Positions 1 through 64,000 of a stretch of 64,000 bases of DNA are shown here, one piece after another (the first letter of the stretch is position 1; every line of letters begins with the position of its first letter). Under the pieces are notes generated by a model. That model saw nothing but the letters and a program-made list of their open reading frames with translations, had not been told where the DNA came from and made no database searches. The stretch lies in assembly GCA_900470095.1 (NCBI GenBank), contig UBZM01000062.1, forward strand, positions 1-64,000. Reading direction: 5' to 3'. The position numbers and the translations under genes were made by a program. Source of the stretch: Hyphomicrobiales bacterium. Lineage in GTDB: Bacteria; Pseudomonadota; Alphaproteobacteria; Rhizobiales; Beijerinckiaceae.

Positions 1-168
1 CTGGCCCCCGCAACCAAATCCTCCAAACAAACACACAGCCCGCCGTGCAACTCGCCGCGGGCTTTGCGCGTTCAACAAAGAGCGCCCGCGCATCGTCGTT
101 GCCCCCTCCCCCCTTCGACCGGCCAGCACCCAGCAGGTGCTCGATGAAGCTATAATCCGAAGCTCGGT

Positions 169-960
169 CTACCGCCGGAAATAGACGACCATCTTGAGGT
201 GCCGGTACTCGTCCACAGTCAGCATCTCGTGCATGAAGCCGAGCTCGGTGCCACCTCGATCCAGGATGGCCCCGACGCCCCGAGCGTAGCTCTCCATGCT
301 CGGTTGCTCGAACCATCGGCGGAAATCCGGGGACAGTTTCTTCAGTTCATCGACCAGGGTCAGCATTGCCGGATCATCGGGAGCGGCAGCCAGATCATAC
401 CGAAACTGCGCGAGCAGTTTTGGCGCTTCGTCGCGCCAATGGGGAAGACGTTGGCGGAACTCGGGATCAGCAAAGATCAAGCGCATGACATTGCGGTCCC
501 GTTGCTCGCGATCTGCGAAGCCGAATACATCGTTCGCGGCCGCATTCCACGCAACGACATCCCAACGCAGGTTGGCGACATAAGCGGGTCGCGTCCTGAG
601 ATCATCCAGCAAATTCTGGATGAGCGGGCTGACGGTTGGCCAATGATAGGCTTCAGGTGGCGGAGGTCGTCTGTGTGCAAGCAGGAACAGATGGCTGCAC
701 TCGGCATCGTCCAGCTTCAGGGCTTTCGCCACCTTGAGCAGAAAACCCTCCGAGACCTGGATGTCTCGGCCCTGCTCAAACCATGTGTACCAGGTCAGGC
801 CGACACCCGCGAGTGCCGCGAGTTCCTCTCGCCGGAGCCCCGGCGTGCGGCGTTGGCCGGTTGAGGGCAAGCCCGCATCGACGGGTGTGAGCTTTTTCCT
901 GTGACGCATCAGGAAGTCAGAGAGGTCGGTTCGCGTGCGCGCAAATGTACGACCGGGCAA
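169..960 (-). CDS. MmyB-type helix-turn-helix transcriptional regulator
   Basis: A 263-residue regulator. The N-terminal third is an XRE-like helix-turn-helix with the family hallmark GLRREELAALAGVGLTWYTW followed by EQGR (about residues 42-66). The rest matches the MmyB-like ligand-binding domain, with motifs such as RWDVVAWNAAA and a proline-rich linker after the DNA-binding part. The start used is TTG at 960, because family conservation appears to begin with LSDFL near residue 13; an ATG at 909 would cut into that block. It is divergent from a DHA2 exporter gene 86 bp away, so it probably represses that exporter and itself. The ligand cannot be inferred. Confidence 0.87.
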   Translation of the reverse strand: MPGRTFARTRTDLSDFLMRHRKKLTPVDAGLPSTGQRRTPGLRREELAALAGVGLTWYTWFEQGRDIQVSEGFLLKVAKALKLDDAECSHLFLLAHRRPPPPEAYHWPTVSPLIQNLLDDLRTRPAYVANLRWDVVAWNAAANDVFGFADREQRDRNVMRLIFADPEFRQRLPHWRDEAPKLLAQFRYDLAAAPDDPAMLTLVDELKKLSPDFRRWFEQPSMESYARGVGAILDRGGTELGFMHEMLTVDEYRHLKMVVYFRR

Positions 961-964
961 GACC

Positions 965-1007
965 GTTACCTCGAGTAACAGGATAATTTCTTATATTGTA
1001 ACAGGAT
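965..1007. promoter_or_regulatory. Putative operator/promoter between regulator and exporter
   Basis: The 86-bp divergent intergenic region holds an inverted repeat (GTTAC at 965-969, GTAAC at 975-979) and a perfect 10-bp direct repeat GTAACAGGAT at 975-984 and 998-1007, spaced 23 bp start to start (about two helical turns). An AT-rich stretch with TATATT lies at 992-997. The arrangement fits binding of the adjacent helix-turn-helix protein, but binding is inferred. Confidence 0.5.
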
Positions 1008-1046
1008 GATCGTGCCTCGAAAGTCCGCCCGCGGCAAGGAGGCAGC

Positions 1047-2627
1047 ATGACTTCTCAGGACGAACCCGATCTTCCCCTTTCCAGAATGGCGGTAGAAGCA
1101 GCCACCTCACCGGCTGCGACAGTAGGGGTCCGCGAATGGTTGGGGCTGGCGCTGCTGGCCTTGCCGACGATCTTGCTCGGCTTGGACCTCACGCTGCTTC
1201 ATCTGGCGCTTCCGGCACTTGCCGCGGATCTGCAACCGAGCAGCGTGCAGGCGCTCTGGATCATGGATGCCTACGGCTTCATGATTGCCGGCTTCCTGAT
1301 CACGATGGGTACGCTCGGCGACCGTATCGGTCGCCGCAAGCTTCTGATGATGGGGGCGGCCGCCTTCGCCGTCGCCTCGGCGCTCACCGCCTTCTCCACA
1401 AGCGCCATGATGCTGATCGCGGCCCGGGCCGTGCTCGGGGTGGCCGCCGCAACGCTGATGCCGTCGACGCTGGCGCTCATCACGAACATGTTCGCTGACC
1501 CAAGGCAGCGCGCTCTTGGCTTTGGCATATGGACGACCATGTTCGCCCTCGGCATGGCTCTGGGGCCGGTTGTGGGCGGCGTGATGCTGGAGCATTTCTG
1601 GTGGGGCGCAGCCTTTCTCATAGCCGTGCCTGTTGTCGGCCTGCTGCTTCTGCTGGCCCCCGTCCTTCTCCCGGAGTATCGCGCATCCCAGGTCGGCAGG
1701 CTGGACCTCGCGAGCGTCGGCCTTTCGCTCGCCGCGATGCTGCCTGTGGTCTACGGCATCAAGCAGGTCGCCAAGGATGGCTTTGAACTTCACCCAGTCG
1801 GCGCCATTGCGGTGGGGCTAGCCTTCGCCGCCCTGTTCGTGCGCCGACAACTGCGCCTCGCCGATCCGCTGCTCGACATCACGCTGTTTGCCAACAGAGC
1901 CTTCAGCGTGGCGCTGATCGTGCTTCTGTTTGGCCTCGTCGCGGTCGGCGGCACAATGCTGCTGGTCACGCAGTATCTGCAACTCGTGGCCGGGTATTCT
2001 CCGCTTGTCGCGGGTCTCTGGATGGGACCGCCCGCATTTGCCATGGTCGCGGCCGGCGTCTCAGCGCCGCTGATGGCCCGGTATGTTCGCCCCGGCTACG
2101 TGCTGGCCGGAGCGCTGGGGTTGTCGGTGGTGGGCTATCTCCTGCTGACCCAGCTGGATAACAGCGCTTCCGACGTGGCCATTGTCGTCGCCGGCTTCTC
2201 GTTGGCCTATCTCGGGCTTGGCACCATAGCTGCGCTGGGTACGGACCTCGTGGTTGGGTCGGCCCCCGCCGACAAGGCAGGCTCGGCATCGGCGATGTCC
2301 GAAACGGTGCAGGACCTCGGCGTATCGCTCGGCATTGCCGTGCTTGGCAGCCTCGCTACCGCCATCTATCGCCGGACGATGCTCGACCGGATGCCCGAAA
2401 GTCTCGGTCCTGAAGCGCGTGAGGCCGTTGGCGACAGCTTGTGGGCGGCATCTTCGGTTGCGTCGGTACTGCCCGCTGGCCTTATTCAAGAGGCGCAGGC
2501 TGCGTTCACCGCGGGGTTCAGCAGTGCGGCAATATTCAGTGCCGTGAGCGTTTCCGTCCTTACAGTCCTCGCTGCCGTTTCGCTGCGGCATATTGGCGTG
2601 ATTGACGGTAGCGAGCCGCGCAATTGA
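1047..2627 (+). CDS. DHA2-family MFS multidrug exporter (14 TM)
   Basis: A 526-residue major facilitator protein, the length expected for the 14-helix DHA2 drug:H+ antiporters (SmvA/QacA type). The loop 2-3 signature GTLGDRIGRRKLLMMG lies at about residues 88-103. A proline- and glycine-rich helix 5 (LGMALGPVVGG) marks the antiporter motif C. A perfect AAGGAGG ribosome site at 1035-1041 selects the ATG at 1047. The divergent MmyB-type regulator suggests inducible drug or quaternary-amine efflux; the real substrate is unknown. Confidence 0.9.
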   Translation: MTSQDEPDLPLSRMAVEAATSPAATVGVREWLGLALLALPTILLGLDLTLLHLALPALAADLQPSSVQALWIMDAYGFMIAGFLITMGTLGDRIGRRKLLMMGAAAFAVASALTAFSTSAMMLIAARAVLGVAAATLMPSTLALITNMFADPRQRALGFGIWTTMFALGMALGPVVGGVMLEHFWWGAAFLIAVPVVGLLLLLAPVLLPEYRASQVGRLDLASVGLSLAAMLPVVYGIKQVAKDGFELHPVGAIAVGLAFAALFVRRQLRLADPLLDITLFANRAFSVALIVLLFGLVAVGGTMLLVTQYLQLVAGYSPLVAGLWMGPPAFAMVAAGVSAPLMARYVRPGYVLAGALGLSVVGYLLLTQLDNSASDVAIVVAGFSLAYLGLGTIAALGTDLVVGSAPADKAGSASAMSETVQDLGVSLGIAVLGSLATAIYRRTMLDRMPESLGPEAREAVGDSLWAASSVASVLPAGLIQEAQAAFTAGFSSAAIFSAVSVSVLTVLAAVSLRHIGVIDGSEPRN

Positions 2628-2930
2628 AGCGGGTGGAGCTTTCGGGACGATCCGGCGCTGAAGGGCCGCATCCCCCCGCCCCAAGGGCGATCCGGGATCA
2701 GGTGAGAGCCGGCGCCGACTGCGTGCGGACCCTGCTGGCACGTTCAGGGCTGAAAGCCATCACGCTTCGACTGGTTCGCGGATTCGCGAAAACCGACCAG
2801 AGCGGGAATACCGCCTGCAGCGGCGATTATCCCGCGATCACCTTGGGGGGGCGCCGGCCCAACGCGTCGAGGATGCACATCATGGCATCGAACGAGGACC
2901 TGCTCAGACCCCTTTGCCGCAGGATCCGGC
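2628..2930. other. Intergenic stretch with no supported gene
   Basis: Between the exporter stop and the tRNA-Ser trailer I see no gene. Open frames exist on both strands here, but they run through or abut the tRNA, lack family resemblance and lack a good ribosome site. No clear U-tailed hairpin follows the exporter gene. Confidence 0.5.
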
Positions 2931-2955
2931 GTAAAATCGACCACGCTCGACGTGG
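2931..2955 (-). terminator. Probable terminator of tRNA-Ser
   Basis: A stem CCACG/CGTGG with a 5-nt loop (2941-2955) lies just beyond the tRNA 3' end on the minus strand. It is followed on that strand by TCGATTTTA (2931-2940), a short U tract. It is weak but in the right place. Confidence 0.5.
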
Positions 2956-2972
2956 CCGGTTCTGTTTTGAAA

Positions 2973-3062
2973 TGGCGGACAGGGCGGGATTCGAACCCGC
3001 GATACGGTTTCCCGTATACACACTTTCCAGGCGTGCGCCTTCAACCACTCGGCCACCTGTCC
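2973..3062 (-). tRNA. tRNA-Ser (anticodon GGA)
   Basis: A 90-nt gene with the CCA end encoded (2973-2975). The acceptor stem GGACAGG pairs with CCTGTCC (3056-3062 with 2977-2983). The T arm contains GGTTCGAATCC. The anticodon loop CTGGAAA gives GGA, with the anticodon at 3026-3028. A long variable arm between anticodon and T arms is the hallmark of a class II serine tRNA. It reads UCC and UCU serine codons. Confidence 0.97.
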
Positions 3063-3212
3063 GGCGGGCTGCTTATGACCGCCGAGCCAGCTTCTTTCAA
3101 GGCCTGAAACGCGCTTTTCGCATTCTTGCGTGGAGAGCGCCGGACAAGGTTGCAAAGCCGTGCCCGAATGGGCACATCGGATGCGAGGGGCGCGTGCGGG
3201 GAATGGGGCGGG

Positions 3213-3536
3213 ATGCTGCGTTTTTTCATCCGTTTGCTGGGTTATCTTGCTGTCGCCAGCGGTTTCGTCGCTCTGGTCATCGACGGCGCGCGTTCGATCG
3301 CCAATTCCTCTCTTCAGTTCACGCCGCTCGGCGAAATTCTCCTCATTCTGCTGCCGACGCGCTATCCGCTGCTGCAGCCGGCCATCGAGCGCAATCTCCA
3401 TCCGCTGCTCTGGGACCCGATGCTGCTCTCGCTGATGCGGTCGCCGGTTGCGCTGGTCGCGCTGGTCCTCGGTTTCCTCCTGCTCTGGCTCGGCGCCAGG
3501 CCCGCGCCGCAGGTCGGCATCGTCACGCGACGGTGA
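3213..3536 (+). CDS. Small two-helix membrane protein, function unknown
   Basis: A 107-residue protein. One hydrophobic helix lies at about residues 5-25, a central amphipathic stretch includes LLPTRYPLLQPAIERNLHP, and a second helix lies at about 82-102. The ATG at 3213 is preferred over upstream starts because the hydrophobic helix follows it directly and the upstream codons look random. I do not recognise a functional domain. It stands alone between tRNA-Ser and the TAXI gene, so context gives no role. Confidence 0.62.
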   Translation: MLRFFIRLLGYLAVASGFVALVIDGARSIANSSLQFTPLGEILLILLPTRYPLLQPAIERNLHPLLWDPMLLSLMRSPVALVALVLGFLLLWLGARPAPQVGIVTRR

Positions 3537-3645
3537 AGGGCCACGCAGGGTGGACGCCTGTCGAAACGACGGCGCCTGCCCGCCATGCACTTGATCAGCC
3601 GGCAAAAGCCGCGAACACTGCCCGGTCCATAGGAGCTTCCGTGAT

Positions 3646-4626
3646 ATGACCATGGCTTTCAGATCGAAGCTTGCGGCCGCAGGTCTCGTCCTCGGCGGCA
3701 TTGCGCTGGCTGCAGGTCTCGCCTTCGCTCAGCCGCCAGCCTTCTTTCGCATCGCCACGGGCGGCACCGCCGGCACCTATTATCCGATCGGCAGCCTGAT
3801 CGCGCACGCGATCTCGGCGCCGCCGCAACTGGTCGCAACCGCCGTCGCCAGCAACGGCTCGGTCGCCAATATCAACGCGATCATCGGGGGCACTGCCGAA
3901 TCCGGCTTCGTCCAGGCCGATGTCGCTTACTGGGCCTATTCCGCCACCGGCGTCTATGAGGGCAAGCCGAAGGTCGCGGATCTGCGCTCGATTGCCAACC
4001 TCTATCCCGAGTCGGTCCATCTCGTCGTCCGCAAGGCATCGAACATCAGGAGCGTCGCCGATCTCAGGGGCAAGACGATCTCCTTCGACGAGCCGGGTTC
4101 CGGCACGTTGCTCAACGCCAAAGCGATCCTCAACGCCTTCGGCCTGACCGGTAGCGATATCTCGATGGAATTCCTGAAGCCGAACGAGGCTGCCGAGAAG
4201 ATGAGGGACGGCTCGGTCGATGCATTCTTCTTCACCGGCGGCTTCCCGGCTGCGGCGATCTCGGAACTGGCCTCGACCGGCTCTGGCATCGAGATCCTGC
4301 CGATCTCCGGCCCCCAGGTGGAGAAGCTCTTCAAAGAGTTCCCTTTTTTCGCTGCCGACGAAATCCCGGCCGGCACCTACAAGAATGCCGACGCGGTCAA
4401 GACCATCGCCGTCGGCGCCCATTGGGTGACCTCCACCAAGGTTTCGGCCGACACCGTCTACGCCGTGACCAAGGCGCTGTGGAACGACAAGACCCGCGCC
4501 GCACTCGATGCCGGCCACGCCAAGGGCAGGCTGATCCGGAAGGAGACCGCGCTGTCGGGCCTGCTGGGCGTGCCGCTGCATCCCGGCGCCGAAAGATTCT
4601 ACAAGGAAGCCGGGCTGCTGAAGTAA
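3646..4626 (+). CDS. TAXI-family TRAP transporter solute receptor
   Basis: A 326-residue periplasmic binding protein of the TAXI (TRAP-associated extracytoplasmic immunogenic) family. A Sec signal peptide covers about residues 1-28 (hydrophobic core, then AFAQ). The mature start FFRIATGGTAGTYYPIG is the family signature. Such receptors hand a carboxylate or amino acid to a fused TRAP membrane subunit. No DctQM-type subunit is encoded next to it, so it is an orphan receptor here. A second ATG lies two codons downstream. The ligand is unknown. Confidence 0.9.
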   Translation: MTMAFRSKLAAAGLVLGGIALAAGLAFAQPPAFFRIATGGTAGTYYPIGSLIAHAISAPPQLVATAVASNGSVANINAIIGGTAESGFVQADVAYWAYSATGVYEGKPKVADLRSIANLYPESVHLVVRKASNIRSVADLRGKTISFDEPGSGTLLNAKAILNAFGLTGSDISMEFLKPNEAAEKMRDGSVDAFFFTGGFPAAAISELASTGSGIEILPISGPQVEKLFKEFPFFAADEIPAGTYKNADAVKTIAVGAHWVTSTKVSADTVYAVTKALWNDKTRAALDAGHAKGRLIRKETALSGLLGVPLHPGAERFYKEAGLLK

Positions 4627-4903
4627 GCGTAGGCCCTTCTCCTCCCTGTCGACCGGGAGTGCACCCCGGAGCCACTGATCGGCGACGGGTTCCTCACCAC
4701 CAGCGCCTCCCCGAAGCTTTCGCCGGCTGGTTCTTGGCTCCGGTGGCGATGTGGAAAGGCGTTGTCGTGGGCATCGCCCCCTGCCGATGATCCTGGGACC
4801 ACGGCCACTGTCCTGGTGGGCCTCGTCATCGCCACCCCGTCCTGCTGCGTCAGATGAAAGCGCGGTCAGCCAGCGCGCACCTGCTTGAGTTCCCGATATG
4901 TTC
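4627..4903. other. Intergenic stretch with no supported gene
   Basis: The gap between the TAXI receptor gene and the comM promoter is GC-rich. Short open frames here have no family resemblance or ribosome site. I see no RNA gene or convincing terminator. Confidence 0.45.
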
Positions 4904-4932
4904 TTGCCAGCAGGCTGGGCATTCGCTAGCCT
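4904..4932 (+). promoter_or_regulatory. Sigma-70-type promoter of comM/yifB
   Basis: TTGCCA (4904-4909), a 17-bp spacer and TAGCCT (4927-4932). The predicted start near 4939 gives a leader of about 19 nt that carries the ribosome site GGGGAGG (4946-4952), 5 nt before the ATG at 4958. Confidence 0.6.
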
Positions 4933-4957
4933 CCCCCTAGGGAATGGGGAGGCGCCG

Positions 4958-6496
4958 ATGGTCACGCGGGTCGCGACGGTTGCGTTCGAGGGCATCGAGG
5001 CGCGCGCCGTCGACGTGCAGGTGCAGGTCACGCCGGGCGGTGTCGCCTTCCTTCTGGTCGGCCTGCCGGACAAGGCCGTGGCCGAAAGCCGCGAACGCGT
5101 GCGCGCCGCGCTGATCGCATCGGGACTGGCGCTGCCGGCCAAGCGCATTACCGTCAATCTGGCGCCAGCCGATCTGCCAAAAGAGGGCAGCCATTACGAT
5201 CTGCCGATCGCGCTTGCGGTCATGGCCGCCATCGGCGCGATCCCTGCCGACGCGCTCGCCGGCTATACCGTGCTCGGTGAACTCGCGCTCGACGGCTCCA
5301 TCACCTCCGTCGCAGGCGTGCTGCCGGCCGCGATAGCCGCCTATGCCCGCGGACAGGGGCTGATCTGCCCGGCCGCCTGCGGGCCGGAAGCCGCCTGGGC
5401 CGCCGCCGATGTCGACATCCTCAATCCGCGCTCGCTGATCCAGCTCGCCAACCATTTCAAGGGTACGCAGGTCATGGCGCGGCCGGTGCCGTCCGTGGCC
5501 CGGCAATCAGGCCCCCTGCCTGATCTCTCCGATATTCGCGGCCAGGAAAGCGCGCGCCGTGTGCTGGAGATCGCCGCCGCCGGGGGCCACAACCTCTTGA
5601 TGAACGGGCCTCCCGGTGCCGGCAAATCGATGCTGGCGAGCCGCCTGCCATCCATCCTGCCGCCGCTCTCGCCACGCGAGCTGCTCGAGGTCTCGATGGT
5701 ACATTCCGTCGCCGGGCATCTCGCCGAGGGGGCGCTGACCGACCGCCGCCCCTTTCGCGCCCCGCATCATTCAGCCTCGATGGCGGCACTCGTCGGCGGC
5801 GGCCTGCAGGCCAAGCCAGGCGAAGTTTCTCTCGCCCATCATGGCGTGCTTTTCCTCGACGAATTGCCGGAATTCCAGGCTCAGGCTCTCGACGCCCTGC
5901 GCCAGCCGATGGAGACCGGCGAGGTCCTGATCTCGCGGGCTAACCACCGCGCCATCTACCCCGCGCGATTCCAGCTTGTCGCCGCAATGAACCCGTGCCG
6001 GTGCGGCAAGGCAACCGAACCGGGCTATGCCTGCCGGCGGCAGCCGAACGAGCGCTGCATGGCGCAGTATCAGACCCGGATCTCAGGTCCGATGCTCGAC
6101 CGCATCGATATCGTCATCGATGTGCCGGCCGTAACCGCAACCGACCTGTTTCCGCCGGCCGCCAGCGAAAGCTCGGCGGAGGTCGCGGCCCGGGTCGCCG
6201 TGGCGCGCCAGGCGCAGACGGCACGCTTCGAAGCGCTCGGCCTCTCCGAGATCGCGACCAACGCCACCTGCCCCGCCCCAGTGCTCGACCAGATCGCCCG
6301 GCCGGACAATGCCGGCATTTCGCTTCTGCGCGACGCCGCCGAGGCCCTGAAGCTGACGGCGCGCGGCTACCATCGTGTTCTGAAAGTCGCCCGAACGCTT
6401 GCCGATCTCGACGGCGAGGCGAAGATCGGCCGGGTCCATCTCGCCGAGGCGTTATCCTATCGTTCACGCATCGATCAGGTGGCGCAGGCCGCATGA
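4958..6496 (+). CDS. comM: YifB/ComM family Mg-chelatase-like AAA+ ATPase
   Basis: A 512-residue protein of the YifB/ComM family. An N-terminal Lon-protease-like domain comes first (MVTRVATVAFEGIEARAVDV onward). A ChlI-type AAA+ module follows, with Walker A GPPGAGKS (about 217-224) and Walker B VLFLDELPEF (about 295-304). A cysteine cluster with PCRCGK and a later C lies near 346-367. The C-terminal part is the Mg-chelatase C domain. In naturally transformable bacteria ComM is a hexameric helicase driving branch migration during integration of taken-up DNA; here the role is inferred from the family. The start at 4958 has a strong ribosome site, and earlier in-frame ATGs fall before the promoter. 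Confidence 0.93.
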   Translation: MVTRVATVAFEGIEARAVDVQVQVTPGGVAFLLVGLPDKAVAESRERVRAALIASGLALPAKRITVNLAPADLPKEGSHYDLPIALAVMAAIGAIPADALAGYTVLGELALDGSITSVAGVLPAAIAAYARGQGLICPAACGPEAAWAAADVDILNPRSLIQLANHFKGTQVMARPVPSVARQSGPLPDLSDIRGQESARRVLEIAAAGGHNLLMNGPPGAGKSMLASRLPSILPPLSPRELLEVSMVHSVAGHLAEGALTDRRPFRAPHHSASMAALVGGGLQAKPGEVSLAHHGVLFLDELPEFQAQALDALRQPMETGEVLISRANHRAIYPARFQLVAAMNPCRCGKATEPGYACRRQPNERCMAQYQTRISGPMLDRIDIVIDVPAVTATDLFPPAASESSAEVAARVAVARQAQTARFEALGLSEIATNATCPAPVLDQIARPDNAGISLLRDAAEALKLTARGYHRVLKVARTLADLDGEAKIGRVHLAEALSYRSRIDQVAQAA

Positions 6497-6558
6497 TGTC
6501 GGAAGGGGCCGCATCCGTGCCGCCAGGTTAACGAACTCATTCAAACCATCGCGAAAGC

Positions 6559-6578
6559 AGCGTTCGCGCGCGAACGCT
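6559..6578. repeat. 20-bp perfect palindrome upstream of the hybrid kinase
   Basis: AGCGTTCGCG followed by its exact complement CGCGAACGCT, lying where a -35 element would sit for the TAGACT box at 6598. It could be an operator for the kinase gene. It could instead end the comM transcript, since a short pyrimidine tract follows. Confidence 0.45.
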
Positions 6579-6597
6579 TTCTCAAGGGGACAAATAC

Positions 6598-6603
6598 TAG
6601 ACT
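6598..6603 (+). promoter_or_regulatory. Putative -10 element of the hybrid kinase gene
   Basis: TAGACT, preceded by TAC, ends 7 bp before the ATG at 6610. If used, transcription would start at or next to the start codon, giving a leaderless mRNA. No good -35 is visible, and I see no ribosome site in the six bases before the ATG. Confidence 0.4.
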
Positions 6604-6609
6604 GGCATC

Positions 6610-8712
6610 ATGGAGATTCCATCTTTCCCAGTGGTCTGGGCTGCGCTCGCCAGCCTGCTGACCGTTCTGGCCGGCCTTGCCGCCGTAATGCTGCTACGTG
6701 CACGCAATCGGGTCGTGGAACAGGCGCTGGACATGACCCAGGACCTTGAGAAGCTGACCGACCGTCTCTGGTCGCTGGCAGACAGCGAAGAGCGCTATCG
6801 CAGCCTGATCGAGGCTCAGGGCGATCTGATCGTCCGCCGGAACGAAGGCAGTATCGTCTATGCGAATGCCGCCTATGCCGCGCTTCTCGGAGCGACCGAG
6901 GCTGAGATCATCGGCAGCCGCACCGCACCGCGCGTCATCGAGAGCCGACCTGCGCAGGCGCTGACCGACGGCACGCGGATCTTCGACGAATGCATCGCCT
7001 CGCCCGAGGGAGGCGAGTGCTGGATCTCCTGGGTCGAGACCATCGTGCCGGTCGCGCTCGGCAAGACAGTGCTGCAGCGCGTCGGCCGCGATATCTCCGC
7101 CCGGATCGCCGGCGAGCAGGCGTTGGAGGAGGCGCGCAGCCGCGCCGAGAGCGCCAACGAGGCCAAGTCGCGTTTCCTTGCGACCGTCAGCCACGAGTTC
7201 CGGACGCCGCTCAACGGCATTCTCGGCATGGCCGACCTCCTGAACGACACCAGGCTCGACCCGGAGCAGACCACCTATGTCCGGGCACTCCGGACCTCGG
7301 GCGAAGCCTTGCTCGGCCTCGTCGACGACATTCTCGACTTTGCCAAGGTCGAAGCCGGCAGGCTCGAACTCGCCGAGGAGCGCTTCGATCTCGGCCAGTT
7401 GGTCGAGACGGTCAGCGAATTGATGGCGCCACGAGCCCAGGCCAAGGGGCTCGAGATTGCGACCTTCCTCGCGCCGGATCTCGCCTCGCACTGGATCGGA
7501 GACCGCGACCGGCTGCGCCAGATCCTGCTCAATCTCGTCGGCAACGCCATCAAGTTCACCGAGGCCGGCGGTGTCGGCATTCGTGTCGCCCGTGCGGGCG
7601 AGGCGATTGCCATCCACGTCTCCGATACCGGACCCGGCATTCCGCCAGGGCGATTGCAGGCGATCTTCGAGGAATTCGAGCAGGCCGACAGCTCTGCGGC
7701 CCGGCGCCATGACGGGACCGGTCTCGGGCTCGCGATCGTGCGCCGGCTCGTGACCTTGATGGGTGGTTCGGTCACCGCAGAAAACGCGCCGGGATCGGGC
7801 GCGATCTTCCGCGTTACATTGCCGCTTCCTGAGGGCGGCGCAGGGATACGGGTTTCAGCCCTACCTGAATGGCGCGGCAAGCTGATCATGATCGCATCTG
7901 CCGCGCCGTTCGGACCGGACTATCTCGCGGAAACCATGGAGATTGCCGGCGCGTCGGTCGCGCGAGCCCAGAATGTGACGGAAGCGCTCGCGCTGCTCGC
8001 CGACGCACGGCGCTTCGATGCCGCCTTGATCGACCAGGCCATCGGCGTCGATGAAGCGCGCGCCGTCGCTGCAGCCGCGCGGCAGGCCGGTGTCGGCGAA
8101 TGCCTGATCCTGATGTCTCCCTTTGAACGCCGTCAATTCGGTTCACCGCTCGCTGGCGGTTTCACCGGCTTTCTCGTCAAGCCGGTCCGCGCCCGCTCGC
8201 TCTATGAGCGGCTTGCACCGCCCGCTCGGCCGCGGCGGGAAACTCTGCCGCCCCGTGGGGTAACGCCTATCCAGGCCAGAGATCCCGCTCCATCTCAACT
8301 GACGGTTTTGATCGCCGAGGATAACGATATCAACGGGCTGCTCGTGACGCGAACCCTCGAACGCCTCGGCTGCACGGCCGTCTGGGCGCGGGACGGGCGC
8401 GAAGCGGTCGCTCTCATCGAGGCCGGGCTCACGGGCAAACGTGCACCCTTCGATCTCATTCTGCTCGACATCCGGATGCCGGAGCTTGACGGATTGGAAG
8501 CCGCTCGCCGGATTCGCGCCCTGGAGGCATCGCTCGGGCGACCAAACTTGCTACCCATTGTCGCGGTCACCGCCAATGTCGCCGAGGAGGATCGGCAAGC
8601 CGCATTGGCCGCCGGAATGAATGATTGCCTGGCTAAACCATTGGCCCGTGAGGCGCTTCGCGCCTGGATCGCGCGAGTAAGCGGGGCGCAGCGCGTCACA
8701 CTCCGCGCTTGA
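6610..8712 (+). CDS. Hybrid sensor histidine kinase with two receiver-like domains
   Basis: A 700-residue membrane-attached kinase. One N-terminal helix (about 5-28) is followed by a short coiled linker and a PAS domain (about 62-170). HisKA comes next with the phospho-acceptor His195 in TVSHEFRTPLNG, then HATPase_c with DTGPGIP and GTGLGLAIVRRL boxes to about residue 405. A degenerate receiver (about 418-535) retains Asp475 in ALIDQ and Lys524 in FLVKPVR but lacks the acidic pair near its start. A canonical receiver (about 570-690) has an acidic IAEDN pocket, Asp620 in LLDIRMPELDG and a terminal LAKP. No separate response regulator is adjacent, so its output partner must be elsewhere. The signal is unknown. 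Confidence 0.93.
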   Translation: MEIPSFPVVWAALASLLTVLAGLAAVMLLRARNRVVEQALDMTQDLEKLTDRLWSLADSEERYRSLIEAQGDLIVRRNEGSIVYANAAYAALLGATEAEIIGSRTAPRVIESRPAQALTDGTRIFDECIASPEGGECWISWVETIVPVALGKTVLQRVGRDISARIAGEQALEEARSRAESANEAKSRFLATVSHEFRTPLNGILGMADLLNDTRLDPEQTTYVRALRTSGEALLGLVDDILDFAKVEAGRLELAEERFDLGQLVETVSELMAPRAQAKGLEIATFLAPDLASHWIGDRDRLRQILLNLVGNAIKFTEAGGVGIRVARAGEAIAIHVSDTGPGIPPGRLQAIFEEFEQADSSAARRHDGTGLGLAIVRRLVTLMGGSVTAENAPGSGAIFRVTLPLPEGGAGIRVSALPEWRGKLIMIASAAPFGPDYLAETMEIAGASVARAQNVTEALALLADARRFDAALIDQAIGVDEARAVAAAARQAGVGECLILMSPFERRQFGSPLAGGFTGFLVKPVRARSLYERLAPPARPRRETLPPRGVTPIQARDPAPSQLTVLIAEDNDINGLLVTRTLERLGCTAVWARDGREAVALIEAGLTGKRAPFDLILLDIRMPELDGLEAARRIRALEASLGRPNLLPIVAVTANVAEEDRQAALAAGMNDCLAKPLAREALRAWIARVSGAQRVTLRA

Positions 8713-8767
8713 CGGACCGTCACAACTCTGACGCAGTTCTGTCGCGATCCCGTAGGAACATCGGTAC

Positions 8768-8773
8768 TAGCCT
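8768..8773 (+). promoter_or_regulatory. Putative -10 element of the OlsB-like gene
   Basis: TAGCCT preceded by TAC, 41 bp before the chosen ATG at 8814. The -35 is poor. It is listed because it repeats the CTAGCCT form seen before comM and corA. Confidence 0.35.
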
Positions 8774-8813
8774 GGCGAACTGCAGATTCGACGGCACAGG
8801 GACGAGACGGACA

Positions 8814-9764
8814 ATGGCCTTCGACATGTTGCGCGGCCTACGACAGCCGGCAAATCAGCTGCCGCCGGGCCACCCCTTCTTGTCGCGTTTCTCTCCACTC
8901 ATGCTGATCACCGGCGACACCGTGCGCCGCCTCAGTCGGAAACAGGATCGCCTGGGTGAAACGCTCGGCCGCTCCGGCTCGCTGGAAGTGCGGCTGGCGC
9001 GGGGGCCCCGGGAGATCTGGCGCGCGCAGCGCCTGCGCTATCGGGTCTTCTACCAGGAGATGTCGGCAAAGCCGGATGTCGTCGCCCGCATGTTCCGGCG
9101 CGATGCGGATCGCTATGACGCGGCTTGCGACCATCTCCTTGTCATCGACCATGCGGCGCGCGGCCGTTTCGGCGGTCTGAAACCGAAGGTCGTGGGCACT
9201 TATCGCTTGATGCGCGAAGGTTCGGCTCTACGGCTTGGCGGCTTCTACACCCAATCGGAATTCGATCTCTCGGGAATGATCGAGCGCCATCGCGGCCTGC
9301 GCTTCCTCGAGCTCGGTCGCTCCTGTGTGCTCAAGCCCTATCGCACCAAGAAGACGGTGGAACTGCTCTGGCACGGCATCTGGGCCTATGTCCGGCACCA
9401 TCGCATCGATGCGATGTTCGGCTGCGCCAGTTTTGATGGCACCGATCCGGATGCGCTGGCGCTGCCATTGAGCTTCCTGCATCACCATGCCCGCGCCGAG
9501 GGCGAGTGGGCCGCCACGGCCCGCCCGGAACGTCATATTGCGATGGACCGGCTGCCGATCGAAGAGGTCGATGCCAAGGCGGCGCTGAAGCTGCTGCCGC
9601 CGCTGATCAAGGGCTACTTGCGACTCGGCGCCCGCTTCGGCTCGGGCGCGGTCGTCGACAAGCAGTTCGGCACCACCGATGTGCTGGTCATCGTGCCGGT
9701 CTCGGCGATCGACCGGCGCTATCTCGACTACCTCGGCGACGAAGGGCAGCGCTACGCGGCTTGA
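8814..9764 (+). CDS. olsB: OlsB-like GNAT N-acyltransferase (ornithine lipid synthesis)
   Basis: A 316-residue member of the Acetyltransf_5/OlsB group. The conserved opening GSLEVRLARGPREIWRAQRL leads to RYRVFYQEMS, then VVGTYRLM and FLELGRSCVLKPYR, a typical acyl-ACP-using N-acyltransferase core. The known family member OlsB transfers 3-hydroxyacyl groups from ACP to ornithine to make lyso-ornithine lipid, a phosphorus-free membrane lipid. The ATG at 8814 is chosen because the longer frame (from 8709) overlaps the kinase gene and has no homology-like sequence. No olsA is adjacent, so the symbol is tentative. Confidence 0.82.
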   Translation: MAFDMLRGLRQPANQLPPGHPFLSRFSPLMLITGDTVRRLSRKQDRLGETLGRSGSLEVRLARGPREIWRAQRLRYRVFYQEMSAKPDVVARMFRRDADRYDAACDHLLVIDHAARGRFGGLKPKVVGTYRLMREGSALRLGGFYTQSEFDLSGMIERHRGLRFLELGRSCVLKPYRTKKTVELLWHGIWAYVRHHRIDAMFGCASFDGTDPDALALPLSFLHHHARAEGEWAATARPERHIAMDRLPIEEVDAKAALKLLPPLIKGYLRLGARFGSGAVVDKQFGTTDVLVIVPVSAIDRRYLDYLGDEGQRYAA

Positions 9765-9771
9765 GCACCGC

Positions 9772-10638
9772 TCACTCGCCTGCTGACGCCAGCGCCCGCA
9801 GCGCCTCCCTGTAAGTGGGATAGCGCAGCTCATACCGCAGTTCGCGCGTCACCAGAGCGTTCGAGACGCGCTTGTTCTCGCCGTAGAAACTCGCAGCCAT
9901 CGGCGAGAGCTTTGCCGGGTCGAACGGAACTTCGGGAGGCGGGGCCAGACCCGCCAGTTCGGCGGCGAGCGTGATCACGTCCTGCGGCGGCGCCGGCTCG
10001 TCGTCGGTGACGTTGTAAACCGCGCCCGCTCGTGGCCTGGCCAGCGAAGCCAGCAGGATACCGGCGATATCGTCGACATGGATGCGATTGAAGACCTGGC
10101 CGGTCTTGATCAAGCGGTTGGCGGTGCCAGCGCGCAGCTTGGCGATGGCGTTGCGCCCGGGACCATAAATGCCGGAGAGCCGGAATATCTGCACCGGCTT
10201 GCCACTGCGTTCGCCCAGGGCAAGCCAGGCTTCGTCGATTTCGAGGCGCTGCTTCGAGCGCCGGCTCGTCGGCCGGCATTCGGCGCCTTCATCGATCCAG
10301 GCGCCGCCATGGTCGCCATAGACGCCAATGGTCGAGAGATAGCCGATCCAACGCAGGTTCGGCGCAGCAGCCAGCGCCTCGCCGAGTCCGTTCAGCACCG
10401 GATCGCCCGCGTCATCGGGCTGGACCGAGACGAGGACCGCGTCAGCCTCGGCGACGGCCTGGGCAAGGGGGCGCGATACCGCAAAACCGTCATAGACCAG
10501 CGTATGCAAGCCCTCGCGACTGAGGCGCCCCGCCTTCTCGGCCGATCGGACCGTACCGGTGACCTCCCAGCCCTCCGCTTGCGCCGCACGCGCGAAAAAC
10601 CCGGCGGAGTAGCCGAGACCGAGAATGACAAGCTTCAT
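9772..10638 (-). CDS. NAD(P)-dependent SDR/epimerase-like protein (YeeZ type)
   Basis: A 288-residue extended short-chain dehydrogenase-like protein. The Rossmann opening is MKLVILGLGYSAGFFARAA, followed by YLSTIGVYGDHGG (an atypical Ser/Tyr catalytic region) and FRLSGIYGPGRNA. This resembles the YeeZ/nucleoside-diphosphate-sugar epimerase group. The ATG at 10638 overlaps the queG stop by 4 bp (ATGA), so the two are translationally coupled. The substrate is unknown. Confidence 0.86.
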   Translation of the reverse strand: MKLVILGLGYSAGFFARAAQAEGWEVTGTVRSAEKAGRLSREGLHTLVYDGFAVSRPLAQAVAEADAVLVSVQPDDAGDPVLNGLGEALAAAPNLRWIGYLSTIGVYGDHGGAWIDEGAECRPTSRRSKQRLEIDEAWLALGERSGKPVQIFRLSGIYGPGRNAIAKLRAGTANRLIKTGQVFNRIHVDDIAGILLASLARPRAGAVYNVTDDEPAPPQDVITLAAELAGLAPPPEVPFDPAKLSPMAASFYGENKRVSNALVTRELRYELRYPTYREALRALASAGE

Positions 10639-11873
10639 GCGACGGGTTCCGGAGCGTTGGAAAGGGCAAGCCATTCCTGGCGGACATCAGGATCGGCTTC
10701 GCCGGAAAGTGCGGCCTCGGCAAGGCCGTGCGCGCGCCCAGGCGCGAGCCTGATCAAGGCCCAGGCGGCCATGGCGCGCACCAGAGGCGAAGCATCTGCA
10801 ATCAACCGCTCTGCGCTCGCTGCAAGGTCCGGCCGGCCACTATTGCCGATGGCGATCAACACATTGCGAATGAAGCGGTCACGACCGGTGCGCTTGACCG
10901 GCGTGCCGGCAAAGAGCTGGCGGAAGGATGGGTCGTCGAGCGCCGCGAGATCGGCCAGGGGCAATGCCTCAAGCTCGTCTTTCAGGGCAAGGCGCGTCTC
11001 GTGCGCGGCCTCGGCGAACTTGTTCCAGGGACATACGGCCAGGCAATCGTCGCAGCCGAAAACGCGGTTGCCGATGCCGGGCCGCAGGGCCGGGTCGATA
11101 TGGCCCTGATGCTCGATGGTGAGATAGGCGATGCAGCGGCGCGCATCGAGCTGATAGGGCGCGGGGAAGGCGTCGGTCGGGCAGATATCGAGGCAACGCC
11201 GGCAGGAGCCGCAATGGTCGCGTTCCGGCGCATCGACCGGCAGTTCCGCCGTGGTGTAGATCGCACCGAGAAAGAGCCAGGAGCCGTGCTCGCGTGAGAC
11301 CAGCACGGTATGCTTGCCCTGCCAACCGAGCCCCGCGGCCTGCGCCAGCGGCTTTTCCATCACCGGCGCAGTATCGACGAAGACCTTCACGTCAGCCCCG
11401 CCGCGGGCCGCCAGCAGCCCGGCGACACTCTTCAGCCGGCCCTTGATGACATCGTGATAGTCGCGCCGGCGGGCATAGAGCGAAATCGCTGCCTTGTCGG
11501 GTTGGCCGAGGATGGCGAGTGGATCGCCGTCGCCCGCATAGCTCACACCGAGCATCACGACGCTGCGCACCTCACTCCAGAGCCGGCGCGGATCAGCGCG
11601 TTCGTCCATGCGCTCGGTCAGCCAACCCATATCGCCGTGATGTCCGGCTGCCAGCCAGGCCCGGAGCCGTTCAGGCGCCTCGGGGATCGCACTGGCGGAG
11701 GCAATGCGAGCGACCACGAAGCCTTCGGCGCGCGCGCGCTCCAGCACCGCGCGCTTGAGTTTCTCGCCGTTCAGAAGTCCAGATTGTCGTAATGGGCGCT
11801 CGGCGCCATGCCCGGCACCCGGTCGCTCAACAGCGGCCGGAAGCTCGGCCGGGATTTGATCCTCGCGTACCAT
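10635..11873 (-). CDS. queG: tRNA epoxyqueuosine(34) reductase
   Basis: QueG reduces epoxyqueuosine to queuosine in the wobble position of tRNAs using cobalamin and two [4Fe-4S] clusters. The ferredoxin-like cluster motifs CGSCRRCLDICP and CDDCLAVCPWNKF are both present, and the C-terminus has HEAT-like helices. The coordinates give the longest ATG frame (412 residues). Conserved sequence begins only near residue 34 (GEKLKRAVLERARAEGF), where a CTG codon at 11774 overlaps the stop of the upstream GST gene. Starting there gives 379 residues, the length of E. coli QueG. The first 33 residues are therefore probably not translated. Confidence 0.94.
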   Translation of the reverse strand: MVREDQIPAELPAAVERPGAGHGAERPLRQSGLLNGEKLKRAVLERARAEGFVVARIASASAIPEAPERLRAWLAAGHHGDMGWLTERMDERADPRRLWSEVRSVVMLGVSYAGDGDPLAILGQPDKAAISLYARRRDYHDVIKGRLKSVAGLLAARGGADVKVFVDTAPVMEKPLAQAAGLGWQGKHTVLVSREHGSWLFLGAIYTTAELPVDAPERDHCGSCRRCLDICPTDAFPAPYQLDARRCIAYLTIEHQGHIDPALRPGIGNRVFGCDDCLAVCPWNKFAEAAHETRLALKDELEALPLADLAALDDPSFRQLFAGTPVKRTGRDRFIRNVLIAIGNSGRPDLAASAERLIADASPLVRAMAAWALIRLAPGRAHGLAEAALSGEADPDVRQEWLALSNAPEPVA

Positions 11874-12463
11874 GCGCGGGCGGCCTCGTCCTCTTCCCAG
11901 GGCACATCGCCGAGATAGTCGACGCAGGAGAGATGCGCCGCCGCGGCGAGATCGGCATAGCTCAGCGCGGTGCCTGCAAGCCAGTTCCGCTTGGCTGTCA
12001 GCCAGGCGATATAGCGCAAATGATAGCGCACATTGGCGCGTGCCGCGCGGATGGCGCTCATTTCCGGCGGGCCACCGCCCTCATCCCGGCTCATGAAGCG
12101 CTTCATGACCTTCTCAAGCACCAGCGGGTTGGTGATCTCGGTATCGAATTTGAGGTTGAACCAGTCGAGCAGGCGACGAACCTCGACGCGCTCGGCCATC
12201 CCTTCCGGCAACAGCCGCCGGGGACCCAGCGCCAGCCCGCGGGTCTCGTCGAGATATTCCGAGATCGGTCCGGCTCCCGGGACGGCAAAGCCATTCTCCT
12301 CGCGGAAGACCGGCGTCGTGCCTGCTGTGTTGAGTTCCAGAAACTCGCGCCGACGCTCCCAGACGCGCTCCTCGATCAGCTCTGCGTCCTGCCCGAACTC
12401 GCCAAGGACGAGCCGGATGAAACGCGAATGCGGGCATAACGGATAGTGATGAAGGGACGCCAT
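11771..12463 (-). CDS. Glutathione S-transferase family protein
   Basis: A 230-residue soluble GST. The thioredoxin-like N-terminal domain begins HHYPLCPHSRFIRLVLGE. The cis-proline/GSH-binding area is NTAGTTPVFREENGF with GPISEYLDE. The all-helical C-terminal domain carries LAGTALSYADLAAAAHLSC. It is the first gene of an overlapping minus-strand chain with queG and an SDR gene; no shared pathway is evident. It probably conjugates glutathione to an electrophile, substrate unknown. Confidence 0.88.
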   Translation of the reverse strand: MASLHHYPLCPHSRFIRLVLGEFGQDAELIEERVWERRREFLELNTAGTTPVFREENGFAVPGAGPISEYLDETRGLALGPRRLLPEGMAERVEVRRLLDWFNLKFDTEITNPLVLEKVMKRFMSRDEGGGPPEMSAIRAARANVRYHLRYIAWLTAKRNWLAGTALSYADLAAAAHLSCVDYLGDVPWEEDEAARAWYARIKSRPSFRPLLSDRVPGMAPSAHYDNLDF

Positions 12464-12707
12464 TGCACTCTTGAAACAGATGGATGCGGCCGAAGCAGGG
12501 CTGTCGAAGGGGGAGGCATCGGGCTATGCGCCGCGCATTTGCTATAGTCTCGGCCACGCCCCCTCACAACCCGCTGCCCACCGGAAGCCACGAATCCACG
12601 GCATTGGCTTGGCGAAGTGGTAACCAATTGGCAAAGAGCTTGGTTCCATAGAGGGGTACGGTTTACCTCTGCCGCGGCGGCGATCTGAGGCTTCCTGGGA
12701 AACAGCC

Positions 12708-13505
12708 ATGCAAAACCTGTTCGAAGCGATCGTGCTCGGCATCGTCGAGGGTCTGACCGAGTTCCTGCCAGTCTCCTCCACCGGCCATCTCCTGCTGCTC
12801 GGTCACTTTCTCGGCTTCGAATCGAACGGCAAGACCTTCGAGGTCCTGATCCAGCTCGGCGCGATCCTTGCCATCCTGCTGGTCTATTTCCGGCGGCTGC
12901 TCGACATTGCGCTGCGGCTGCGGACCGATCCGGCGGCACGGCGCTTCGTCATCGGCGTGCTCGTCGCCTTCCTGCCGGCGGCGGTGATCGGCGCATTGCT
13001 GCATGGCTTCATCAAGGGCGTTCTATTCAACCCGTTCCTGGTCTGCTGCGCCCTGATCGCGGGCGGGCTTGTACTGCTCGTCGTCGACGAACTCGAGCTC
13101 GAGGTGAAGCACACCGACGCCACCACCTTCCCGCTGCCGATGTATCTCAAGATCGGCTTCATCCAGTGTCTGGCGATGATCCCGGGCGTCTCGCGCTCGG
13201 GCTCGACCATCGTCGGCGCCATGCTGCTCGGCGCGAGCAAACGGGCGGCCGCGGAGTTCTCGTTCTTCCTCGCCATGCCGACCATGGCCGGCGCCTTCGC
13301 CTATGATCTCCTGAAGAATTACAAGACCCTGACCTTCGACGACACGATGCTGATCGTCGTCGGCTTCGTCGCGGCCTTCTTCGCGGCGCTCCTCGTGGTC
13401 AAGACCTTCCTCGACTACGTCTCGCGCCGTGGCTTCGCGCTCTTCGCCTGGTGGCGCATCATCGTCGGCGCGGCGGGCCTGGCGGGTCTGTGGGTGTTCG
13501 GCTGA
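12708..13505 (+). CDS. uppP: Undecaprenyl-diphosphatase (bacitracin resistance)
   Basis: A 265-residue polytopic inner-membrane enzyme of the BacA/UppP family. It dephosphorylates undecaprenyl pyrophosphate to recycle the lipid carrier for peptidoglycan and polysaccharide export. The first catalytic motif [20 protein letters not shown] lies at about residues 10-29, and the second, [17 protein letters not shown], at about 158-174. The length matches the family (about 265-275). Confidence 0.97.
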
Positions 13506-13607
13506 TCGGAAGGCCCGTCGAGAGCTGGGATCCCAGCAGCTCCGACTGAAGGCGCTTTCCATCGCGGCCTGCCGTGTGGCGCCTCGGCTTTTCCGGCGCT
13601 GCCGTGC

Positions 13608-13613
13608 TAGCCT
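13608..13613 (+). promoter_or_regulatory. Putative -10 element of corA
   Basis: TAGCCT preceded by TGC (an extended -10 feature), 66 bp before the GTG start at 13680. No good -35 is visible. Confidence 0.35.
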
Positions 13614-13679
13614 GCAAGCGCCGCTATGGGTTGACCGGACGCTTTCAACCGGCCCCGAGATGCCAGGAGCGAGCCTGCC

Positions 13680-14648
13680 GTGAGTGTCATTGCCGCCTGT
13701 CACTATGTCGATGGGAAGCGCGTCGGGACCGTTTCGCTCGACCAGCCTTCGACCTGTGCCCAGGACCAATCCGATTTCGTCTGGATCGGCCTGCTGGAAC
13801 CCTCTGAAGAGGAGTTGCGCACGCTCCAGAGCAGCTACGGCTTGCATCCACTTGCGGTCGAGGATGCGCTCAAGGCGCATCAGATGCCCAAGGTCGACAT
13901 CTATGGCGACCAGCTCTTCATCGTGGCCCGCACGGCGCACCTGGAGGATGACCAGATCGCCTATGGCGAAACGGCGATCTTCGTTGGCAAGCACCACATC
14001 ATCACGGTTCGCCACGGCTCCGCACGGGCCCATACCGAGCTGCGCAGCCAACTCGAGGCCGCAACCGCGCAGATGCGCTACGGCGTCGATTACGTCCTGC
14101 ACGGCGTGCTGGACTTCATCGTCGACGGCTATTTCCCGATTGTGGAGACGATCGAGGAGGATGTCCTGGAGATGGAGCGGGAGATGCTCGCCAGCGAGTT
14201 CGGCCGGGTCGATGTGCCGCGCATCTTCGGACTGCGCCGCCAGCTCATCCGCTTCCAGCGGGTGCTCGGTCCGATGTCCGAACTCTGCCGCAAGCTGGTG
14301 CATCTGGATCTGCCTTGCATCGATGCCGAAGCGAAACCCTATTTCAATGACGTCTGGGACCATGCGCGGCGTGCCGAAGCCATGGTCGGGAGCCTGCGCG
14401 ACATCCTGACCTCCGTCTTCGAAGCGAGCCATCTGCTGGAACAGCAGCGCCAGGGCGTCATCACCAGGCAACTCGCGGCCTGGGCGGCCATCCTCGCGGT
14501 CCCGACCGCGGTCGCCGGGATCTACGGCATGAATTTCGAGCACATGCCCGAACTCAAGACGCAGTACGGCTATTTCGTCGTGCTCGGGCTGATCGCAGCG
14601 TTCTGCGCCACGCTCTACATGCGCTTCAAGCGGTTCGGCTGGCTCTGA
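13680..14648 (+). CDS. corA: CorA-family magnesium/divalent cation channel
   Basis: A 322-residue CorA/MIT-type transporter with a GTG start. A long cytoplasmic alpha/beta N-terminal part includes LHPLAVEDALKAHQMPKVD. A helical stalk follows, then two C-terminal membrane helices. The family signature YGMNFEHMPEL follows the first helix at about residues 281-291. It mediates Mg2+ influx as a pentamer and may carry Co2+ or Ni2+. It stands alone. Confidence 0.96.
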   Translation: MSVIAACHYVDGKRVGTVSLDQPSTCAQDQSDFVWIGLLEPSEEELRTLQSSYGLHPLAVEDALKAHQMPKVDIYGDQLFIVARTAHLEDDQIAYGETAIFVGKHHIITVRHGSARAHTELRSQLEAATAQMRYGVDYVLHGVLDFIVDGYFPIVETIEEDVLEMEREMLASEFGRVDVPRIFGLRRQLIRFQRVLGPMSELCRKLVHLDLPCIDAEAKPYFNDVWDHARRAEAMVGSLRDILTSVFEASHLLEQQRQGVITRQLAAWAAILAVPTAVAGIYGMNFEHMPELKTQYGYFVVLGLIAAFCATLYMRFKRFGWL

Positions 14649-14724
14649 GGAGAAGCCTCCGCGTCGTCGTCACAGGTCCGGCTTGCGCCCCCTGAAATGC
14701 GAGGCCGTCGTCGAGCTTAGCGTC

Positions 14725-16455
14725 CTAGCCGATCCTGGGATCGGTCGTGGGGGTCGCCGCATCCTGCACCGGTTGTGGCTGGGCGAAGGGCAGCGAGCCG
14801 GTCTGCCGCTCAATGACGCGGTGCACCACGGGCGGATTGGGCCCCTGGTGCAGGGCCCGTACCCTGTCGCCGATCATCGCATCGGCCTGGGTGACGCGCT
14901 GGTTCTGGCGGATATATTCGACCCAGGTCGGACTGTCATAGCGCTCGATCCAGAGCTGCGGATCGGTCAGGTCACGCAGCAAGGCCCAGTGCCTGGCGCC
15001 GTCGCGACGACGGATGCGGCGGCGCTCGGCCATCACGTTCAGGAAGGGGACGATGTCCTCCTCGCGAATGATATACTCGATGGTGACGATGATCGGGCCG
15101 CTGCGTGGCTCGATGTCGACGGCCACCTTCGGGACCTGCCAGCGGCTGAGCGGGTCGAGATTGAGCTGCTCGAGCGGTGGCAGCGCATAGCGCAGCCCAA
15201 GTGCTGCTCCGACAAGCAGGACGGCGCCCGCACAGTACAGGGCACGATCGGTGCCGAAATGCAGGGCGATATAGCCCCAGACCCAGCTGCCGAGCGCCAT
15301 CCCACCGAAGGTCGCCATCTGGTAGAGCGCCAGCGCCCGGCCGACGACCCAGCGCGGAGCCGAGAGCTGCACGGTCGCGTTGAAGGTCGAGAGTGCAAGG
15401 ACCCAGCTCGCTCCGGCGATGAGCAGGGCCGCCATGGTCGTCACGGTATAGACGCTCAGCCCCGCCAGGATGACCGCGGCCGAGAAGGCCGCGAATGAGG
15501 CGCGCACCAGCGTTTCGGTGCTGAGCGCACGGCGTACCCGCGCGCTCAGCAGAGCCCCCCCGACCGCTCCTGCGCCGAAAGCACCGAGCAGCAGGCCGAA
15601 GGTCAAAGGCCCGCCTTTGACGAGGTCGCGCGCCACCAGCGGCAGCAGCGCCTGCACCGCAATGGCACCGAATCCGAAGGCCGCGCCGCGCAGCAGCACC
15701 GAGCGGATATTTGGCGACATCGCGACATAGCGAATGCCGGCGCTCATCGCGATGCCGAGCGTCTCGCGGGGCAACACACGCTCGATCTTTGGCGGGTTCC
15801 AGCGCGCCAGCACGGTGACGAGCCCGATATAGCTCAGCGCGTTCACCGTGAAGGAGGCGACGACGCCCGCTGCCGCGACAATGAAGCCGCCCAGCGCCGG
15901 CCCGACACTGCGGGCGATGTTGAAGCCGACGCTGTTCAGCGTGATCGCGGCCGGCAGATCGCGCCGCGGCACCATCTCGCCAACCGAGGATTGCCAGGCG
16001 GGCCCGTTCAAAGCAGTGCCGCAGCCGATCAGGAAGGTCAGGCTGAGCAGCAGCCAGGGGGTGATCACGCCGAACCAGGCCGAGACGGCGAGCGCCACGG
16101 AGACCGTGAACATGAAGCCCTGCGCCGTCAGCATGATCTTGCGACGGTCGAAATTGTCGGAGATCGCACCGGCCGCCAGCGAGAACATCATGATCGGCAA
16201 GGTCGTCGAGGCCTGCACCAGCGCAACCATATCGGCAGAACTGGCGATCGAAGTCATCAGCCAGGCTGCGCCGACCGACTGGATCATCCCGCCGAAATTG
16301 GAGGCGAGGCTCGCGAACCACACAGCCCGGAAGATCGGCTGGCGCAGAGGCACGAATGGCGAAGACAACCCCTCATCGACCGCCCCATCCCCCGTCGCGG
16401 CAACGTCGGCTGCGGCTACGTCGGCGGTGGGTTGGGCATTCGGATCGTCAGGCAT
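14725..16455 (-). CDS. MFS_3-type exporter with C-terminal ABM-like soluble domain
   Basis: A 576-residue protein. Twelve helices (about residues 25-415) belong to the MFS_3 (transmembrane secretion effector/EntS-like) group. The extra C-terminal 150 residues are soluble and read like a ferredoxin-fold antibiotic-monooxygenase (ABM) domain: IIVTIEYIIREEDIVPFLNV, then RRIRRRDGARHWALLRD and WIERYDSPTWVEYIRQNQR. MFS_3 members often export siderophores or small hydrophobic compounds; the substrate is not inferable. The ABM reading rests on pattern, not a search. It is convergent with corA. Confidence 0.87.
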   Translation of the reverse strand: MPDDPNAQPTADVAAADVAATGDGAVDEGLSSPFVPLRQPIFRAVWFASLASNFGGMIQSVGAAWLMTSIASSADMVALVQASTTLPIMMFSLAAGAISDNFDRRKIMLTAQGFMFTVSVALAVSAWFGVITPWLLLSLTFLIGCGTALNGPAWQSSVGEMVPRRDLPAAITLNSVGFNIARSVGPALGGFIVAAAGVVASFTVNALSYIGLVTVLARWNPPKIERVLPRETLGIAMSAGIRYVAMSPNIRSVLLRGAAFGFGAIAVQALLPLVARDLVKGGPLTFGLLLGAFGAGAVGGALLSARVRRALSTETLVRASFAAFSAAVILAGLSVYTVTTMAALLIAGASWVLALSTFNATVQLSAPRWVVGRALALYQMATFGGMALGSWVWGYIALHFGTDRALYCAGAVLLVGAALGLRYALPPLEQLNLDPLSRWQVPKVAVDIEPRSGPIIVTIEYIIREEDIVPFLNVMAERRRIRRRDGARHWALLRDLTDPQLWIERYDSPTWVEYIRQNQRVTQADAMIGDRVRALHQGPNPPVVHRVIERQTGSLPFAQPQPVQDAATPTTDPRIG

Positions 16456-16514
16456 GCCATAGGGTTAGAGCCTCGCCCGCGGGCTGCCAACCATCAGTTT
16501 GGAATGATTTGCTC

Positions 16515-17426
16515 TTAGGCACCCGTTTGCGCGGAAAGCCCTTCCCTGCGACGCCCACGCCGCTCGACCTGCCGCGCCTCAGGCGCACGCCAGTAATGGG
16601 CGAAGGCGACGAGAAGCCCCGCCAGCGCGACCCAATGCCCGGGCCTGAGGGCCTCGAGATCACCATAGACGACGATATCGGCATTGGCCTGGAACACCAG
16701 CCAGGCCGAGGCACCGGTCGCCAACGCATACCAGGCCGTCTCACAGAGCGCAGTCAGAAGGCCGGCCGCAAGCGCCGTCAGGATCAGCCGGGGCGTATCG
16801 AACGTCACGCCGAATCGCGGCAGCAGCCGATAAAGCATCAGCAGGCCGAAGAGCCCGGTCATCAACGCCGGCTGGGTAACGTCGATCTTCGACTGCAGGG
16901 CAAAGTGCAGCAGCCCTAGCGCGGCGATGGCATAGACGAGGTTATGCAGTAGTTGCCAGCGGGCGGAGCCCAGCCGGCGGATCATGCCGTCGGTCGAGGT
17001 TACACCCAGTGCGACCAGTCCGGTCAGCGCCGTGATGCCGACGACGAGATAGAAGCGCTTGGCGATTTCGGAGACGATCAGCCCGGCGTCAAATCCGAGA
17101 TCGATGCAATAAAGCGCGAGATGGGCGAGCGCATAGGCCAGCACGGAGAGGCCGAGCATGCGGCGGATGCCGATGAGCTTGCTCCAGTCGAGAAGCCGGC
17201 GCAGCGGCGAGACAGAAAGCGTGACCAGCAGCAGCCTGAGCGCCCAGGTGCCGGTATCATGCACCGCCCGCGTCCAGGGCTTCGAGCCGAGCTGGCCAGT
17301 CCAGGCCTCGAAGGCGAGCCAGAGCGCCGGCAGCAGCACCAGCGCGAATGTCGCAGCGCGCAGCCCCGAGAAGCGCCCCTGCCGGTCCAGCCATGGCAAC
17401 CATGCCGTCATGCCGATCTCCACCAT
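16515..17426 (-). CDS. msrQ: MsrQ haem-binding subunit of periplasmic Met-sulfoxide reductase
   Basis: A 303-residue ferric-reductase-like membrane protein of the MsrQ/YedZ family. MsrQ passes electrons from the quinone pool or cytosolic flavin to the molybdoenzyme MsrP, which repairs oxidised methionines in periplasmic proteins. Six helices are visible. Histidines for haem ligation lie in LAHLALYCID and WQLLHNLVYAIAALGLLHF. The start at 17426 is chosen; a second ATG five codons on is possible, and longer frames overlap the divergent HAD gene. The msrP gene is not adjacent, unlike the usual msrPQ operon. Confidence 0.9.
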   Translation of the reverse strand: MVEIGMTAWLPWLDRQGRFSGLRAATFALVLLPALWLAFEAWTGQLGSKPWTRAVHDTGTWALRLLLVTLSVSPLRRLLDWSKLIGIRRMLGLSVLAYALAHLALYCIDLGFDAGLIVSEIAKRFYLVVGITALTGLVALGVTSTDGMIRRLGSARWQLLHNLVYAIAALGLLHFALQSKIDVTQPALMTGLFGLLMLYRLLPRFGVTFDTPRLILTALAAGLLTALCETAWYALATGASAWLVFQANADIVVYGDLEALRPGHWVALAGLLVAFAHYWRAPEARQVERRGRRREGLSAQTGA

Positions 17427-17528
17427 CGCATGTCCCGAATACGCGAGAGGCCTTGCCTCTGTCTCGCACGTCTGCACACAAGGGCGTGAGCCTTCTGCGA
17501 TCCCCCTCTTCCTCAGAATGGACCGGCC

Positions 17529-18143
17529 ATGCCTTCGACCAGCCCCACCGTCGTTTTCGATGTCGGCAACGTCCTGATCCGTTGGGATCCGCGCCATCTC
17601 TACCGCCAGTTGATCCCTGACGAAGCGCGCATGGACTGGTTCATGCAGAATGTCTGTACCCCAGCCTGGAACATCGAGCAGGATCGCGGCCGATCCTGGG
17701 CGGAAGCCGTCGCCGAACGGGTCTCCGTTCATCCCGAATGGGAGCGCGAGATCAAGGCCTTCGACGAACGCTGGCACGAGACCGTATCCGGCGAAATCGC
17801 CGAGAGCGTCGAGGTCCTCACGGACCTGAAGGCCAGGGGCGAGAAGGTCTATGCAATCACCAATTTCTCGCGCGAGAAATGGGACGAGAGCGTCGCCCGC
17901 TTTCCCTTCCTCGGCTCCTTCGACGGCGTCGTGGTCTCGGCACATGAGCGGCTGATCAAGCCGGATCCTGCGATCTATCACGTGCTGCTGGAGCGCTACG
18001 GCCTCGCCGCAGCGTCCTGCATCTTCATCGACGACAGCGCCAAGAATATCGAGAGCGCCCGTCATGTCGGCATGCAGGCCGTGCATTTCGTCGAACCGAT
18101 CGACCTGCGGGCGACGCTCCGTGGTCTCGGCGTCCAGATCTAG
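17529..18143 (+). CDS. HAD-family hydrolase (YihX-like phosphatase)
   Basis: A 204-residue haloacid-dehalogenase phosphatase. Motif I is VVFDVGNVLIRWDP, where the nucleophile Asp is followed at +2 by Gly rather than Asp, as in the YihX-like subgroup. Motif II is the Thr/Ser in AITNFS. Motif III is the Lys in HERLIKPDPAIY. Motif IV is IFIDDSAKNIESA. Such enzymes dephosphorylate sugar phosphates; the substrate is unknown. It is divergent from msrQ. Confidence 0.9.
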   Translation: MPSTSPTVVFDVGNVLIRWDPRHLYRQLIPDEARMDWFMQNVCTPAWNIEQDRGRSWAEAVAERVSVHPEWEREIKAFDERWHETVSGEIAESVEVLTDLKARGEKVYAITNFSREKWDESVARFPFLGSFDGVVVSAHERLIKPDPAIYHVLLERYGLAAASCIFIDDSAKNIESARHVGMQAVHFVEPIDLRATLRGLGVQI

Positions 18144-18221
18144 CGCCGAATCCGCCTACAACGGCCCCAGGACGACCAAGCCTACGAACGGCCTGACGGC
18201 GCCTCGAAGAAAGTTCGCCAC

Positions 18222-19532
18222 ATGAGCATTCCCGTCGAGAGCGTTCTGTCCACCGCCGGCACCGGCCCGTTCCAGCGTCGGCTGCTCGGTATCTTTGGTC
18301 TCGTCTGGGCGGCTGATGCCATGCAGGTGCTGGCGGTCGGTTTTACCGCCGCCTCGATCGCAGCGACCTTCGGGCTCAGCGTGCCGCAGGCCCTGCAGAC
18401 CGGAACGCTGTTCTTCCTTGGCATGTTGATCGGCGCCGCGTTGTTTGGGCGCCTCGCCGATCGCTATGGCCGCCGTCGCGTGCTCCTGATCACGGTCGCC
18501 TGCGATGCGGTGTTCGGACTGCTCTCGGTCTTCGCCCCGTCCTTCGCAGCCCTTCTCGCGCTACGCTTCCTGACCGGGATCGCAGTCGGCGGCACGTTGC
18601 CCGTCGATTACGCGATGATGGCGGAGTTCCTGCCGCCCAGGAATCGCGGGCGTTGGCTGGTCATGCTGGAAGGGTTCTGGGCGGTCGGCACGATCGCGGT
18701 TGCCCTGGCCGCCTGGGCGGCAAGCATCGCCGGGATCCCTGACGCCTGGCGCTGGATCTTTGCTGCAACCGCGCTGCCCGCGCTGATCGGCATCTGGTTG
18801 CGCTTCTGGGTGCCCGAATCGCCGCTGTACCTGCTGAAGGAAGGGCGAGCGGACGATGCCAAGCGTGTGCTCAACCAGATGCTGCGTGCCAACGGGAAAG
18901 CCGAGCTCTCGTCTGATTCGGCGATCACCCTGCCGCCGGCGGCGACGTCCTCCGGACTGCTTGCGCCCGATCTGCGCCGGCGCACCCTGCTGATCCTCGG
19001 AATCTGGTTCCTCGTCTCGGTGTCCTATTACGGCGTCTTCACCTGGATGCCGGCCAAGCTCGCCGGCGAAGGTTTCGGCTTCGTCCGTGGCTATGGCTTC
19101 CTCGTCATCGTCGCGCTGGCCCAGCTGCCTGGCTATGCGCTGGCCGCGTATGGCGTCGAGACATGGGGCCGGCGACCGACCCTGATCGGCTTCCTGCTGC
19201 TCAGCGCGGCTGGTTGCGCCCTGTTTGTCGGCGCAGGTAGCGCAACGATGATCGGCGCGTCGATCCTGTTGATGAGCTTTGCGCTGCTGGGCACGTGGGG
19301 TGCGCTCTATGCCTTCACGCCCGAGCTCTACCCGACCGAACTGCGCGGGACAGGCATGGGGGTTGCTGGTGCCATGGCACGCCTCGGCGGCCTGCTCGCG
19401 CCATCGGCGGTGGCGCTCGTGATTGCACAGAGTTTTACGACCGCGATCGCCCTGTTCGCAGCGCTGCTGCTGGTCGCAGCGGTCGCAGCCTTCCTCATCG
19501 ACGCCGAGACGCGCCAGGCAGTGCTGGCGTAG
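18222..19532 (+). CDS. MFS transporter, aromatic-acid/sugar symporter type
   Basis: A 436-residue 12-helix MFS protein. The loop 2-3 signature is GRLADRYGRRRVLL. The motif after helix 6 is PESPLYLLKEGRADDAKRVL, and the helix 11 region is YPTELRGTGMG; both are typical of the AAHS (aromatic acid:H+ symporter) and sugar porter groups. It probably imports an aromatic or organic acid. It is not next to catabolic genes, so no substrate is offered. Confidence 0.86.
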   Translation: MSIPVESVLSTAGTGPFQRRLLGIFGLVWAADAMQVLAVGFTAASIAATFGLSVPQALQTGTLFFLGMLIGAALFGRLADRYGRRRVLLITVACDAVFGLLSVFAPSFAALLALRFLTGIAVGGTLPVDYAMMAEFLPPRNRGRWLVMLEGFWAVGTIAVALAAWAASIAGIPDAWRWIFAATALPALIGIWLRFWVPESPLYLLKEGRADDAKRVLNQMLRANGKAELSSDSAITLPPAATSSGLLAPDLRRRTLLILGIWFLVSVSYYGVFTWMPAKLAGEGFGFVRGYGFLVIVALAQLPGYALAAYGVETWGRRPTLIGFLLLSAAGCALFVGAGSATMIGASILLMSFALLGTWGALYAFTPELYPTELRGTGMGVAGAMARLGGLLAPSAVALVIAQSFTTAIALFAALLLVAAVAAFLIDAETRQAVLA

Positions 19533-19552
19533 ACTAACCGGCTGAGGTTTGC

Positions 19553-19588
19553 GTCATCCCGAATGGCCGAAGCGGGCCCCGGGATGAC
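19553..19588. terminator. REP-like hairpin between convergent genes
   Basis: A 9-bp perfect stem GTCATCCCG (19553-19561) and CGGGATGAC (19580-19588) lies between the convergent MFS symporter and lepA genes. It has the look of the dispersed GTCATCCCG-type palindromes of this bacterial group and may act as a bidirectional terminator. No long U tract follows. Confidence 0.5.
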
Positions 19589-19623
19589 CACATCGATCTC
19601 CGCGAGAAGAGCCTGGGCTCCGC

Positions 19624-21429
19624 TCAGCTATCCATCTTCAGCGCGGCGATAAAGGCTTCCTGCGGGATTTCGACCTTGCCGAACTGCCGCATCTTCTTCT
19701 TGCCTTCCTTCTGCTTCTCCAGAAGCTTGCGCTTGCGGGTGGCGTCGCCGCCATAGCACTTGGCGGTCACGTCCTTGCGCAGCGCCCGGATGGTTTCGCG
19801 CGCGATGATCTTGCCGCCGATCGCGGCCTGGACCGGAATCTGGAACATGTGCGGTGGGATCAGCTCCTTGAGCTTCTCGCACATGGCGCGGCCGCGAGCC
19901 TCGGCGCGGGTCCGGTGGACCAGCATCGAGAGCGCGTCGACCGGCTCGGCATTGACCAGGATCGACATGCGCACGAGGTCGCCCTCGCGATAATCGGTGA
20001 TGGCATAGTCGAAGGAGGCGTAACCCTTCGAGATCGACTTCAAGCGGTCGTAGAAATCGAACACCACCTCGTTCAGCGGCAGGTCATAGACGACCTTGGC
20101 CCGCGAGCCGACATAGCTCAGGTCGATCTGCAGCCCGCGGCGATCCTGACAGAGCTTCAGCACCGAGCCGAGATATTCGTCCGGCGTGAAGATGGTGGCG
20201 CGGATCCAGGGCTCCTCGATCGCCTCGATCTTCATCACATCCGGCATGTCCGCCGGATTGTGCAGCTCGAGCGTCGTCCCGTCCCGCAGCCTGAGATGAT
20301 AGACCACGGACGGCGCGGTCGAGATCAGGTTGAGGTTGAACTCGCGCTCGAGCCGCTCCTGGATGATCTCGAGATGCAGCAGTCCGAGGAAGCCGCAGCG
20401 GAAGCCGAAGCCGAGTGCCGCCGAGGTCTCCATCTCGTAGGAGAACGAGGCGTCGTTCAGGCGCAGCTTCGACATCGCCGAGCGGAGCACCTCGAAATCG
20501 GCCGCATCGACCGGGAAAATGCCGCAGAACACCACCGGCTGCACCGGCTTGAAGCCCGGCAGCGGCTCGGCGACCGGCTTGCGGTCGTCGGTGATGGTGT
20601 CGCCGACGGCAGTGTCGGCGACTTCCTTGATCGAGGCGGTGAAGAAGCCGACCTCGCCGGGGCCGAGTTCCTTCACTTCCAGCATCTTCGGCTTGAATAC
20701 GCCGACACGATCCACGCCATAGGCGGCATTGGCCCGCATCATGCGGATCGTCATGCCCTTCTTGAGCACGCCGTCGATGATGCGCACGAGCACGACGACG
20801 CCGAGATAGGCGTCGTACCAGGAATCGACCAGAAGTGCCTTCAGCGGCGCTTCGAGATTGCCCTTCGGCGCCGGCAGTTTCTGGACGATCGCTTCCAGCA
20901 CGCCTTCGATGTTGAGTCCGGTCTTGGCCGAGATCGGCACGGCTTCCGAGGCATCGAGGCCGATCACGTCCTCGATCTGCTGCTTGATGCGCTCGGGCTC
21001 GGCTGCCGGCAGGTCGATCTTGTTGAGGACCGTGACGATCTCGTGGCCTGCATCGAGCGCCTGATAGACGTTGGCGAGTGTCTGCGCCTCGACGCCCTGA
21101 GAGGCGTCGACGACCAGCAGCGAGCCTTCGCAGGCGGCCAGCGAGCGCGAGACCTCATAGGCGAAGTCGACGTGGCCGGGCGTGTCCATCAGGTTGAGGA
21201 TGTAATCCTTGCCATCCTGGGCACGATAATCGAGCCGGACCGTCTGCGCCTTGATGGTGATGCCGCGCTCCTTCTCGATATCCATCGAGTCGAGGATCTG
21301 CTCGCTCATGTCGCGGGCCGCGACCGTGCCGGTCTGCTGGATCAGCCGGTCGGCAAGGGTCGACTTGCCGTGGTCGATATGGGCCACAATCGAGAAATTG
21401 CGGATGTTGTCGAAACTGCGCGTGCTCAT
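19624..21429 (-). CDS. lepA: Elongation factor 4 (back-translocating GTPase)
   Basis: A 601-residue translation GTPase. G1 is AHIDHGKST (about 16-24), the switch II motif is [19 protein letters not shown] and G4 is NKIDLP. The C-terminal EF4-specific domain includes RHPQ-like [21 protein letters not shown]4 remobilises stalled ribosomes under ionic or cold stress. The ATG at 21429 is chosen; a further upstream ATG adds nine residues without family match. Confidence 0.98.
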
Positions 21430-21508
21430 GGGCGCGCAATAGCAGTGAAGCCGCACGGGGCCAAGGGTTTGTGGCAGGCGCCTTGCTTCTGTGCAGCCCG
21501 GCAGGCGC

Positions 21509-21545
21509 TTGACATTCCATTATATTAGATTTTCTCTACTAAAAT
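21509..21545 (+). promoter_or_regulatory. Promoter/operator region of the XRE-cupin gene
   Basis: A consensus -35 TTGACA (21509-21514) is followed by an AT-rich stretch. An inverted repeat ATTTT (21529-21533) / AAAAT (21541-21545) reaches into the ATG at 21544. The AT content contrasts sharply with the surroundings. A well-spaced -10 is not clear. Autoregulation by the encoded protein is likely but inferred. Confidence 0.45.
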
Positions 21546-22143
21546 GGATAATCCTCCCGAGAGAGACATCGACAGGCGCCTTGCGGCGCGCCTGAAGTCA
21601 GCGCGCCAACGGCGCGACCTGACGCTCGACCTGCTTGCCGAGCGCACCGGCGTCAGCCGCGCGATGATCTCGCGAATCGAACGTGGAGAATCGAGCCCGA
21701 CGGCAGCCTTGCTCGACCGGCTGACCGCCGGACTCGGCGTGACCTTGTCGTCACTGTTCCATGAGGAGCGCCATGCCGGCCCGGTCGCGCGCCTGGCCGA
21801 TCAGCCCGCCTGGCTCGACCCCGGCAGCGGCTATGTGCGGCGCAATGTCTCGCCGCCGGGCGGCGGCTCGCCGGTCGAAATCGTCGACGTGACGCTGCCA
21901 CCGGGAGCACGCGTCCTGCTCGACGGACCGCGCATGCTGCACCGCCTCGACCAGCAGGTCTGGCTGCTCGCGGGAGAGATCGAACTCAGCTTCGGCGGCG
22001 CCAGCCACCAACTGCGGACCGGCGACTGCATCCACATGCTGCTCGACGGGCCGATCACCTATCACAATCCCGGCCCGGAGCCGGCCCGCTACGCCGTCGT
22101 GCTGATGACGGCGGACGGCCTATCCCAGGAAAGATCAAAATGA
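21544..22143 (+). CDS. XRE-family regulator with C-terminal cupin
   Basis: A 199-residue regulator. The helix-turn-helix at about residues 12-66 contains LTLDLLAERTGVSRAMISRI and ERGESSPTAALLDRL. A cupin sensor domain at about 100-185 contains QQVWLLAGEIELSFGG and GDCIHMLLDGP. This class senses small metabolites and usually controls a neighbouring gene. Its stop overlaps the ATG of the GNAT gene (ATGA), so the pair is coupled. The two products probably form one regulatory-metabolic unit. Confidence 0.93.
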   Translation: MDNPPERDIDRRLAARLKSARQRRDLTLDLLAERTGVSRAMISRIERGESSPTAALLDRLTAGLGVTLSSLFHEERHAGPVARLADQPAWLDPGSGYVRRNVSPPGGGSPVEIVDVTLPPGARVLLDGPRMLHRLDQQVWLLAGEIELSFGGASHQLRTGDCIHMLLDGPITYHNPGPEPARYAVVLMTADGLSQERSK

Positions 22144-22679
22144 CGACGCAGTTCGTTGAAACGGCCTCGATCACGCGTCTCGATGCCGCTGGTGCGCGCA
22201 ATGCCATCCCTGCGCTCACGAGCATCCTTCGGGATTCCGTCGCGAACGGCGCTTCGGTCGGCTTCATGGCGGAGAACACCGAGGCCGATTTCAGGGCCTA
22301 TTGGACAGGCGTCGCATCCGGCGTCGAAGAGGGACAGATCCTGCTTCTGATCGGACGGCAGGGCGACGAGATCGTCGGCACCGCACAGGTCCACCCCGCC
22401 GGCAAGCCGAACCAGCCGCACCGCGCCGATATTGCCAAGGTGCTGGTGCATTCCTCCGCGCGCCGGCAGGGTATCGGCGAAGCGCTGATGCTGGCAGCGG
22501 AGGCCGAGGCGCTGGCGGCCGGACGGACGCTGCTTTGCCTCGACACGGACGAGGCCGGCCCGGCGCGGCGGCTCTACAACCGGCTGGGCTGGACCGAGAT
22601 CGGCACCATCCCGCGCTATGCGCTGATGCCCGATGGCAGGGATTGCGGCTCGACCTTCTTCTTCAAGGCGCTCGCCTAA
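22140..22679 (+). CDS. GNAT-family N-acetyltransferase
   Basis: A 179-residue acetyltransferase. The acetyl-CoA-binding motif A is VLVHSSARRQGIGEALM (about 100-116), followed by the motif B region AGPARRLYNRLGWTEIGTIP. It is translationally coupled to the XRE-cupin regulator, which suggests the regulator senses its substrate or a related compound. The acceptor is unknown. Its stop overlaps the convergent MarR gene end by 4 bp. Confidence 0.92.
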   Translation: MTTQFVETASITRLDAAGARNAIPALTSILRDSVANGASVGFMAENTEADFRAYWTGVASGVEEGQILLLIGRQGDEIVGTAQVHPAGKPNQPHRADIAKVLVHSSARRQGIGEALMLAAEAEALAAGRTLLCLDTDEAGPARRLYNRLGWTEIGTIPRYALMPDGRDCGSTFFFKALA

Positions 22680-23149
22680 TCCATCGGATTGGGGCTGACC
22701 GGCAGATCGGGCTTGGCCGGCTTGTCGGAGAGTGAGGAAATGATGCGGCGCATGCCGGCGAGCAGCTGCTCCGCCTCCTCCTCCGGGAAGCCGGCCAGCG
22801 CTCGCCGGTTGACCTGCCGCGCCTCCGCAAGCGCAGTCTGCTCCAGTTCCCGGGCCCGCCCCGTCAGATGAATGATACGGGCGCGGGCATCGGCAGCGTC
22901 GGGCCTGCGCTCGATCAAACCGTCGCGCTCCATGCGCGCAAGCGTGCTGGCCATTGTCGCCTGTTCGACATCGAGCCGTTCGACCAGCTGCTTCTGGGTA
23001 ACGCCGTCCTCGCGCCAGAGCTCGAGCAGAACCATGAACTGTGCCGGCGCAAGTCCGTGCGGTCGGATGGCTTCAGCCAGGGCCTTGGCGAAAAGCCGCG
23101 CCATGTGGTTGGCGAGATAGCCGGCCGAATGGGTCTTGAAACTCGTCAC
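22676..23149 (-). CDS. MarR-family transcriptional regulator
   Basis: A 157-residue winged-helix regulator. The recognition region is GVTQKQLVERLDVEQATMAS, followed by TLARMERDGLIERRPDAADARARIIHLT in overlapping form typical of MarR. It lies 90 bp from the divergent DUF1772 gene. A 7-bp inverted repeat in the gap is a natural operator. It probably represses both genes until a small phenolic or similar ligand binds. Confidence 0.92.
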   Translation of the reverse strand: MTSFKTHSAGYLANHMARLFAKALAEAIRPHGLAPAQFMVLLELWREDGVTQKQLVERLDVEQATMASTLARMERDGLIERRPDAADARARIIHLTGRARELEQTALAEARQVNRRALAGFPEEEAEQLLAGMRRIISSLSDKPAKPDLPVSPNPMD

Positions 23150-23191
23150 GATCGCATCCCCCCTGCCGGGTCGAGATACCAGTTGAACAGC

Positions 23192-23215
23192 ATGCTATGC
23201 AATGATATATAGCAT
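23192..23215. promoter_or_regulatory. Putative MarR operator
   Basis: A perfect inverted repeat ATGCTAT (23192-23198) / ATAGCAT (23209-23215) with a 10-bp AT-rich spacer lies centrally in the MarR-DUF1772 divergent gap. It overlaps TATATAG, a likely -10 region for the rightward gene. Size and position fit a MarR dimer site. Confidence 0.6.
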
Positions 23216-23239
23216 ACTATTCAAATTCAGGAGGTGACG

Positions 23240-23719
23240 ATGCCCCAAGGGACCGACCTCATTCCGCAATCCGCAATCGCCCGGAGCATGGGACCGATCA
23301 CATTGGCACTGGCGGCGCTGTTCAGCGGCGCAGCAATCTACATCCTCACGGCCGAACAGCCGGCGCGGCTGTCGCTCGACGACGGGGCGCTGCTGCGGCA
23401 ATGGCAGGCCGCCATCGGCCCGGCGACGCGGATGCAGGCGACGCTGGTCGTGGTCACGACGCTGTGCGCCGGCCTGTCCTGGCGCTCCAGCCGCAATCCC
23501 GCCTGGCTGATCGGCATGTTCGCGATCCTGGCCAATCTGCCGTTCACGCTGCTGGTCATCGCACCGATCAATACGGAACTGCAGGCCATGGCTGCGGCGC
23601 AAGCCAGCGCCGCGAGCCGCCATCTGATTCAGCGGTGGGGCGAGCTACACGCCATCCGCGCCGGACTCGGGCTCGTCGCCGTCCTCAGCTTCGGCCGGGC
23701 ACTGTCGCGACGTCCGTAA
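23240..23719 (+). CDS. DUF1772-type membrane protein
   Basis: A 159-residue protein with four predicted helices. It has the DUF1772 (anthrone-oxygenase-like) layout, with a conserved N in LPFTLLVIAPINTELQAM and a W in HLIQRWGELHAIRAG. The ribosome site AGGAGG at 23229-23234 is correctly spaced for the ATG at 23240, not for a GTG at 23234. The divergent MarR gene is its likely regulator. DUF1772 members are often annotated as anthrone oxygenases, but the function is unproven here. Confidence 0.85.
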   Translation: MPQGTDLIPQSAIARSMGPITLALAALFSGAAIYILTAEQPARLSLDDGALLRQWQAAIGPATRMQATLVVVTTLCAGLSWRSSRNPAWLIGMFAILANLPFTLLVIAPINTELQAMAAAQASAASRHLIQRWGELHAIRAGLGLVAVLSFGRALSRRP

Positions 23720-23730
23720 AGCCCTGAGCC

Positions 23731-23973
23731 TCACTCGGCGTTGCGATAGTAGGGCTCGACCGGCCCCTTGAGCGTGATCGTCATCGGCCGGCCGAAGCGG
23801 TCCTTGGCGGCGCCGGCCGCGACCTTGATCCAGCCCTCGCTGACGCAATACTCCTCGACATTGGTCTTCTCGGTGCCCTTGAACCGGATGCCGATATCTT
23901 TCGCCAGCACCTCGGCGTCGTAAAAGGGGCTGTCCGGGTTGACGGAGAGACGGTCGGGAAGCGTGTCGGTCAT
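23731..23973 (-). CDS. DUF3297 family protein
   Basis: An 80-residue soluble protein that matches the small DUF3297 family in length and sequence: DRLSVNPDSPFYDAEVLAKD, GIRFKGTEKTNVEEYCVSEG and a C-terminal PVEPYYR. The ATG at 23973 is chosen because upstream codons in the longer frame are unlike the family. No biochemical role is established. It is encoded alone. Confidence 0.85.
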   Translation of the reverse strand: MTDTLPDRLSVNPDSPFYDAEVLAKDIGIRFKGTEKTNVEEYCVSEGWIKVAAGAAKDRFGRPMTITLKGPVEPYYRNAE

Positions 23974-24114
23974 GTCTTTGGCCTTGTGGTCTGGAGCGCA
24001 TCTGGTCGCTTTGGCGGCAGAGGTAACGCCAGAATGCGTCGATGCCAAATCGGGGTGCCTGAGCGGCCTCCCGGCGCGTGCGAAATGCAGGGGCCAGCGC
24101 CGCCATGGAGCACG

Positions 24115-24216
24115 GTGACCGGCCATCTGATCGACGGAAGAGCCGTCCCGGTCCGGGAAGGCTCGCAGCGATCAATTCACGCCGGCGAGCGGTTCATCAC
24201 CGGCTGGCGGGAATAG
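24115..24216 (+). CDS. Possible short ORF, function unknown
   Basis: A 33-codon frame from a GTG at 24115. Its product contains GHLIDGRAVPVREGSQ and ends GERFITGWRE, which reads more like protein than random high-GC translation. It lacks a clear ribosome site, and no family is recognised. It may be chance or the remnant of a longer gene. Confidence 0.15.
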   Translation: MTGHLIDGRAVPVREGSQRSIHAGERFITGWRE

Positions 24217-24217
24217 T

Positions 24218-24880
24218 TCAGCGGCCGCCGGCCTTCTCGATCAAAGCCGCAACGGCCCGCTGACCGCGCTGGCGGGCATGGGCGAGCGGCGAGAGACTAT
24301 CCTTGTCGGCAAGACTGGGATCGGCACCGGCGTCGAGCACAAGCTTTGCAACCTCCTGATGCCGCGGCCCGCCATCGCCCAGGATCACGATCTCGAGCAG
24401 GCAGGTCCAGCCGAGATCGTTGACATGGTTCAGGTCGATGCCGCTGGTCAGGAGCAGCTTGACCGTCTCGACATGAGCGCGCTCGCAGGCCGGGATCAGG
24501 GCGTTGCCGCCATAGCGGTTACGGATCGTGAGATCAGGCTTCAACGGGATCATCGCAGCGACGATCTCGGCACGGCCAGCAGCGCCAGCGAGCAGCCAGG
24601 GCGTGTCGCGATTGGCCGCCTGCGCATTGATATTGGCGCCGGCCGCCAGCAGCGCCTTGGCGATTGCGACATGATTGCCGGCGACAGCGAGCAGCAGCGG
24701 CGAGCGTCCCTGCGCATCGCGAACCTCGAGATCGGCTCCGGCCGTAATCAGCCGGGAGACCTCGGTAGTTCTGCCGGCGGCAGCCGCATCGAGGAGGCTC
24801 GCCTGTCCGTTCTGCCCCATGGCCGACATCGCAAAAACTCCAAGCACCAGAATCAGGCCGGCTCGCAAGACGCGCTTCAC
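24218..24880 (-). CDS. Exported ankyrin-repeat protein
   Basis: A 220-residue protein with a Sec signal peptide (about 1-22) and about five ankyrin repeats: [40 protein letters not shown] and so on. It therefore probably acts as a periplasmic protein-binding module. The GTG start overlaps the hrcA stop (GTGA), so it is translated with hrcA. In related bacteria grpE usually follows hrcA; here the ankyrin gene occupies that place. The binding partner is unknown. Confidence 0.88.
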
Positions 24881-25959
24881 CGCGCACCATCCAGAAGGCG
24901 CCCGACGACCTTGGCTGTGTAGTCCACCATCGGCACGATGCGGGCATAGTTCAGCCGTGTCGGACCAATGATGCCGACGACACCTACGATGCGCTGCTCG
25001 GCATCATGGAAGGGCGCGGCGATCATCGAAGAACCTGACATCGAGAACAGCTTGTTCTCGGAGCCGATGAAGATGCGCACGCCGTCGCCGGCCTCGGCGC
25101 GGGAGAGAAGGTCGATCACGTCGGTCTGCGTCTCGAGATCCCCGAAGAGCAGGCGGATGCGCTCGAGATCCTCCTGTGCCTTGAGATCCTCCAGCAGATT
25201 GGCCTGGCCGCGCACGATCAGATGGCGATCGCTGCTCGGACCGGAGGCGGTGGCGATACCGCTCTCGACAAGCTTCGCCGTCAGCGCATCGAGTTCGCGT
25301 TCCATGGTAGCGCGATCGTCGGCGATCTCGCGCTGCAGTTCGCTCAGGGTCTTGCCGAGGACACGGGCGTTGAGAAAATTCGCAGCCTCCGTCAGAGCCG
25401 AGGCGGGCAGGCCCGGCGGCAGGACGAGCAAGCGATTCTCGACCGTGCCGTCCTCCGCCACGAGCACGACGAGCGCGCGCGCCGGCTCCAGCCGGACAAA
25501 CTCGATATGCTTCAGCCGGGAATTGGCCTTGGTGGTGACAACGACGCCGGCACCACGCGACAGGCCGGATAGCAGTGCAGACGCCTCGGTCAGCGCGCCG
25601 TCCAGCGTCCGGGTCGAGGCCGCCGCCCGCATCTGCGCCTCGATGCGCGCGCGTTCGTCGGAGGTCAGGTTGCCGACTTCCATCATGGCGTCGACGAAGA
25701 AACGCAATCCGCGCTCGGTCGGCAATCGCCCGGCCGAGGTATGGGGCGCGTAGATCAGCCCGGCCATTTCGAGGTCGGTCATGACATTGCGCACAGTTGC
25801 CGGCGACAAGGCCACCGGCAGCAGCCGCGCGATATTGCGCGAGCCGACGGGCTCGCCGGTCGCGAGATAGCCGTCGACGATCTGCCGGAAAATCTCACGG
25901 GAGCGTTGGTCGGTCTCGACCAGCCCGCCAGGGCTGTCCTGCCGCGTGGGCGCGCTCAT
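24877..25959 (-). CDS. hrcA: Heat-inducible transcription repressor HrcA
   Basis: A 360-residue HrcA. An N-terminal winged helix contains [20 protein letters not shown] and [23 protein letters not shown]-like dimerisation domain follows, ending in [20 protein letters not shown]-type sequence. HrcA represses groESL and other chaperone genes by binding CIRCE elements, with GroEL as co-factor. The ATG at 25959 is chosen. No CIRCE element is visible in its own 142-bp upstream region, so it does not appear to autoregulate in that way. Confidence 0.96.
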
Positions 25960-26021
25960 GGCGAGGCGAGTATCAGGTTGCACATAGGCTATTGTCCCTT
26001 CGGCGCGGCGGCGGATCAAGA

Positions 26022-26042
26022 GGCAAGCGCTGGCTGCTTGCC
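26022..26042. repeat. Inverted repeat in the hrcA-rph divergent gap
   Basis: A perfect 7-bp stem GGCAAGC (26022-26028) / GCTTGCC (26036-26042) with a 7-nt loop. It is unlike CIRCE. It could be an operator shared by hrcA and rph, or have no function. Confidence 0.3.
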
Positions 26043-26101
26043 TTGCCGCGCCCGGCCCAAACGCCTACAAGCCGCCGAACTCACGAAATCGGGATGTGAA
26101 C

Positions 26102-26818
26102 ATGCGACCCTCCAAACGCGCGGCCGACGAGATGCGCAAGGTCACGCTGGAACGCGGCGTGGTGCGCTATGCGGAAGGTTCCTGCATGGTCAGCTTCGGC
26201 GAAACCAAAGTGCTCTGCGCCGCGACGGTCGAGGAAAAGGGTCCACCGTGGCTGCGCGGCACCGGCAAGGGCTGGGTCACAGCCGAGTACTCGATGCTGC
26301 CGCGTGCAACGCATGAACGCACGCGCCGCGAGGTCACCTCCGGCAAGCCATCGGGCCGCACGCAGGAAATCCAGCGCCTGGTCGGGCGCTCGCTTCGCGC
26401 GGTCGTCGACCTGACCGCCATCGGCGAGCGCCAGATCGTGGTCGATTGCGACGTTCTTCAGGCTGATGGCGGCACCCGCACGGCCTCGATCACCGGCGCG
26501 TGGGTCGCGCTGCACGACGCGCTGAAATGGATGGAAGGGCGCGGCATGCTCAAGGGATCGAACCCGCTCAAGGATCATGTCGCCGCGATCTCCTGCGGCA
26601 TCGTCGCCGGCAACCCGGTCATCGACCTCGACTATGTCGAGGATTCCGGCGCGCAGACCGACGCGAACTTCGTCATCACCGGGACGGGCGGCCTGGTCGA
26701 GGTGCAAGGCACCGCCGAAGGCGCTCCCTTCTCGGAGGATGAGCTGATGGCCCTGCTCCGGCTCGCCAAGGGCGGTGTCAGCAAGCTGGTCGCGCTGCAG
26801 AAGGCGGCGGTGGCCTGA
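26102..26818 (+). CDS. rph: Ribonuclease PH
   Basis: A 238-residue phosphorolytic 3'-5' exoribonuclease that trims tRNA 3' ends; the length equals the E. coli enzyme. [19 protein letters not shown] opens the protein. The phosphate-site region [19 protein letters not shown] and [17 protein letters not shown] are conserved. The ATG at 26102 is preferred to a GTG two codons upstream. It starts the conserved rph-rdgB-hemW operon and is divergent from hrcA. Confidence 0.98.
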
Positions 26819-26820
26819 TC

Positions 26821-27468
26821 ATGAGCGGACATCGGCTTCTCCAAGGCAAGGTCGTGATTGCGACCCATAATCAGGGCAAGCTGCGCGAAATGCGCGAGCT
26901 GATGGCGCCTTATGGCGTCGATCTGGTCTCGGCCGGTGAACTCGGCCTGCCCGAGCCGGAGGAGAATGGCCACATGTTCTCGGAGAATGCCGCGATCAAG
27001 GCGGTGGCCTCCGCGCAAGCGAGCGGCCTGCCGGCGATTGCCGATGATTCCGGCCTGTGCATCGATGCGCTCGACGGCGCCCCCGGCCTGTTCTCCGCCA
27101 ACTGGGCCGGGCCGGGCAAGAATTTTGCCCCGGCGCTCGCCCGTGTCCAGGCCGAGCTCGCAAAGCGCGGCGCAACGACCTCGGACAAGCGACGGGGTCA
27201 TTTCGTCTCTGCACTGGTCATCGCCTGGCCGGACGGACACCAGGAGCTCTTCGAAGGCCGCGTCTACGGCGAGATCATCCATGAGCCGCGCGGCCCTTCC
27301 GGCTTCGGCTATGATCCGATTTTCAAGCCGGACGGCCGCGCCAAGACCTTTGGCGAGATGACGTCCGATGAAAAACACGGCGTGCCGGATGACGGTTCGG
27401 AGGCGCTGTCGCATCGCGCCCGCGCCTTCCAGCTTCTCGCCGCAGCCTGCCTGAGGCTGCCCCAGTGA
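26821..27468 (+). CDS. rdgB: RdgB/HAM1 non-canonical purine NTP pyrophosphatase
   Basis: A 215-residue enzyme that hydrolyses dITP, XTP and ITP to monophosphates, keeping deaminated purines out of nucleic acids. The opening VIATHNQGKLREMRELMAPY is the family's nucleotide-binding motif. Also present are ADDSGLCIDALDGAPGLFSA and GPSGFGYDPIF. It begins 2 bp after the rph stop, and its own stop overlaps the hemW GTG start. Confidence 0.97.
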   Translation: MSGHRLLQGKVVIATHNQGKLREMRELMAPYGVDLVSAGELGLPEPEENGHMFSENAAIKAVASAQASGLPAIADDSGLCIDALDGAPGLFSANWAGPGKNFAPALARVQAELAKRGATTSDKRRGHFVSALVIAWPDGHQELFEGRVYGEIIHEPRGPSGFGYDPIFKPDGRAKTFGEMTSDEKHGVPDDGSEALSHRARAFQLLAAACLRLPQ

Positions 27469-28667
27469 ACGCGCCGGCCGCCATCGCCGAGCGACGGGCG
27501 GTCCCGCCGCATCCGACCGCGGATGCCGGTTTCGCGGTCTATGTGCATTGGCCATTCTGCCTGGCCAAATGCCCCTATTGCGACTTCAACTCGCATGTGC
27601 GGCACACGCCGCCCGACCAGCAGCGCTTCATCGAAGCCTTCAGGCGCGAAATCGCGCACCGCGCCCAGCTGGCGCCCGGACGCACCGTCTCCTCGATCTT
27701 CTTCGGCGGCGGTACGCCTTCGCTGATGGAGGGCCGCACGGTCGGGGCAATCCTCGACGCGATCGGCGGCGCCTGGGCGGTCGATCCGAATTGCGAAGTC
27801 TCGCTCGAAGCAAACCCGACCAGCGTAGAGGCGGGACGCTTCCGGGACTTCCGCGCCGCCGGCGTCAACCGCGTCTCGCTCGGCGTGCAGGCGTTGAACG
27901 ACGCCGACCTCAAGGCGCTCGGCCGGATGCACTCGACACAGGAAGCGCTCGATGCGGTGGCGATCGCGCGGCGCTATTTCGAGCGCTACTCCTTCGACCT
28001 GATCTATGCCCGCTCCGTCGAGCAGACCCCCGCGCTCTGGCGCGAAGAGCTCGAACTGGCGATCAGCCATGCCGCCGAGCATCTCTCGCTCTATCAGCTC
28101 ACCATCGAACCCGACACCGCCTTCGCGGCCCTGTACAAGGCCGGCAAGCTGAAGGTGCCGGACTATGAGGTCGGCGCTGCGCTCTATGAGACGACGCAGG
28201 AGATCACGGCGAAGCACGGCCTGCCGGTCTACGAGATCTCGAACCATGCCAGGCCGGGCGCCGAATGCCGGCACAATCTCGTTTACTGGCGCTATGGAGA
28301 ATATGCCGGCATTGGCCCCGGTGCGCATGGAAGGCTGGTCACGGCGGACGGCCGGATGGCGCAATCGACCGAGAAGCGGCCGGAAGTCTGGCTCGAGCGC
28401 GTCGAGGCCGAGGGGCATGCGCTGGTCGAGAACGAGTGCCTGAACGCCGAGGCGCAAGGCGACGAATATCTGCTGATGGGCCTGCGACTGGTCGAGGGCA
28501 TCGATCCGGTCGCGTTCAGGGCGCTTTCGGGGCGCGACCTGAAAGCTGACCGCGTCGACAGCCTGATGAAGGAGGGCCTGCTGACACGCAAGCCCGGCGG
28601 CAAGCTCGCCGCGACCCCGGACGGAGCGCTGGTCCTGGATGCGCTCGTGGCGGATCTGGCGGCTTAG
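27465..28667 (+). CDS. hemW: Radical SAM haem chaperone HemW
   Basis: A 400-residue radical SAM protein. The cluster motif CLAKCPYC (CxxxCxxC) lies in VHWPFCLAKCPYCDFNSHV near residues 24-42. FFGGGTPSLM and the C-terminal HemN domain follow. HemW binds haem and delivers it to respiratory enzymes; it is often mislabelled coproporphyrinogen III oxidase. The GTG start overlaps the rdgB stop. The conserved rph-rdgB-hemW order supports the call. Confidence 0.95.
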   Translation: MNAPAAIAERRAVPPHPTADAGFAVYVHWPFCLAKCPYCDFNSHVRHTPPDQQRFIEAFRREIAHRAQLAPGRTVSSIFFGGGTPSLMEGRTVGAILDAIGGAWAVDPNCEVSLEANPTSVEAGRFRDFRAAGVNRVSLGVQALNDADLKALGRMHSTQEALDAVAIARRYFERYSFDLIYARSVEQTPALWREELELAISHAAEHLSLYQLTIEPDTAFAALYKAGKLKVPDYEVGAALYETTQEITAKHGLPVYEISNHARPGAECRHNLVYWRYGEYAGIGPGAHGRLVTADGRMAQSTEKRPEVWLERVEAEGHALVENECLNAEAQGDEYLLMGLRLVEGIDPVAFRALSGRDLKADRVDSLMKEGLLTRKPGGKLAATPDGALVLDALVADLAA

Positions 28668-28682
28668 ACCTGTCGCCGCTCG

Positions 28683-28703
28683 TGCCCGGCCTTGCGCCGG
28701 GCA
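28683..28703. terminator. Terminator downstream of hemW
   Basis: An 8-bp stem TGCCCGGC / GCCGGGCA with a 5-nt loop, followed by TCATTCTGTTTCTG, a T-rich tail. It lies between hemW and the convergent lipoprotein gene. Confidence 0.6.
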
Positions 28704-28767
28704 TCATTCTGTTTCTGAGAACCTGGGATCTGCGCGTCGCAGCGCCCGGAAACCGCGCGGGCCCCAG

Positions 28768-29979
28768 TTACGTTCTCGGCCCAAGGTCTCTCGGCGCGGC
28801 ATTGACCGTCACGATCTGGCCGTTGCGCAGTTCGAGAACCGCAAGCCCGCGCTCGATCTGCCCATCCGGGCGGAAACGGAAGACGCCGTCCGCGCCGGCA
28901 AAGCCCTGCGGGTTGGTCAGAACCGACTCGGAGAAACGCTGGCTCCCCTGGGTCCGCGCCAATGCCGCCGCCAGCGAGACCGCATCATAGGCCAGTGTCG
29001 CGGTGCGGGTCGGCGCACTGTTGAAGCGCTGCTGATAGCGGCCGGCAAAGGCATTGAATCCGGCTGTGTCGGGCGATGCGAACCAGCCTCCCTGGATCGC
29101 CGGGACGCGCGCGACACTGGCATCGTTCCAGACACCGGTGCCGAGAGGTTTCACCTTGGCCGGATCGAACCCGGCCTGCTGAAGTGCCAGTCCGAGCGCC
29201 GGCATGGTATCGGCCGCGGCCGGGACGAAGAGCGCGTCCGCCTGCTGCAGGGCCGGCACGAGGCGCTGGACCGCGGTACGCATGCTGTTCTGGTCGGAGC
29301 CGAAGCGCTCGATGATGACAGCCCGTGCCCCGCGATTGGCGACGGCCTGCTGGAACGCAGCCTCGACGACCCTGCCATAGGCAGTATCGGGAACCAGCGC
29401 GGCAAAGGACTTGCGCCCCTGAGACGAGGCGTAGGCGATCACGCGATTGACGTCGTTCTCGGGCGGGAAGGAGAGCAGATAGACGCCGCGCGAGGCGACA
29501 TTGCTATCGCTGGAGAAAGCCATGATCGGGCGGTTCGCGCCGCGCGCCACTTGAGCGGCAGCCTGCACCGAAGGTGCAAACAGCGGCCCGATGATCAGTT
29601 CAGCACCTTCACGCAGCGCTTCCTGAGCCGCGGCCTGCGCGCCTTCCGGGGACCCGCGATCATCCTTGACCAGCAACGTGAGGTCGGCGCCCGGGAATTC
29701 GGCAAGCGCCATCTCGGCAGCGTTCTTTAGGGAGTTGCCGACGATCGCGCCCTGCCCTTCCGCAGTCAGGGGCAGCACGAGACCGACCTTGACCTTGCCT
29801 GTGCCGATGGTCTGGCCGGTGGGCGCCTGAGCCTCGCCGCCCGGAGCCGCGGAGCCGCCGTCGAAGCCGGGCAGACCGGACGTGCCGCCGCTGCAGGCTG
29901 CGAGCCCAAGCGAAACACCGAGGGCAAGAGCCGCCAGACGCAACCTCGAGACCGGAAGGGGGAGCCGTTGGAGCCGCAC
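28768..29979 (-). CDS. LpoA-like penicillin-binding-protein activator lipoprotein
   Basis: A 403-residue lipoprotein. A signal peptide ends in the lipobox LAAC with Cys29. A proline/glycine-rich linker is followed by a periplasmic-binding-fold domain (KVGLVLPLTAEGQGAIVGNS onward) like the C-terminal half of LpoA and Leu/Ile/Val receptors. The GTG start at 29979 has GGAGATGAT upstream. It is divergent from rsmI with yraN beyond, the same association as E. coli yraL-lpoA-yraN. That supports a role in activating a peptidoglycan synthase rather than in transport. Confidence 0.88.
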   Translation of the reverse strand: MRLQRLPLPVSRLRLAALALGVSLGLAACSGGTSGLPGFDGGSAAPGGEAQAPTGQTIGTGKVKVGLVLPLTAEGQGAIVGNSLKNAAEMALAEFPGADLTLLVKDDRGSPEGAQAAAQEALREGAELIIGPLFAPSVQAAAQVARGANRPIMAFSSDSNVASRGVYLLSFPPENDVNRVIAYASSQGRKSFAALVPDTAYGRVVEAAFQQAVANRGARAVIIERFGSDQNSMRTAVQRLVPALQQADALFVPAAADTMPALGLALQQAGFDPAKVKPLGTGVWNDASVARVPAIQGGWFASPDTAGFNAFAGRYQQRFNSAPTRTATLAYDAVSLAAALARTQGSQRFSESVLTNPQGFAGADGVFRFRPDGQIERGLAVLELRNGQIVTVNAAPRDLGPRT

Positions 29980-30173
29980 GGGATCATCTCCAGTCGAAAA
30001 CGGGGAACGCGGCCATTGCGACCGTATCCAGCTTGCAGTCCCCCGACCGTGGAGAACTCCTGCCAGTGCGACATGGTATTTTCAAGTTGTTAACTCTGTC
30101 TTGCCGCATTTGAAACGAGGCGAAGCCGCGTGCGGCCGTGGCATAAGGACCGCGGCTGTGGCAGCTTGCGGAG

Positions 30174-31109
30174 ATGTCTGTCCGGTCCTCCGCTCCGCCC
30201 GCCTCCGCCGCGCCTGCATCTCAGCGCGCACCCAGCTACACGGCCTTCGGGCTCCGCGCCGAAGCGGAAACGCTGGCGCCGGGCCTGCACATCGTCGCAA
30301 CCCCGATTGGCAATCTGCGCGACATCTCATTTCGCGCGCTGGCGACGCTCGCGGCGGCCGATGCTGTACTGGCCGAGGACACGCGCACCAGCAAGACGCT
30401 GCTGGCGCATTACGGAATCTCGACACCGCTCCTGCCCTATCATGAGCACAATGCCGCGCAGATGCGGCCGAAGATCCTCGCCAAGCTGCGGGAGGGCGGA
30501 CGGCTTGCCCTGATTTCCGACGCGGGCACGCCGCTGGTGTCGGACCCTGGCTACAAGCTGGTCGCCGATGTCGTCGCTGAGGGCCTGCCGGTCACCGGCA
30601 TTCCTGGCCCCTCGGCCGTCCTGGCGGCGCTGGTCCTTGCCGGCTTGCCGACGGACCGCTTCTTCTTCGAAGGTTTCCTGCCGCCGAAATCGGCCGCGCG
30701 GCGCGGACGACTGACCGAGCTGGCGGTCATCCCGGGTACCCTCGTCTTCTTCGAATCGCCGCGCCGCCTCGCCGAGATGCTTGCCGATGCCGGCGCGGTG
30801 CTGGGCGCGAGGCCGGCCGCGGTCGCCCGCGAACTGACCAAGTTCCACGAAACCGTGCAACGCGGGACGCTTGCTGAACTCGCCGCCCATTATGGCGAGG
30901 AGGAAGAAGCTCGCGGCGAGATCGTCGTGATCATCGGCCCACCCGGAGCAGAGGCCCTGCTTCCAGCGGGAGATGTCATCGATGAACGCCTGCGCGAGGC
31001 CATGGCGCGGCTCTCGCTCAAGGAGGCGGTGGCGCAGGTCGCCGCAGAGACGGGGCAGCCACGCCGCAAGGTCTATGCGCGCGCCCTCGAGCTGACCCGC
31101 GAGCCTTGA
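30174..31109 (+). CDS. rsmI: 16S rRNA (cytidine-1402-2'-O)-methyltransferase RsmI
   Basis: A 311-residue tetrapyrrole-methylase-fold enzyme. RsmI 2'-O-methylates C1402 in the ribosomal P site. The family motifs [53 protein letters not shown] and [12 protein letters not shown] are all present, giving a confident call. The stop overlaps the yraN TTG start. The ATG at 30174 adds a low-complexity Ala/Ser/Pro head of about 35 residues, so the true start may be later. Confidence 0.96.
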
Positions 31110-31486
31110 GAGCCAGGGCCCGCAGCCAGAAGGCGAGACGAGCCGGAACGACCGGCCGGCGCGGCGAGCTGCTGGCCATCCTTTGGCTTGCCGCCAAGGG
31201 TTACCGGCCGCTCGCACGGCGCTTCGGCGGCAAGGGCGGCGAGATCGACCTCATCGTGAAGCGCGGACGCACCATCGCCTTCGTCGAGGTCAAGGCCCGG
31301 GGCCTGCTCGACGATGCGCTGACCGCGATCACTCCGGAGAAACGCCGGCTGATCGAAGCGCGGATCCGGCAATGGCTCTCACGCAATGCCTGGGCGATGG
31401 ACCATCATTTGCGAGCCGATGCCGTCTTCCTGGCGCCCTGGCGTCGGCCGCGCCATGTGCCCGGCGCCTTCGAGCTGATCCTGTGA
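31106..31486 (+). CDS. yraN: YraN/UPF0102 endonuclease-like protein
   Basis: A 126-residue small protein with a Holliday-junction-resolvase/restriction-endonuclease-like fold. The core E-VK motif is visible in [36 protein letters not shown] opens the conserved region. The TTG start at 31106 overlaps the rsmI stop (TTGA). Function is unproven in the family. The rsmI-yraN linkage is widespread. Confidence 0.93.
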
Positions 31487-31556
31487 CGCGCAGCCTGCCC
31501 CTTGCACAGGCATGGGGCCTGGGCCGATATGAGGCCGCGCAACAGGAACCTTGCCC

Positions 31557-32507
31557 ATGACCCTTGCCGTCGCCATCCAGATGGACCCCATCGAACGCGT
31601 CAGGATCGCCGGCGATACCGGCTTCGCCCTGATGCTGGAGGCGCAGCGGCGCGGACACAGCCTCTACACCTATACGCCGGACAAGCTTTCGCTGCGCGAC
31701 GGCAAGGTCACCGCGCCGATCCGACCGGTCGAGGTGCGTGATATCGAGGGCGATCATTTCACCCTCGGAGCCGAGGAGCGCACCGATCTCTCGACGCTCG
31801 ATGTCGTGCTGCTTCGGCAGGACCCGCCCTTCGACATGGCCTACATCACCTCCACGCATATGCTGGAGCGCATCCATCCAAGGACGCTGGTGGTCAACGA
31901 TCCCGCGCAGGTGCGCAACGCACCCGAAAAGATCCTGGTCACGCATTTCCCCGAACTGATGCCGCCGACGCTGATCACCCGCGACAAGGCCGAGATCGAG
32001 GCCTTTCGTGAGGAGTTCGGCGAGATCGTGATGAAGCCGCTTTACGGCCATGGCGGCGCGACCGTGTTCAAGACCGGCAAGGGCGACCCCAATTTCGGCT
32101 CGCTGTTCGATCTCTTTTCCGGGATCTTCAAGGAAGCGTGGGTGGTCCAGCGCTTCATGAAGGAGGTCAGCGCCGGAGACAAACGCATCCTGCTGGTGGA
32201 CGGCAAGGCGGCAGGCGCGGTCAACCGGGTCCCGGCCGATGGTGACCTGCGCGCCAACATGGTGCGCGGCGGCGCCGCCGCACCGACCGACCTCTCCAAG
32301 CGCGAGCTCGAGATCTGCGAGGCGATTGGCCCGACGCTGCGCGAGCGAGGCCTGATCCTGGTGGGCATCGACGTGATCGGCGGCAATCTCACCGAGATCA
32401 ACGTCACGGCGCCGACGGGCGTGCGCGCCGTCAAGAAGCTAGGCGGGCCGGATATCGCCGCCCAGGTCTGGGACGCGATCGAGGCGAAGGTTAGCAGCCG
32501 AGGCTAA
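31557..32507 (+). CDS. gshB: Glutathione synthetase
   Basis: A 316-residue ATP-grasp enzyme joining gamma-glutamylcysteine and glycine. The opening [20 protein letters not shown] and the motifs [30 protein letters not shown] and [21 protein letters not shown] are diagnostic. The ATG at 31557 is favoured over an in-frame TTG at 31551 by the AGGA ribosome site at 31544-31547. It follows yraN by 70 bp and probably shares its operon. Confidence 0.98.
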
Positions 32508-32597
32508 GGACTCCCGCCATCACGCAGAGCCGGCTTCCTGACAAGGCGAAGCCGCATCCTGGTCCGGAAGGACAACGGACCATCTGGGCCGGGGGGC

Positions 32598-33386
32598 TCA
32601 GGCGCTTCTGGCGACCGCCGTCCCGTTCAACGGGTTGGCGGCATCCCAGTCGTAGCGCATCGTATCGAAGCGCATCGTCATCGCGTCGACGAGCAGGAGC
32701 TTGCCGACCAGCGGCTCCCCGAAGCCGGTGATTGCGCGAATCACCTCCAGCGCCATCAGCGAGCCCATCACGCCGGCGAGCGCGCCAAGCACACCGGCCT
32801 CGGCACAGGGGGCGACCGTGCCGGGCGGCGGCGGATTGGGAAAAAGACAGCGATAGGTCGGGTTCGGCCGCCCGTCCGGCCGCTTCTCATGCGGGCGCAG
32901 CGTAGTCAGCGACCCATCGAAGCGGCCAAGGGCCGCGGTGACCAGCGGCTTCTTCTCGTAGAAGCAGGCATCGGCGACGGCGTAACGCGTCTCGAAATTG
33001 TCGGTGCCGTCGGCGATCACGTCGTAGAAGGCAACCATGGCGCGGGCATTATGCGGGTCGATGCGGGTGACATGCTCCTCGACCGCGACATGCGGGTTGA
33101 GGCGCTTGATGAAGCCCGCGGCCGCCACGGCCTTGTTCGCGCCGAGGTCGGCAGTGCTGAAGATGGTCTGGCGCTGCAGGTTCGAAAGCGAGACATGATC
33201 GGCGTCGACGATACCGATCATGCCGACCCCGGCGGCAGCCAGATACTGGATCAGAGGCGCGCCAAGCCCGCCGGCGCCGATCACAAGCACGCTGGTCGAT
33301 TTGAGTTTGGCCTGCCCCGGACCGCCGATCTCGGGCAGCACCAGATGGCGCGCATAGCGTTCGATCTCGTCACCGTGCAGGCTCAT
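32598..33386 (-). CDS. moeB: MoeB/ThiF/HesA adenylyltransferase
   Basis: A 262-residue E1-like enzyme that adenylates the C-terminal glycine of a small ubiquitin-like sulfur carrier (MoaD or ThiS type). The nucleotide-binding loop is VLVIGAGGLGAPLIQYLAAA, with SNLQRQTIF (Arg finger region) and ADGTDNFETRY. The region YRCLFPNPPPPGTVAPCAEAG is present, but the first Cys of the usual CxxC zinc pair is Thr here. The second C-terminal CxxC is absent as well, so the zinc site seems lost. Whether the partner is MoaD or ThiS is undecided. Confidence 0.9.
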   Translation of the reverse strand: MSLHGDEIERYARHLVLPEIGGPGQAKLKSTSVLVIGAGGLGAPLIQYLAAAGVGMIGIVDADHVSLSNLQRQTIFSTADLGANKAVAAAGFIKRLNPHVAVEEHVTRIDPHNARAMVAFYDVIADGTDNFETRYAVADACFYEKKPLVTAALGRFDGSLTTLRPHEKRPDGRPNPTYRCLFPNPPPPGTVAPCAEAGVLGALAGVMGSLMALEVIRAITGFGEPLVGKLLLVDAMTMRFDTMRYDWDAANPLNGTAVARSA

Positions 33387-33546
33387 GCATCAGAGTTAAG
33401 CCGAACCGCTGGATTGGGCAATCGTGGCGTTGGCAGGGCCAGGGGAAATGGCCTCCTGTCCGGCTTGGCCGGGCGAGGAAGCCGTGCCATCGTGCGCACA
33501 GGCAGGGGCGGAGAAACCGCGCCGCGCGTTCACAGGGGAAGCACAT

Positions 33547-34548
33547 ATGCGGGTCAGATCTCTTGCGCTGGCGCTAGCGGGCGTCGCCTTTTCGGCTCTC
33601 GCCGCCATGGCGCAAACCGCAATCAAGCCGGCAGTCGTCTATGACAAGGGCGGCAAATTCGACAAATCCTTCAACGAGGCCGCCTTCATCGGCGCCGAGA
33701 AATTCAAGAAGGAAACCGGTGTCGAGTTCCGCGATTTCGAGCCGACCAACGAGGCGCAGATCGAGCAGGCCCTGCGGCGCTTCGCACGCGACGGCCATTC
33801 CCCGATCATCGCGGTCGGCTTCAGCCAGGCGACCGCCCTGCAAAAGGTGGCAGCAGAATTTCCCGACCTGAAATTCACGATCATCGACATGGTCGTCGAC
33901 CTGCCAAACGTGCAGTCGGTCGTGTTCAAGGAGCATGAGGGCTCCTATCTCGTCGGCCTGCTCGCCGGGATGGCATCCAAGAGCGGCAAGGTCGGTTTCG
34001 TCGGCGGCATGGATATCCCGCTGATCCGTAAGTTCGCCTGCGGCTATGTCCAGGGCGTCAAGGCGGCGAAGAAAGATGGCGAGGTCTTCCAGAACATGAC
34101 GGGCTCGACGCCCTCCGCCTGGAACGACCCGGTGAAGGGCGGCGAGCTTGCAAAGTCGCAGATCGACCGCGGCGCAGACGTGATCTACCACGCCGCCGGC
34201 GGCACCGGCATCGGCGTGCTGCGGGCTGCAGCGGATGCCGGCAAGCTCGGCATCGGCGTCGATTCCAACCAGAACGCCCTGCAGCCGGGCAAGGTGCTGA
34301 CCTCGATGCTGAAGCGCGTCGATGTCGCGACCTACGCCTCCTTCAAGGCGGCCCGCGAGGGCAGCTGGAAGCCGGGCATTTCCGTGCTCGGGCTGAAGGA
34401 GGACGGCGTCGCCTGGGCGCTCGACGATGCCAACCGGGCCTTGATCACGCCCGAGATGAAGGCCGCCGCCGACAAGGCGCGCGATGACATCATCGCCGGC
34501 ACGGTGAAGGTCCACGACTACATGTCGGACTCTAAGTGCACGATGTGA
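33547..34548 (+). CDS. BMP-family ABC nucleoside-binding protein
   Basis: A 333-residue periplasmic or membrane-associated receptor of the BMP/PnrA/Med family. A signal peptide spans about residues 1-22 (AMA then Q). The signature KPAVVYDKGGKFDKSFNEAA comes next. No lipobox Cys is present, so it is a soluble periplasmic protein. The ATG at 33547 has AGGGGAAG upstream; the longer frame is rejected because it places junk before the signal peptide. BMP receptors bind purine or pyrimidine nucleosides, in keeping with the downstream genes. Confidence 0.94.
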   Translation: MRVRSLALALAGVAFSALAAMAQTAIKPAVVYDKGGKFDKSFNEAAFIGAEKFKKETGVEFRDFEPTNEAQIEQALRRFARDGHSPIIAVGFSQATALQKVAAEFPDLKFTIIDMVVDLPNVQSVVFKEHEGSYLVGLLAGMASKSGKVGFVGGMDIPLIRKFACGYVQGVKAAKKDGEVFQNMTGSTPSAWNDPVKGGELAKSQIDRGADVIYHAAGGTGIGVLRAAADAGKLGIGVDSNQNALQPGKVLTSMLKRVDVATYASFKAAREGSWKPGISVLGLKEDGVAWALDDANRALITPEMKAAADKARDDIIAGTVKVHDYMSDSKCTM

Positions 34549-34564
34549 GGAATGGGCGCATGAC

Positions 34565-34587
34565 GCCCTCTCCTTCCTGGGGAGGGC
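34565..34587 (+). terminator. Hairpin after the nucleoside-binding-protein gene
   Basis: A 9-bp stem with one G-U pair (34565-34573 with 34579-34587, loop TTCCT) begins 17 nt after the stop. There is no U tract. It may stabilise the binding-protein mRNA or lower downstream expression. Confidence 0.35.
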
Positions 34588-34609
34588 AGTACTTCGGGGC
34601 CGCATCCGG

Positions 34610-35347
34610 ATGATGATCACCATCCTTGGCTCCGGCGACGCCTTCGGATCCGGCGGGCGTTTCAACACCTGTCTGCTCGTCGAGGCCGCCGGCGAGCGCA
34701 TGTTGCTCGACTGCGGCTCGTCGAGCATGGTCGCGCTGAACAAGGCGGACGTCGCCCGCAACCCGATCTCGACCCTGCTGTTCACGCATTTCCACGGCGA
34801 CCATTTCGGCGCGCTGCCGGCCTTCCTGCTCGAAGCGCAATTCGTCTCGCGCCGGAGCGAGCCCCTGACCATCGCAGGGCCGGCGGGTATCGAGCACCGA
34901 GCGTGGCATGCACTGGAGGCCGATTTCCCCGGCGCCTCGGCCAATCCCTGGCGCTTCCCGATCCGTTTCGTCGAGGTGACGCCGGAAGCACCGACGAGGC
35001 TGGCCGGGCTCGCAATCACCGCCTTCCCGATGGTGCATGACGAGCGCGCCGGACCCTGCCAGGCCTATCGACTGGCACGCGACGGCAAGGTCTTTGCCTT
35101 TTCCGGCGATACGGCCTGGAGCGATGCGCTGATCCCGTTGGCCGCCGGAGCCGATGTGCTGCTTGTCGAGTGCTACAATTACGATCGGCCGCTGGCCAAC
35201 CATCTCGACTACAAGACGCTCGCGGCACGGCGCGGTGACCTCGCGACCCCGCGCATCGTGCTGACGCATATGGGGCCCGGCATGCTTGCCCATGACGGCC
35301 CGTTGCCGGAGGAGCGGGCCCATGACGGCATGGTGATCGTGCCATGA
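34610..35347 (+). CDS. MBL-fold metallo-hydrolase in the nucleoside operon
   Basis: A 245-residue metallo-beta-lactamase-fold protein. The metal motif is LLFTHFHGDHFGALPAF (HxHxDH), with later ligands in FSGDTAWSDALIPLAAGADV and a C-terminal VLTHMGPGML. The layout resembles the RNase Z/PhnP-like short hydrolases (opening ITILGSGDAFGSGGRFNTC). Its stop overlaps the ATG of the ABC ATPase gene by 4 bp, so it is an operon member. A cyclic-phosphate or lactone-type substrate is possible; nothing in the sequence decides. Confidence 0.9.
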   Translation: MMITILGSGDAFGSGGRFNTCLLVEAAGERMLLDCGSSSMVALNKADVARNPISTLLFTHFHGDHFGALPAFLLEAQFVSRRSEPLTIAGPAGIEHRAWHALEADFPGASANPWRFPIRFVEVTPEAPTRLAGLAITAFPMVHDERAGPCQAYRLARDGKVFAFSGDTAWSDALIPLAAGADVLLVECYNYDRPLANHLDYKTLAARRGDLATPRIVLTHMGPGMLAHDGPLPEERAHDGMVIVP

Positions 35348-36870
35348 GCCCTCCCGCCATCGAATTGATCGCGATCAGCAAGCGCTTCGGCCCCGTCCAG
35401 GCCAACAAGGACGTCTCGCTTTCAATCGCCGCCGGCTCGATCCACGGTATCGTCGGCGAGAACGGAGCCGGAAAATCGACGCTGATGTCGATCCTCTACG
35501 GCTTCTACGAAGCCGATTCCGGTGAGATCAGGGTCGCCGGCCGGCCCTTGCGGATTCGCCGACCGGCGGATGCGATCACGGCTGGCATCGGCATGGTCCA
35601 TCAGCATTTCATGCTGGTCGAACCGCTCAGCGTCGTCGAGAACGTCGTGCTCGGTGCGGAAGGCGGCAAGCTGCTCAAGGGCGGTATCGCCAGGGCACGG
35701 GCCGAGCTTGCGCGCCTCTCCCGGGATTACGGCCTCGCCATCGACCCGGACGCCATCGTGGGGGATCTCTCCGTCGGCTTTCAGCAGCGCGTCGAAATCC
35801 TGAAGGCGCTCTACCGCGGCGCCGAGATCCTGATCCTCGACGAACCGACCGCCGTGCTGACCCCGTCGGAAGCCGACCAGCTCTTTGCGCTGCTGCGATC
35901 GCTGAAGGCGCAGGGCAAGACAGTGATCCTGATCACCCACAAGCTGCGCGAGATCATGGACGTGACCGACACGGTCTCGGTCATGCGGCGGGGGGCAATG
36001 GTCGCGCATGTCGAAACCGCCCGGACCTCGCCTCCCGAACTTGCCGAGGCGATGGTCGGACGACGCGTGCTGCTGCGGGTCGAGAAGACGCCGCATCCGC
36101 GCGGGGCACCCGTTCTGGAGGCTGCCGGCCTCAGCTTCCGCGACGAGCGTGGCTGCGAGAAGCTCAGCGATGTCAGCCTGACGCTGCATGCCGGCGAGAT
36201 CGTCGGCATCGCCGGGGTCGCCGGCAATGGCCAGAGCGAGCTGCTCGAGGTGCTTGCCGGCCTGCTCCAGCCCTCGCGCGGCCTCATCCGGCTTGATGGC
36301 GAGATCCTCGACGCCGGCGACCGCACACCCGCCAATCTGCGCGAGCTCGGGCTGATGCACATCCCCGAGGACCGGCACAGGATGGGACTGGTCACCGCCT
36401 TCCCCGCGGCAGAGAACAGCATCCTCGGCTACCACGACGACCCAACCTTCGGACCAGGCCCCTTCCTCTCGCCGGCCAGGATCGCGGCGCACGCGCTCGC
36501 CGGCATGACGGCCTATGATGTGCGCCCGGCAGACCCGTCCCTGAAGGCCGCAAAATTCTCCGGCGGCAACCAGCAGAAGATCGTGCTGGCCCGCGAGATC
36601 GAGCGCGCACCAAAAGTCCTGCTCGTCGGCCAGCCGACACGCGGTGTCGATATCGGTGCGATCGAGTTCATCCATCGCCGCCTGATTGCGCTGCGCGATG
36701 CCGGAGTGGCGATCCTGCTTGTTTCGGTCGAGCTCGAGGAGGTGATGGCGTTGTCCGACCGGATCCTGGCCATGTGCGGCGGCCGGATCACCGGCGAGCG
36801 AGCGGCCGAGGCCACCGATGAGCGTGATCTCGGCCTGTTGATGGCCGGTGTGAACCAGGAAGCCGCATGA
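35344..36870 (+). CDS. Nucleoside ABC transporter ATP-binding protein (NupO/YufO type)
   Basis: A 508-residue protein with two ABC modules in tandem, as in carbohydrate and BMP-type nucleoside importers. The first has Walker [17 protein letters not shown], and its signature is the degenerate LSVGFQQRVEI. Walker B is ILILDEPTAVLTP. The second has a divergent Walker A (VAGNGQSELLEVLAGL) and signature FSGGNQQKIVLARE. It overlaps its neighbours by 4 bp on each side. It powers import through the two permeases that follow. Confidence 0.95.
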   Translation: MSPPAIELIAISKRFGPVQANKDVSLSIAAGSIHGIVGENGAGKSTLMSILYGFYEADSGEIRVAGRPLRIRRPADAITAGIGMVHQHFMLVEPLSVVENVVLGAEGGKLLKGGIARARAELARLSRDYGLAIDPDAIVGDLSVGFQQRVEILKALYRGAEILILDEPTAVLTPSEADQLFALLRSLKAQGKTVILITHKLREIMDVTDTVSVMRRGAMVAHVETARTSPPELAEAMVGRRVLLRVEKTPHPRGAPVLEAAGLSFRDERGCEKLSDVSLTLHAGEIVGIAGVAGNGQSELLEVLAGLLQPSRGLIRLDGEILDAGDRTPANLRELGLMHIPEDRHRMGLVTAFPAAENSILGYHDDPTFGPGPFLSPARIAAHALAGMTAYDVRPADPSLKAAKFSGGNQQKIVLAREIERAPKVLLVGQPTRGVDIGAIEFIHRRLIALRDAGVAILLVSVELEEVMALSDRILAMCGGRITGERAAEATDERDLGLLMAGVNQEAA

Positions 36871-37967
36871 GCGCCACGCCGATCGACCTGCCCCGCTGGG
36901 CCGATGCCGGGCTGGTTCCGCTCGTCAGCGTCACTGCCGCGCTCCTTGTCGCCGGACTGGTGGTGCTCGGCATTGGCGAGAGCCCGTTGGAAGCCACGGC
37001 CCTGCTGCTGAAGGGAGCGCTCGGCAGCGTCGAGGGACTGGGCTTCACGCTCTACTACACCACGAATTTCATCTTCACGGGCCTTGCCGTCGCCGTCGCC
37101 TTCCATGCGGGGCTGTTCAACATCGGCGGCGAGGGCCAGGCGACCATCGCCGGCATCTTCCTTGCGCTGGCCTGCCTCTGGCTCGCGCCCTTGCCCGGCA
37201 TCCTGCTGGTGCCGCTCGCCATCCTGGCGGGAGCGGCAGGAGGGGCGCTCTATGGTTTCATCCCCGGCTGGCTGCAGGCGACGCGCGGCAGCCATGTCGT
37301 GATCACCACGATCATGTTCAATTTTCTGGCCGCGACACTGAGCGTCTATCTGCTCGTCAACGTGATGGGAAAACCGGGCTCGATGCAGGCCGAGACTCCG
37401 GAATTCGCCGGGCACGCCGTGTTGACGCCGATGCACCAGTTGCTCGCACCGCTCGGGATCAAGCTGCCGGCGACCCCTCTCAACACGGCCTTCCTGCTTG
37501 CGCTTGCCGCGCTCGTCGCAATCTGGGCGCTGATCTATCGCTCGCGGCTCGGCTATGCGATCCGCACCGTCGGCGCCAACCCGCGTGCTGCCGCCTATGC
37601 CGGCATTTCGCCTGCCCGGATGACCATAGTTGCGATGGCGCTCTCCGGCGCCCTGGCTGGCGGGCTCGCGGTCAACGAGGCGATGGGCGTGCAGCACCGC
37701 CTCCTGATCGATTTCACGGCCGGCTACGGCTTCGTCGGCATCGCCGTCGGGTTGATGGGGCGCGGGCACCCGATCGGCGTCGCGCTCTCCGCCTTTCTGT
37801 TCGGCGTGCTCTATCAGGGCGGAGCGGAACTCTCCTTCGACAAGCCGACCATCACCCGCGACATGGTCGTCGTGATCGGCGGCGTGGTCATCCTCTTTGC
37901 CGGGGCGTTGGACGGGCTCTTTCGCAAGCTCGTCGCGAACACCCTCCAACTCGGCCGGGCGGCCTAG
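36867..37967 (+). CDS. Nucleoside ABC transporter permease (NupP/YufP type)
   Basis: A 366-residue polytopic permease of the BPD_transp_2 family, about ten helices. The conserved loop GLFNIGGEGQATIAGIFLAL and the C-terminal VGIAVGLMGRGHPIGVALSAF identify the nucleoside subgroup. It overlaps the ATPase gene by 4 bp. It forms a heterodimeric channel with the next gene product. Confidence 0.94.
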   Translation: MSATPIDLPRWADAGLVPLVSVTAALLVAGLVVLGIGESPLEATALLLKGALGSVEGLGFTLYYTTNFIFTGLAVAVAFHAGLFNIGGEGQATIAGIFLALACLWLAPLPGILLVPLAILAGAAGGALYGFIPGWLQATRGSHVVITTIMFNFLAATLSVYLLVNVMGKPGSMQAETPEFAGHAVLTPMHQLLAPLGIKLPATPLNTAFLLALAALVAIWALIYRSRLGYAIRTVGANPRAAAYAGISPARMTIVAMALSGALAGGLAVNEAMGVQHRLLIDFTAGYGFVGIAVGLMGRGHPIGVALSAFLFGVLYQGGAELSFDKPTITRDMVVVIGGVVILFAGALDGLFRKLVANTLQLGRAA

Positions 37968-37969
37968 CC

Positions 37970-38944
37970 ATGGACTGGCTCACGACCATCGCCGTCATCC
38001 TCGATTCCACGATCCGGCTGTCGATTCCGCTGCTCTGCGCCGCGCTCGCCGGGCTGTGGTCCGAACGCTCCGGCGTCGTCGATATCGGGCTGGAAGGAAA
38101 GATGCTGGTCGCGGCCTTCGCTTCGGCCGTCGCAGCCTTCGTCACCGGCTCCGCCTGGGCAGGGCTCGGCGCCGGCATCCTGGCCTCGGTCCTGCTCTCG
38201 CTCGTCCACGGCTTCGCAGCGATCACCTGGCGCGGCAACCAGATCGTCTCCGGCGTCGCCATCAACATGCTGGCAGCCGGCGTCACCGTGGTGCTCGGCA
38301 ATGCCTGGTACGGACAGGGAGGACGGACCCCGCCGCTCGAAGGGGCGGCGCGTTTCGGCGATCTCACCCTGCCCTTCGCCAGGGCCATGCGCGAACATGT
38401 CCCCGTCCTCGGCCTTCTCTACGATGAGGTTATTTCCGGCCATGGGGCACCGGTCTATCTCGCCATCCTCGCGGTTCCGATCACCGCCTTCGTGCTGAAG
38501 CGCACACGCTTCGGCCTGCGGCTGCGCGCCGTCGGCGAGAACCCGGCTGCCGTCGATACAGCCGGCATCTCGGTCGCCGGGCTGCGCTATGGCGCGGTGG
38601 TGATCTGCGGCGTGCTTTGCGGGCTGGGCGGCACCTATCTTGCCGTCTCGCAATCGGCCGGCTTCCTGCCGCAAATGACGGCCGGAAAAGGCTTCATCGC
38701 ACTTGCCGCCGTGATCTTTGCCAATTGGCGTCCCTGGCCGGCGCTAGGCGCCTGCCAGCTCTTCGGGCTGCTCGATGCCATCGCAATCCGGCTGCAGGGC
38801 GTGCTGCTCCCTGGTATCGGGCAGGTCCCCGTCCAGGCGATCCAGGCCCTGCCCTATCTTCTCACCGTCATCCTGCTTGCTGGTTTCATCGGCAAGGCCG
38901 TGCCACCGAAGGCCTCCGGCCTGCCCTATGTGAAGGAGCGTTGA
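37970..38944 (+). CDS. Nucleoside ABC transporter permease (NupQ/YufQ type)
   Basis: A 324-residue BPD_transp_2 permease, the partner of the preceding one. The motif SGVVDIGLEGKMLVAAFAS matches the cytoplasmic coupling loop of this subgroup, and GKGFIALAAVIFANWRPW lies near the C-terminus. The two permease genes are separated by 2 bp. Its stop shares one base with the cytidine deaminase ATG (TGATG). Confidence 0.94.
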   Translation: MDWLTTIAVILDSTIRLSIPLLCAALAGLWSERSGVVDIGLEGKMLVAAFASAVAAFVTGSAWAGLGAGILASVLLSLVHGFAAITWRGNQIVSGVAINMLAAGVTVVLGNAWYGQGGRTPPLEGAARFGDLTLPFARAMREHVPVLGLLYDEVISGHGAPVYLAILAVPITAFVLKRTRFGLRLRAVGENPAAVDTAGISVAGLRYGAVVICGVLCGLGGTYLAVSQSAGFLPQMTAGKGFIALAAVIFANWRPWPALGACQLFGLLDAIAIRLQGVLLPGIGQVPVQAIQALPYLLTVILLAGFIGKAVPPKASGLPYVKER

Positions 38945-39357
38945 TGAGCGAGCCTGCGCCCAATTTCGACGCCCTCTTCGCTACGGCCAAGCGCGCGCAG
39001 GTCCGGGCCTATGCGCCCTATTCCGCATTCCGGGTCGGCGCCGCCATCCTCGATGACAACGGCGCGATCCATTCCGGCTGCAATGTCGAGAACGCCTCCT
39101 ATCCCGTCGGGGTCTGCGCCGAGGCCGGCGCTATTTCCGCGATGATCGCGGCGGGCGGACGAGCGATCCATGCCATTCTGGTCCTTGGCGACGGTGAGGA
39201 ACTGGTCACCCCTTGCGGTGCCTGCCGCCAGCGCATCCGCGAGTTCGCGAGCCCGGAAACGCCGATCGCGATTGCGGGCCCCGATGGCGTGCGTGCCCGG
39301 TTTTCGCTCGCCGAGCTGTTGCCAGCCTCGTTCGGACCGGCCAATTTGCGCACCTGA
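38944..39357 (+). CDS. cdd: Cytidine deaminase
   Basis: A 137-residue homotetrameric-type zinc deaminase converting cytidine and deoxycytidine to uridine and deoxyuridine. The catalytic motif is CAEAGAI (Cys ligand and general-base Glu) and the second zinc pair is PCGACRQRI. The substrate-binding YAPYSAFRVGAAI and SGCNVENASYPVG are present. The ATG at 38944 is chosen, since the longer frame lies inside the permease gene. It processes pyrimidine nucleosides brought in by the upstream transporter. Confidence 0.97.
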   Translation: MSEPAPNFDALFATAKRAQVRAYAPYSAFRVGAAILDDNGAIHSGCNVENASYPVGVCAEAGAISAMIAAGGRAIHAILVLGDGEELVTPCGACRQRIREFASPETPIAIAGPDGVRARFSLAELLPASFGPANLRT

Positions 39358-39415
39358 TTTGCGCGAGGCCTGCGCGCATTCGCGTGCAGGCCGAACCCGA
39401 TACCGAGGCATTGGA

Positions 39416-40228
39416 ATGGCGGCTGACCCGAGTTTCGACAAGGCAGCGGGAACGCTGATCGACCGTGGCGTCGACGGCGGGATCGACTGCGCCTTCGTGC
39501 TCGGCACCGGGCTCGGCCGCATCGTCGACGATGTGGTCGACCCGGTCGTCATTCCGTTCGCCGACATCCCGGGTTTCCCGCAAGGCCATGTCTCAGGCCA
39601 TGCCCGTGCGATCTGCTATGGCACGCTGCACGGCAAGCGCGTCCTGATTTTCCAGGGGCGGGCGCATTTCTACGAAACCGGAGATCCTGCGGTGATGCGC
39701 GTGCCGATCGGCATGCTGACCGCCTTCGGCTCGCCGCCCCTGGTCCTGACCAATGCATCGGGTTCGCTGAAGCCGGACCTGCGCCCCGGCGGCCTTGCCC
39801 TCATTACCGACCATATCAATCTCAACGCCCCGAACCCGTTGATCGGCGACACCGGCGACGGGCGTTTCGTGCCCATGGTCGATGCCTATGATCCGCATCT
39901 GCGGGCACGCCTGAAAAAGGCGGCGTCTGCTTCGGGCGTCAATATGGGCGAAGGCGTCTATATGTGGTTCTCGGGGCCGAGCTTCGAGACCCCGGCCGAG
40001 ATCAGGATGGCGAAGATGCTTGGCGCCGATCTCGTCGGGATGTCGACCGTGCCGGAGGTCATCATCGCGCGCCGGCATGGCATTCGCGTCGCCGGCATTT
40101 CGGTGATCACCAATATGGGAGCGGGCATTCTTGGCGGCGCGCCAAGCCACGGCGAGACCCGCGACGTTGCAGCGGCCGCGTCAACGGGTCTGCGCCGCCT
40201 GTTCCGCTCCTTCCTGGCGGAGCTCTAG
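39416..40228 (+). CDS. Purine-nucleoside phosphorylase
   Basis: A 270-residue trimeric-type (PNP-I) phosphorylase that cleaves inosine and guanosine to base and ribose 1-phosphate. FVLGTGLGRIVDDV is the phosphate loop. FQGRAHFYETGDPAVMRVPI, LTNASGSLKPDLRPGGLALI and MVGMSTVPEVIIARRHG-type sequence follow. The ATG at 39416 lies 58 bp after cdd. It sits between cdd and deoC in the salvage operon. Confidence 0.95.
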   Translation: MAADPSFDKAAGTLIDRGVDGGIDCAFVLGTGLGRIVDDVVDPVVIPFADIPGFPQGHVSGHARAICYGTLHGKRVLIFQGRAHFYETGDPAVMRVPIGMLTAFGSPPLVLTNASGSLKPDLRPGGLALITDHINLNAPNPLIGDTGDGRFVPMVDAYDPHLRARLKKAASASGVNMGEGVYMWFSGPSFETPAEIRMAKMLGADLVGMSTVPEVIIARRHGIRVAGISVITNMGAGILGGAPSHGETRDVAAAASTGLRRLFRSFLAEL

Positions 40229-40230
40229 GG

Positions 40231-40992
40231 ATGACCGATCTGGAAGCCGCAGCCCGAGCCCTGAGCCTCCTCGACCTGACCGATCTGTCGGATCAGGCGA
40301 GCGAGGCCGGCACCCTGCAACTTTGCGCGCGCGCCGTCGCAGCGCCTGGCCCCGTTGCGGCCGTCTGCATCTGGCCGCGCTTCGTCGAGATTGCGCGCAA
40401 GGCGCTGCGCGACTCGACCGTGAAGATCGCGACCGTGGTCAATTTCCCGGCCGGGGGCAGCAATTGCGCTCTGGTTGCCGGCGATGTCGCCGAGGCGCTG
40501 GGGGACGGTGCCGATGAGATCGACCTCGTCCTGCCATGGCGGGCCTTCCTCGACGGCGACAGCGACATTGCCCGCGAGATGGTGGCGAGCGCCAAGGACC
40601 AGTGTGGCGACAGGCTGCTGAAGGTCATCCTTGAAACCGGCGAGTACCCCGATCTCGACGCGGTAAAGCGTGCCTCGGTGCTCGCAATTTCGGCCGGAGC
40701 CGACTTCATCAAGACCTCGACCGGCAAGACAGCCCATTCCGCCAGCCTGCGGGCGGTCGAGACCATGCTGACCGTCATCAAGGCAGCCGGACGCCCTGTC
40801 GGCATCAAGCCTTCGGGCGGGATCAAGACGCTTACCGACGCAAACGCCTATCTCGCATTGGCCGACAAGACGATGGGGCCGGGCTGGGCGAAGCCCTCCA
40901 CCTTCCGCATCGGCGCCAGCAGCCTGCACCAGGTCCTCGTCGACATCATCGAGGGCAAGACCGTCGGCGAGCGAATCGACGGGGCCTATTGA
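40231..40992 (+). CDS. deoC: Deoxyribose-phosphate aldolase
   Basis: A 253-residue class I aldolase cleaving 2-deoxyribose 5-phosphate to acetaldehyde and glyceraldehyde 3-phosphate. The Schiff-base lysine is in [12 protein letters not shown] and the proton-relay lysine in [11 protein letters not shown]. Asp in [12 protein letters not shown] matches the catalytic acid. It starts 2 bp after the phosphorylase gene and its TGA overlaps the deoA ATG. It drains the deoxyribose moiety from the phosphorylases, which needs a phosphopentomutase not encoded in the window. Confidence 0.97.
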
Positions 40993-42320
40993 TGCGGCTG
41001 CCCCAGGAGATCATTGCCGCCAAGCGCGATGGCGGCACACTTCCCGGCGAGGATATCCGCCAGATCGTCGCAGGGTTGACCGACGGCTCCGTCAGCGAGG
41101 GCCAGGCCGCCGCATTCGCCATGGCCGTGTTCTTCCGCGACATGAACGCCGAAGAACGCGTTGCCCTGACGCTCGCCATGCGCGATTCCGGCACGGTCCT
41201 GAACTGGGACGACCTGCCTGGCCCCGCACTCGACAAACATTCGACCGGCGGCGTCGGCGATACGGTCAGCTTGCCTCTAGCCGCGGTCGTCGCGGCCTGC
41301 GGGGGCTATGTGCCGATGATCTCAGGTCGTGGCCTCGGCCATACCGGCGGCACGCTCGACAAGCTCGACGCGGTGCCGGGATATGTGACGCAACCGGATA
41401 TCACGCTGTTCCGCAAGGTGGTGCGCGAAACCGGCTGCGCCATCATCGGGCAGACCGCCGATCTCGCTCCCGCCGACAAGCGCCTCTATGCCATCCGCGA
41501 CGTCACCGCGACGGTCGAGACGATTCCGCTGCTAGTGTCCTCGATCCTGTCCAAGAAGCTCGCCGCAGGCCTGCACGGCCTGGCCATGGACGTGAAATTC
41601 GGCTCCGGCGCCTTCCTGCCCGACTTCAACAAGGCGCATGACCTCGCAGAGGCTCTCGTCGGCGTCGCCAATGGCGCCGGCCTGCCGACGACCGCGCTGA
41701 TGACCGACATGGCCGAGCCGCTCGCCTCGGCTGCCGGCAACACGCTCGAAGTCGTTTACGCGCTCGAGCACCTGACCGGCCGCCGGCGCGAACCGCGCTT
41801 CCATGAGGTGACTGTGGCCCTGGCCGCCGAGATGCTGCTGCTCGGCAAGCTCGCGCATAATCTCGACGAAGCCCGGGCGAAGATCGAGGCGGCCTTCAGC
41901 AGCGGCGCCGCCGCAGAGCGCTTCGCCGAGATGGTGGTCGCGCTTGGCGGCCCGGCCGACCTGCTGGAGAAGCCGACAAAGCATCTCGCGCCCGCCCCGG
42001 TCATCCGGGCAGCCTATCCGGCCGTGAGCGGAGCCGTCAGCAGCATCGACACGCGCGGCGTGGGGCTTGCTGTGGTGGCGCTCGGCGGTGGGCGGACGCG
42101 GCCGCAGGATCCGATCGACCATGCTGTCGGGCTCGTCGAACTGGCAGGGCTTGGCCAGGAGGTCGGGCCGGACCGGCCGCTCGCGATCATCCATGCGCGC
42201 GACGAGGCCAGCTTCACCGCGGCCGAAGCCCGGCTGCGGCAGGCCTATACACTCGGCGAGGACGCGGCCGGACACGGTCCGCTGATCGCACAACGCATCA
42301 CGGAGACTTCAGGATCATGA
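40992..42320 (+). CDS. deoA: Thymidine phosphorylase
   Basis: A 442-residue pyrimidine-nucleoside phosphorylase that splits thymidine or deoxyuridine to base and deoxyribose 1-phosphate. The PROSITE-type signature [20 protein letters not shown] is intact, as are [20 protein letters not shown] and the C-terminal PYNP domain. The ATG overlaps the deoC stop (TGATG); a TTG one codon upstream is not needed. The stop overlaps the next gene (ATGA). Confidence 0.97.
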
Positions 42321-43261
42321 GTCTGCTTCTGGCAATGACCGGCTGGCATGTCGAGGATTGGCGGGCGCGTTTTGCCGCCCTGCTGCCGGAGCTCCCGGTC
42401 GTCACGCTCGGCGAGCCCTTCGACCGCCGCGCCGTGCATTACGTCGCGAGCTGGAAGCATCCCGAGGGGAGCCTCGCGGGCCTGCCCAATCTCGCCGCGA
42501 TCTTCTCGCTGGGTGCCGGCGTCGACCATATCTTCGCCGATAGCCGCCTGCCGCCGGTTCCGATCGCGCGCGTGGTCGATCCTGATCTGACGACGCGGAT
42601 GAGCGAATACATCGTGCTGCACTGCCTGATGCATCTGCGCCAGCAGCGCCGCTACGACCGTCAGAAACTCGCCAAATCCTGGGAAGACGACCGCAACCAG
42701 CCGGCGGCCCGCTCGGTGCGAGTCGGCGTCATGGGGCTCGGCGAGCTTGGGCTCGACGCGGTGCGAAAACTGCAGGTTCTCGGCTTCGATGTCGCCGGCT
42801 GGAGCCGTTCCCCGAAGAGCGTCGACGGGCTTGCCACCTTCGCCGGGGAAGACGGCATGGCAGCGTTCCTCGCTCGCACCGACATCCTGGTCAGCCTCCT
42901 ACCGCTGACACCGGATACGCGCGGGGTCATCAATGCAAAGCTGCTCGGCGGTCTGGCGCAGGACGGGCGGCTCGGCGGGCCGTTCCTGATCAATGCCGGT
43001 CGAGGTGGATTGCAGGTCGAGGCCGATATCCTTTCCACGCTTGAATCCGGGACGCTGAAGGGGGCGACACTGGACGTGTTCCAGAGCGAGCCGTTGCCGG
43101 CCGATTCACCGCTGTGGAGCCACCCGGCCGTGACCGTGACACCGCATAATGCCGCGATGTCGGACCCCGAGGCGATCGCGACGCTGATCGCGGCGCAGAT
43201 CCGCCGGCTGCAGGCCGGCGAAGCGCTGGAACATGTCGTGGATCCGACACGGGGTTACTGA
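42317..43261 (+). CDS. ghrA: GhrA-like glyoxylate/hydroxypyruvate reductase
   Basis: A 314-residue D-2-hydroxyacid dehydrogenase. The Rossmann motif is [20 protein letters not shown], with the catalytic Arg in INAGRGG, Glu in VFQSEPLP and His in VTPHNAAMS. The sequence is of the GhrA subgroup that reduces glyoxylate or hydroxypyruvate with NADPH. It overlaps deoA by 4 bp, so it is the last member of the nucleoside operon. Its link to nucleoside breakdown is not obvious. Confidence 0.88.
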
Positions 43262-43363
43262 GCGGCCTGCCGCGCAGTCACGCAAGCGTCATGGCACCGT
43301 CGTTGTGCTGAGATGCTGCGCGCCCAAGCCGGCGCGGTCTTCTTACCCGCGCCGGAGTGACCC

Positions 43364-44722
43364 ATGCGCCTTGCCCTCGCTGCAGCCCTGCTGCTGTCCT
43401 CGACCATGCTCGCCGGTGCGCAGGACGCACCGAAGGAATTCCCCGCCAAGCTCGCCGGCCATGCGCTCCTGGCGGCCAACACCATCATCCCGGCCCCGGC
43501 CGATGCGCCGGCCGACCTCAAGGTTTCCGGTAAGTTCGTTCAGCCCGGCAAGCGCGTCGAGGCCATCGGCACGGTCATGGGCACGTCGGGCGGCCGTCCC
43601 ACCGGCCTGTCCACGCCATTTGCCGGTCAGCCGGTGCAGGGCTTCTCCGGCATCCGCTCGCTCGGCAATGGCGAGTTCCTGGTGCTGACCGATAACGGCT
43701 TCGGCTCCAAGGTGAACTCGCCGGATGCGATGTTGTTCTTCCATCGCCTCAAAGCCGATTTCAACGGCGGCAAGATCGAACGTCTCGCGACCACCTTCCT
43801 GCACGATCCCGACAAGAAGGTGCCGTTCCGCATCGTCCACGAGGGCACCGAGAAGCGCTATCTGACCGGTGCCGATTTCGACCCCGAATCCATCCAGCCG
43901 ATCGGCGGCAAGTTCTGGATCGGTGAGGAATTCGGACCGTACCTGATCCGCGTCGACGCCGACGGCAAGGTCGAAGCGGTGTTCGAGACCACGGTCGACG
44001 GCAAGCCGGCGCGCTCGCCCGACCATTACGCCGTGACGACACCTGGCGCGCCGAACCTGCCCGTCGAGTTCAATGTACGCCGCTCCAAAGGATATGAGGG
44101 CATGGCGGCCTCGCCGGACGGGCGCTTCCTCTACCCGCTGCTCGAAGGCCCCCTCTGGAACGCCGAGACCAAGGGCAATGAGGAAGTCGACGGCAAGGAA
44201 GTGCTGCGCATCCTCGAATTCGACGTGCAGAACGAGAAATGGACCGGCCGCTCCTGGTTCTTCCCGCTCGAGCAGAAGGGGCTGGCCATCGGCGATTTCA
44301 ACATGATCGACGCCACCACGGCCTTGATCATCGAGCGCGACAATGGCGAAGGCACGGCCGACAAGGCCTGCGCGCCCGGCCAGAAGGGCCCGGACTGCTT
44401 CCACGACCTCGCCAAGTTCAAGCGGATCGTGAAGATCGAGATGACCGACGCCAATGTCGGCAAATCGGTGCGCAAGATCGGCTTCATCGACCTGATGAAG
44501 ATAGCCGACCCGGACAAGAAGGCGAAGCAGGGTGCCATCGACGGCGTGCTGCCCTTCCCCTTCTTCACGATCGAGAACGTCGATGTCGTCGACCGCGCCA
44601 ATGGCATCATCGTCGTCGGCAACGACAACAACCTGCCCTTCTCCTCGTCGCGCGACCCGAAGAAGGCCGATGACAACGAACTCGTGCTGCTCTCGGTCAA
44701 GGACCTGCTCGACGCCAAGTGA
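43364..44722 (+). CDS. Exported phytase-like esterase (esterase-phytase domain)
   Basis: A 452-residue exported protein with a signal peptide (about 1-19, LAGA then Q). The large beta-propeller-like domain fits the esterase-like activity of phytase family: GFSGIRSLGNGEFLVLTDNG, LTGADFDPESIQPIGGKFW and GYEGMAASPDGRFLYPLLEG. Members are proposed to act on phosphate esters in the periplasm, but activity here is not shown. It is followed by a good hairpin terminator and is not coupled to neighbours. Confidence 0.9.
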   Translation: MRLALAAALLLSSTMLAGAQDAPKEFPAKLAGHALLAANTIIPAPADAPADLKVSGKFVQPGKRVEAIGTVMGTSGGRPTGLSTPFAGQPVQGFSGIRSLGNGEFLVLTDNGFGSKVNSPDAMLFFHRLKADFNGGKIERLATTFLHDPDKKVPFRIVHEGTEKRYLTGADFDPESIQPIGGKFWIGEEFGPYLIRVDADGKVEAVFETTVDGKPARSPDHYAVTTPGAPNLPVEFNVRRSKGYEGMAASPDGRFLYPLLEGPLWNAETKGNEEVDGKEVLRILEFDVQNEKWTGRSWFFPLEQKGLAIGDFNMIDATTALIIERDNGEGTADKACAPGQKGPDCFHDLAKFKRIVKIEMTDANVGKSVRKIGFIDLMKIADPDKKAKQGAIDGVLPFPFFTIENVDVVDRANGIIVVGNDNNLPFSSSRDPKKADDNELVLLSVKDLLDAK

Positions 44723-44796
44723 GCGAGGCGGCCGGGCTTGCAGCGATCAAGTCGTTGCCAAGTAAGCCTCTCTTGGTGCGTAGCACTCGCAACATC

Positions 44797-44826
44797 ATGG
44801 CCGGCCTCGTGCCGGCCATTCTCGTT
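44797..44826 (+). terminator. Terminator of the phytase-like gene
   Basis: A perfect 9-bp stem ATGGCCGGC / GCCGGCCAT with a 5-nt loop (44797-44819) followed by TCTCGTT. It lies 74 nt after the stop. Confidence 0.6.
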
Positions 44827-44926
44827 CCGACGTGCCGAACTTGAACAGCTCTTCTGGCAACACCACATTTCTCTTACCAAGCGCCTTCAGGCGCTAGGCA
44901 TGGTGGTTTGGATGATCGTCACTGAT

Positions 44927-44935
44927 GGAGGTGAT
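44927..44935 (+). promoter_or_regulatory. Full-length Shine-Dalgarno of the SPW gene
   Basis: GGAGGTGAT, complementary to nine bases of the usual 16S 3' end, lies 5 nt (from the last G of GGAGG) before the ATG at 44937. It rules out an in-frame ATG at 44925, which overlaps the motif. Confidence 0.7.
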
Positions 44936-44936
44936 C

Positions 44937-45299
44937 ATGTTGACCGCGAATACGGAAGGCAAACGGCCGCAGGACTTGTGCAATCTTCTTCTCGCCGCGT
45001 GCCTGTTCATCTCTCCCTGGATCATGCGTTTTACGGGCGACATGATGGCCGCCCGCAACGCCTGGATCATCGGCGTGGTGCTTGCCCTCGTGGCGGTCGC
45101 GGCGCTCTCGATGTTCAAGGAATGGGAGGAATGGGTGAACCTGGTGCTCGGCGTCTGGCTGATGGCAGCTCCCTGGGTGCTCGGCTTTACCGGCAACTTC
45201 AACGCGTTCTGGACCCACACGATCCTTGGCGTGCTGACGGCTGCCGTCTCTGCCTGGGCTGTCTGGGACTACCGGCACGAGCCGCACGCGACGGCCTGA
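44937..45299 (+). CDS. SPW-repeat membrane protein
   Basis: A 120-residue integral membrane protein with two SPW repeats: CLFISPWIMRFTG near residues 24-36 and WLMAAPWVLGFTG near 79-91. Each repeat is followed by a second hydrophobic helix, giving four helices. The role of SPW proteins is unknown; they are common in alphaproteobacteria and often stress-related. The very strong ribosome site suggests high expression. Confidence 0.9.
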   Translation: MLTANTEGKRPQDLCNLLLAACLFISPWIMRFTGDMMAARNAWIIGVVLALVAVAALSMFKEWEEWVNLVLGVWLMAAPWVLGFTGNFNAFWTHTILGVLTAAVSAWAVWDYRHEPHATA

Positions 45300-45327
45300 A
45301 CGGGTCGCGACACCGCGCGATCTCCTG

Positions 45328-45351
45328 ACCCGCCGCTGCGAGGCGGCGGGT
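45328..45351. terminator. Hairpin between SPW gene and xylG
   Basis: A perfect 9-bp stem ACCCGCCGC / GCGGCGGGT with a 6-nt loop lies between convergent genes and touches the xylG end. Only a short U tract follows, so it may terminate in one direction or merely block RNA decay. Confidence 0.5.
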
Positions 45352-45352
45352 T

Positions 45353-46159
45353 CTACGCCTGGCCGCGCAGCGCGCCCGGTCCGGGAGTAGCGCCTGCGGG
45401 ACATTTCCCAGAGATGATCATCGCCAGTACCTCGTCCTGCGTCACATCGCTGGTGCGCGCGGTCCCGACAACCCGGCCGTTCTTCATCACGCTGACCCGG
45501 TCGGCGAGATCGAAGACGTCATGCAGGTCATGACTGATCAGGAAGATGCCGATCCCCTGACGCTTCAACTCAAGGATGAGATCGGCAACCTGTTTCGTCT
45601 CTGCGGGCCCGAGCGCAGCCGTCGGCTCGTCCATGATCAGGACCCGGGCGTTGAAGTAAATCGCGCGCGCGATCGCAACCGATTGACGCTGGCCGCCCGA
45701 GAGCGCTTTGACCGGCTCCTTGAAGCGCCGGAAATGTGGATTGAGCCGCCCCATCACCTTGCGCGTCTCGGATTCCATCGCGGAATCATCGAGCGTGTGC
45801 CAGGGCGTCAGCAGTTCCCGTCCGAGGAAGATATTGGCTGCGGCATCGACATTGTCGGCCAAAGCCAGGGTCTGGTAGATCGTCTCGATGCCGTAGCGCT
45901 TGGCGTCGCGCGGATTGGCAATCACTGCCGGCTCGCCGCTGATGCGGATCTCGCCGGCATCGGCCCGGTAGGCTCCCGACAGGATCTTGATCAGCGTCGA
46001 TTTGCCGGCACCGTTATGGCCGAGCAGGCCGACAACCTCGCCGGCCTTGAGGTCGACACTGACGGTGTCGACCGCCTTGATGCCGCCGAAGGCGATCGAG
46101 ATGTCGCGCATCTCGACGAGCGGTGGGGGCTCGATGTCCCGGGCCGTGGCGAGGCTCAT
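45353..46159 (-). CDS. xylG: Xylose-type ABC transporter ATPase, single ABC module
   Basis: A 268-residue ABC ATPase. Walker A is [16 protein letters not shown], the signature [14 protein letters not shown] and Walker [14 protein letters not shown]. Canonical XylG/RbsA proteins are about 500 residues with two modules; this one has only one, so the functional ATPase is presumably a homodimer, as in the FrcA-like class. It follows the permease gene by 15 bp on the minus strand and completes the xylF-H-G unit. Confidence 0.92.
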
Positions 46160-46174
46160 GCCGTCCCTCCTCCC

Positions 46175-47488
46175 TCAGCTCAGCTTCCGGCGATAGAGCC
46201 CGTCGAGCCAGACGGCCACGACCAACACCACGCCGACGACGATGTTCTGCAGCGGCGTGTCGACACCGATCAGCACCATGCCCGATTGCAACGACTGCAT
46301 CACCAGTGCGCCCAGCATCGCACCCGCGATCGTGCCGACGCCACCGGCAAGCGATGTGCCGCCGATCACCGCCGCCGCGATGACATAGAGTTCGTCGAGT
46401 GCACCGGCCGAATTCGTCGCGGCATTGAGGCGGGCCGTGGAGATGCAGGCGGATATGCCGACAAGCACTCCCATCAACCCGAAGACCAGGGTCAGCACCT
46501 TGCGGGTGTTGACGCCGGACAACTGCGCGGCCTCGGGATTGCCGCCGATCGCGAAGACGTAGCGGCCGAAACGCAGCCGCTTGGTCAGGAAGCTCATCAC
46601 GATGCCGACCGCGAGCGCCAGCAGCACGGGAACCGCAAGGCCATGGCCGATGGTCAGCCCGCCCTCCGGCCAGACGAGCCCCCTTGCCTCGACCAAGCGG
46701 CGCGCAACGCCGGCCGGCAGAGGGTAGGCATTGGCGACCATCACGGTGCCGAGCACGGCGCCACAGCCAAGCGCGGCAATCGCGCCTTCAGCCCAGATCG
46801 GCCGCAAGCCGAAACCGAAGCGCCGCCGACGGCGGCGGGCAAGCACGATCCCGGCAAGGATCAAGGCGCAGATCACCAGACCGATCGCCCAGGATGCACC
46901 CGTGCCGATCGCGCCTTCGATGCCGCCACCAAGGGGGCGGAAACGCGTGTCCATCGGCGCGATGGTCTGGCCCTGCGTCACCCACCAGGCAGCGCCACGC
47001 CAGACCAGCAGGCCGCCGAGCGTGACGATGAAAGAGGGAATGGCGAGATAGGCGATCAACGCGCCCTGAAACAGGCCGAGGACCCCGCCGAGCGCAACGG
47101 AAACCAGGATGCTGATGAACCATGTGGCGGGATGCTCGAAGCCCAGCAGCTCCGGCAGCAGTCGCGCCTGGATCAGCCCGACCACCATGCCGACGAAGCC
47201 GAGCATCGAACCGACCGAGAGGTCGATATTGCGCGTCACGATGACAAGCACCATGCCGCAAGCCATGACGGCGATGGACGCCGTCTGGACCAGCAGATTC
47301 CAGAGATTGCGCGGGGTCAGGAAGGCTCCGTCGGAAAGCCAGTTGAAACCGAGCCAGATCACTCCAAGCGCGGCGACCATGCCGATCATGCGCGGATCGA
47401 ACTCGATCTCGCGCATGTGGTCGGCCACGCTCCTTGCGCCTGGCCCCGGCACCTTCTCGGAAACCGGGGCTGGAGCGACCTCAGTCAC
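46175..47488 (-). CDS. xylH: Xylose-type ABC transporter permease
   Basis: A 437-residue permease with about twelve helices, the longer XylH-like form of the BPD_transp_2 family. The motif [20 protein letters not shown] then [18 protein letters not shown] is diagnostic for sugar permeases. The C-terminus has [19 protein letters not shown]. The GTG at 47488 overlaps the xylF stop by 8 bp (GTGACTGA); a longer ATG-type start at 47512 would overlap further. Confidence 0.92.
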
Positions 47489-48530
47489 AAGCCTTGACCT
47501 TGCCGGCGCCAACGCCCTGGCAGACAGCGGCCTTGGGCGCCCAGCCCGCCTCGATCACCACACCGAGATTGTCCTTCGTCACCGGCACGGGCTTGAGGAA
47601 GAGCGCCGTCATCGCCTGCTTGCTCGGACCCTGGTTCCAGCTTGCCGCGCCCGCGATCTCGGTCAGCTTGGCGCCGCCGGCGAGCTTGATCGCGATCTCG
47701 GCGGCATTGCGCCCGAGCTCGCGTGCATCCTTCCAGATCGTCACCGTCTGCGTCCCGAGCGCGACGCGGTTCAATGCCGCGCGATCGGCGTCCTGGCCGG
47801 AAACCGGCACCGAGCCGGCGAGCCCCTGCGCGGCCATTGCCGCAATGGCTCCGCCCGCCGTTCCGTCATTGGCCGCGATCACAGCGTCGACCTTGTTGGC
47901 ATTGCGGGTCAGGAACTGCTCCATGTTGCGCTGGGCGTTCGCAGGGAGCCAACCGTCGGTAAAGGCCTCGCCGACATTCTTGATCTTGCCGGAATCGATT
48001 GCCGGCTTCAGAATCTCGACCGAGCCCTGATAGAGAAAACCGGCATTCGGATCGGAGCTCGATCCCTTGATGAAGACGAAGTTTCCTTCCGGCTTCGCCT
48101 TCTGGACCTCGCGCGCCATCATGCGGCCGACCTCGACATTGTCGAAGGTCAGGTAGAAGGCCTGCGGAATCTCGATCAGACGGTCATAGCCGACAACCGC
48201 GATGCCTTCATTGACCGCCTTCTCGACGGCGGGCCGGATGGCCTGCGCATCCTGGGCCAGGACGATCAGCGCCTTGGCACCACGGGCGATCAGGCTTTCG
48301 ACATCGGTGAGCTGCTTGGCGGGAGAGGATTGGGCATCGGCCGAGAGATAGGTGCCGCCGACCTTCTCGATCGCCGCCTTGATCGCGGCCTCGTCGGTCT
48401 TCCAGCGTTCTTCCTGGAAATTCGACCAGCTGACCCCGACGACCGGGCCCTTCGTCTGGGCGAAGGCAGGCGACAATCCCCCCGCTGCCGCCAAGGCAAC
48501 GCCGGCGGCAAGCATCATATGTCTGAGCAT
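47481..48530 (-). CDS. xylF: Xylose-type sugar-binding protein
   Basis: A 349-residue periplasmic receptor. A signal peptide ends at about residue 24 (AFA then Q). The body matches Xyl[49 protein letters not shown] and [20 protein letters not shown]. It probably binds D-xylose or a related pentose, but xylose catabolic genes are not adjacent. It heads the xylF-H-G operon, downstream of nth on the same strand with a 104-bp gap. Confidence 0.93.
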
Positions 48531-48634
48531 GGCAATCTCCCGCGATTCCTCTGGCCGTGCGCTCTCTTGGGGGATCGCCTGGTCAGCGTCCGGAGCGCCT
48601 CACATGCAGAGGACAGCCTATCGCGAGAAAGGCG

Positions 48635-49336
48635 TCAAGCCACCCGCTTGTCGGGGGAGGCGCAGAGATCGTTGAGCAGGCAGCGGCCGCATTCGGGGCG
48701 CAGCGCCTTGCAGATGTAGCGCCCGTGCAGGATCAGCCAATGATGGGCATGGCGGCCGAATTCCGGCGGCACCGCGTTCTCCAATCCCATCTCGACTGCG
48801 AGCACGGTCTTGCCCGGCGCAATGCGCAGGCGGTTGGCGACGCGGAAGACATGGGTGTCGACAGCGTGGGTGATCTCGCCGAAGGCGATGTTGAGCACGA
48901 CATTGGCGGTCTTGCGCCCGACGCCGGGCAGGCTTTCGAGCGCGGCACGATCGGCAGGGACCTCGCCGCCGAATTCCGCAATCAACTTCTCGCTGAGCAG
49001 GATCACATTCTTCGCCTTGGTGCGGAACAGGCCGATCGTCCTGACCAGCTCGCGCACCTTTTCCTCGCCGAGCGCCACCATCTTGTGCGGCGTGTCGGCA
49101 AGTTCGAAGAGCTTGCGCGTCGCCTTGTTGACGCCCGCATCGGTCGCCTGCGCCGACAGCACGACGGCGACCAACAAGGTGAAGGCGTTGGTCGCCTCGA
49201 GTTCGCCCTTAGGCTCGGGATTGGCGGCCTGGAAGCGCAGAAAGATCTCACGGATGCCTGCCGCGCTGCGCGGTCTCGGTGTCGTGATCTTTGCCAGGCC
49301 CTGGGCGCGGCCCGCGGGCCTGTTCCGTTCGCTCAT
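48635..49336 (-). CDS. nth: Endonuclease III
   Basis: A 233-residue bifunctional DNA glycosylase/AP lyase removing oxidised pyrimidines. The helix-hairpin-helix LESLPGVGRKTANVVLNIAF carries the catalytic Lys, and the catalytic Asp is in VDTHVFRVANRL. The [4Fe-4S] motif is CKALRPECGRCLLNDLC (Cx6Cx2Cx5C). The N-terminal basic extension of about 20 residues is common in the order. It is divergent from the DUF2244 gene by 20 bp, an association I recall as common in this group. Confidence 0.97.
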   Translation of the reverse strand: MSERNRPAGRAQGLAKITTPRPRSAAGIREIFLRFQAANPEPKGELEATNAFTLLVAVVLSAQATDAGVNKATRKLFELADTPHKMVALGEEKVRELVRTIGLFRTKAKNVILLSEKLIAEFGGEVPADRAALESLPGVGRKTANVVLNIAFGEITHAVDTHVFRVANRLRIAPGKTVLAVEMGLENAVPPEFGRHAHHWLILHGRYICKALRPECGRCLLNDLCASPDKRVA

Positions 49337-49344
49337 GTGGGCGT

Positions 49345-49350
49345 TATAAT
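49345..49350 (+). promoter_or_regulatory. Consensus -10 TATAAT ahead of the DUF2244 gene
   Basis: A perfect TATAAT ends 7 bp before the ATG at 49357. The expected transcription start falls on or beside the start codon. No recognisable -35 or ribosome site is seen, which suggests a leaderless message. The whole promoter lies within the 20-bp gap and the nth start. Confidence 0.5.
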
Positions 49351-49356
49351 TGCGCG

Positions 49357-49896
49357 ATGAGCATCGGCAAGCACGATCGCGCTGGAGACGCCAGGGAGCG
49401 GACGCAGATTTCGGAGCGGCCGGTCTTCGACGCGACCATCACGCCGCATCGCTCGCTCGGCCGGAACGGCTTCCGCATCGTGATGACGCTCGTCTGCCTC
49501 GCCAGCATCGTCTCCTCGATTCCCTTCGTCGTGCTGGGCGCCTGGCCCGTCGCCGGCTTTTTCGGCCTCGACATCCTCGCACTCTTCATCGCCTTCAAGG
49601 TCAATTTCAACGCGGCGCGCGCCTTCGAACGCATCGTGGTGACGCCGCTCGAGGTACTGCTGCGCAAGGTTTCGCACCACGGCAAGGAGGCTATCTGGCG
49701 CTCCAATCCAGCCTGGACCAAGCTCGAGAGGGAGCAAGACGAGGATTACGGGCTAATGGGGCTCTCGTTGGTCTCGCGTGGCCGCAGCGTATCGGTGGCT
49801 GCCGCGCTCTCCCCACAGGAGCGGGAGGGTTTTGCGGATGCACTCGGCGCCGCGCTCGCCAGCGCAAGGCGGGGGACGGATTTCAGCGCGGCGTGA
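49357..49896 (+). CDS. DUF2244 family membrane protein
   Basis: A 179-residue protein with two central membrane helices (about 42-85) in the DUF2244 pattern: FDATITPHRSLGRNGFRIVM, then the C-terminal cytoplasmic domain with GLSLVSRGRSVSVAAALSPQ and EREGFADALGAALA. Function is unknown. The conserved neighbourhood with nth suggests nothing definite. The ATG at 49357 is chosen from homology-like sequence; an upstream frame overlaps nth. Confidence 0.9.
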   Translation: MSIGKHDRAGDARERTQISERPVFDATITPHRSLGRNGFRIVMTLVCLASIVSSIPFVVLGAWPVAGFFGLDILALFIAFKVNFNAARAFERIVVTPLEVLLRKVSHHGKEAIWRSNPAWTKLEREQDEDYGLMGLSLVSRGRSVSVAAALSPQEREGFADALGAALASARRGTDFSAA

Positions 49897-49949
49897 AGGC
49901 CGGCAACCTCTCGCCCCTGCTCTGGTAACCAACCCTTGAAGGAGGCGGC

Positions 49950-50336
49950 ATGAGTGATGACGAGAGGGAGATTCGCGGGCTCATCGAGAAATGGCTCACC
50001 GCGAGCAAGGCCGGCGATGTGGCGTCGGTGCTGGAGCTGATGACGGAGGACGCCATATTCATGGTTCCGGGGCAGGCCCCCTTCGGTAGGGCGACCTTTT
50101 CCGCGATGTCCGACACCATGGGCGACCTCAAGATCGAAGGGAACAGCACGATCCACGAGCTGAAGGTCCTTGGCGACTGGGCCTTCGTGCGCAGTCATCT
50201 CGACATGACCGCAACATCTCTCGCCACAGGCTCATCGCGGCACCGGGCCGGCTACACGCTGACCCTGTTCAGGAAGGAGGCTGACGGGCGCTGGAGGCTG
50301 GCACGGGATGCCAATCTGCTGACGGAGATGGGTTGA
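49950..50336 (+). CDS. SgcJ/EcaC-type NTF2-like protein
   Basis: A 128-residue NTF2-fold protein (SnoaL/SgcJ group): IRGLIEKWLTASKAGDVASV, then LMTEDAIFMVPGQAPFGR and the C-terminal RHRAGYTLTLFRKEADGRWR. It probably forms a small ligand-binding barrel; no catalytic residue pattern can be assigned with confidence. GGAGG precedes the ATG at 49950. It lies 53 bp after the DUF2244 gene and may be cotranscribed. Confidence 0.88.
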   Translation: MSDDEREIRGLIEKWLTASKAGDVASVLELMTEDAIFMVPGQAPFGRATFSAMSDTMGDLKIEGNSTIHELKVLGDWAFVRSHLDMTATSLATGSSRHRAGYTLTLFRKEADGRWRLARDANLLTEMG

Positions 50337-50426
50337 TCCGAGTACGGCGGAAGAGACCGAACGGTCCACTCCAGACTTGGAGGGCCGTGATGGGATACGT
50401 GCCGGACGGGCCGTCTGTGTCGAGAT

Positions 50427-51638
<1,212 letters not shown>

Positions 51639-51797
51639 GGAACAGCTCGATGGTTTGCGACATCACGCTAGGGAACCAAGGCCTACCACAGGATGGAGCA
51701 CACGCCTTCACGCCGTTTTCGACATTTGCAGGAATGTCATTAACAAGCGGTACAATGCCGCCCGGGCAGGCCGCACTATTCAATTGCAGACCGATGG

Positions 51798-52400
51798 CTA
51801 TCTCAATCTTGCGAGCCAGATCGTGTGCCCGCCGCAGGCCGGATCCTCGGCGACATGGGACAGGACGTCGAAGCCGTTCTCATGGAGCAGCACGCCGTAC
51901 TCCGCCGGGGCCAGGCTGCCGTGATAGAGACGCTCGCCCTCGAAGGAGCCGATCGCCTCGCCATGCCGGGGCCCGCTGGTGAACATCAGCGCCGCGCCCG
52001 GCGCAGCAAGTTCCCTGAAGATCGGGAACATCGGCCGCTGGTCTTCGGGGGTGAGATGAAAGAAACTGTCCCAGGCGATCAGCCCGTCAAAGCGGCGCTT
52101 CAGCGAAAGCTTGCGCATATCGGCGACCTGCCAGTCATCGGCCGGGAAGCGTTGCCGGCAGAGATCGATCAGGGGCGCCGAGGCATCGATGCCGGTCACG
52201 CGATAGCCACTCTCGATGAAATGGCGCGCAATCGGCTCCGCGGCGCCGCAGCCGATATCGAGGATCGACGCCCCGGCCGGCAGAAACTGCAGGAAGCGAT
52301 CAAGCCAGGGCTTTTCGACGAGCATCCTGGATCGTGCCTCGTCGAAGGCCCGGGCATGGCGCTGGTAGAGGCCGATGATGTCCTGGTCCGGGCGGGGCAT
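51798..52400 (-). CDS. Class I SAM-dependent methyltransferase
   Basis: A 200-residue methyltransferase. Motif I is ILDIGCGAAEPIARHFIESG, followed by VTGIDASAPLIDLCRQRFP (acidic ribose ligand) and WQVADMRKLSLKRRFDGLIA. FHLTPEDQRPMFPIF resembles the ubiquinone/menaquinone-type small-molecule methyltransferases. The ATG at 52400 is chosen; the longer frame overlaps the divergent alkyltransferase region. The substrate is unknown. Confidence 0.9.
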   Translation of the reverse strand: MPRPDQDIIGLYQRHARAFDEARSRMLVEKPWLDRFLQFLPAGASILDIGCGAAEPIARHFIESGYRVTGIDASAPLIDLCRQRFPADDWQVADMRKLSLKRRFDGLIAWDSFFHLTPEDQRPMFPIFRELAAPGAALMFTSGPRHGEAIGSFEGERLYHGSLAPAEYGVLLHENGFDVLSHVAEDPACGGHTIWLARLR

Positions 52401-52518
52401 GGCGGCAGAAGGCTCGAATCGCGTGGCAAGGCCGCAGAGCTTGCCAGCTTTCGGGTGGAGGCGGCATCCTTTCGCCCCTAGATTCCCGGTCATGATCCAT
52501 GACACGAGGCTCACGACC

Positions 52519-53502
52519 ATGAACGCTCAGGTCCCGATGAAAACGGCAATGACACCAACCCGCTTCTCCAATGCCGTGCTCGCCCGCGCCGCACAGGCCA
52601 TGCCGGCAGAGGTGGATTTTCCGGCCGCAGCGCCCGGGTCCGACTACGATACCGTCCGGCGCATCCTGGCCTACATCACGGAGAACTGGCGCGAGCAGCC
52701 GACGATCGGAGCGATCGCGGACGCTGCCGGCGCGACCCCGACCGACGTGCACCATCTCTTCCGGCGCTGGTGCGGGCTGACCCCGAAGGCCTTCCTGCAG
52801 GCGATCACGCTCGACCATGCCAAGGGCCTGCTCGGGTCATCGGCCAGCGTGCTCGACACGGCGCTCGAGGTCGGGCTCTCCGGCCCTGGCCGACTGCATG
52901 ACCTCTTCGTCACGCATGAGGCGATGTCGCCCGGCGAGTGGAAGAGCGGCGGCGAGGGGCTGCGCCTCTCATACGGCTTCCATGAATCCCCCTTTGGCGA
53001 AGCGCTGATCGTCGTGACCGAACGCGGGCTTGCGGGGCTCGGCTGGGTCTCGACCAGCGTCGATGGCGGCAAGGTTATTGGCGGCCGGGCGGAGGCACTG
53101 GCCGACATGATGCGGCGCTGGCCGCATGCCGATTATCGCTTCGACCCGGCCTCGACCCGGCCCTATGCCGGCCGGATCTTCGACCCGAAGGCCTGGACCG
53201 CGGAGACGCCGTTGCGCGTCGTGCTGATCGGCACCGATTTCGAGGTGCGCGTCTGGGAGACCCTGCTGAAGATCCCTGTCGGCAGGGCAACGACCTATGG
53301 CGATGTCGCCTGCCATCTCGGTCGGCCGACGGCGGCACGGGCAGTGGGGATGGCGGTCGGCAAGAACCCGATCTCCTTCGTCGTGCCCTGCCATCGCGTC
53401 ATCGGAAAGTCAGGTGCGCTCACCGGCTATCACTGGGGCCTGACGCGCAAGCGCGCCATCCTCGGTTGGGAGGCAGGCCAGACCGGCGGGGTGACGGCCT
53501 GA
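52519..53502 (+). CDS. Ada-like AraC/methylated-DNA-cysteine methyltransferase
   Basis: A 327-residue protein. An AraC-type helix-turn-helix comes first (about 40-125, with TIGAIADAAGATPTDVHHLF and RRWCGLTPKAFLQAI). The O6-alkylguanine methyltransferase domain follows (about 150-320), with the active Cys291 in FVVPCHRVIGKSGALTGYHW. It lacks the N-terminal zinc domain of Ada that repairs phosphotriesters and triggers the response. It is thus the shorter Ada form. Starts at 52492 or 52537 are possible; 52519 is central. Confidence 0.9.
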   Translation: MNAQVPMKTAMTPTRFSNAVLARAAQAMPAEVDFPAAAPGSDYDTVRRILAYITENWREQPTIGAIADAAGATPTDVHHLFRRWCGLTPKAFLQAITLDHAKGLLGSSASVLDTALEVGLSGPGRLHDLFVTHEAMSPGEWKSGGEGLRLSYGFHESPFGEALIVVTERGLAGLGWVSTSVDGGKVIGGRAEALADMMRRWPHADYRFDPASTRPYAGRIFDPKAWTAETPLRVVLIGTDFEVRVWETLLKIPVGRATTYGDVACHLGRPTAARAVGMAVGKNPISFVVPCHRVIGKSGALTGYHWGLTRKRAILGWEAGQTGGVTA

Positions 53503-53514
53503 GAGGCAGTTCTC

Positions 53515-55227
53515 TTACGCCTTCAGATACATGTCCCAGCAGGGCGCCAGCGCGACCAGCCGGCGCCCCTTCAGTGCCTCCGAGAAATGCGTGGCGATGG
53601 TTTCGCGCGCGGTCGTCAGAGGGCATTTCGGAATCAGGATGGCATCGACCTGATTCAGGCTTTCCAGCGTTGGCGGATCGATCTCCGGCGTAGTCCGGCC
53701 GGGATCGACACCGATCGGCACGCCTCTCGGCGGCCTGCGGTCGAGCAGCTGGTTGAACGGATCGGTGAAATCAAGCGTGAAAAGGCTGTCGAGCCGGCGC
53801 CCGTTTGCCGCCTCCCAGGCGCGGATCGCCGCGATGCCCTGCTGCACTTCGAGCAGCCAGGTCGCCTGATAATCGATCTCCGAATAGAGGATGTAGGAGG
53901 GCAGCTCGCCGCGCTCGGCAAGATCGCGATAGCCCGCCTGCTGCGCCGCGTAGTGTGCGAGCATGATTACGGCACGTTCTGCGATGTCGGGCTTGACGCT
54001 GACCCGACCGAGCGGGCCGAGATCGGGCACGGCAAGCGCCTTGTAGTTCACCGCACCGAGGACCGCGCGGGCGCTGCGCTCGACGAAGATCAAAGCCGAT
54101 GGCAGCGCAACCAGCAGGGCCAGCACCGTCACGATCCTGCCGAGCCGGTCGGTGCGACCGCTCCATTCCGCCAGGATCACCAGAAGGACGGGCCAGAGCC
54201 CGATGAATTCGAGCGAGCCCGTGTTCTGGGTCTCGAACAGGGTCAGCGCCAGCAGAACTGCGGTGAACCATCCAAGCGGCGAGGCCAGGAGACCGTGCAA
54301 TCGGGCCAAGGAAAGCCTGCCGCCCGCCAGACAGGCAGCATAGGCCAGGGCGGCAAGCAGCAGCAGGCTCGGCCCGATGACATTGAACTTCACCGAGGCG
54401 ACGGTGAGGAAGCGCGGCAGCAAGGCGCCGGTGTTCAGGCCGAGCAGGGTCAGGATGTCATCGACATAGGCGCGCACGATGCCGGTCACGAAATCGAGCG
54501 GGGCGAGCACGGCAATGACCAGCGCCGCGGCGACGGACGCGTCGCGCAGGCGCATCCGCCCGGACAGAACCGCATAGCCGACCAGGAACGTCCCCGATAC
54601 CGCTCCCGTGACCTTGACCAGGAAGAGGGTGAGCATCAGCAGGGCGAGAAGTCCCACTTGCAGGCCGCGCGCCTCGACGAAGAGGAGTGTCGCCACGAGC
54701 AGGTAGAGCAGGAGGCTGATATGGCGGTTGTAGTGCCCGAAGCCATCGAAGCCTGGCATCGGATACAGGCTGTGCAGGTTGATCGGCAGCGACGCGAACA
54801 AGAGGAAGGGGAGCAGCAGGGCCAGAGCCTGGCCACGCGAGCGCTTCCCGACATCGGCGACAATCAGCGCCATCATCGGCAAGGCGACCGGCAAGATGCC
54901 CCAGTTCGCCAGCAGCATCGGCTGCGCCTGCGGGAACAGGGCGTGGAGCCAGGTCACGAGATAGTAGCCCAGAGGGCCGACGGGAGCGAAAAAGTCGATA
55001 TTGGGCAATTGCCCGATCTCGATGCGCTGAGCGGCATCGAGATAGATGTTGGTGTCCCAGTAATTGGGCCCCAGCGGCAGGCGCATGGGCAGCATCAGGC
55101 CAATGATAACCGCTGCCGCGAACGCGACCAGCCAGATCAGCGGTGATCCCGCGAGCCGACTCAACATCTGCACGACGCCAAGCGCGGAGCCGGGCCTTCT
55201 GCCCTCTCTCATGTCCCCAACCGTCAT
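53515..55227 (-). CDS. Large polytopic membrane protein, GT-C-like, unknown function
   Basis: A 570-residue protein with about eleven helices to residue 400, then a large extracytoplasmic domain. The first periplasmic loop has GPNYWDTNIYLDAAQRIEIG and NIDFFAPVGPLGYYL, with acidic residues where GT-C glycosyltransferases bind lipid-linked sugars. That is a loose resemblance. An AAGGA ribosome site 7 nt upstream selects the ATG at 55227. It lies alone after the alkyltransferase gene. Homology search is needed to name it; it might modify lipids or cell-surface sugars. Confidence 0.75.
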   Translation of the reverse strand: MTVGDMREGRRPGSALGVVQMLSRLAGSPLIWLVAFAAAVIIGLMLPMRLPLGPNYWDTNIYLDAAQRIEIGQLPNIDFFAPVGPLGYYLVTWLHALFPQAQPMLLANWGILPVALPMMALIVADVGKRSRGQALALLLPFLLFASLPINLHSLYPMPGFDGFGHYNRHISLLLYLLVATLLFVEARGLQVGLLALLMLTLFLVKVTGAVSGTFLVGYAVLSGRMRLRDASVAAALVIAVLAPLDFVTGIVRAYVDDILTLLGLNTGALLPRFLTVASVKFNVIGPSLLLLAALAYAACLAGGRLSLARLHGLLASPLGWFTAVLLALTLFETQNTGSLEFIGLWPVLLVILAEWSGRTDRLGRIVTVLALLVALPSALIFVERSARAVLGAVNYKALAVPDLGPLGRVSVKPDIAERAVIMLAHYAAQQAGYRDLAERGELPSYILYSEIDYQATWLLEVQQGIAAIRAWEAANGRRLDSLFTLDFTDPFNQLLDRRPPRGVPIGVDPGRTTPEIDPPTLESLNQVDAILIPKCPLTTARETIATHFSEALKGRRLVALAPCWDMYLKA

Positions 55228-55440
55228 GCCCAGATCCTTGGCCTCACGGCCAACATGACAGAGAAACCTTACTCGTATCCTGCACAAGGCAAGCCCAATA
55301 CACTCTGCGGTCGAGTGAAGGGGTCCGCGCGCCGGGCGATATCGCGGCAGGCATGTTCAGCGCCGAGCGGCGCAGCTCGTCTCCCCATGACGGGCCAAAG
55401 CGCGATGCCTCTCACGAGAGCCGGCAGCAGATCCTTGTCA

Positions 55441-56466
55441 TCATTCTTGCGCGGCACTGATCTCCGCGAAACGAGCAGGCAAAGCGAAGCCGAGTCCGAG
55501 CGGATCGTCGGCCTCGATGATGAAAGCGCCCTCGCCTGCGAGATGGCTAAGGCCGCCGACCTCGACGGTGACCGCTCCCTCGGCGGGATAGGCTGCAGGC
55601 CCGAGGACACGCCCCGAGAAACGGCCGCCTGTGATACTGCGGAAACTCCGTGTCCGCCCCAGCCCGACCAGCCCCTTGGCGTGGTCGAGCGCCATGCGGG
55701 CGGTCACGCCCGAGCCTGTCGGGGAGCGGTCGATCTGCCGCTCGGCGAAGATGCAGAGGTTGAAACTGGTCTCGCCCGAGCCGGCCTCGTCGGTCACGAT
55801 CGTCCCGTAGAGAAAGCCGAGATCGGGCTCGGTGGGATGTGTGATCGGCGCGCCGGCCCGCACAATGTCGGTGAGGGCAGCAGCAGCCTCGGTCAACTGC
55901 TCGACCGGGGTTTCGAAGAGATCGAGCCCGAAGCGCGAAGCCGGAAGGATGCAGTAGAAGGCTCCTCCGTAGGCGATATCGGTTGTGATGCTTCCGAAGC
56001 CCGGCACCTCGACCACACGGTCGCGGGCATGGACGAAGGCAGGCACGCTCTCGAAGCGCACCTCCCCGACCTTCCCGTCGGCGACGTCGCAGGCAAGCCG
56101 CAGCAGGCCGCAGGGCGCCTCGATGGCAAAGTGCGTGACGGGCTCGACTGCCGGCACGAGGCCGCGCTCGATCGCATAGCGGCCGAGCGCGATGGTGGCA
56201 TGGCCACACATCGTCGAGTAGCCCTCGTTATGAGTGAAAAGCACGCCGAAGGCAGCCTCGGGATGGCTCGCCTCGACCGGAATGACACCGTACATTCCGG
56301 CATGGCCGCGCGGTTCCAGCATCATCGCGCGGCGCAGGTGATCGTGGCTGTCGCGCGCCTGTCGACGCTTGTCGAGAATCGTCGCGCCGGTCAGCTCGGG
56401 ATAGCCGCCCGTAACGATGCGCACCGGCTCGCCGCAGGTGTGGTAGTCGAGATAGCTCAGGCGCAT
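55441..56466 (-). CDS. Trans-3-hydroxy-L-proline dehydratase (proline-racemase family)
   Basis: A 341-residue proline-racemase-fold enzyme. The first catalytic site is GYSTMCGHATIALGRY with the Cys present. The second, normally DRSPCGTG, reads DRSPTGSGV with Thr in place of Cys. Cys/Thr is the pattern of trans-3-hydroxy-L-proline dehydratase (as in human L3HYPDH), not of the racemase or epimerase. The product would be pyrroline-2-carboxylate. It follows the PfkB gene by 13 bp on the minus strand; the ATG at 56466 begins the conserved MRLSYLDYHTCGEPVRIV. Confidence 0.9.
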   Translation of the reverse strand: MRLSYLDYHTCGEPVRIVTGGYPELTGATILDKRRQARDSHDHLRRAMMLEPRGHAGMYGVIPVEASHPEAAFGVLFTHNEGYSTMCGHATIALGRYAIERGLVPAVEPVTHFAIEAPCGLLRLACDVADGKVGEVRFESVPAFVHARDRVVEVPGFGSITTDIAYGGAFYCILPASRFGLDLFETPVEQLTEAAAALTDIVRAGAPITHPTEPDLGFLYGTIVTDEAGSGETSFNLCIFAERQIDRSPTGSGVTARMALDHAKGLVGLGRTRSFRSITGGRFSGRVLGPAAYPAEGAVTVEVGGLSHLAGEGAFIIEADDPLGLGFALPARFAEISAAQE

Positions 56467-56479
56467 CGGCGCGTTCCCC

Positions 56480-57418
56480 TCACTGATAGGGTGGCTTGGG
56501 TGTGAGACGCGGCGGATCACAGCCGCGCCGGCCGCAGGTCTCGGCTGCGACCTCCGCCGCGAAACCCATTGCGGATGCGGCAGCGCCGTCCGACAACCCG
56601 CGCAGACTTGCCCCGAGTTCGCCAGCCTGCGCGAGCGAAGCGAGGAATGCGCCGATGAAGCTGTCGCCGGCGCCGATCGTGTCGACCAGCTCCGCAACCG
56701 GAACGAAGCCGCGCACGGTCTCACTTCCTGGCCGTTCGAGCGCCGCTCCGCGATCGCCCTCGGTCAGCAGGATCGCTGAAACACCCCGGTCGAACCAACG
56801 GCGCAGCGGCGCAACGTAGCCGCCGGGATAGAGCCAGTCGGCATCGTCCGTACTGAGCCGGATGAGGTCTGACAGCGCCATGCGCTGCTCGATGGCGGCG
56901 AGCGCGGCCTCCCGATCCGGCAGCGCCGGCGTCCTGATATTGACGTCATAGCTGGTGCTCAGGCCGGCAGAGCGCGCATGGCGCAGCAGCGTCAACGCCG
57001 CGTCTCCGGATGGACCGACCGTCGCTCCGAACGAGGTGACATGCAGATGGCCAAAACCCGTGAGGCTGCGGGGCAATGGCGGAGGCTCGGCCAGCGCCGT
57101 ACCGGCGAGGTGGAAGTGATATCGCGCCCCGCCATCTGCCCCAAGCGGGGCAACGACGGCCAGCGGTGTGGGGGCGTCGCTCTCCGCAATGAAGCGCCGA
57201 TCGATCGCCTCTGCCACAAGGCGGGCCTGGAAGCGCCGCCCTGTGACGTCACGCGAGAGCGTCGCGCAATAAGCCACAGAGGTGCCGCAGCGCGCGAGCG
57301 CCAGCGCCGTGTTGAAGCCGGATCCGCCCAACACGCACTGATAGCGCTCGCCGCGTCCGTCCTCCGGCACCAGATCGGCGAGCGCTTCGCCAAAGACGAG
57401 CACCGCCCTCGGGTTCAC
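56480..57418 (-). CDS. PfkB-family sugar kinase (fructokinase/KDG-kinase type)
   Basis: A 312-residue ribokinase-like enzyme. VLVFGEALADLVPEDG opens it, GGSGFNTALALARCGTSVAY is the sugar-side PfkB signature 1, and VDTIGAGDSFIGAFLASLAQ holds the catalytic Asp and anion hole. The GTG start at 57418 overlaps the FAH stop (GTGA); a longer frame to 57481 would run into the FAH gene. With the FAH neighbour it may phosphorylate a sugar or keto-deoxy sugar acid; the substrate is not resolved. Confidence 0.92.
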   Translation of the reverse strand: MNPRAVLVFGEALADLVPEDGRGERYQCVLGGSGFNTALALARCGTSVAYCATLSRDVTGRRFQARLVAEAIDRRFIAESDAPTPLAVVAPLGADGGARYHFHLAGTALAEPPPLPRSLTGFGHLHVTSFGATVGPSGDAALTLLRHARSAGLSTSYDVNIRTPALPDREAALAAIEQRMALSDLIRLSTDDADWLYPGGYVAPLRRWFDRGVSAILLTEGDRGAALERPGSETVRGFVPVAELVDTIGAGDSFIGAFLASLAQAGELGASLRGLSDGAAASAMGFAAEVAAETCGRRGCDPPRLTPKPPYQ

Positions 57419-58593
57419 AGCAGCCCGCGCTTCGCCAAATTGCGCATCAGATGCGAAGCGCCGAAGGTCCAGGGCTCGCATTCATCGGTGCGGCGCATGC
57501 AATTGACGAGCGCTCCCAGTTCCGGCGCAGCAATCGTGACGATGTCCCCGTATTTATGGGTAAAGCCACCGCCCGGCGTGTCGCGATCCTTGATCGGCGC
57601 AAACATGGTGCCGAGATAGAGCGCCGCACCATCCGGATACTGATGGTTCGGATTGAGCATCTGCGCGGCGAGATCAGCCGGATCGCGGCTGATTTTCGCG
57701 ATCGAGGACGAGCCTTCCAGCCTGAAGCCATCCTCGCCCTCGACCGTCAGCGTCACGGTCGTCTTGCGGACATGGTCGAGCGAGAAGCCGGCATCGAAGA
57801 AGCGGATGAAGGGACCGACCGCCGCCGCAGCATTGTTGTCCTTGGCCTTGCCGAGCAGCAGCGCCGAGCGCCCCTCGACGTCGCGCAGATTGACGTCGTT
57901 GCCGAGCGTTGCTCCGACGATGGCACCGGTCGAGGCGACGATCAGCACGATCTCCGGCTCGGGATTGTTCCAGGTCGAGGCCGGGTGCAGGCCGGCATCG
58001 ACACCGGTGCCGACGGCCGACATGGGCGGCGCCTTGGTGAAGATCTCGGCATCCGGCCCGATGCCGACCTCGAGATATTGGCTCCAGGCACCCTGCTTGA
58101 TCAGCACGTCCTTGAGATGCATCGCCTCGGGCGAGCCGGGCTTCAACTTCGAAAGATCGTCACCGATGAGCTTGCCGATCTCCTCGCGGATCGTGGCGGC
58201 GGCGGCCGGATTGCCCCGCGCCTTCTCCTCGATCACGCGCTCCAGCATCGAGACCGCGAAGGTCACTCCGGCGGCCTTGACCGCCTGCAGGTCGAGCGGC
58301 GCGAGCAGCCAGGGCTTCGTTGCGTCGCGGCGCGCGGGCGGCGTGTTTGCAAGGATGTCGGCGAGCGTTCCGATGGGATCGCCCTTGGCGATGCGCAGGG
58401 CTGCCGCGGGATCGGCCGTCTCGCAGAGATCGCGCATCGTGGCAAAGGCAGCGGTGATATCCACAAGTTCATCACCACGCAGAACGACGACCGCGGGACC
58501 GGCAACCTCCGGGCGCCAGACCCGGCCAGCGAGCGCGGCGACTGCGGCGTCCGCCGGCAAAGTGTTCCGTGGCGTCAGGGCAAGCTCGGGCAT
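57415..58593 (-). CDS. FAH-family hydrolase/dehydratase
   Basis: A 392-residue fumarylacetoacetase-fold protein. The metal-site region has NNPEPEIVLIVASTGAIVG (ExE-type), with GNDVNLRDVEGRSALLLGKA and KDNNAAAAVGPFIRF after it. This stretch resembles the branch that includes 2-keto-3-deoxy-D-arabinonate dehydratases more than true fumarylacetoacetases. The N-terminal half (ALAGRVWRPEVAGPAVVVLR) is a divergent cap. It is the first gene of a three-gene minus-strand unit opposite ugpB. A sugar-acid role is inferred. Confidence 0.88.
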   Translation of the reverse strand: MPELALTPRNTLPADAAVAALAGRVWRPEVAGPAVVVLRGDELVDITAAFATMRDLCETADPAAALRIAKGDPIGTLADILANTPPARRDATKPWLLAPLDLQAVKAAGVTFAVSMLERVIEEKARGNPAAAATIREEIGKLIGDDLSKLKPGSPEAMHLKDVLIKQGAWSQYLEVGIGPDAEIFTKAPPMSAVGTGVDAGLHPASTWNNPEPEIVLIVASTGAIVGATLGNDVNLRDVEGRSALLLGKAKDNNAAAAVGPFIRFFDAGFSLDHVRKTTVTLTVEGEDGFRLEGSSSIAKISRDPADLAAQMLNPNHQYPDGAALYLGTMFAPIKDRDTPGGGFTHKYGDIVTIAAPELGALVNCMRRTDECEPWTFGASHLMRNLAKRGLL

Positions 58594-58688
58594 GATCGTT
58601 CGTCCGCTGGTGGAATGGTCACGTTGAAAGTCGCACGCGAGAACAGCCGCTTCGCCGCCAATGTGCAAGAGTGCAGGGACGCGGATCA

Positions 58689-58710
58689 GACATGGCGCAC
58701 ATGTCGTGCG
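58689..58710. promoter_or_regulatory. Two overlapping inverted repeats in the FAH-ugpB gap
   Basis: GACATG (58689-58694) / CATGTC (58700-58705), and overlapping it CGCAC (58696-58700) / GTGCG (58706-58710), each around a 5-bp spacer. They lie just upstream of the ugpB promoter and could bind a regulator governing both divergent operons. No regulator gene is adjacent in the window. Confidence 0.45.
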
Positions 58711-58717
58711 ATTGTCA

Positions 58718-58748
58718 TTGAAACGTCACCTGTTCTTCATGCTAGCTT
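58718..58748 (+). promoter_or_regulatory. Putative ugpB promoter
   Basis: TTGAAA (58718-58723) and TAGCTT (58743-58748) with a 19-bp spacer, preceded by the inverted repeats. The spacing is long, so confidence is moderate. GGGAGAG at about 58791-58797 is the ribosome site. Confidence 0.4.
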
Positions 58749-58800
58749 GCGCACCAACGACAAGAGCCGCCCGCACGAGCGGGGCATAAGGGAGAGATAG

Positions 58801-60123
58801 ATGACATCCAGATCGCGCTTGATGATTTCGGCTGCGCTGCTGACGCTGGCTGGTGCGGCTCCGGCCGTCGCGCAGACAGAGATTCAGTGGTGGCATGCGC
58901 TGACCGGCGCCAATAACGACGTGGTCGTGAAGCTGGCCGAGGAATTCAACGCCTCCCAGAAGGAATACAAGGTCGTTCCGGCCTATAAGGGCTCCTATCC
59001 CGACACGCTGAACGCTGGCGTCGCCGCCTTCCGCGCCGGTACCGCGCCCCACATTCTGCAGGTCTTCGAAGTCGGCACCGGCACGATGATGTCGGCCAAG
59101 GGCGCTGTGAAGCCCGTGCACGAACTGATGAAGGAAGCCGGCGAGCCTTTCGATCCCAAGGCTTATTTGCCGGCGATCACCGGCTATTACTCGACCGCCA
59201 AGGGCGACATGCTCTCCATGCCGTTCAACTCGTCGAGCATGGTGATGTGGTACAACAAGGACGCCTTCAAGAAGGCGGGCCTGAACCCCGACGCCCCGCC
59301 GAAGACCTGGCCAGAAGTCTTCGAGGCCGGAAGGAAGCTGAAGGCCGCCGGATATGACAAGTGCGGCTTCACCAATGCCTGGGCGACCTGGGCCAATATC
59401 GAGCAGTTCGGTGCCTGGCACAACATCCCGATTGCGACCAAGGCGAATGGTCTCGATGGCTTCGACACGGTCCTGAACTTCAACAGCCCGCTCTTCCTGA
59501 AGCACTGGACCAACCTGGTCGAGCTGCAGAAGGACAAGACCTACGATTACTCCGGCCGCACCAATAACGGGGAAGGCCGCTTCACCTCGGGCGAATGCCC
59601 GATCATGCTGACCTCGTCGGGCTTCTTCGGCAACGTCAAGGCCAACGCCAAGTTCGACTGGGCCAACGCCGCGATGCCGTATTATCCGGAAGCGGCCGGG
59701 GCACCGCAGAACTCGATCATCGGCGGCGCCTCGCTGTGGGTGATGGGCGGCAAGAAGGCTGACGAATACAAGGGCGTCGCCAAGTTCTTCACCTTCCTCT
59801 CCGATGTCGACCGTCAGGTGAAGCTGCACACCGAGTCCGGCTATCTGCCGATCACCAAGGCCGCCTATGCCAAGGTCAAGGATTCCGGCTTCTACAAGGA
59901 CAAGCCCTATCTCGAGACGCCGCTGCTCGAACTCAACAACAAGGAGCCGACCGAGAATTCGCGCGGCCTGCGCTTCGGCGGCCTGGTCCAGATCCGCGAC
60001 ATCTGGTCGGAAGAGCTCGAAGCGGCGCTGAACGGCCAGAAGACGCCGAAGGCTGCGCTTGACGCCGCCGTCGAGCGTGGCAATCAGGCGCTGCGCCAGT
60101 TCGAGCGAACCGCCTCGCGCTGA
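58801..60123 (+). CDS. ugpB: sn-Glycerol-3-phosphate-binding protein UgpB
   Basis: A 440-residue periplasmic receptor with a signal peptide (about 1-24). It is closely UgpB-like along its length: [74 protein letters not shown] and [15 protein letters not shown]. It would bind glycerol 3-phosphate or glycerophosphodiesters. A strong terminator-like hairpin follows 18 nt after the stop, suggesting excess of receptor over permease. Confidence 0.95.
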
Positions 60124-60140
60124 ACCGGTTACGATCCTGA

Positions 60141-60170
60141 GCCGGGGCCTTCCGCCCCGGCTTTTCTCTT
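60141..60170 (+). terminator. Intrinsic terminator/attenuator between ugpB and ugpA
   Basis: A perfect 8-bp stem GCCGGGGC / GCCCCGGC with a 5-nt loop (60141-60161) followed by TTTTCTCTT. It is the strongest intrinsic terminator in the window, yet it lies inside an apparent operon only 15 nt before the ugpA start. Partial read-through would give high ugpB and lower ugpAEC expression. Confidence 0.75.
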
Positions 60171-60184
60171 GCTTCACGGGCTGC

Positions 60185-61066
60185 ATGCAGAAGAACGCCT
60201 ATTTCCGGAGCCTGACGATCCCGCTCCTGCTGCTCCTGCCGCAGCTCGCGATCACGGTCGTGTTCTTCTACTGGCCGGCGAGCCAGGCAGTCTGGCAGTC
60301 CTTCCTGCTGGAAGATGCCTTCGGCACGTCGACCCAGTTCGTCTGGTTCGAAAACTACCAGAGCCTTTTCGCCGACCCCGGTTACTTCAAGGCGCTGCGC
60401 AACACAGCGGTCTTCTCGACCTTCGTCTGCGTGTTCTCGCTGTCGATCGCGCTGCTCTTTGCCGTGATGGCCGACCGGCAGATCCGCGGCGCCGAAATCT
60501 ACAAGACGCTTCTGATCTGGCCCTATGCGGTCGCTCCCGCCATCGCCGGCGTGCTATGGATCTTCATGTTCGATCCTTCGCTCGGCATGCTCGCGCGTGG
60601 GCTGCAGAGCCTCGGCATCGCTTGGAATCCGCGCCTCAACGGCAATGACGCCATGACGCTGGTCATCCTCGCCGCGACATGGAAGCAGATCAGCTACAAT
60701 TTCCTGTTCTTCCTCGCCGGGCTGCAATCGATCCCCAAGAGCGTGATCGAGGCGGCGGTGATCGACGGTGCGCGACCGATGCGCCGCTTCTGGACCATCA
60801 TCTTCCCGCTGCTGTCGCCAACCACGTTCTTCCTGCTCGTCGTCAACATCGTCTATGTCTTCTTCGACACCTTCGGCATCATCGACACGGTCACTGGCGG
60901 CGGGCCCGCGGGCGCGACCGAGACGCTGGTCTACAAGGTCTATTCCGACGGCAAGGGCGGCTCCAATCTTGGTGGCTCGGCGGCACAATCGGTCATCCTG
61001 CTCGTGATGGTCATCGCCATGACGGCGGTGCAGTTCCGCTTCATCGAGCGCAAGGTGAATTACTGA
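60185..61066 (+). CDS. ugpA: Glycerol-3-phosphate ABC permease UgpA
   Basis: A 293-residue permease with six helices, matching UgpA in length. The cytoplasmic EAA loop is [20 protein letters not shown], with the C-terminal [40 protein letters not shown] is typical of UgpA/MalF-type permeases. The ATG at 60185 is preceded closely by the hairpin tail, so its ribosome site is weak. Its stop overlaps the creatininase ATG (TGATG). Confidence 0.94.
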
Positions 61067-61824
61067 TGGCCTCGGTGCTCTGGAAGGAACTGACGGCCGA
61101 GGATCTGCGTCACAAGGCGGCGAAGGATGCGATCGTCGTCCTGCCCGTGGCCTCGATGGAACAGCACGGGCCGCACCTGCCGGTCGGCGTCGACACCATC
61201 CTGTGCGAAGGCGTCTGCAAGGCCGCTGCCGAGCGCCTGGACGAGGCCGATGTCGTGGTCGCCCCGACGCTCTGGTGTGGCATGGCCGAGCATCACATGG
61301 CCTTCGGCGGCACCTTCACCTTCGACATCCCGACCTATCGGTCCGTGCTGCTTTCGCTGCTCAGGAGCATCGAGCGGCATGGCTTCCGCCGGGTCGTGAT
61401 CGTCAATGGCCATGGCGGCAATATCGCCGCGCTCGGCGCGTTCCTGCCGGATTTCGCCCGCGAGACTGGCCTGCGCATCATCGCGACCACCTATTTCGAG
61501 CTGGCGCAGACCGCGATGCTGCCCTTCATGCAGGATCAGACCAGCGTGCTGCATGCCTGCGAGATCGAGACCTCGATGATGATGGTGCTGGCTCCGGAAA
61601 CGGTTAAGCAGGAGCGACTGGGGCAGGCCTTCGGCATGCTCGGCGCCGATCCGCGTGGCCTGATGCGCCCGACCGTCGCGCGCTACCGCCCCTTCCGTGA
61701 GATGACGGAGACCGGCGTGATCGGCGATGCGCGGCGCGCGACGCCGAAGAAGGGCGAGGAATTTCTCAACGCTTGCGCCGAGGCGCTCGCGGCCTTGCTG
61801 CGCGACGGGGAGGCCTGGCACTGA
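61066..61824 (+). CDS. Creatininase-family amidohydrolase inside the ugp operon
   Basis: A 252-residue binuclear-metal enzyme. Metal ligands match the family: Glu and His in MEQHGPHLPVGVDTIL plus the Asp there, His in VNGHGGNIAALGAFL and Glu in ACEIETSMMM. Family members hydrolyse creatinine or related cyclic amides, or act in cofactor maturation. It starts on the ugpA stop and its own stop overlaps the ugpE ATG, so it is fully embedded between the two permease genes. Any link to glycerophosphate uptake is unknown. Confidence 0.9.
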   Translation: MASVLWKELTAEDLRHKAAKDAIVVLPVASMEQHGPHLPVGVDTILCEGVCKAAAERLDEADVVVAPTLWCGMAEHHMAFGGTFTFDIPTYRSVLLSLLRSIERHGFRRVVIVNGHGGNIAALGAFLPDFARETGLRIIATTYFELAQTAMLPFMQDQTSVLHACEIETSMMMVLAPETVKQERLGQAFGMLGADPRGLMRPTVARYRPFREMTETGVIGDARRATPKKGEEFLNACAEALAALLRDGEAWH

Positions 61825-62672
61825 TGGTCGAGAACCGCCGCTTCGGCGACATCGTCGCCTATATCATCCTGACGATAGGCGTGCTGATCGTCGCCTTTCC
61901 GGTCTGGCTGACCTTCGTCGCCTCGACCTGGGATGCTGCGACCATCATCAACGGTCAGCTCCCGCTCTATCCTGGCCCGCATTTCTTCGAGAATTACTAC
62001 CGCATCCTCTTCGTCGGCACCTCGGGCTCGACCCGCGAGCCGGTGGCCGTGATGATGTTCAACTCCTTCGTGATGGCGCTGGCCATCGCGTTCGGCAAGA
62101 TCCTCATCTCCGTGCTCTCTGCCTATGCGGTCGTCTATTATCGCTTCCCGTTTCGGATGGCGGCATTCTGGATCATCTTCGTCACCCTGATGCTGCCGGT
62201 CGAAGTCCGCATCTTCCCGACCTTCAAGGTCGTCTCCGATCTCGGCATGCTCGATACCTACCAGGGCCTTGCCGTGCCGCTGATCGCCTCGGCGACCGGC
62301 ACATTGCTGTTCCGGCAGTTCTTCATGACCATCCCCGACGAACTGCTCGAGGCCTCGAAGATCGATGGCGCCGGTCCGTTCAAGTTCTTCAAGGATACGG
62401 TGGTCCCGCTCTCGCTCACCACGATCGCGGCGCTCTTCGTCATCCAGTTCATCTATGGCTGGAACCAGTATCTCTGGCCGCTGCTGGTCACCACCAAGGA
62501 TTCGATGCAGACCATCGTCATCGGCATCCGCAAGATGATCACCACGGCCGATGCGCTCACCGAATGGCAGCTCGCCATGGCAACCGCGATGCTGGCGATG
62601 CTGCCGCCCGTCTTCGTCGTCATCGCCATGCAGCGGCTCTTCGTGAAGGGCCTGGTGGAAACCGAGAAGTGA
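61824..62672 (+). CDS. ugpE: Glycerol-3-phosphate ABC permease UgpE
   Basis: A 282-residue permease, one residue longer than E. coli UgpE. Six helices. The EAA loop is LLEASKIDGAGPFKFFKDTV and FIYGWNQYLWPLLVTTKDSM is characteristic. The ATG at 61824 coincides with the last base of the creatininase stop. With UgpA it forms the transmembrane channel. Confidence 0.95.
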   Translation: MVENRRFGDIVAYIILTIGVLIVAFPVWLTFVASTWDAATIINGQLPLYPGPHFFENYYRILFVGTSGSTREPVAVMMFNSFVMALAIAFGKILISVLSAYAVVYYRFPFRMAAFWIIFVTLMLPVEVRIFPTFKVVSDLGMLDTYQGLAVPLIASATGTLLFRQFFMTIPDELLEASKIDGAGPFKFFKDTVVPLSLTTIAALFVIQFIYGWNQYLWPLLVTTKDSMQTIVIGIRKMITTADALTEWQLAMATAMLAMLPPVFVVIAMQRLFVKGLVETEK

Positions 62673-62743
62673 CATTGCGTACCGGCCGCCCGGCCCGCTG
62701 AGCCGATCGCCGATTATCCGTTACCGACCGACCAAGGAACCCA

Positions 62744-63823
62744 ATGGCCCAGGTTACTCTTTCCAGCGTCAAGAAGGTCTATGCCGGCGGCGTCGAGGCC
62801 GTGAAGGGCGTCTCTTTCGACATTCCCGATGGCGGCTTCTGCGTGCTGGTCGGCCCCTCCGGGTGCGGCAAGTCCACCTTGCTGCGCATGGTGGCAGGCC
62901 TGGAGACGATCTCGTCCGGCGAAGTCTCGATCAGCGGCAGGGTCGTCAACCAGATCGAACCGGCGGACCGGGACATCGCCATGGTGTTCCAGAATTATGC
63001 GCTCTATCCGCATATGAGCGTCTACGACAATATGGCCTATGGCCTGCGCAACCGCGGGACGCCGAAGGACGAGATCGAGAAGCGGGTCAAGGAAGCAGCC
63101 CGCATCCTCGCGATCGAAGGTCTGCTGGAGCGCCGGCCGCGCCAGCTCTCGGGCGGCCAGCGTCAGCGCGTCGCCATGGGCCGCGCCATCGTGCGCAAGC
63201 CCCAGGTCTTCCTGTTCGACGAGCCACTTTCCAATCTCGACGCAAAACTGCGGGTGCAGATGCGCGTCGAGATCAAGAAGCTTCAGCGGGCACTCGGCGT
63301 CACCGCGATCTATGTCACTCACGACCAGGTCGAGGCGATGACGCTCTCCGACAAGCTTGTGGTGATGAATGGTGGCCAGGTCGAGCAGATCGGCGTCCCG
63401 GCCGAGGTCTATCGCAAACCGGCAAGCCGCTTCGTCGCGACCTTCATCGGCTCGCCGCCGATGAACCTGCTGCCGGCAGCCATCGACGGACCCGGTATCG
63501 TTGCGCTCGGTGACGCGCTCCTCGAAGCGCGTGACCTCAAGCAGAACCTCGCATCGGGAACGAAGGTCGAGGTGGGCCTGAGGCCTGAGGATATCGAGAT
63601 CGCCTCCGAGGGCCAGGCCGGTGCCCTGCCCTTCGATGTCGAGTTCATCGAGGAGCTGGGCGCAACCCAACTCTTCCACGGCAAGCTCGCCGGACAGCCT
63701 TTCGTGATGCAGGCCGCAACCGGCGATGTCGCCGCCGAGGCGAGGCGCCTGTGGATTTCGGTCGACCCCGACCGCGTCCACGTCTTCGATGCGCAATCGG
63801 GCATCCGGCTCGGGCGCGAATAG
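62744..63823 (+). CDS. ugpC: Glycerol-3-phosphate ABC ATPase UgpC
   Basis: A 359-residue CUT1-type ATPase. Walker A is [16 protein letters not shown] (about 37-52), the signature [16 protein letters not shown] and Walker [16 protein letters not shown]-terminal TOBE/regulatory domain follows (about 240-359). It starts 71 bp after ugpE, near AAGGAA. In E. coli the phosphodiesterase UgpQ follows; here no ugpQ is seen before the window end. Confidence 0.96.
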
Positions 63824-63874
63824 AAGGCTCGACCGGGGAAGATCAGCCGCGGCCGGAAACAGCCGCTGGATGCA

Positions 63875-64000
63875 CTACTCAGCCGCCGACCGCCCTTTTG
63901 CATCGCGCTCGTAGACGGCGAGGAATGCCTTGCCCATCAACGAGCTTTCGCCATCGATGGCTTTCCGGAGCACCGCGCCCCGGATTGCCTGGATCTTTCC
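63875..64000 (-). CDS. Partial CDS running off the right edge
   Basis: An open frame on the minus strand ends at a TAG (63875-63877) and stays open to the edge, giving 41 C-terminal residues that include GESSLMGKAFLAVYERDAKG. The composition is protein-like and it ends 51 bp after the ugpC stop, in convergent orientation. Too little is present to name a family. Confidence 0.5.
   Translation of the reverse strand, partial: GKIQAIRGAVLRKAIDGESSLMGKAFLAVYERDAKGRSAAE

Follow-up and report, generated by a model that had tools for sequence, protein, structure and literature searches.

A creatininase-superfamily gene at the ugpA-ugpE junction of the glycerol-3-phosphate importer operon in Bosea and relatives

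The DNA analysed here (the window, 64,000 nucleotides) comes from contig C93 of the 7.17-Mb, Bosea-type genome of a soil bacterium. It carries a ugp operon with the gene order ugpB-A-crn-E-C, all genes lying on the + strand. The four transporter proteins score above the respective NCBIfam Ugp cut-offs: UgpB, the periplasmic glycerol-3-phosphate-binding protein (58801-60123; PRK10974, 529.4 bits, cut-off 411), the permeases UgpA (60185-61066; PRK10561, 366.7 bits, cut-off 335) and UgpE (61824-62672; PRK10973, 391.2 bits, cut-off 297), and the ATP-binding protein UgpC (62744-63823; PRK11650, 545 bits, cut-off 432). About 100 bp upstream of ugpB lies a PHO-box-like array of four 7-bp units in 11-bp phase (58701-58740, + strand). 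Between the two permease genes, crn (61066-61824) encodes a creatininase-superfamily protein of 252 amino acids, from an ATG start to a TGA stop, which matches the Pfam model PF02633 (Creatininase) with 230.6 bits against a gathering cut-off of 31.3. The creatininase-family gene that the initial annotation had placed in this operon is real and intact. Among the best 80 of 566 relatives scanned, the closest named one is Bosea sp. LC85 (96% for the Crn protein). No GDPD gene, and hence no ugpQ, lies between ugpB and ugpC; six GDPD matches occur elsewhere in the genome, one of them adjoining a third ugp copy. Next to ugpB and divergent from it, the window contains an FAH-like gene, a gene for a PfkB-type kinase and a proline-racemase-family gene (55441-58596, - strand); the FAH-like gene, which scores just under the Pfam cut-off, is retained in most Bosea loci.

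The overlaps of crn with both permease genes, already remarked on in the initial annotation, amount to one base each. The ugpA stop codon (TGA, 61064-61066) shares its last base with the crn ATG at 61066, and the crn stop codon (TGA, 61822-61824) shares its last base with the ugpE ATG at 61824. Shine-Dalgarno-like, purine-rich stretches were seen by eye upstream of both overlapping starts. Among 44 junction loci measured (all but L182; four of the 44 crn starts are uncertain), the one-base overlap with ugpE recurs in 43 and that with ugpA in 30, which argues that the overlaps are not due to chance.

The arrangement is widespread in Bosea. An orthologous ugp operon is present in 58 of 61 genus-group genomes (the exceptions are G034, G047 and G054), and crn occupies the ugpA-ugpE junction in 40 of these 58 operons and is missing there in 18. 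Outside the Bosea clade, junction copies were found at five loci (L003, L011, L012, L013 and L182). Confinement to one or two strains would have refuted the initial reading; the arrangement instead recurs in many genomes, which rules out a strain-specific oddity or an assembly artefact. Yet it is no rule across the order. When 397 genomes of the order were surveyed, 22 contained Crn at E values up to 1e-60 and 123 contained UgpE at E values up to 1e-105. Only five of the 22 Crn-bearing genomes have crn at the junction, four from the genus and one from the same family; in the remaining 17, some of them fragmented assemblies, crn does not adjoin such a UgpE gene or the genome has no such gene. 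Two of the Bosea-group genomes, G047 and G054, carry crn without a ugp operon in the surrounding 12-15 kb.

The AlphaFold2 model of Crn (pLDDT 93.9) has a predicted creatininase fold, with Z scores of 27 to 1j2t, 1q3k and 3lub over 237-241 residues and of 26-27 to the uncharacterised relatives 3lub and 3no4. Seven residues (E32, H34, D43, H116, H163, E166 and E168) are invariant in the 45 junction copies. The metal ligands had initially been described as intact, and this holds for E32, H34, D43 and H116, which we take to be creatininase metal-ligand positions. It does not hold for the column of creatininase Glu122, presumably the fifth metal ligand; PDB titles include a creatininase E122Q mutant. 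The creatininase motif NGHYEN reads NGHGGN in Crn, so that Glu122 is replaced by Gly118, and glycine occupies this column in all 32 non-creatininase rows of the alignment. A second motif, HGGVFETS in creatininase, reads HACEIETS in Crn, which adds Glu166. Glu166 might stand in for Glu122 as a ligand. A literature search on the metal ligands found no paper. A signal peptide was not apparent by eye, and Crn is probably cytosolic; metal dependence and amide chemistry would likewise be expected.

Several named enzymes of the superfamily were compared with Crn. A true creatininase (EC 3.5.2.10) was rejected, as Crn scores 115.8 bits with TIGR04448 against a cut-off of 235 and has Gly118 in the Glu122 column. 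MftE was likewise rejected (TIGR03964, 122.6 bits, cut-off 172). The same applies to IolN, the 3-dehydro-scyllo-inosose hydrolase, with which Crn has the superfamily in common (NF041098, 79.3 bits, cut-off 245). An IolN-like cyclitol hydrolase, cleaving the ring of a diketo-inositol and so processing inositol from imported glycerophosphoinositol, could be imagined, given that IolN belongs to the superfamily and that the distant homologues L076 and L080 adjoin CUT1-type sugar ABC genes. With a score so far below the IolN cut-off and no inositol genes in the operon, we regard such a role as very unlikely.

The riboflavin pathway offers another candidate. BrbF, as described in PMC9478397, is the riboflavin-pathway formamidase of Sinorhizobium and Brucella, its gene linked to MarR and CobW genes. 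Following that source, an Ensifer BrbF-type protein was picked by its MarR-like and CobW-like neighbours, identified by eye. A shared superfamily and the presence of BrbF in this order (PMC9478397) are what would recommend Crn as a BrbF or as an archaeal-ArfB-like deformylase. However, Crn is only 27% identical to the Ensifer protein and sits in another clade, whereas the Ensifer protein groups with a different creatininase-family gene of the window's own genome (42% identity, support 100/100). This gene (G000:C38:167405-168157, L094) is likely the BrbF orthologue. A second full-length match, about 27-31% identical, occurs in most Bosea genomes among the matches listed, and this genome's copy is the one placed in the tree. 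Crn scores 21.4 bits with the model for archaeal ArfB (cut-off 180), and it is missing from 18 of the 58 Bosea operons. An identity with BrbF or ArfB is hence barely credible. No characterised member of the Crn subfamily was found.

The genomic contexts of Crn homologues vary, and no uniform context for the whole subfamily was found among the loci checked, in which neighbouring genes were named by Pfam. In a sister group of eight genomes of family f20 (L184-L191), whose Crn copies are 58-61% identical, crn is adjoined in all eight by divergently oriented hydantoinase/oxoprolinase A and B genes and by a gene for an acetamidase/formamidase, and in three by TRAP-TAXI transporter genes. This neighbourhood may represent a cyclic-amide pathway. 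Four other loci (L014, L018, L155 and L199) all have TRAP and TAXI genes, a gamma-glutamyltranspeptidase gene and an amidase gene near crn. In 14 more distant Rhizobiales loci (37-43%), a gene for a family-5 peptide-type binding protein lies next to crn in 11, and genes for a D-serine-dehydratase-like enzyme (seven loci), an M81 peptidase (six) and an M55 D-aminopeptidase (two) also occur. The homologues L019 and L021 (50%) have an M81 peptidase gene alongside, and a transaldolase gene precedes the Hyphomicrobium-like crn copies in four of four loci (L183 excepted). None of these partner genes was found at 14 further distant crn loci. The amide- and peptide-cleaving neighbours, together with the transporters, which are unrelated to Ugp, support the view that Crn relatives tend to act by small-amide or peptide chemistry on nitrogen compounds taken up by the cell, albeit not universally.

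Phaeobacter UgpB structures show nine residues in contact with glycerol 1- or 3-phosphate (PMC12718374): Tyr64, Glu88, Ser143, Trp188, Trp191, Ser266, Gly303, Tyr342 and Arg393. In the window's UgpB, all nine are identical to those of Phaeobacter (9lff) and E. coli (4aq4), and the two-Trp clamp of the pocket is retained. The complete pattern, YESWWSGYR, is present in 45 of 45 rows with crn and in 21 of 23 rows without it; the two exceptions come from G034 and G047, where the ugp copy is a diverged one. In these diverged copies (L153 in G034, L154 in G047) UgpA is 57-58% identical, and that of G047 sits at the usual place, adjoining FAH/PfkB genes. The window's genome contains two more ugp-like sets (G000:C106:46919-50018 and 59497-63187, L092), one followed by an SMP-30-type gene and the other accompanied by a GDPD gene. 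The UgpB paralogue of the GDPD-linked set reads YESDWSGYN at the pocket positions and the other YESWYSGYR. The initial annotation had raised the possibility that the transporter had changed its substrate, for instance to something with a cyclic amide; Crn would then open the ring. The superfamily does include cyclic-amide hydrolases such as creatininase, and the sister Crn copies adjoin hydantoinase/oxoprolinase genes. But UgpB, UgpA, UgpE and UgpC all remain above the Ugp cut-offs, the glycerol-phosphate pocket is intact down to the clamp, and it is the same with and without crn. We consider a switch to a cyclic amide extremely improbable; by these markers, the transporter is an ordinary Ugp importer whose pocket is unaffected by the presence or absence of crn.

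The known PhoB layout consists of direct-repeat units with an 11-bp period (PMC4415409). Scored as CTGTCAT-N4-CTGTCAT, the best 18-bp PHO-box match in the window (11 of 14) lies at 58701-58718. The units of the array are located at 58701-58707, 58712-58718, 58723-58729 and 58734-58740, the third and fourth having been identified by eye. The homologous ugpB upstream regions, which are related sequences and thus not independent, score at least 10 of 14 in 67 of 68 cases and at least 11 in 64 of 68; random 260-bp stretches from the same loci reach at least 11 in 72 of 3000. In 56 of the 68 regions the best site starts 100-108 bp upstream of ugpB. Bosea genomes without crn also carry the site (10-13 of 14). 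Hence, the putative site appears to belong to the transporter and to be shared by crn, and it bears on co-regulation only. Its position upstream of ugpB suggests that Crn is probably induced in phosphate starvation.

On a joint tree of UgpB, UgpA and UgpE (68 rows), the presence and absence of crn requires at least 11 changes, 10 of them forced by starred branches. Within Bosea (57 of 58 rows) at least eight changes are needed. Both this tree and the 92-row Crn tree come from quick searches and contain open forks, and changes on a tree are compatible with gain as well as loss; only a relic distinguishes the two. Such relics were indeed detected. In L096, L103 and L128, a short open stretch just upstream of ugpE can be aligned to the Crn C-terminus over 24-44 residues, with scores of 80, 62 and 71, respectively, against 45 for the best of 200 shuffles; the margin is somewhat flattering, as real scores were drawn from 44 references and shuffles from eight. 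These relics show that crn was lost by internal deletion in that lineage. No relic was found in L115, the fourth genome of the same clade, and the junctions lacking crn in L106, L115, L121, L138 and L151 yielded none above the shuffles. Ten further crn-less junctions are only 2 bp long and have no room for a relic. Crn is thus dispensable at the ugp operon, given its absence from 18 of 58 operons, the at least eight changes within Bosea and the C-terminal relics in three genomes.

In the Crn tree, all 45 junction copies fall within one 55-row clade (95, starred). Its ten non-junction rows are the Hyphomicrobium-like L015-L017, L020 and L183, the four loci L014, L018, L155 and L199, and L198. 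That non-junction copies are nested among junction copies suggests relocation of some copies out of the junction, several of the forks being weak. L198 (G043:C3:3908500-3924000, at about 7242-7990) is a second Crn copy of one Bosea genome, apparently split in two and perhaps a pseudogene. Crn is under purifying selection, although looser than that on the transporter: its median pairwise dN/dS is 0.26 versus 0.16-0.20 for UgpA, UgpE and UgpB. None of the 38 Bosea copies compared contains an in-frame stop; this set, also used for dN/dS, comprises the Bosea copies other than the divergent L126 and L135. A link between crn absence and neighbouring genes was considered and rejected. In 57 of 58 Bosea rows (all but L116; some loci are short), the PfkB gene is present in 16 of 18 rows without crn versus 9 of 39 with it, and the proline-racemase-like gene in 15 of 18 versus 15 of 39, but independent pairs were not significant (median p of 0.25 and 1, respectively).

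Other DNA was also observed at the junction. The gene orfX, which encodes a secreted-looking protein of about 175-185 amino acids, lies after ugpA and before crn or ugpE in 11 loci (L096, L098, L103, L107, L115, L119, L128, L138, L145, L013 and L197), some of which have crn and some of which do not. Its members are very divergent, and a Pfam scan of three of them gave no match. In at least three loci, L112, L125 and L143, the ugpA-crn spacer measures 139-151 bp and contains a common repeat-like stretch, CCGTCATGGTCGGGCTTGTCCCGACCATCCACG, recognised by eye, which has the look of a dispersed repeat. One could argue that the junction is simply a permissive slot for small genes and that crn is a pure passenger, expressed there by convenience and with no tie to phosphate physiology. 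The unrelated orfX at the same site (four of the 11 matches are weak), the repeat-like DNA filling the spacer in at least three loci and the frequent switching of crn on the tree would agree with this. On the other hand, crn evolves under purifying selection, overlaps its neighbours exactly and has long been conserved, which suggests that the place is kept, and we judge a pure passenger to be unlikely.

The reading towards which we lean, with moderate confidence, is that Crn is an optional cytosolic small-amide hydrolase with a substrate of its own, expressed together with an ordinary glycerol-3-phosphate importer under Pho control. Crn would be a metal-dependent enzyme of the creatininase superfamily that hydrolyses C-N bonds of small amides, and crn would be an optional extra gene between ugpA and ugpE in what is otherwise a canonical operon for the import of glycerol 3-phosphate and glycerophosphodiesters. 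The PhoB-type array upstream of ugpB would turn on transporter and Crn jointly in phosphate starvation, and the one-base overlaps would couple translation of crn with that of ugpA and ugpE. Its substrate would be a small amide, lactam, formamide or peptide rather than the ligand of the transporter, and loss of crn would leave the transporter unaltered. We infer both the Pho induction and the separate substrate. It is possible that the substrate lies within the imported glycerophosphodiester pool. As a counterpoint to a separate substrate, crn has stayed at the junction across a large evolutionary distance and overlaps its neighbours tightly; a true link with the imported solute would also be compatible with this.

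Such a link could take the form of a functional coupling: a glycerophosphodiester with an amide bond, such as N-acyl or N-formyl glycerophosphoethanolamine, would enter through Ugp, and Crn would hydrolyse this bond within the cell, making the head group and glycerol 3-phosphate available for use. Both would then be encoded in one operon, as observed, with the ugpE-side overlap conserved in 43 of 44 loci. The persistence of crn at a single site both within Bosea and beyond it, the probable Pho control, the operon without ugpQ with GDPD genes elsewhere, and the amide- or peptide-cleaving genes and transporters that adjoin Crn homologues would all be in line with coupling. Against it, 18 of 58 operons do without crn and their UgpB pocket is unchanged; this repeated absence weakens the coupling reading. 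Moreover, G047 and G054 have crn without a nearby ugp operon, and close homologues are retained in genomes that have crn away from the ugp operon. We therefore regard coupling as rather unlikely. In a more specific version, Crn would act in phosphate starvation by removing an amide-linked head group, or else an acyl or formyl group, from an imported glycerophosphodiester, and would found a new activity class in the superfamily; this version seems quite unlikely. If it were true, Bosea and its Beijerinckiaceae-type relatives would scavenge phospholipids by a step not yet described.

At this locus, a creatininase-superfamily subfamily that is uncharacterised is probably controlled by phosphate starvation, as part of the genus's core operon for glycerol-phosphate import. 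As relatives with and without crn occur naturally, the function of Crn is directly testable. Genes of this type should not be named 'creatininase', and the insertion should not be taken as a change of transporter substrate. Searches of the literature for creatininase-type genes associated with ugp or other transporter operons returned nothing relevant, in agreement with the initial remark that the ugp module of other bacteria is not known to include such an enzyme. It is a known operon in varied form, carrying a member of a known superfamily, and is not described in the literature searched.

In comparison with creatininase of Pseudomonas putida (PDB 1j2t, 3a6 series), the predicted fold of Crn is alike along the entire chain (Z 27, rmsd 2.5, 238 residues aligned) and the E-x-H, D and H motif residues are common to both, while the proteins are only 28-29% identical. 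The mycofactocin peptidase MftE provides the best-scoring NCBIfam model for Crn. BrbF resembles Crn in superfamily, order and the HGGN motif; unlike brbF, crn has no MarR or CobW neighbours in its operon, and Crn is missing from 18 of 58 operons. Akin to the UgpBAEC(Q) importers of E. coli and Phaeobacter (UgpB, PDB 9lff), the Bosea-type operon has four Ugp-grade proteins, the UgpB contacts and an upstream PHO-box-like array. It differs from them in carrying crn between ugpA and ugpE and in having no ugpQ.
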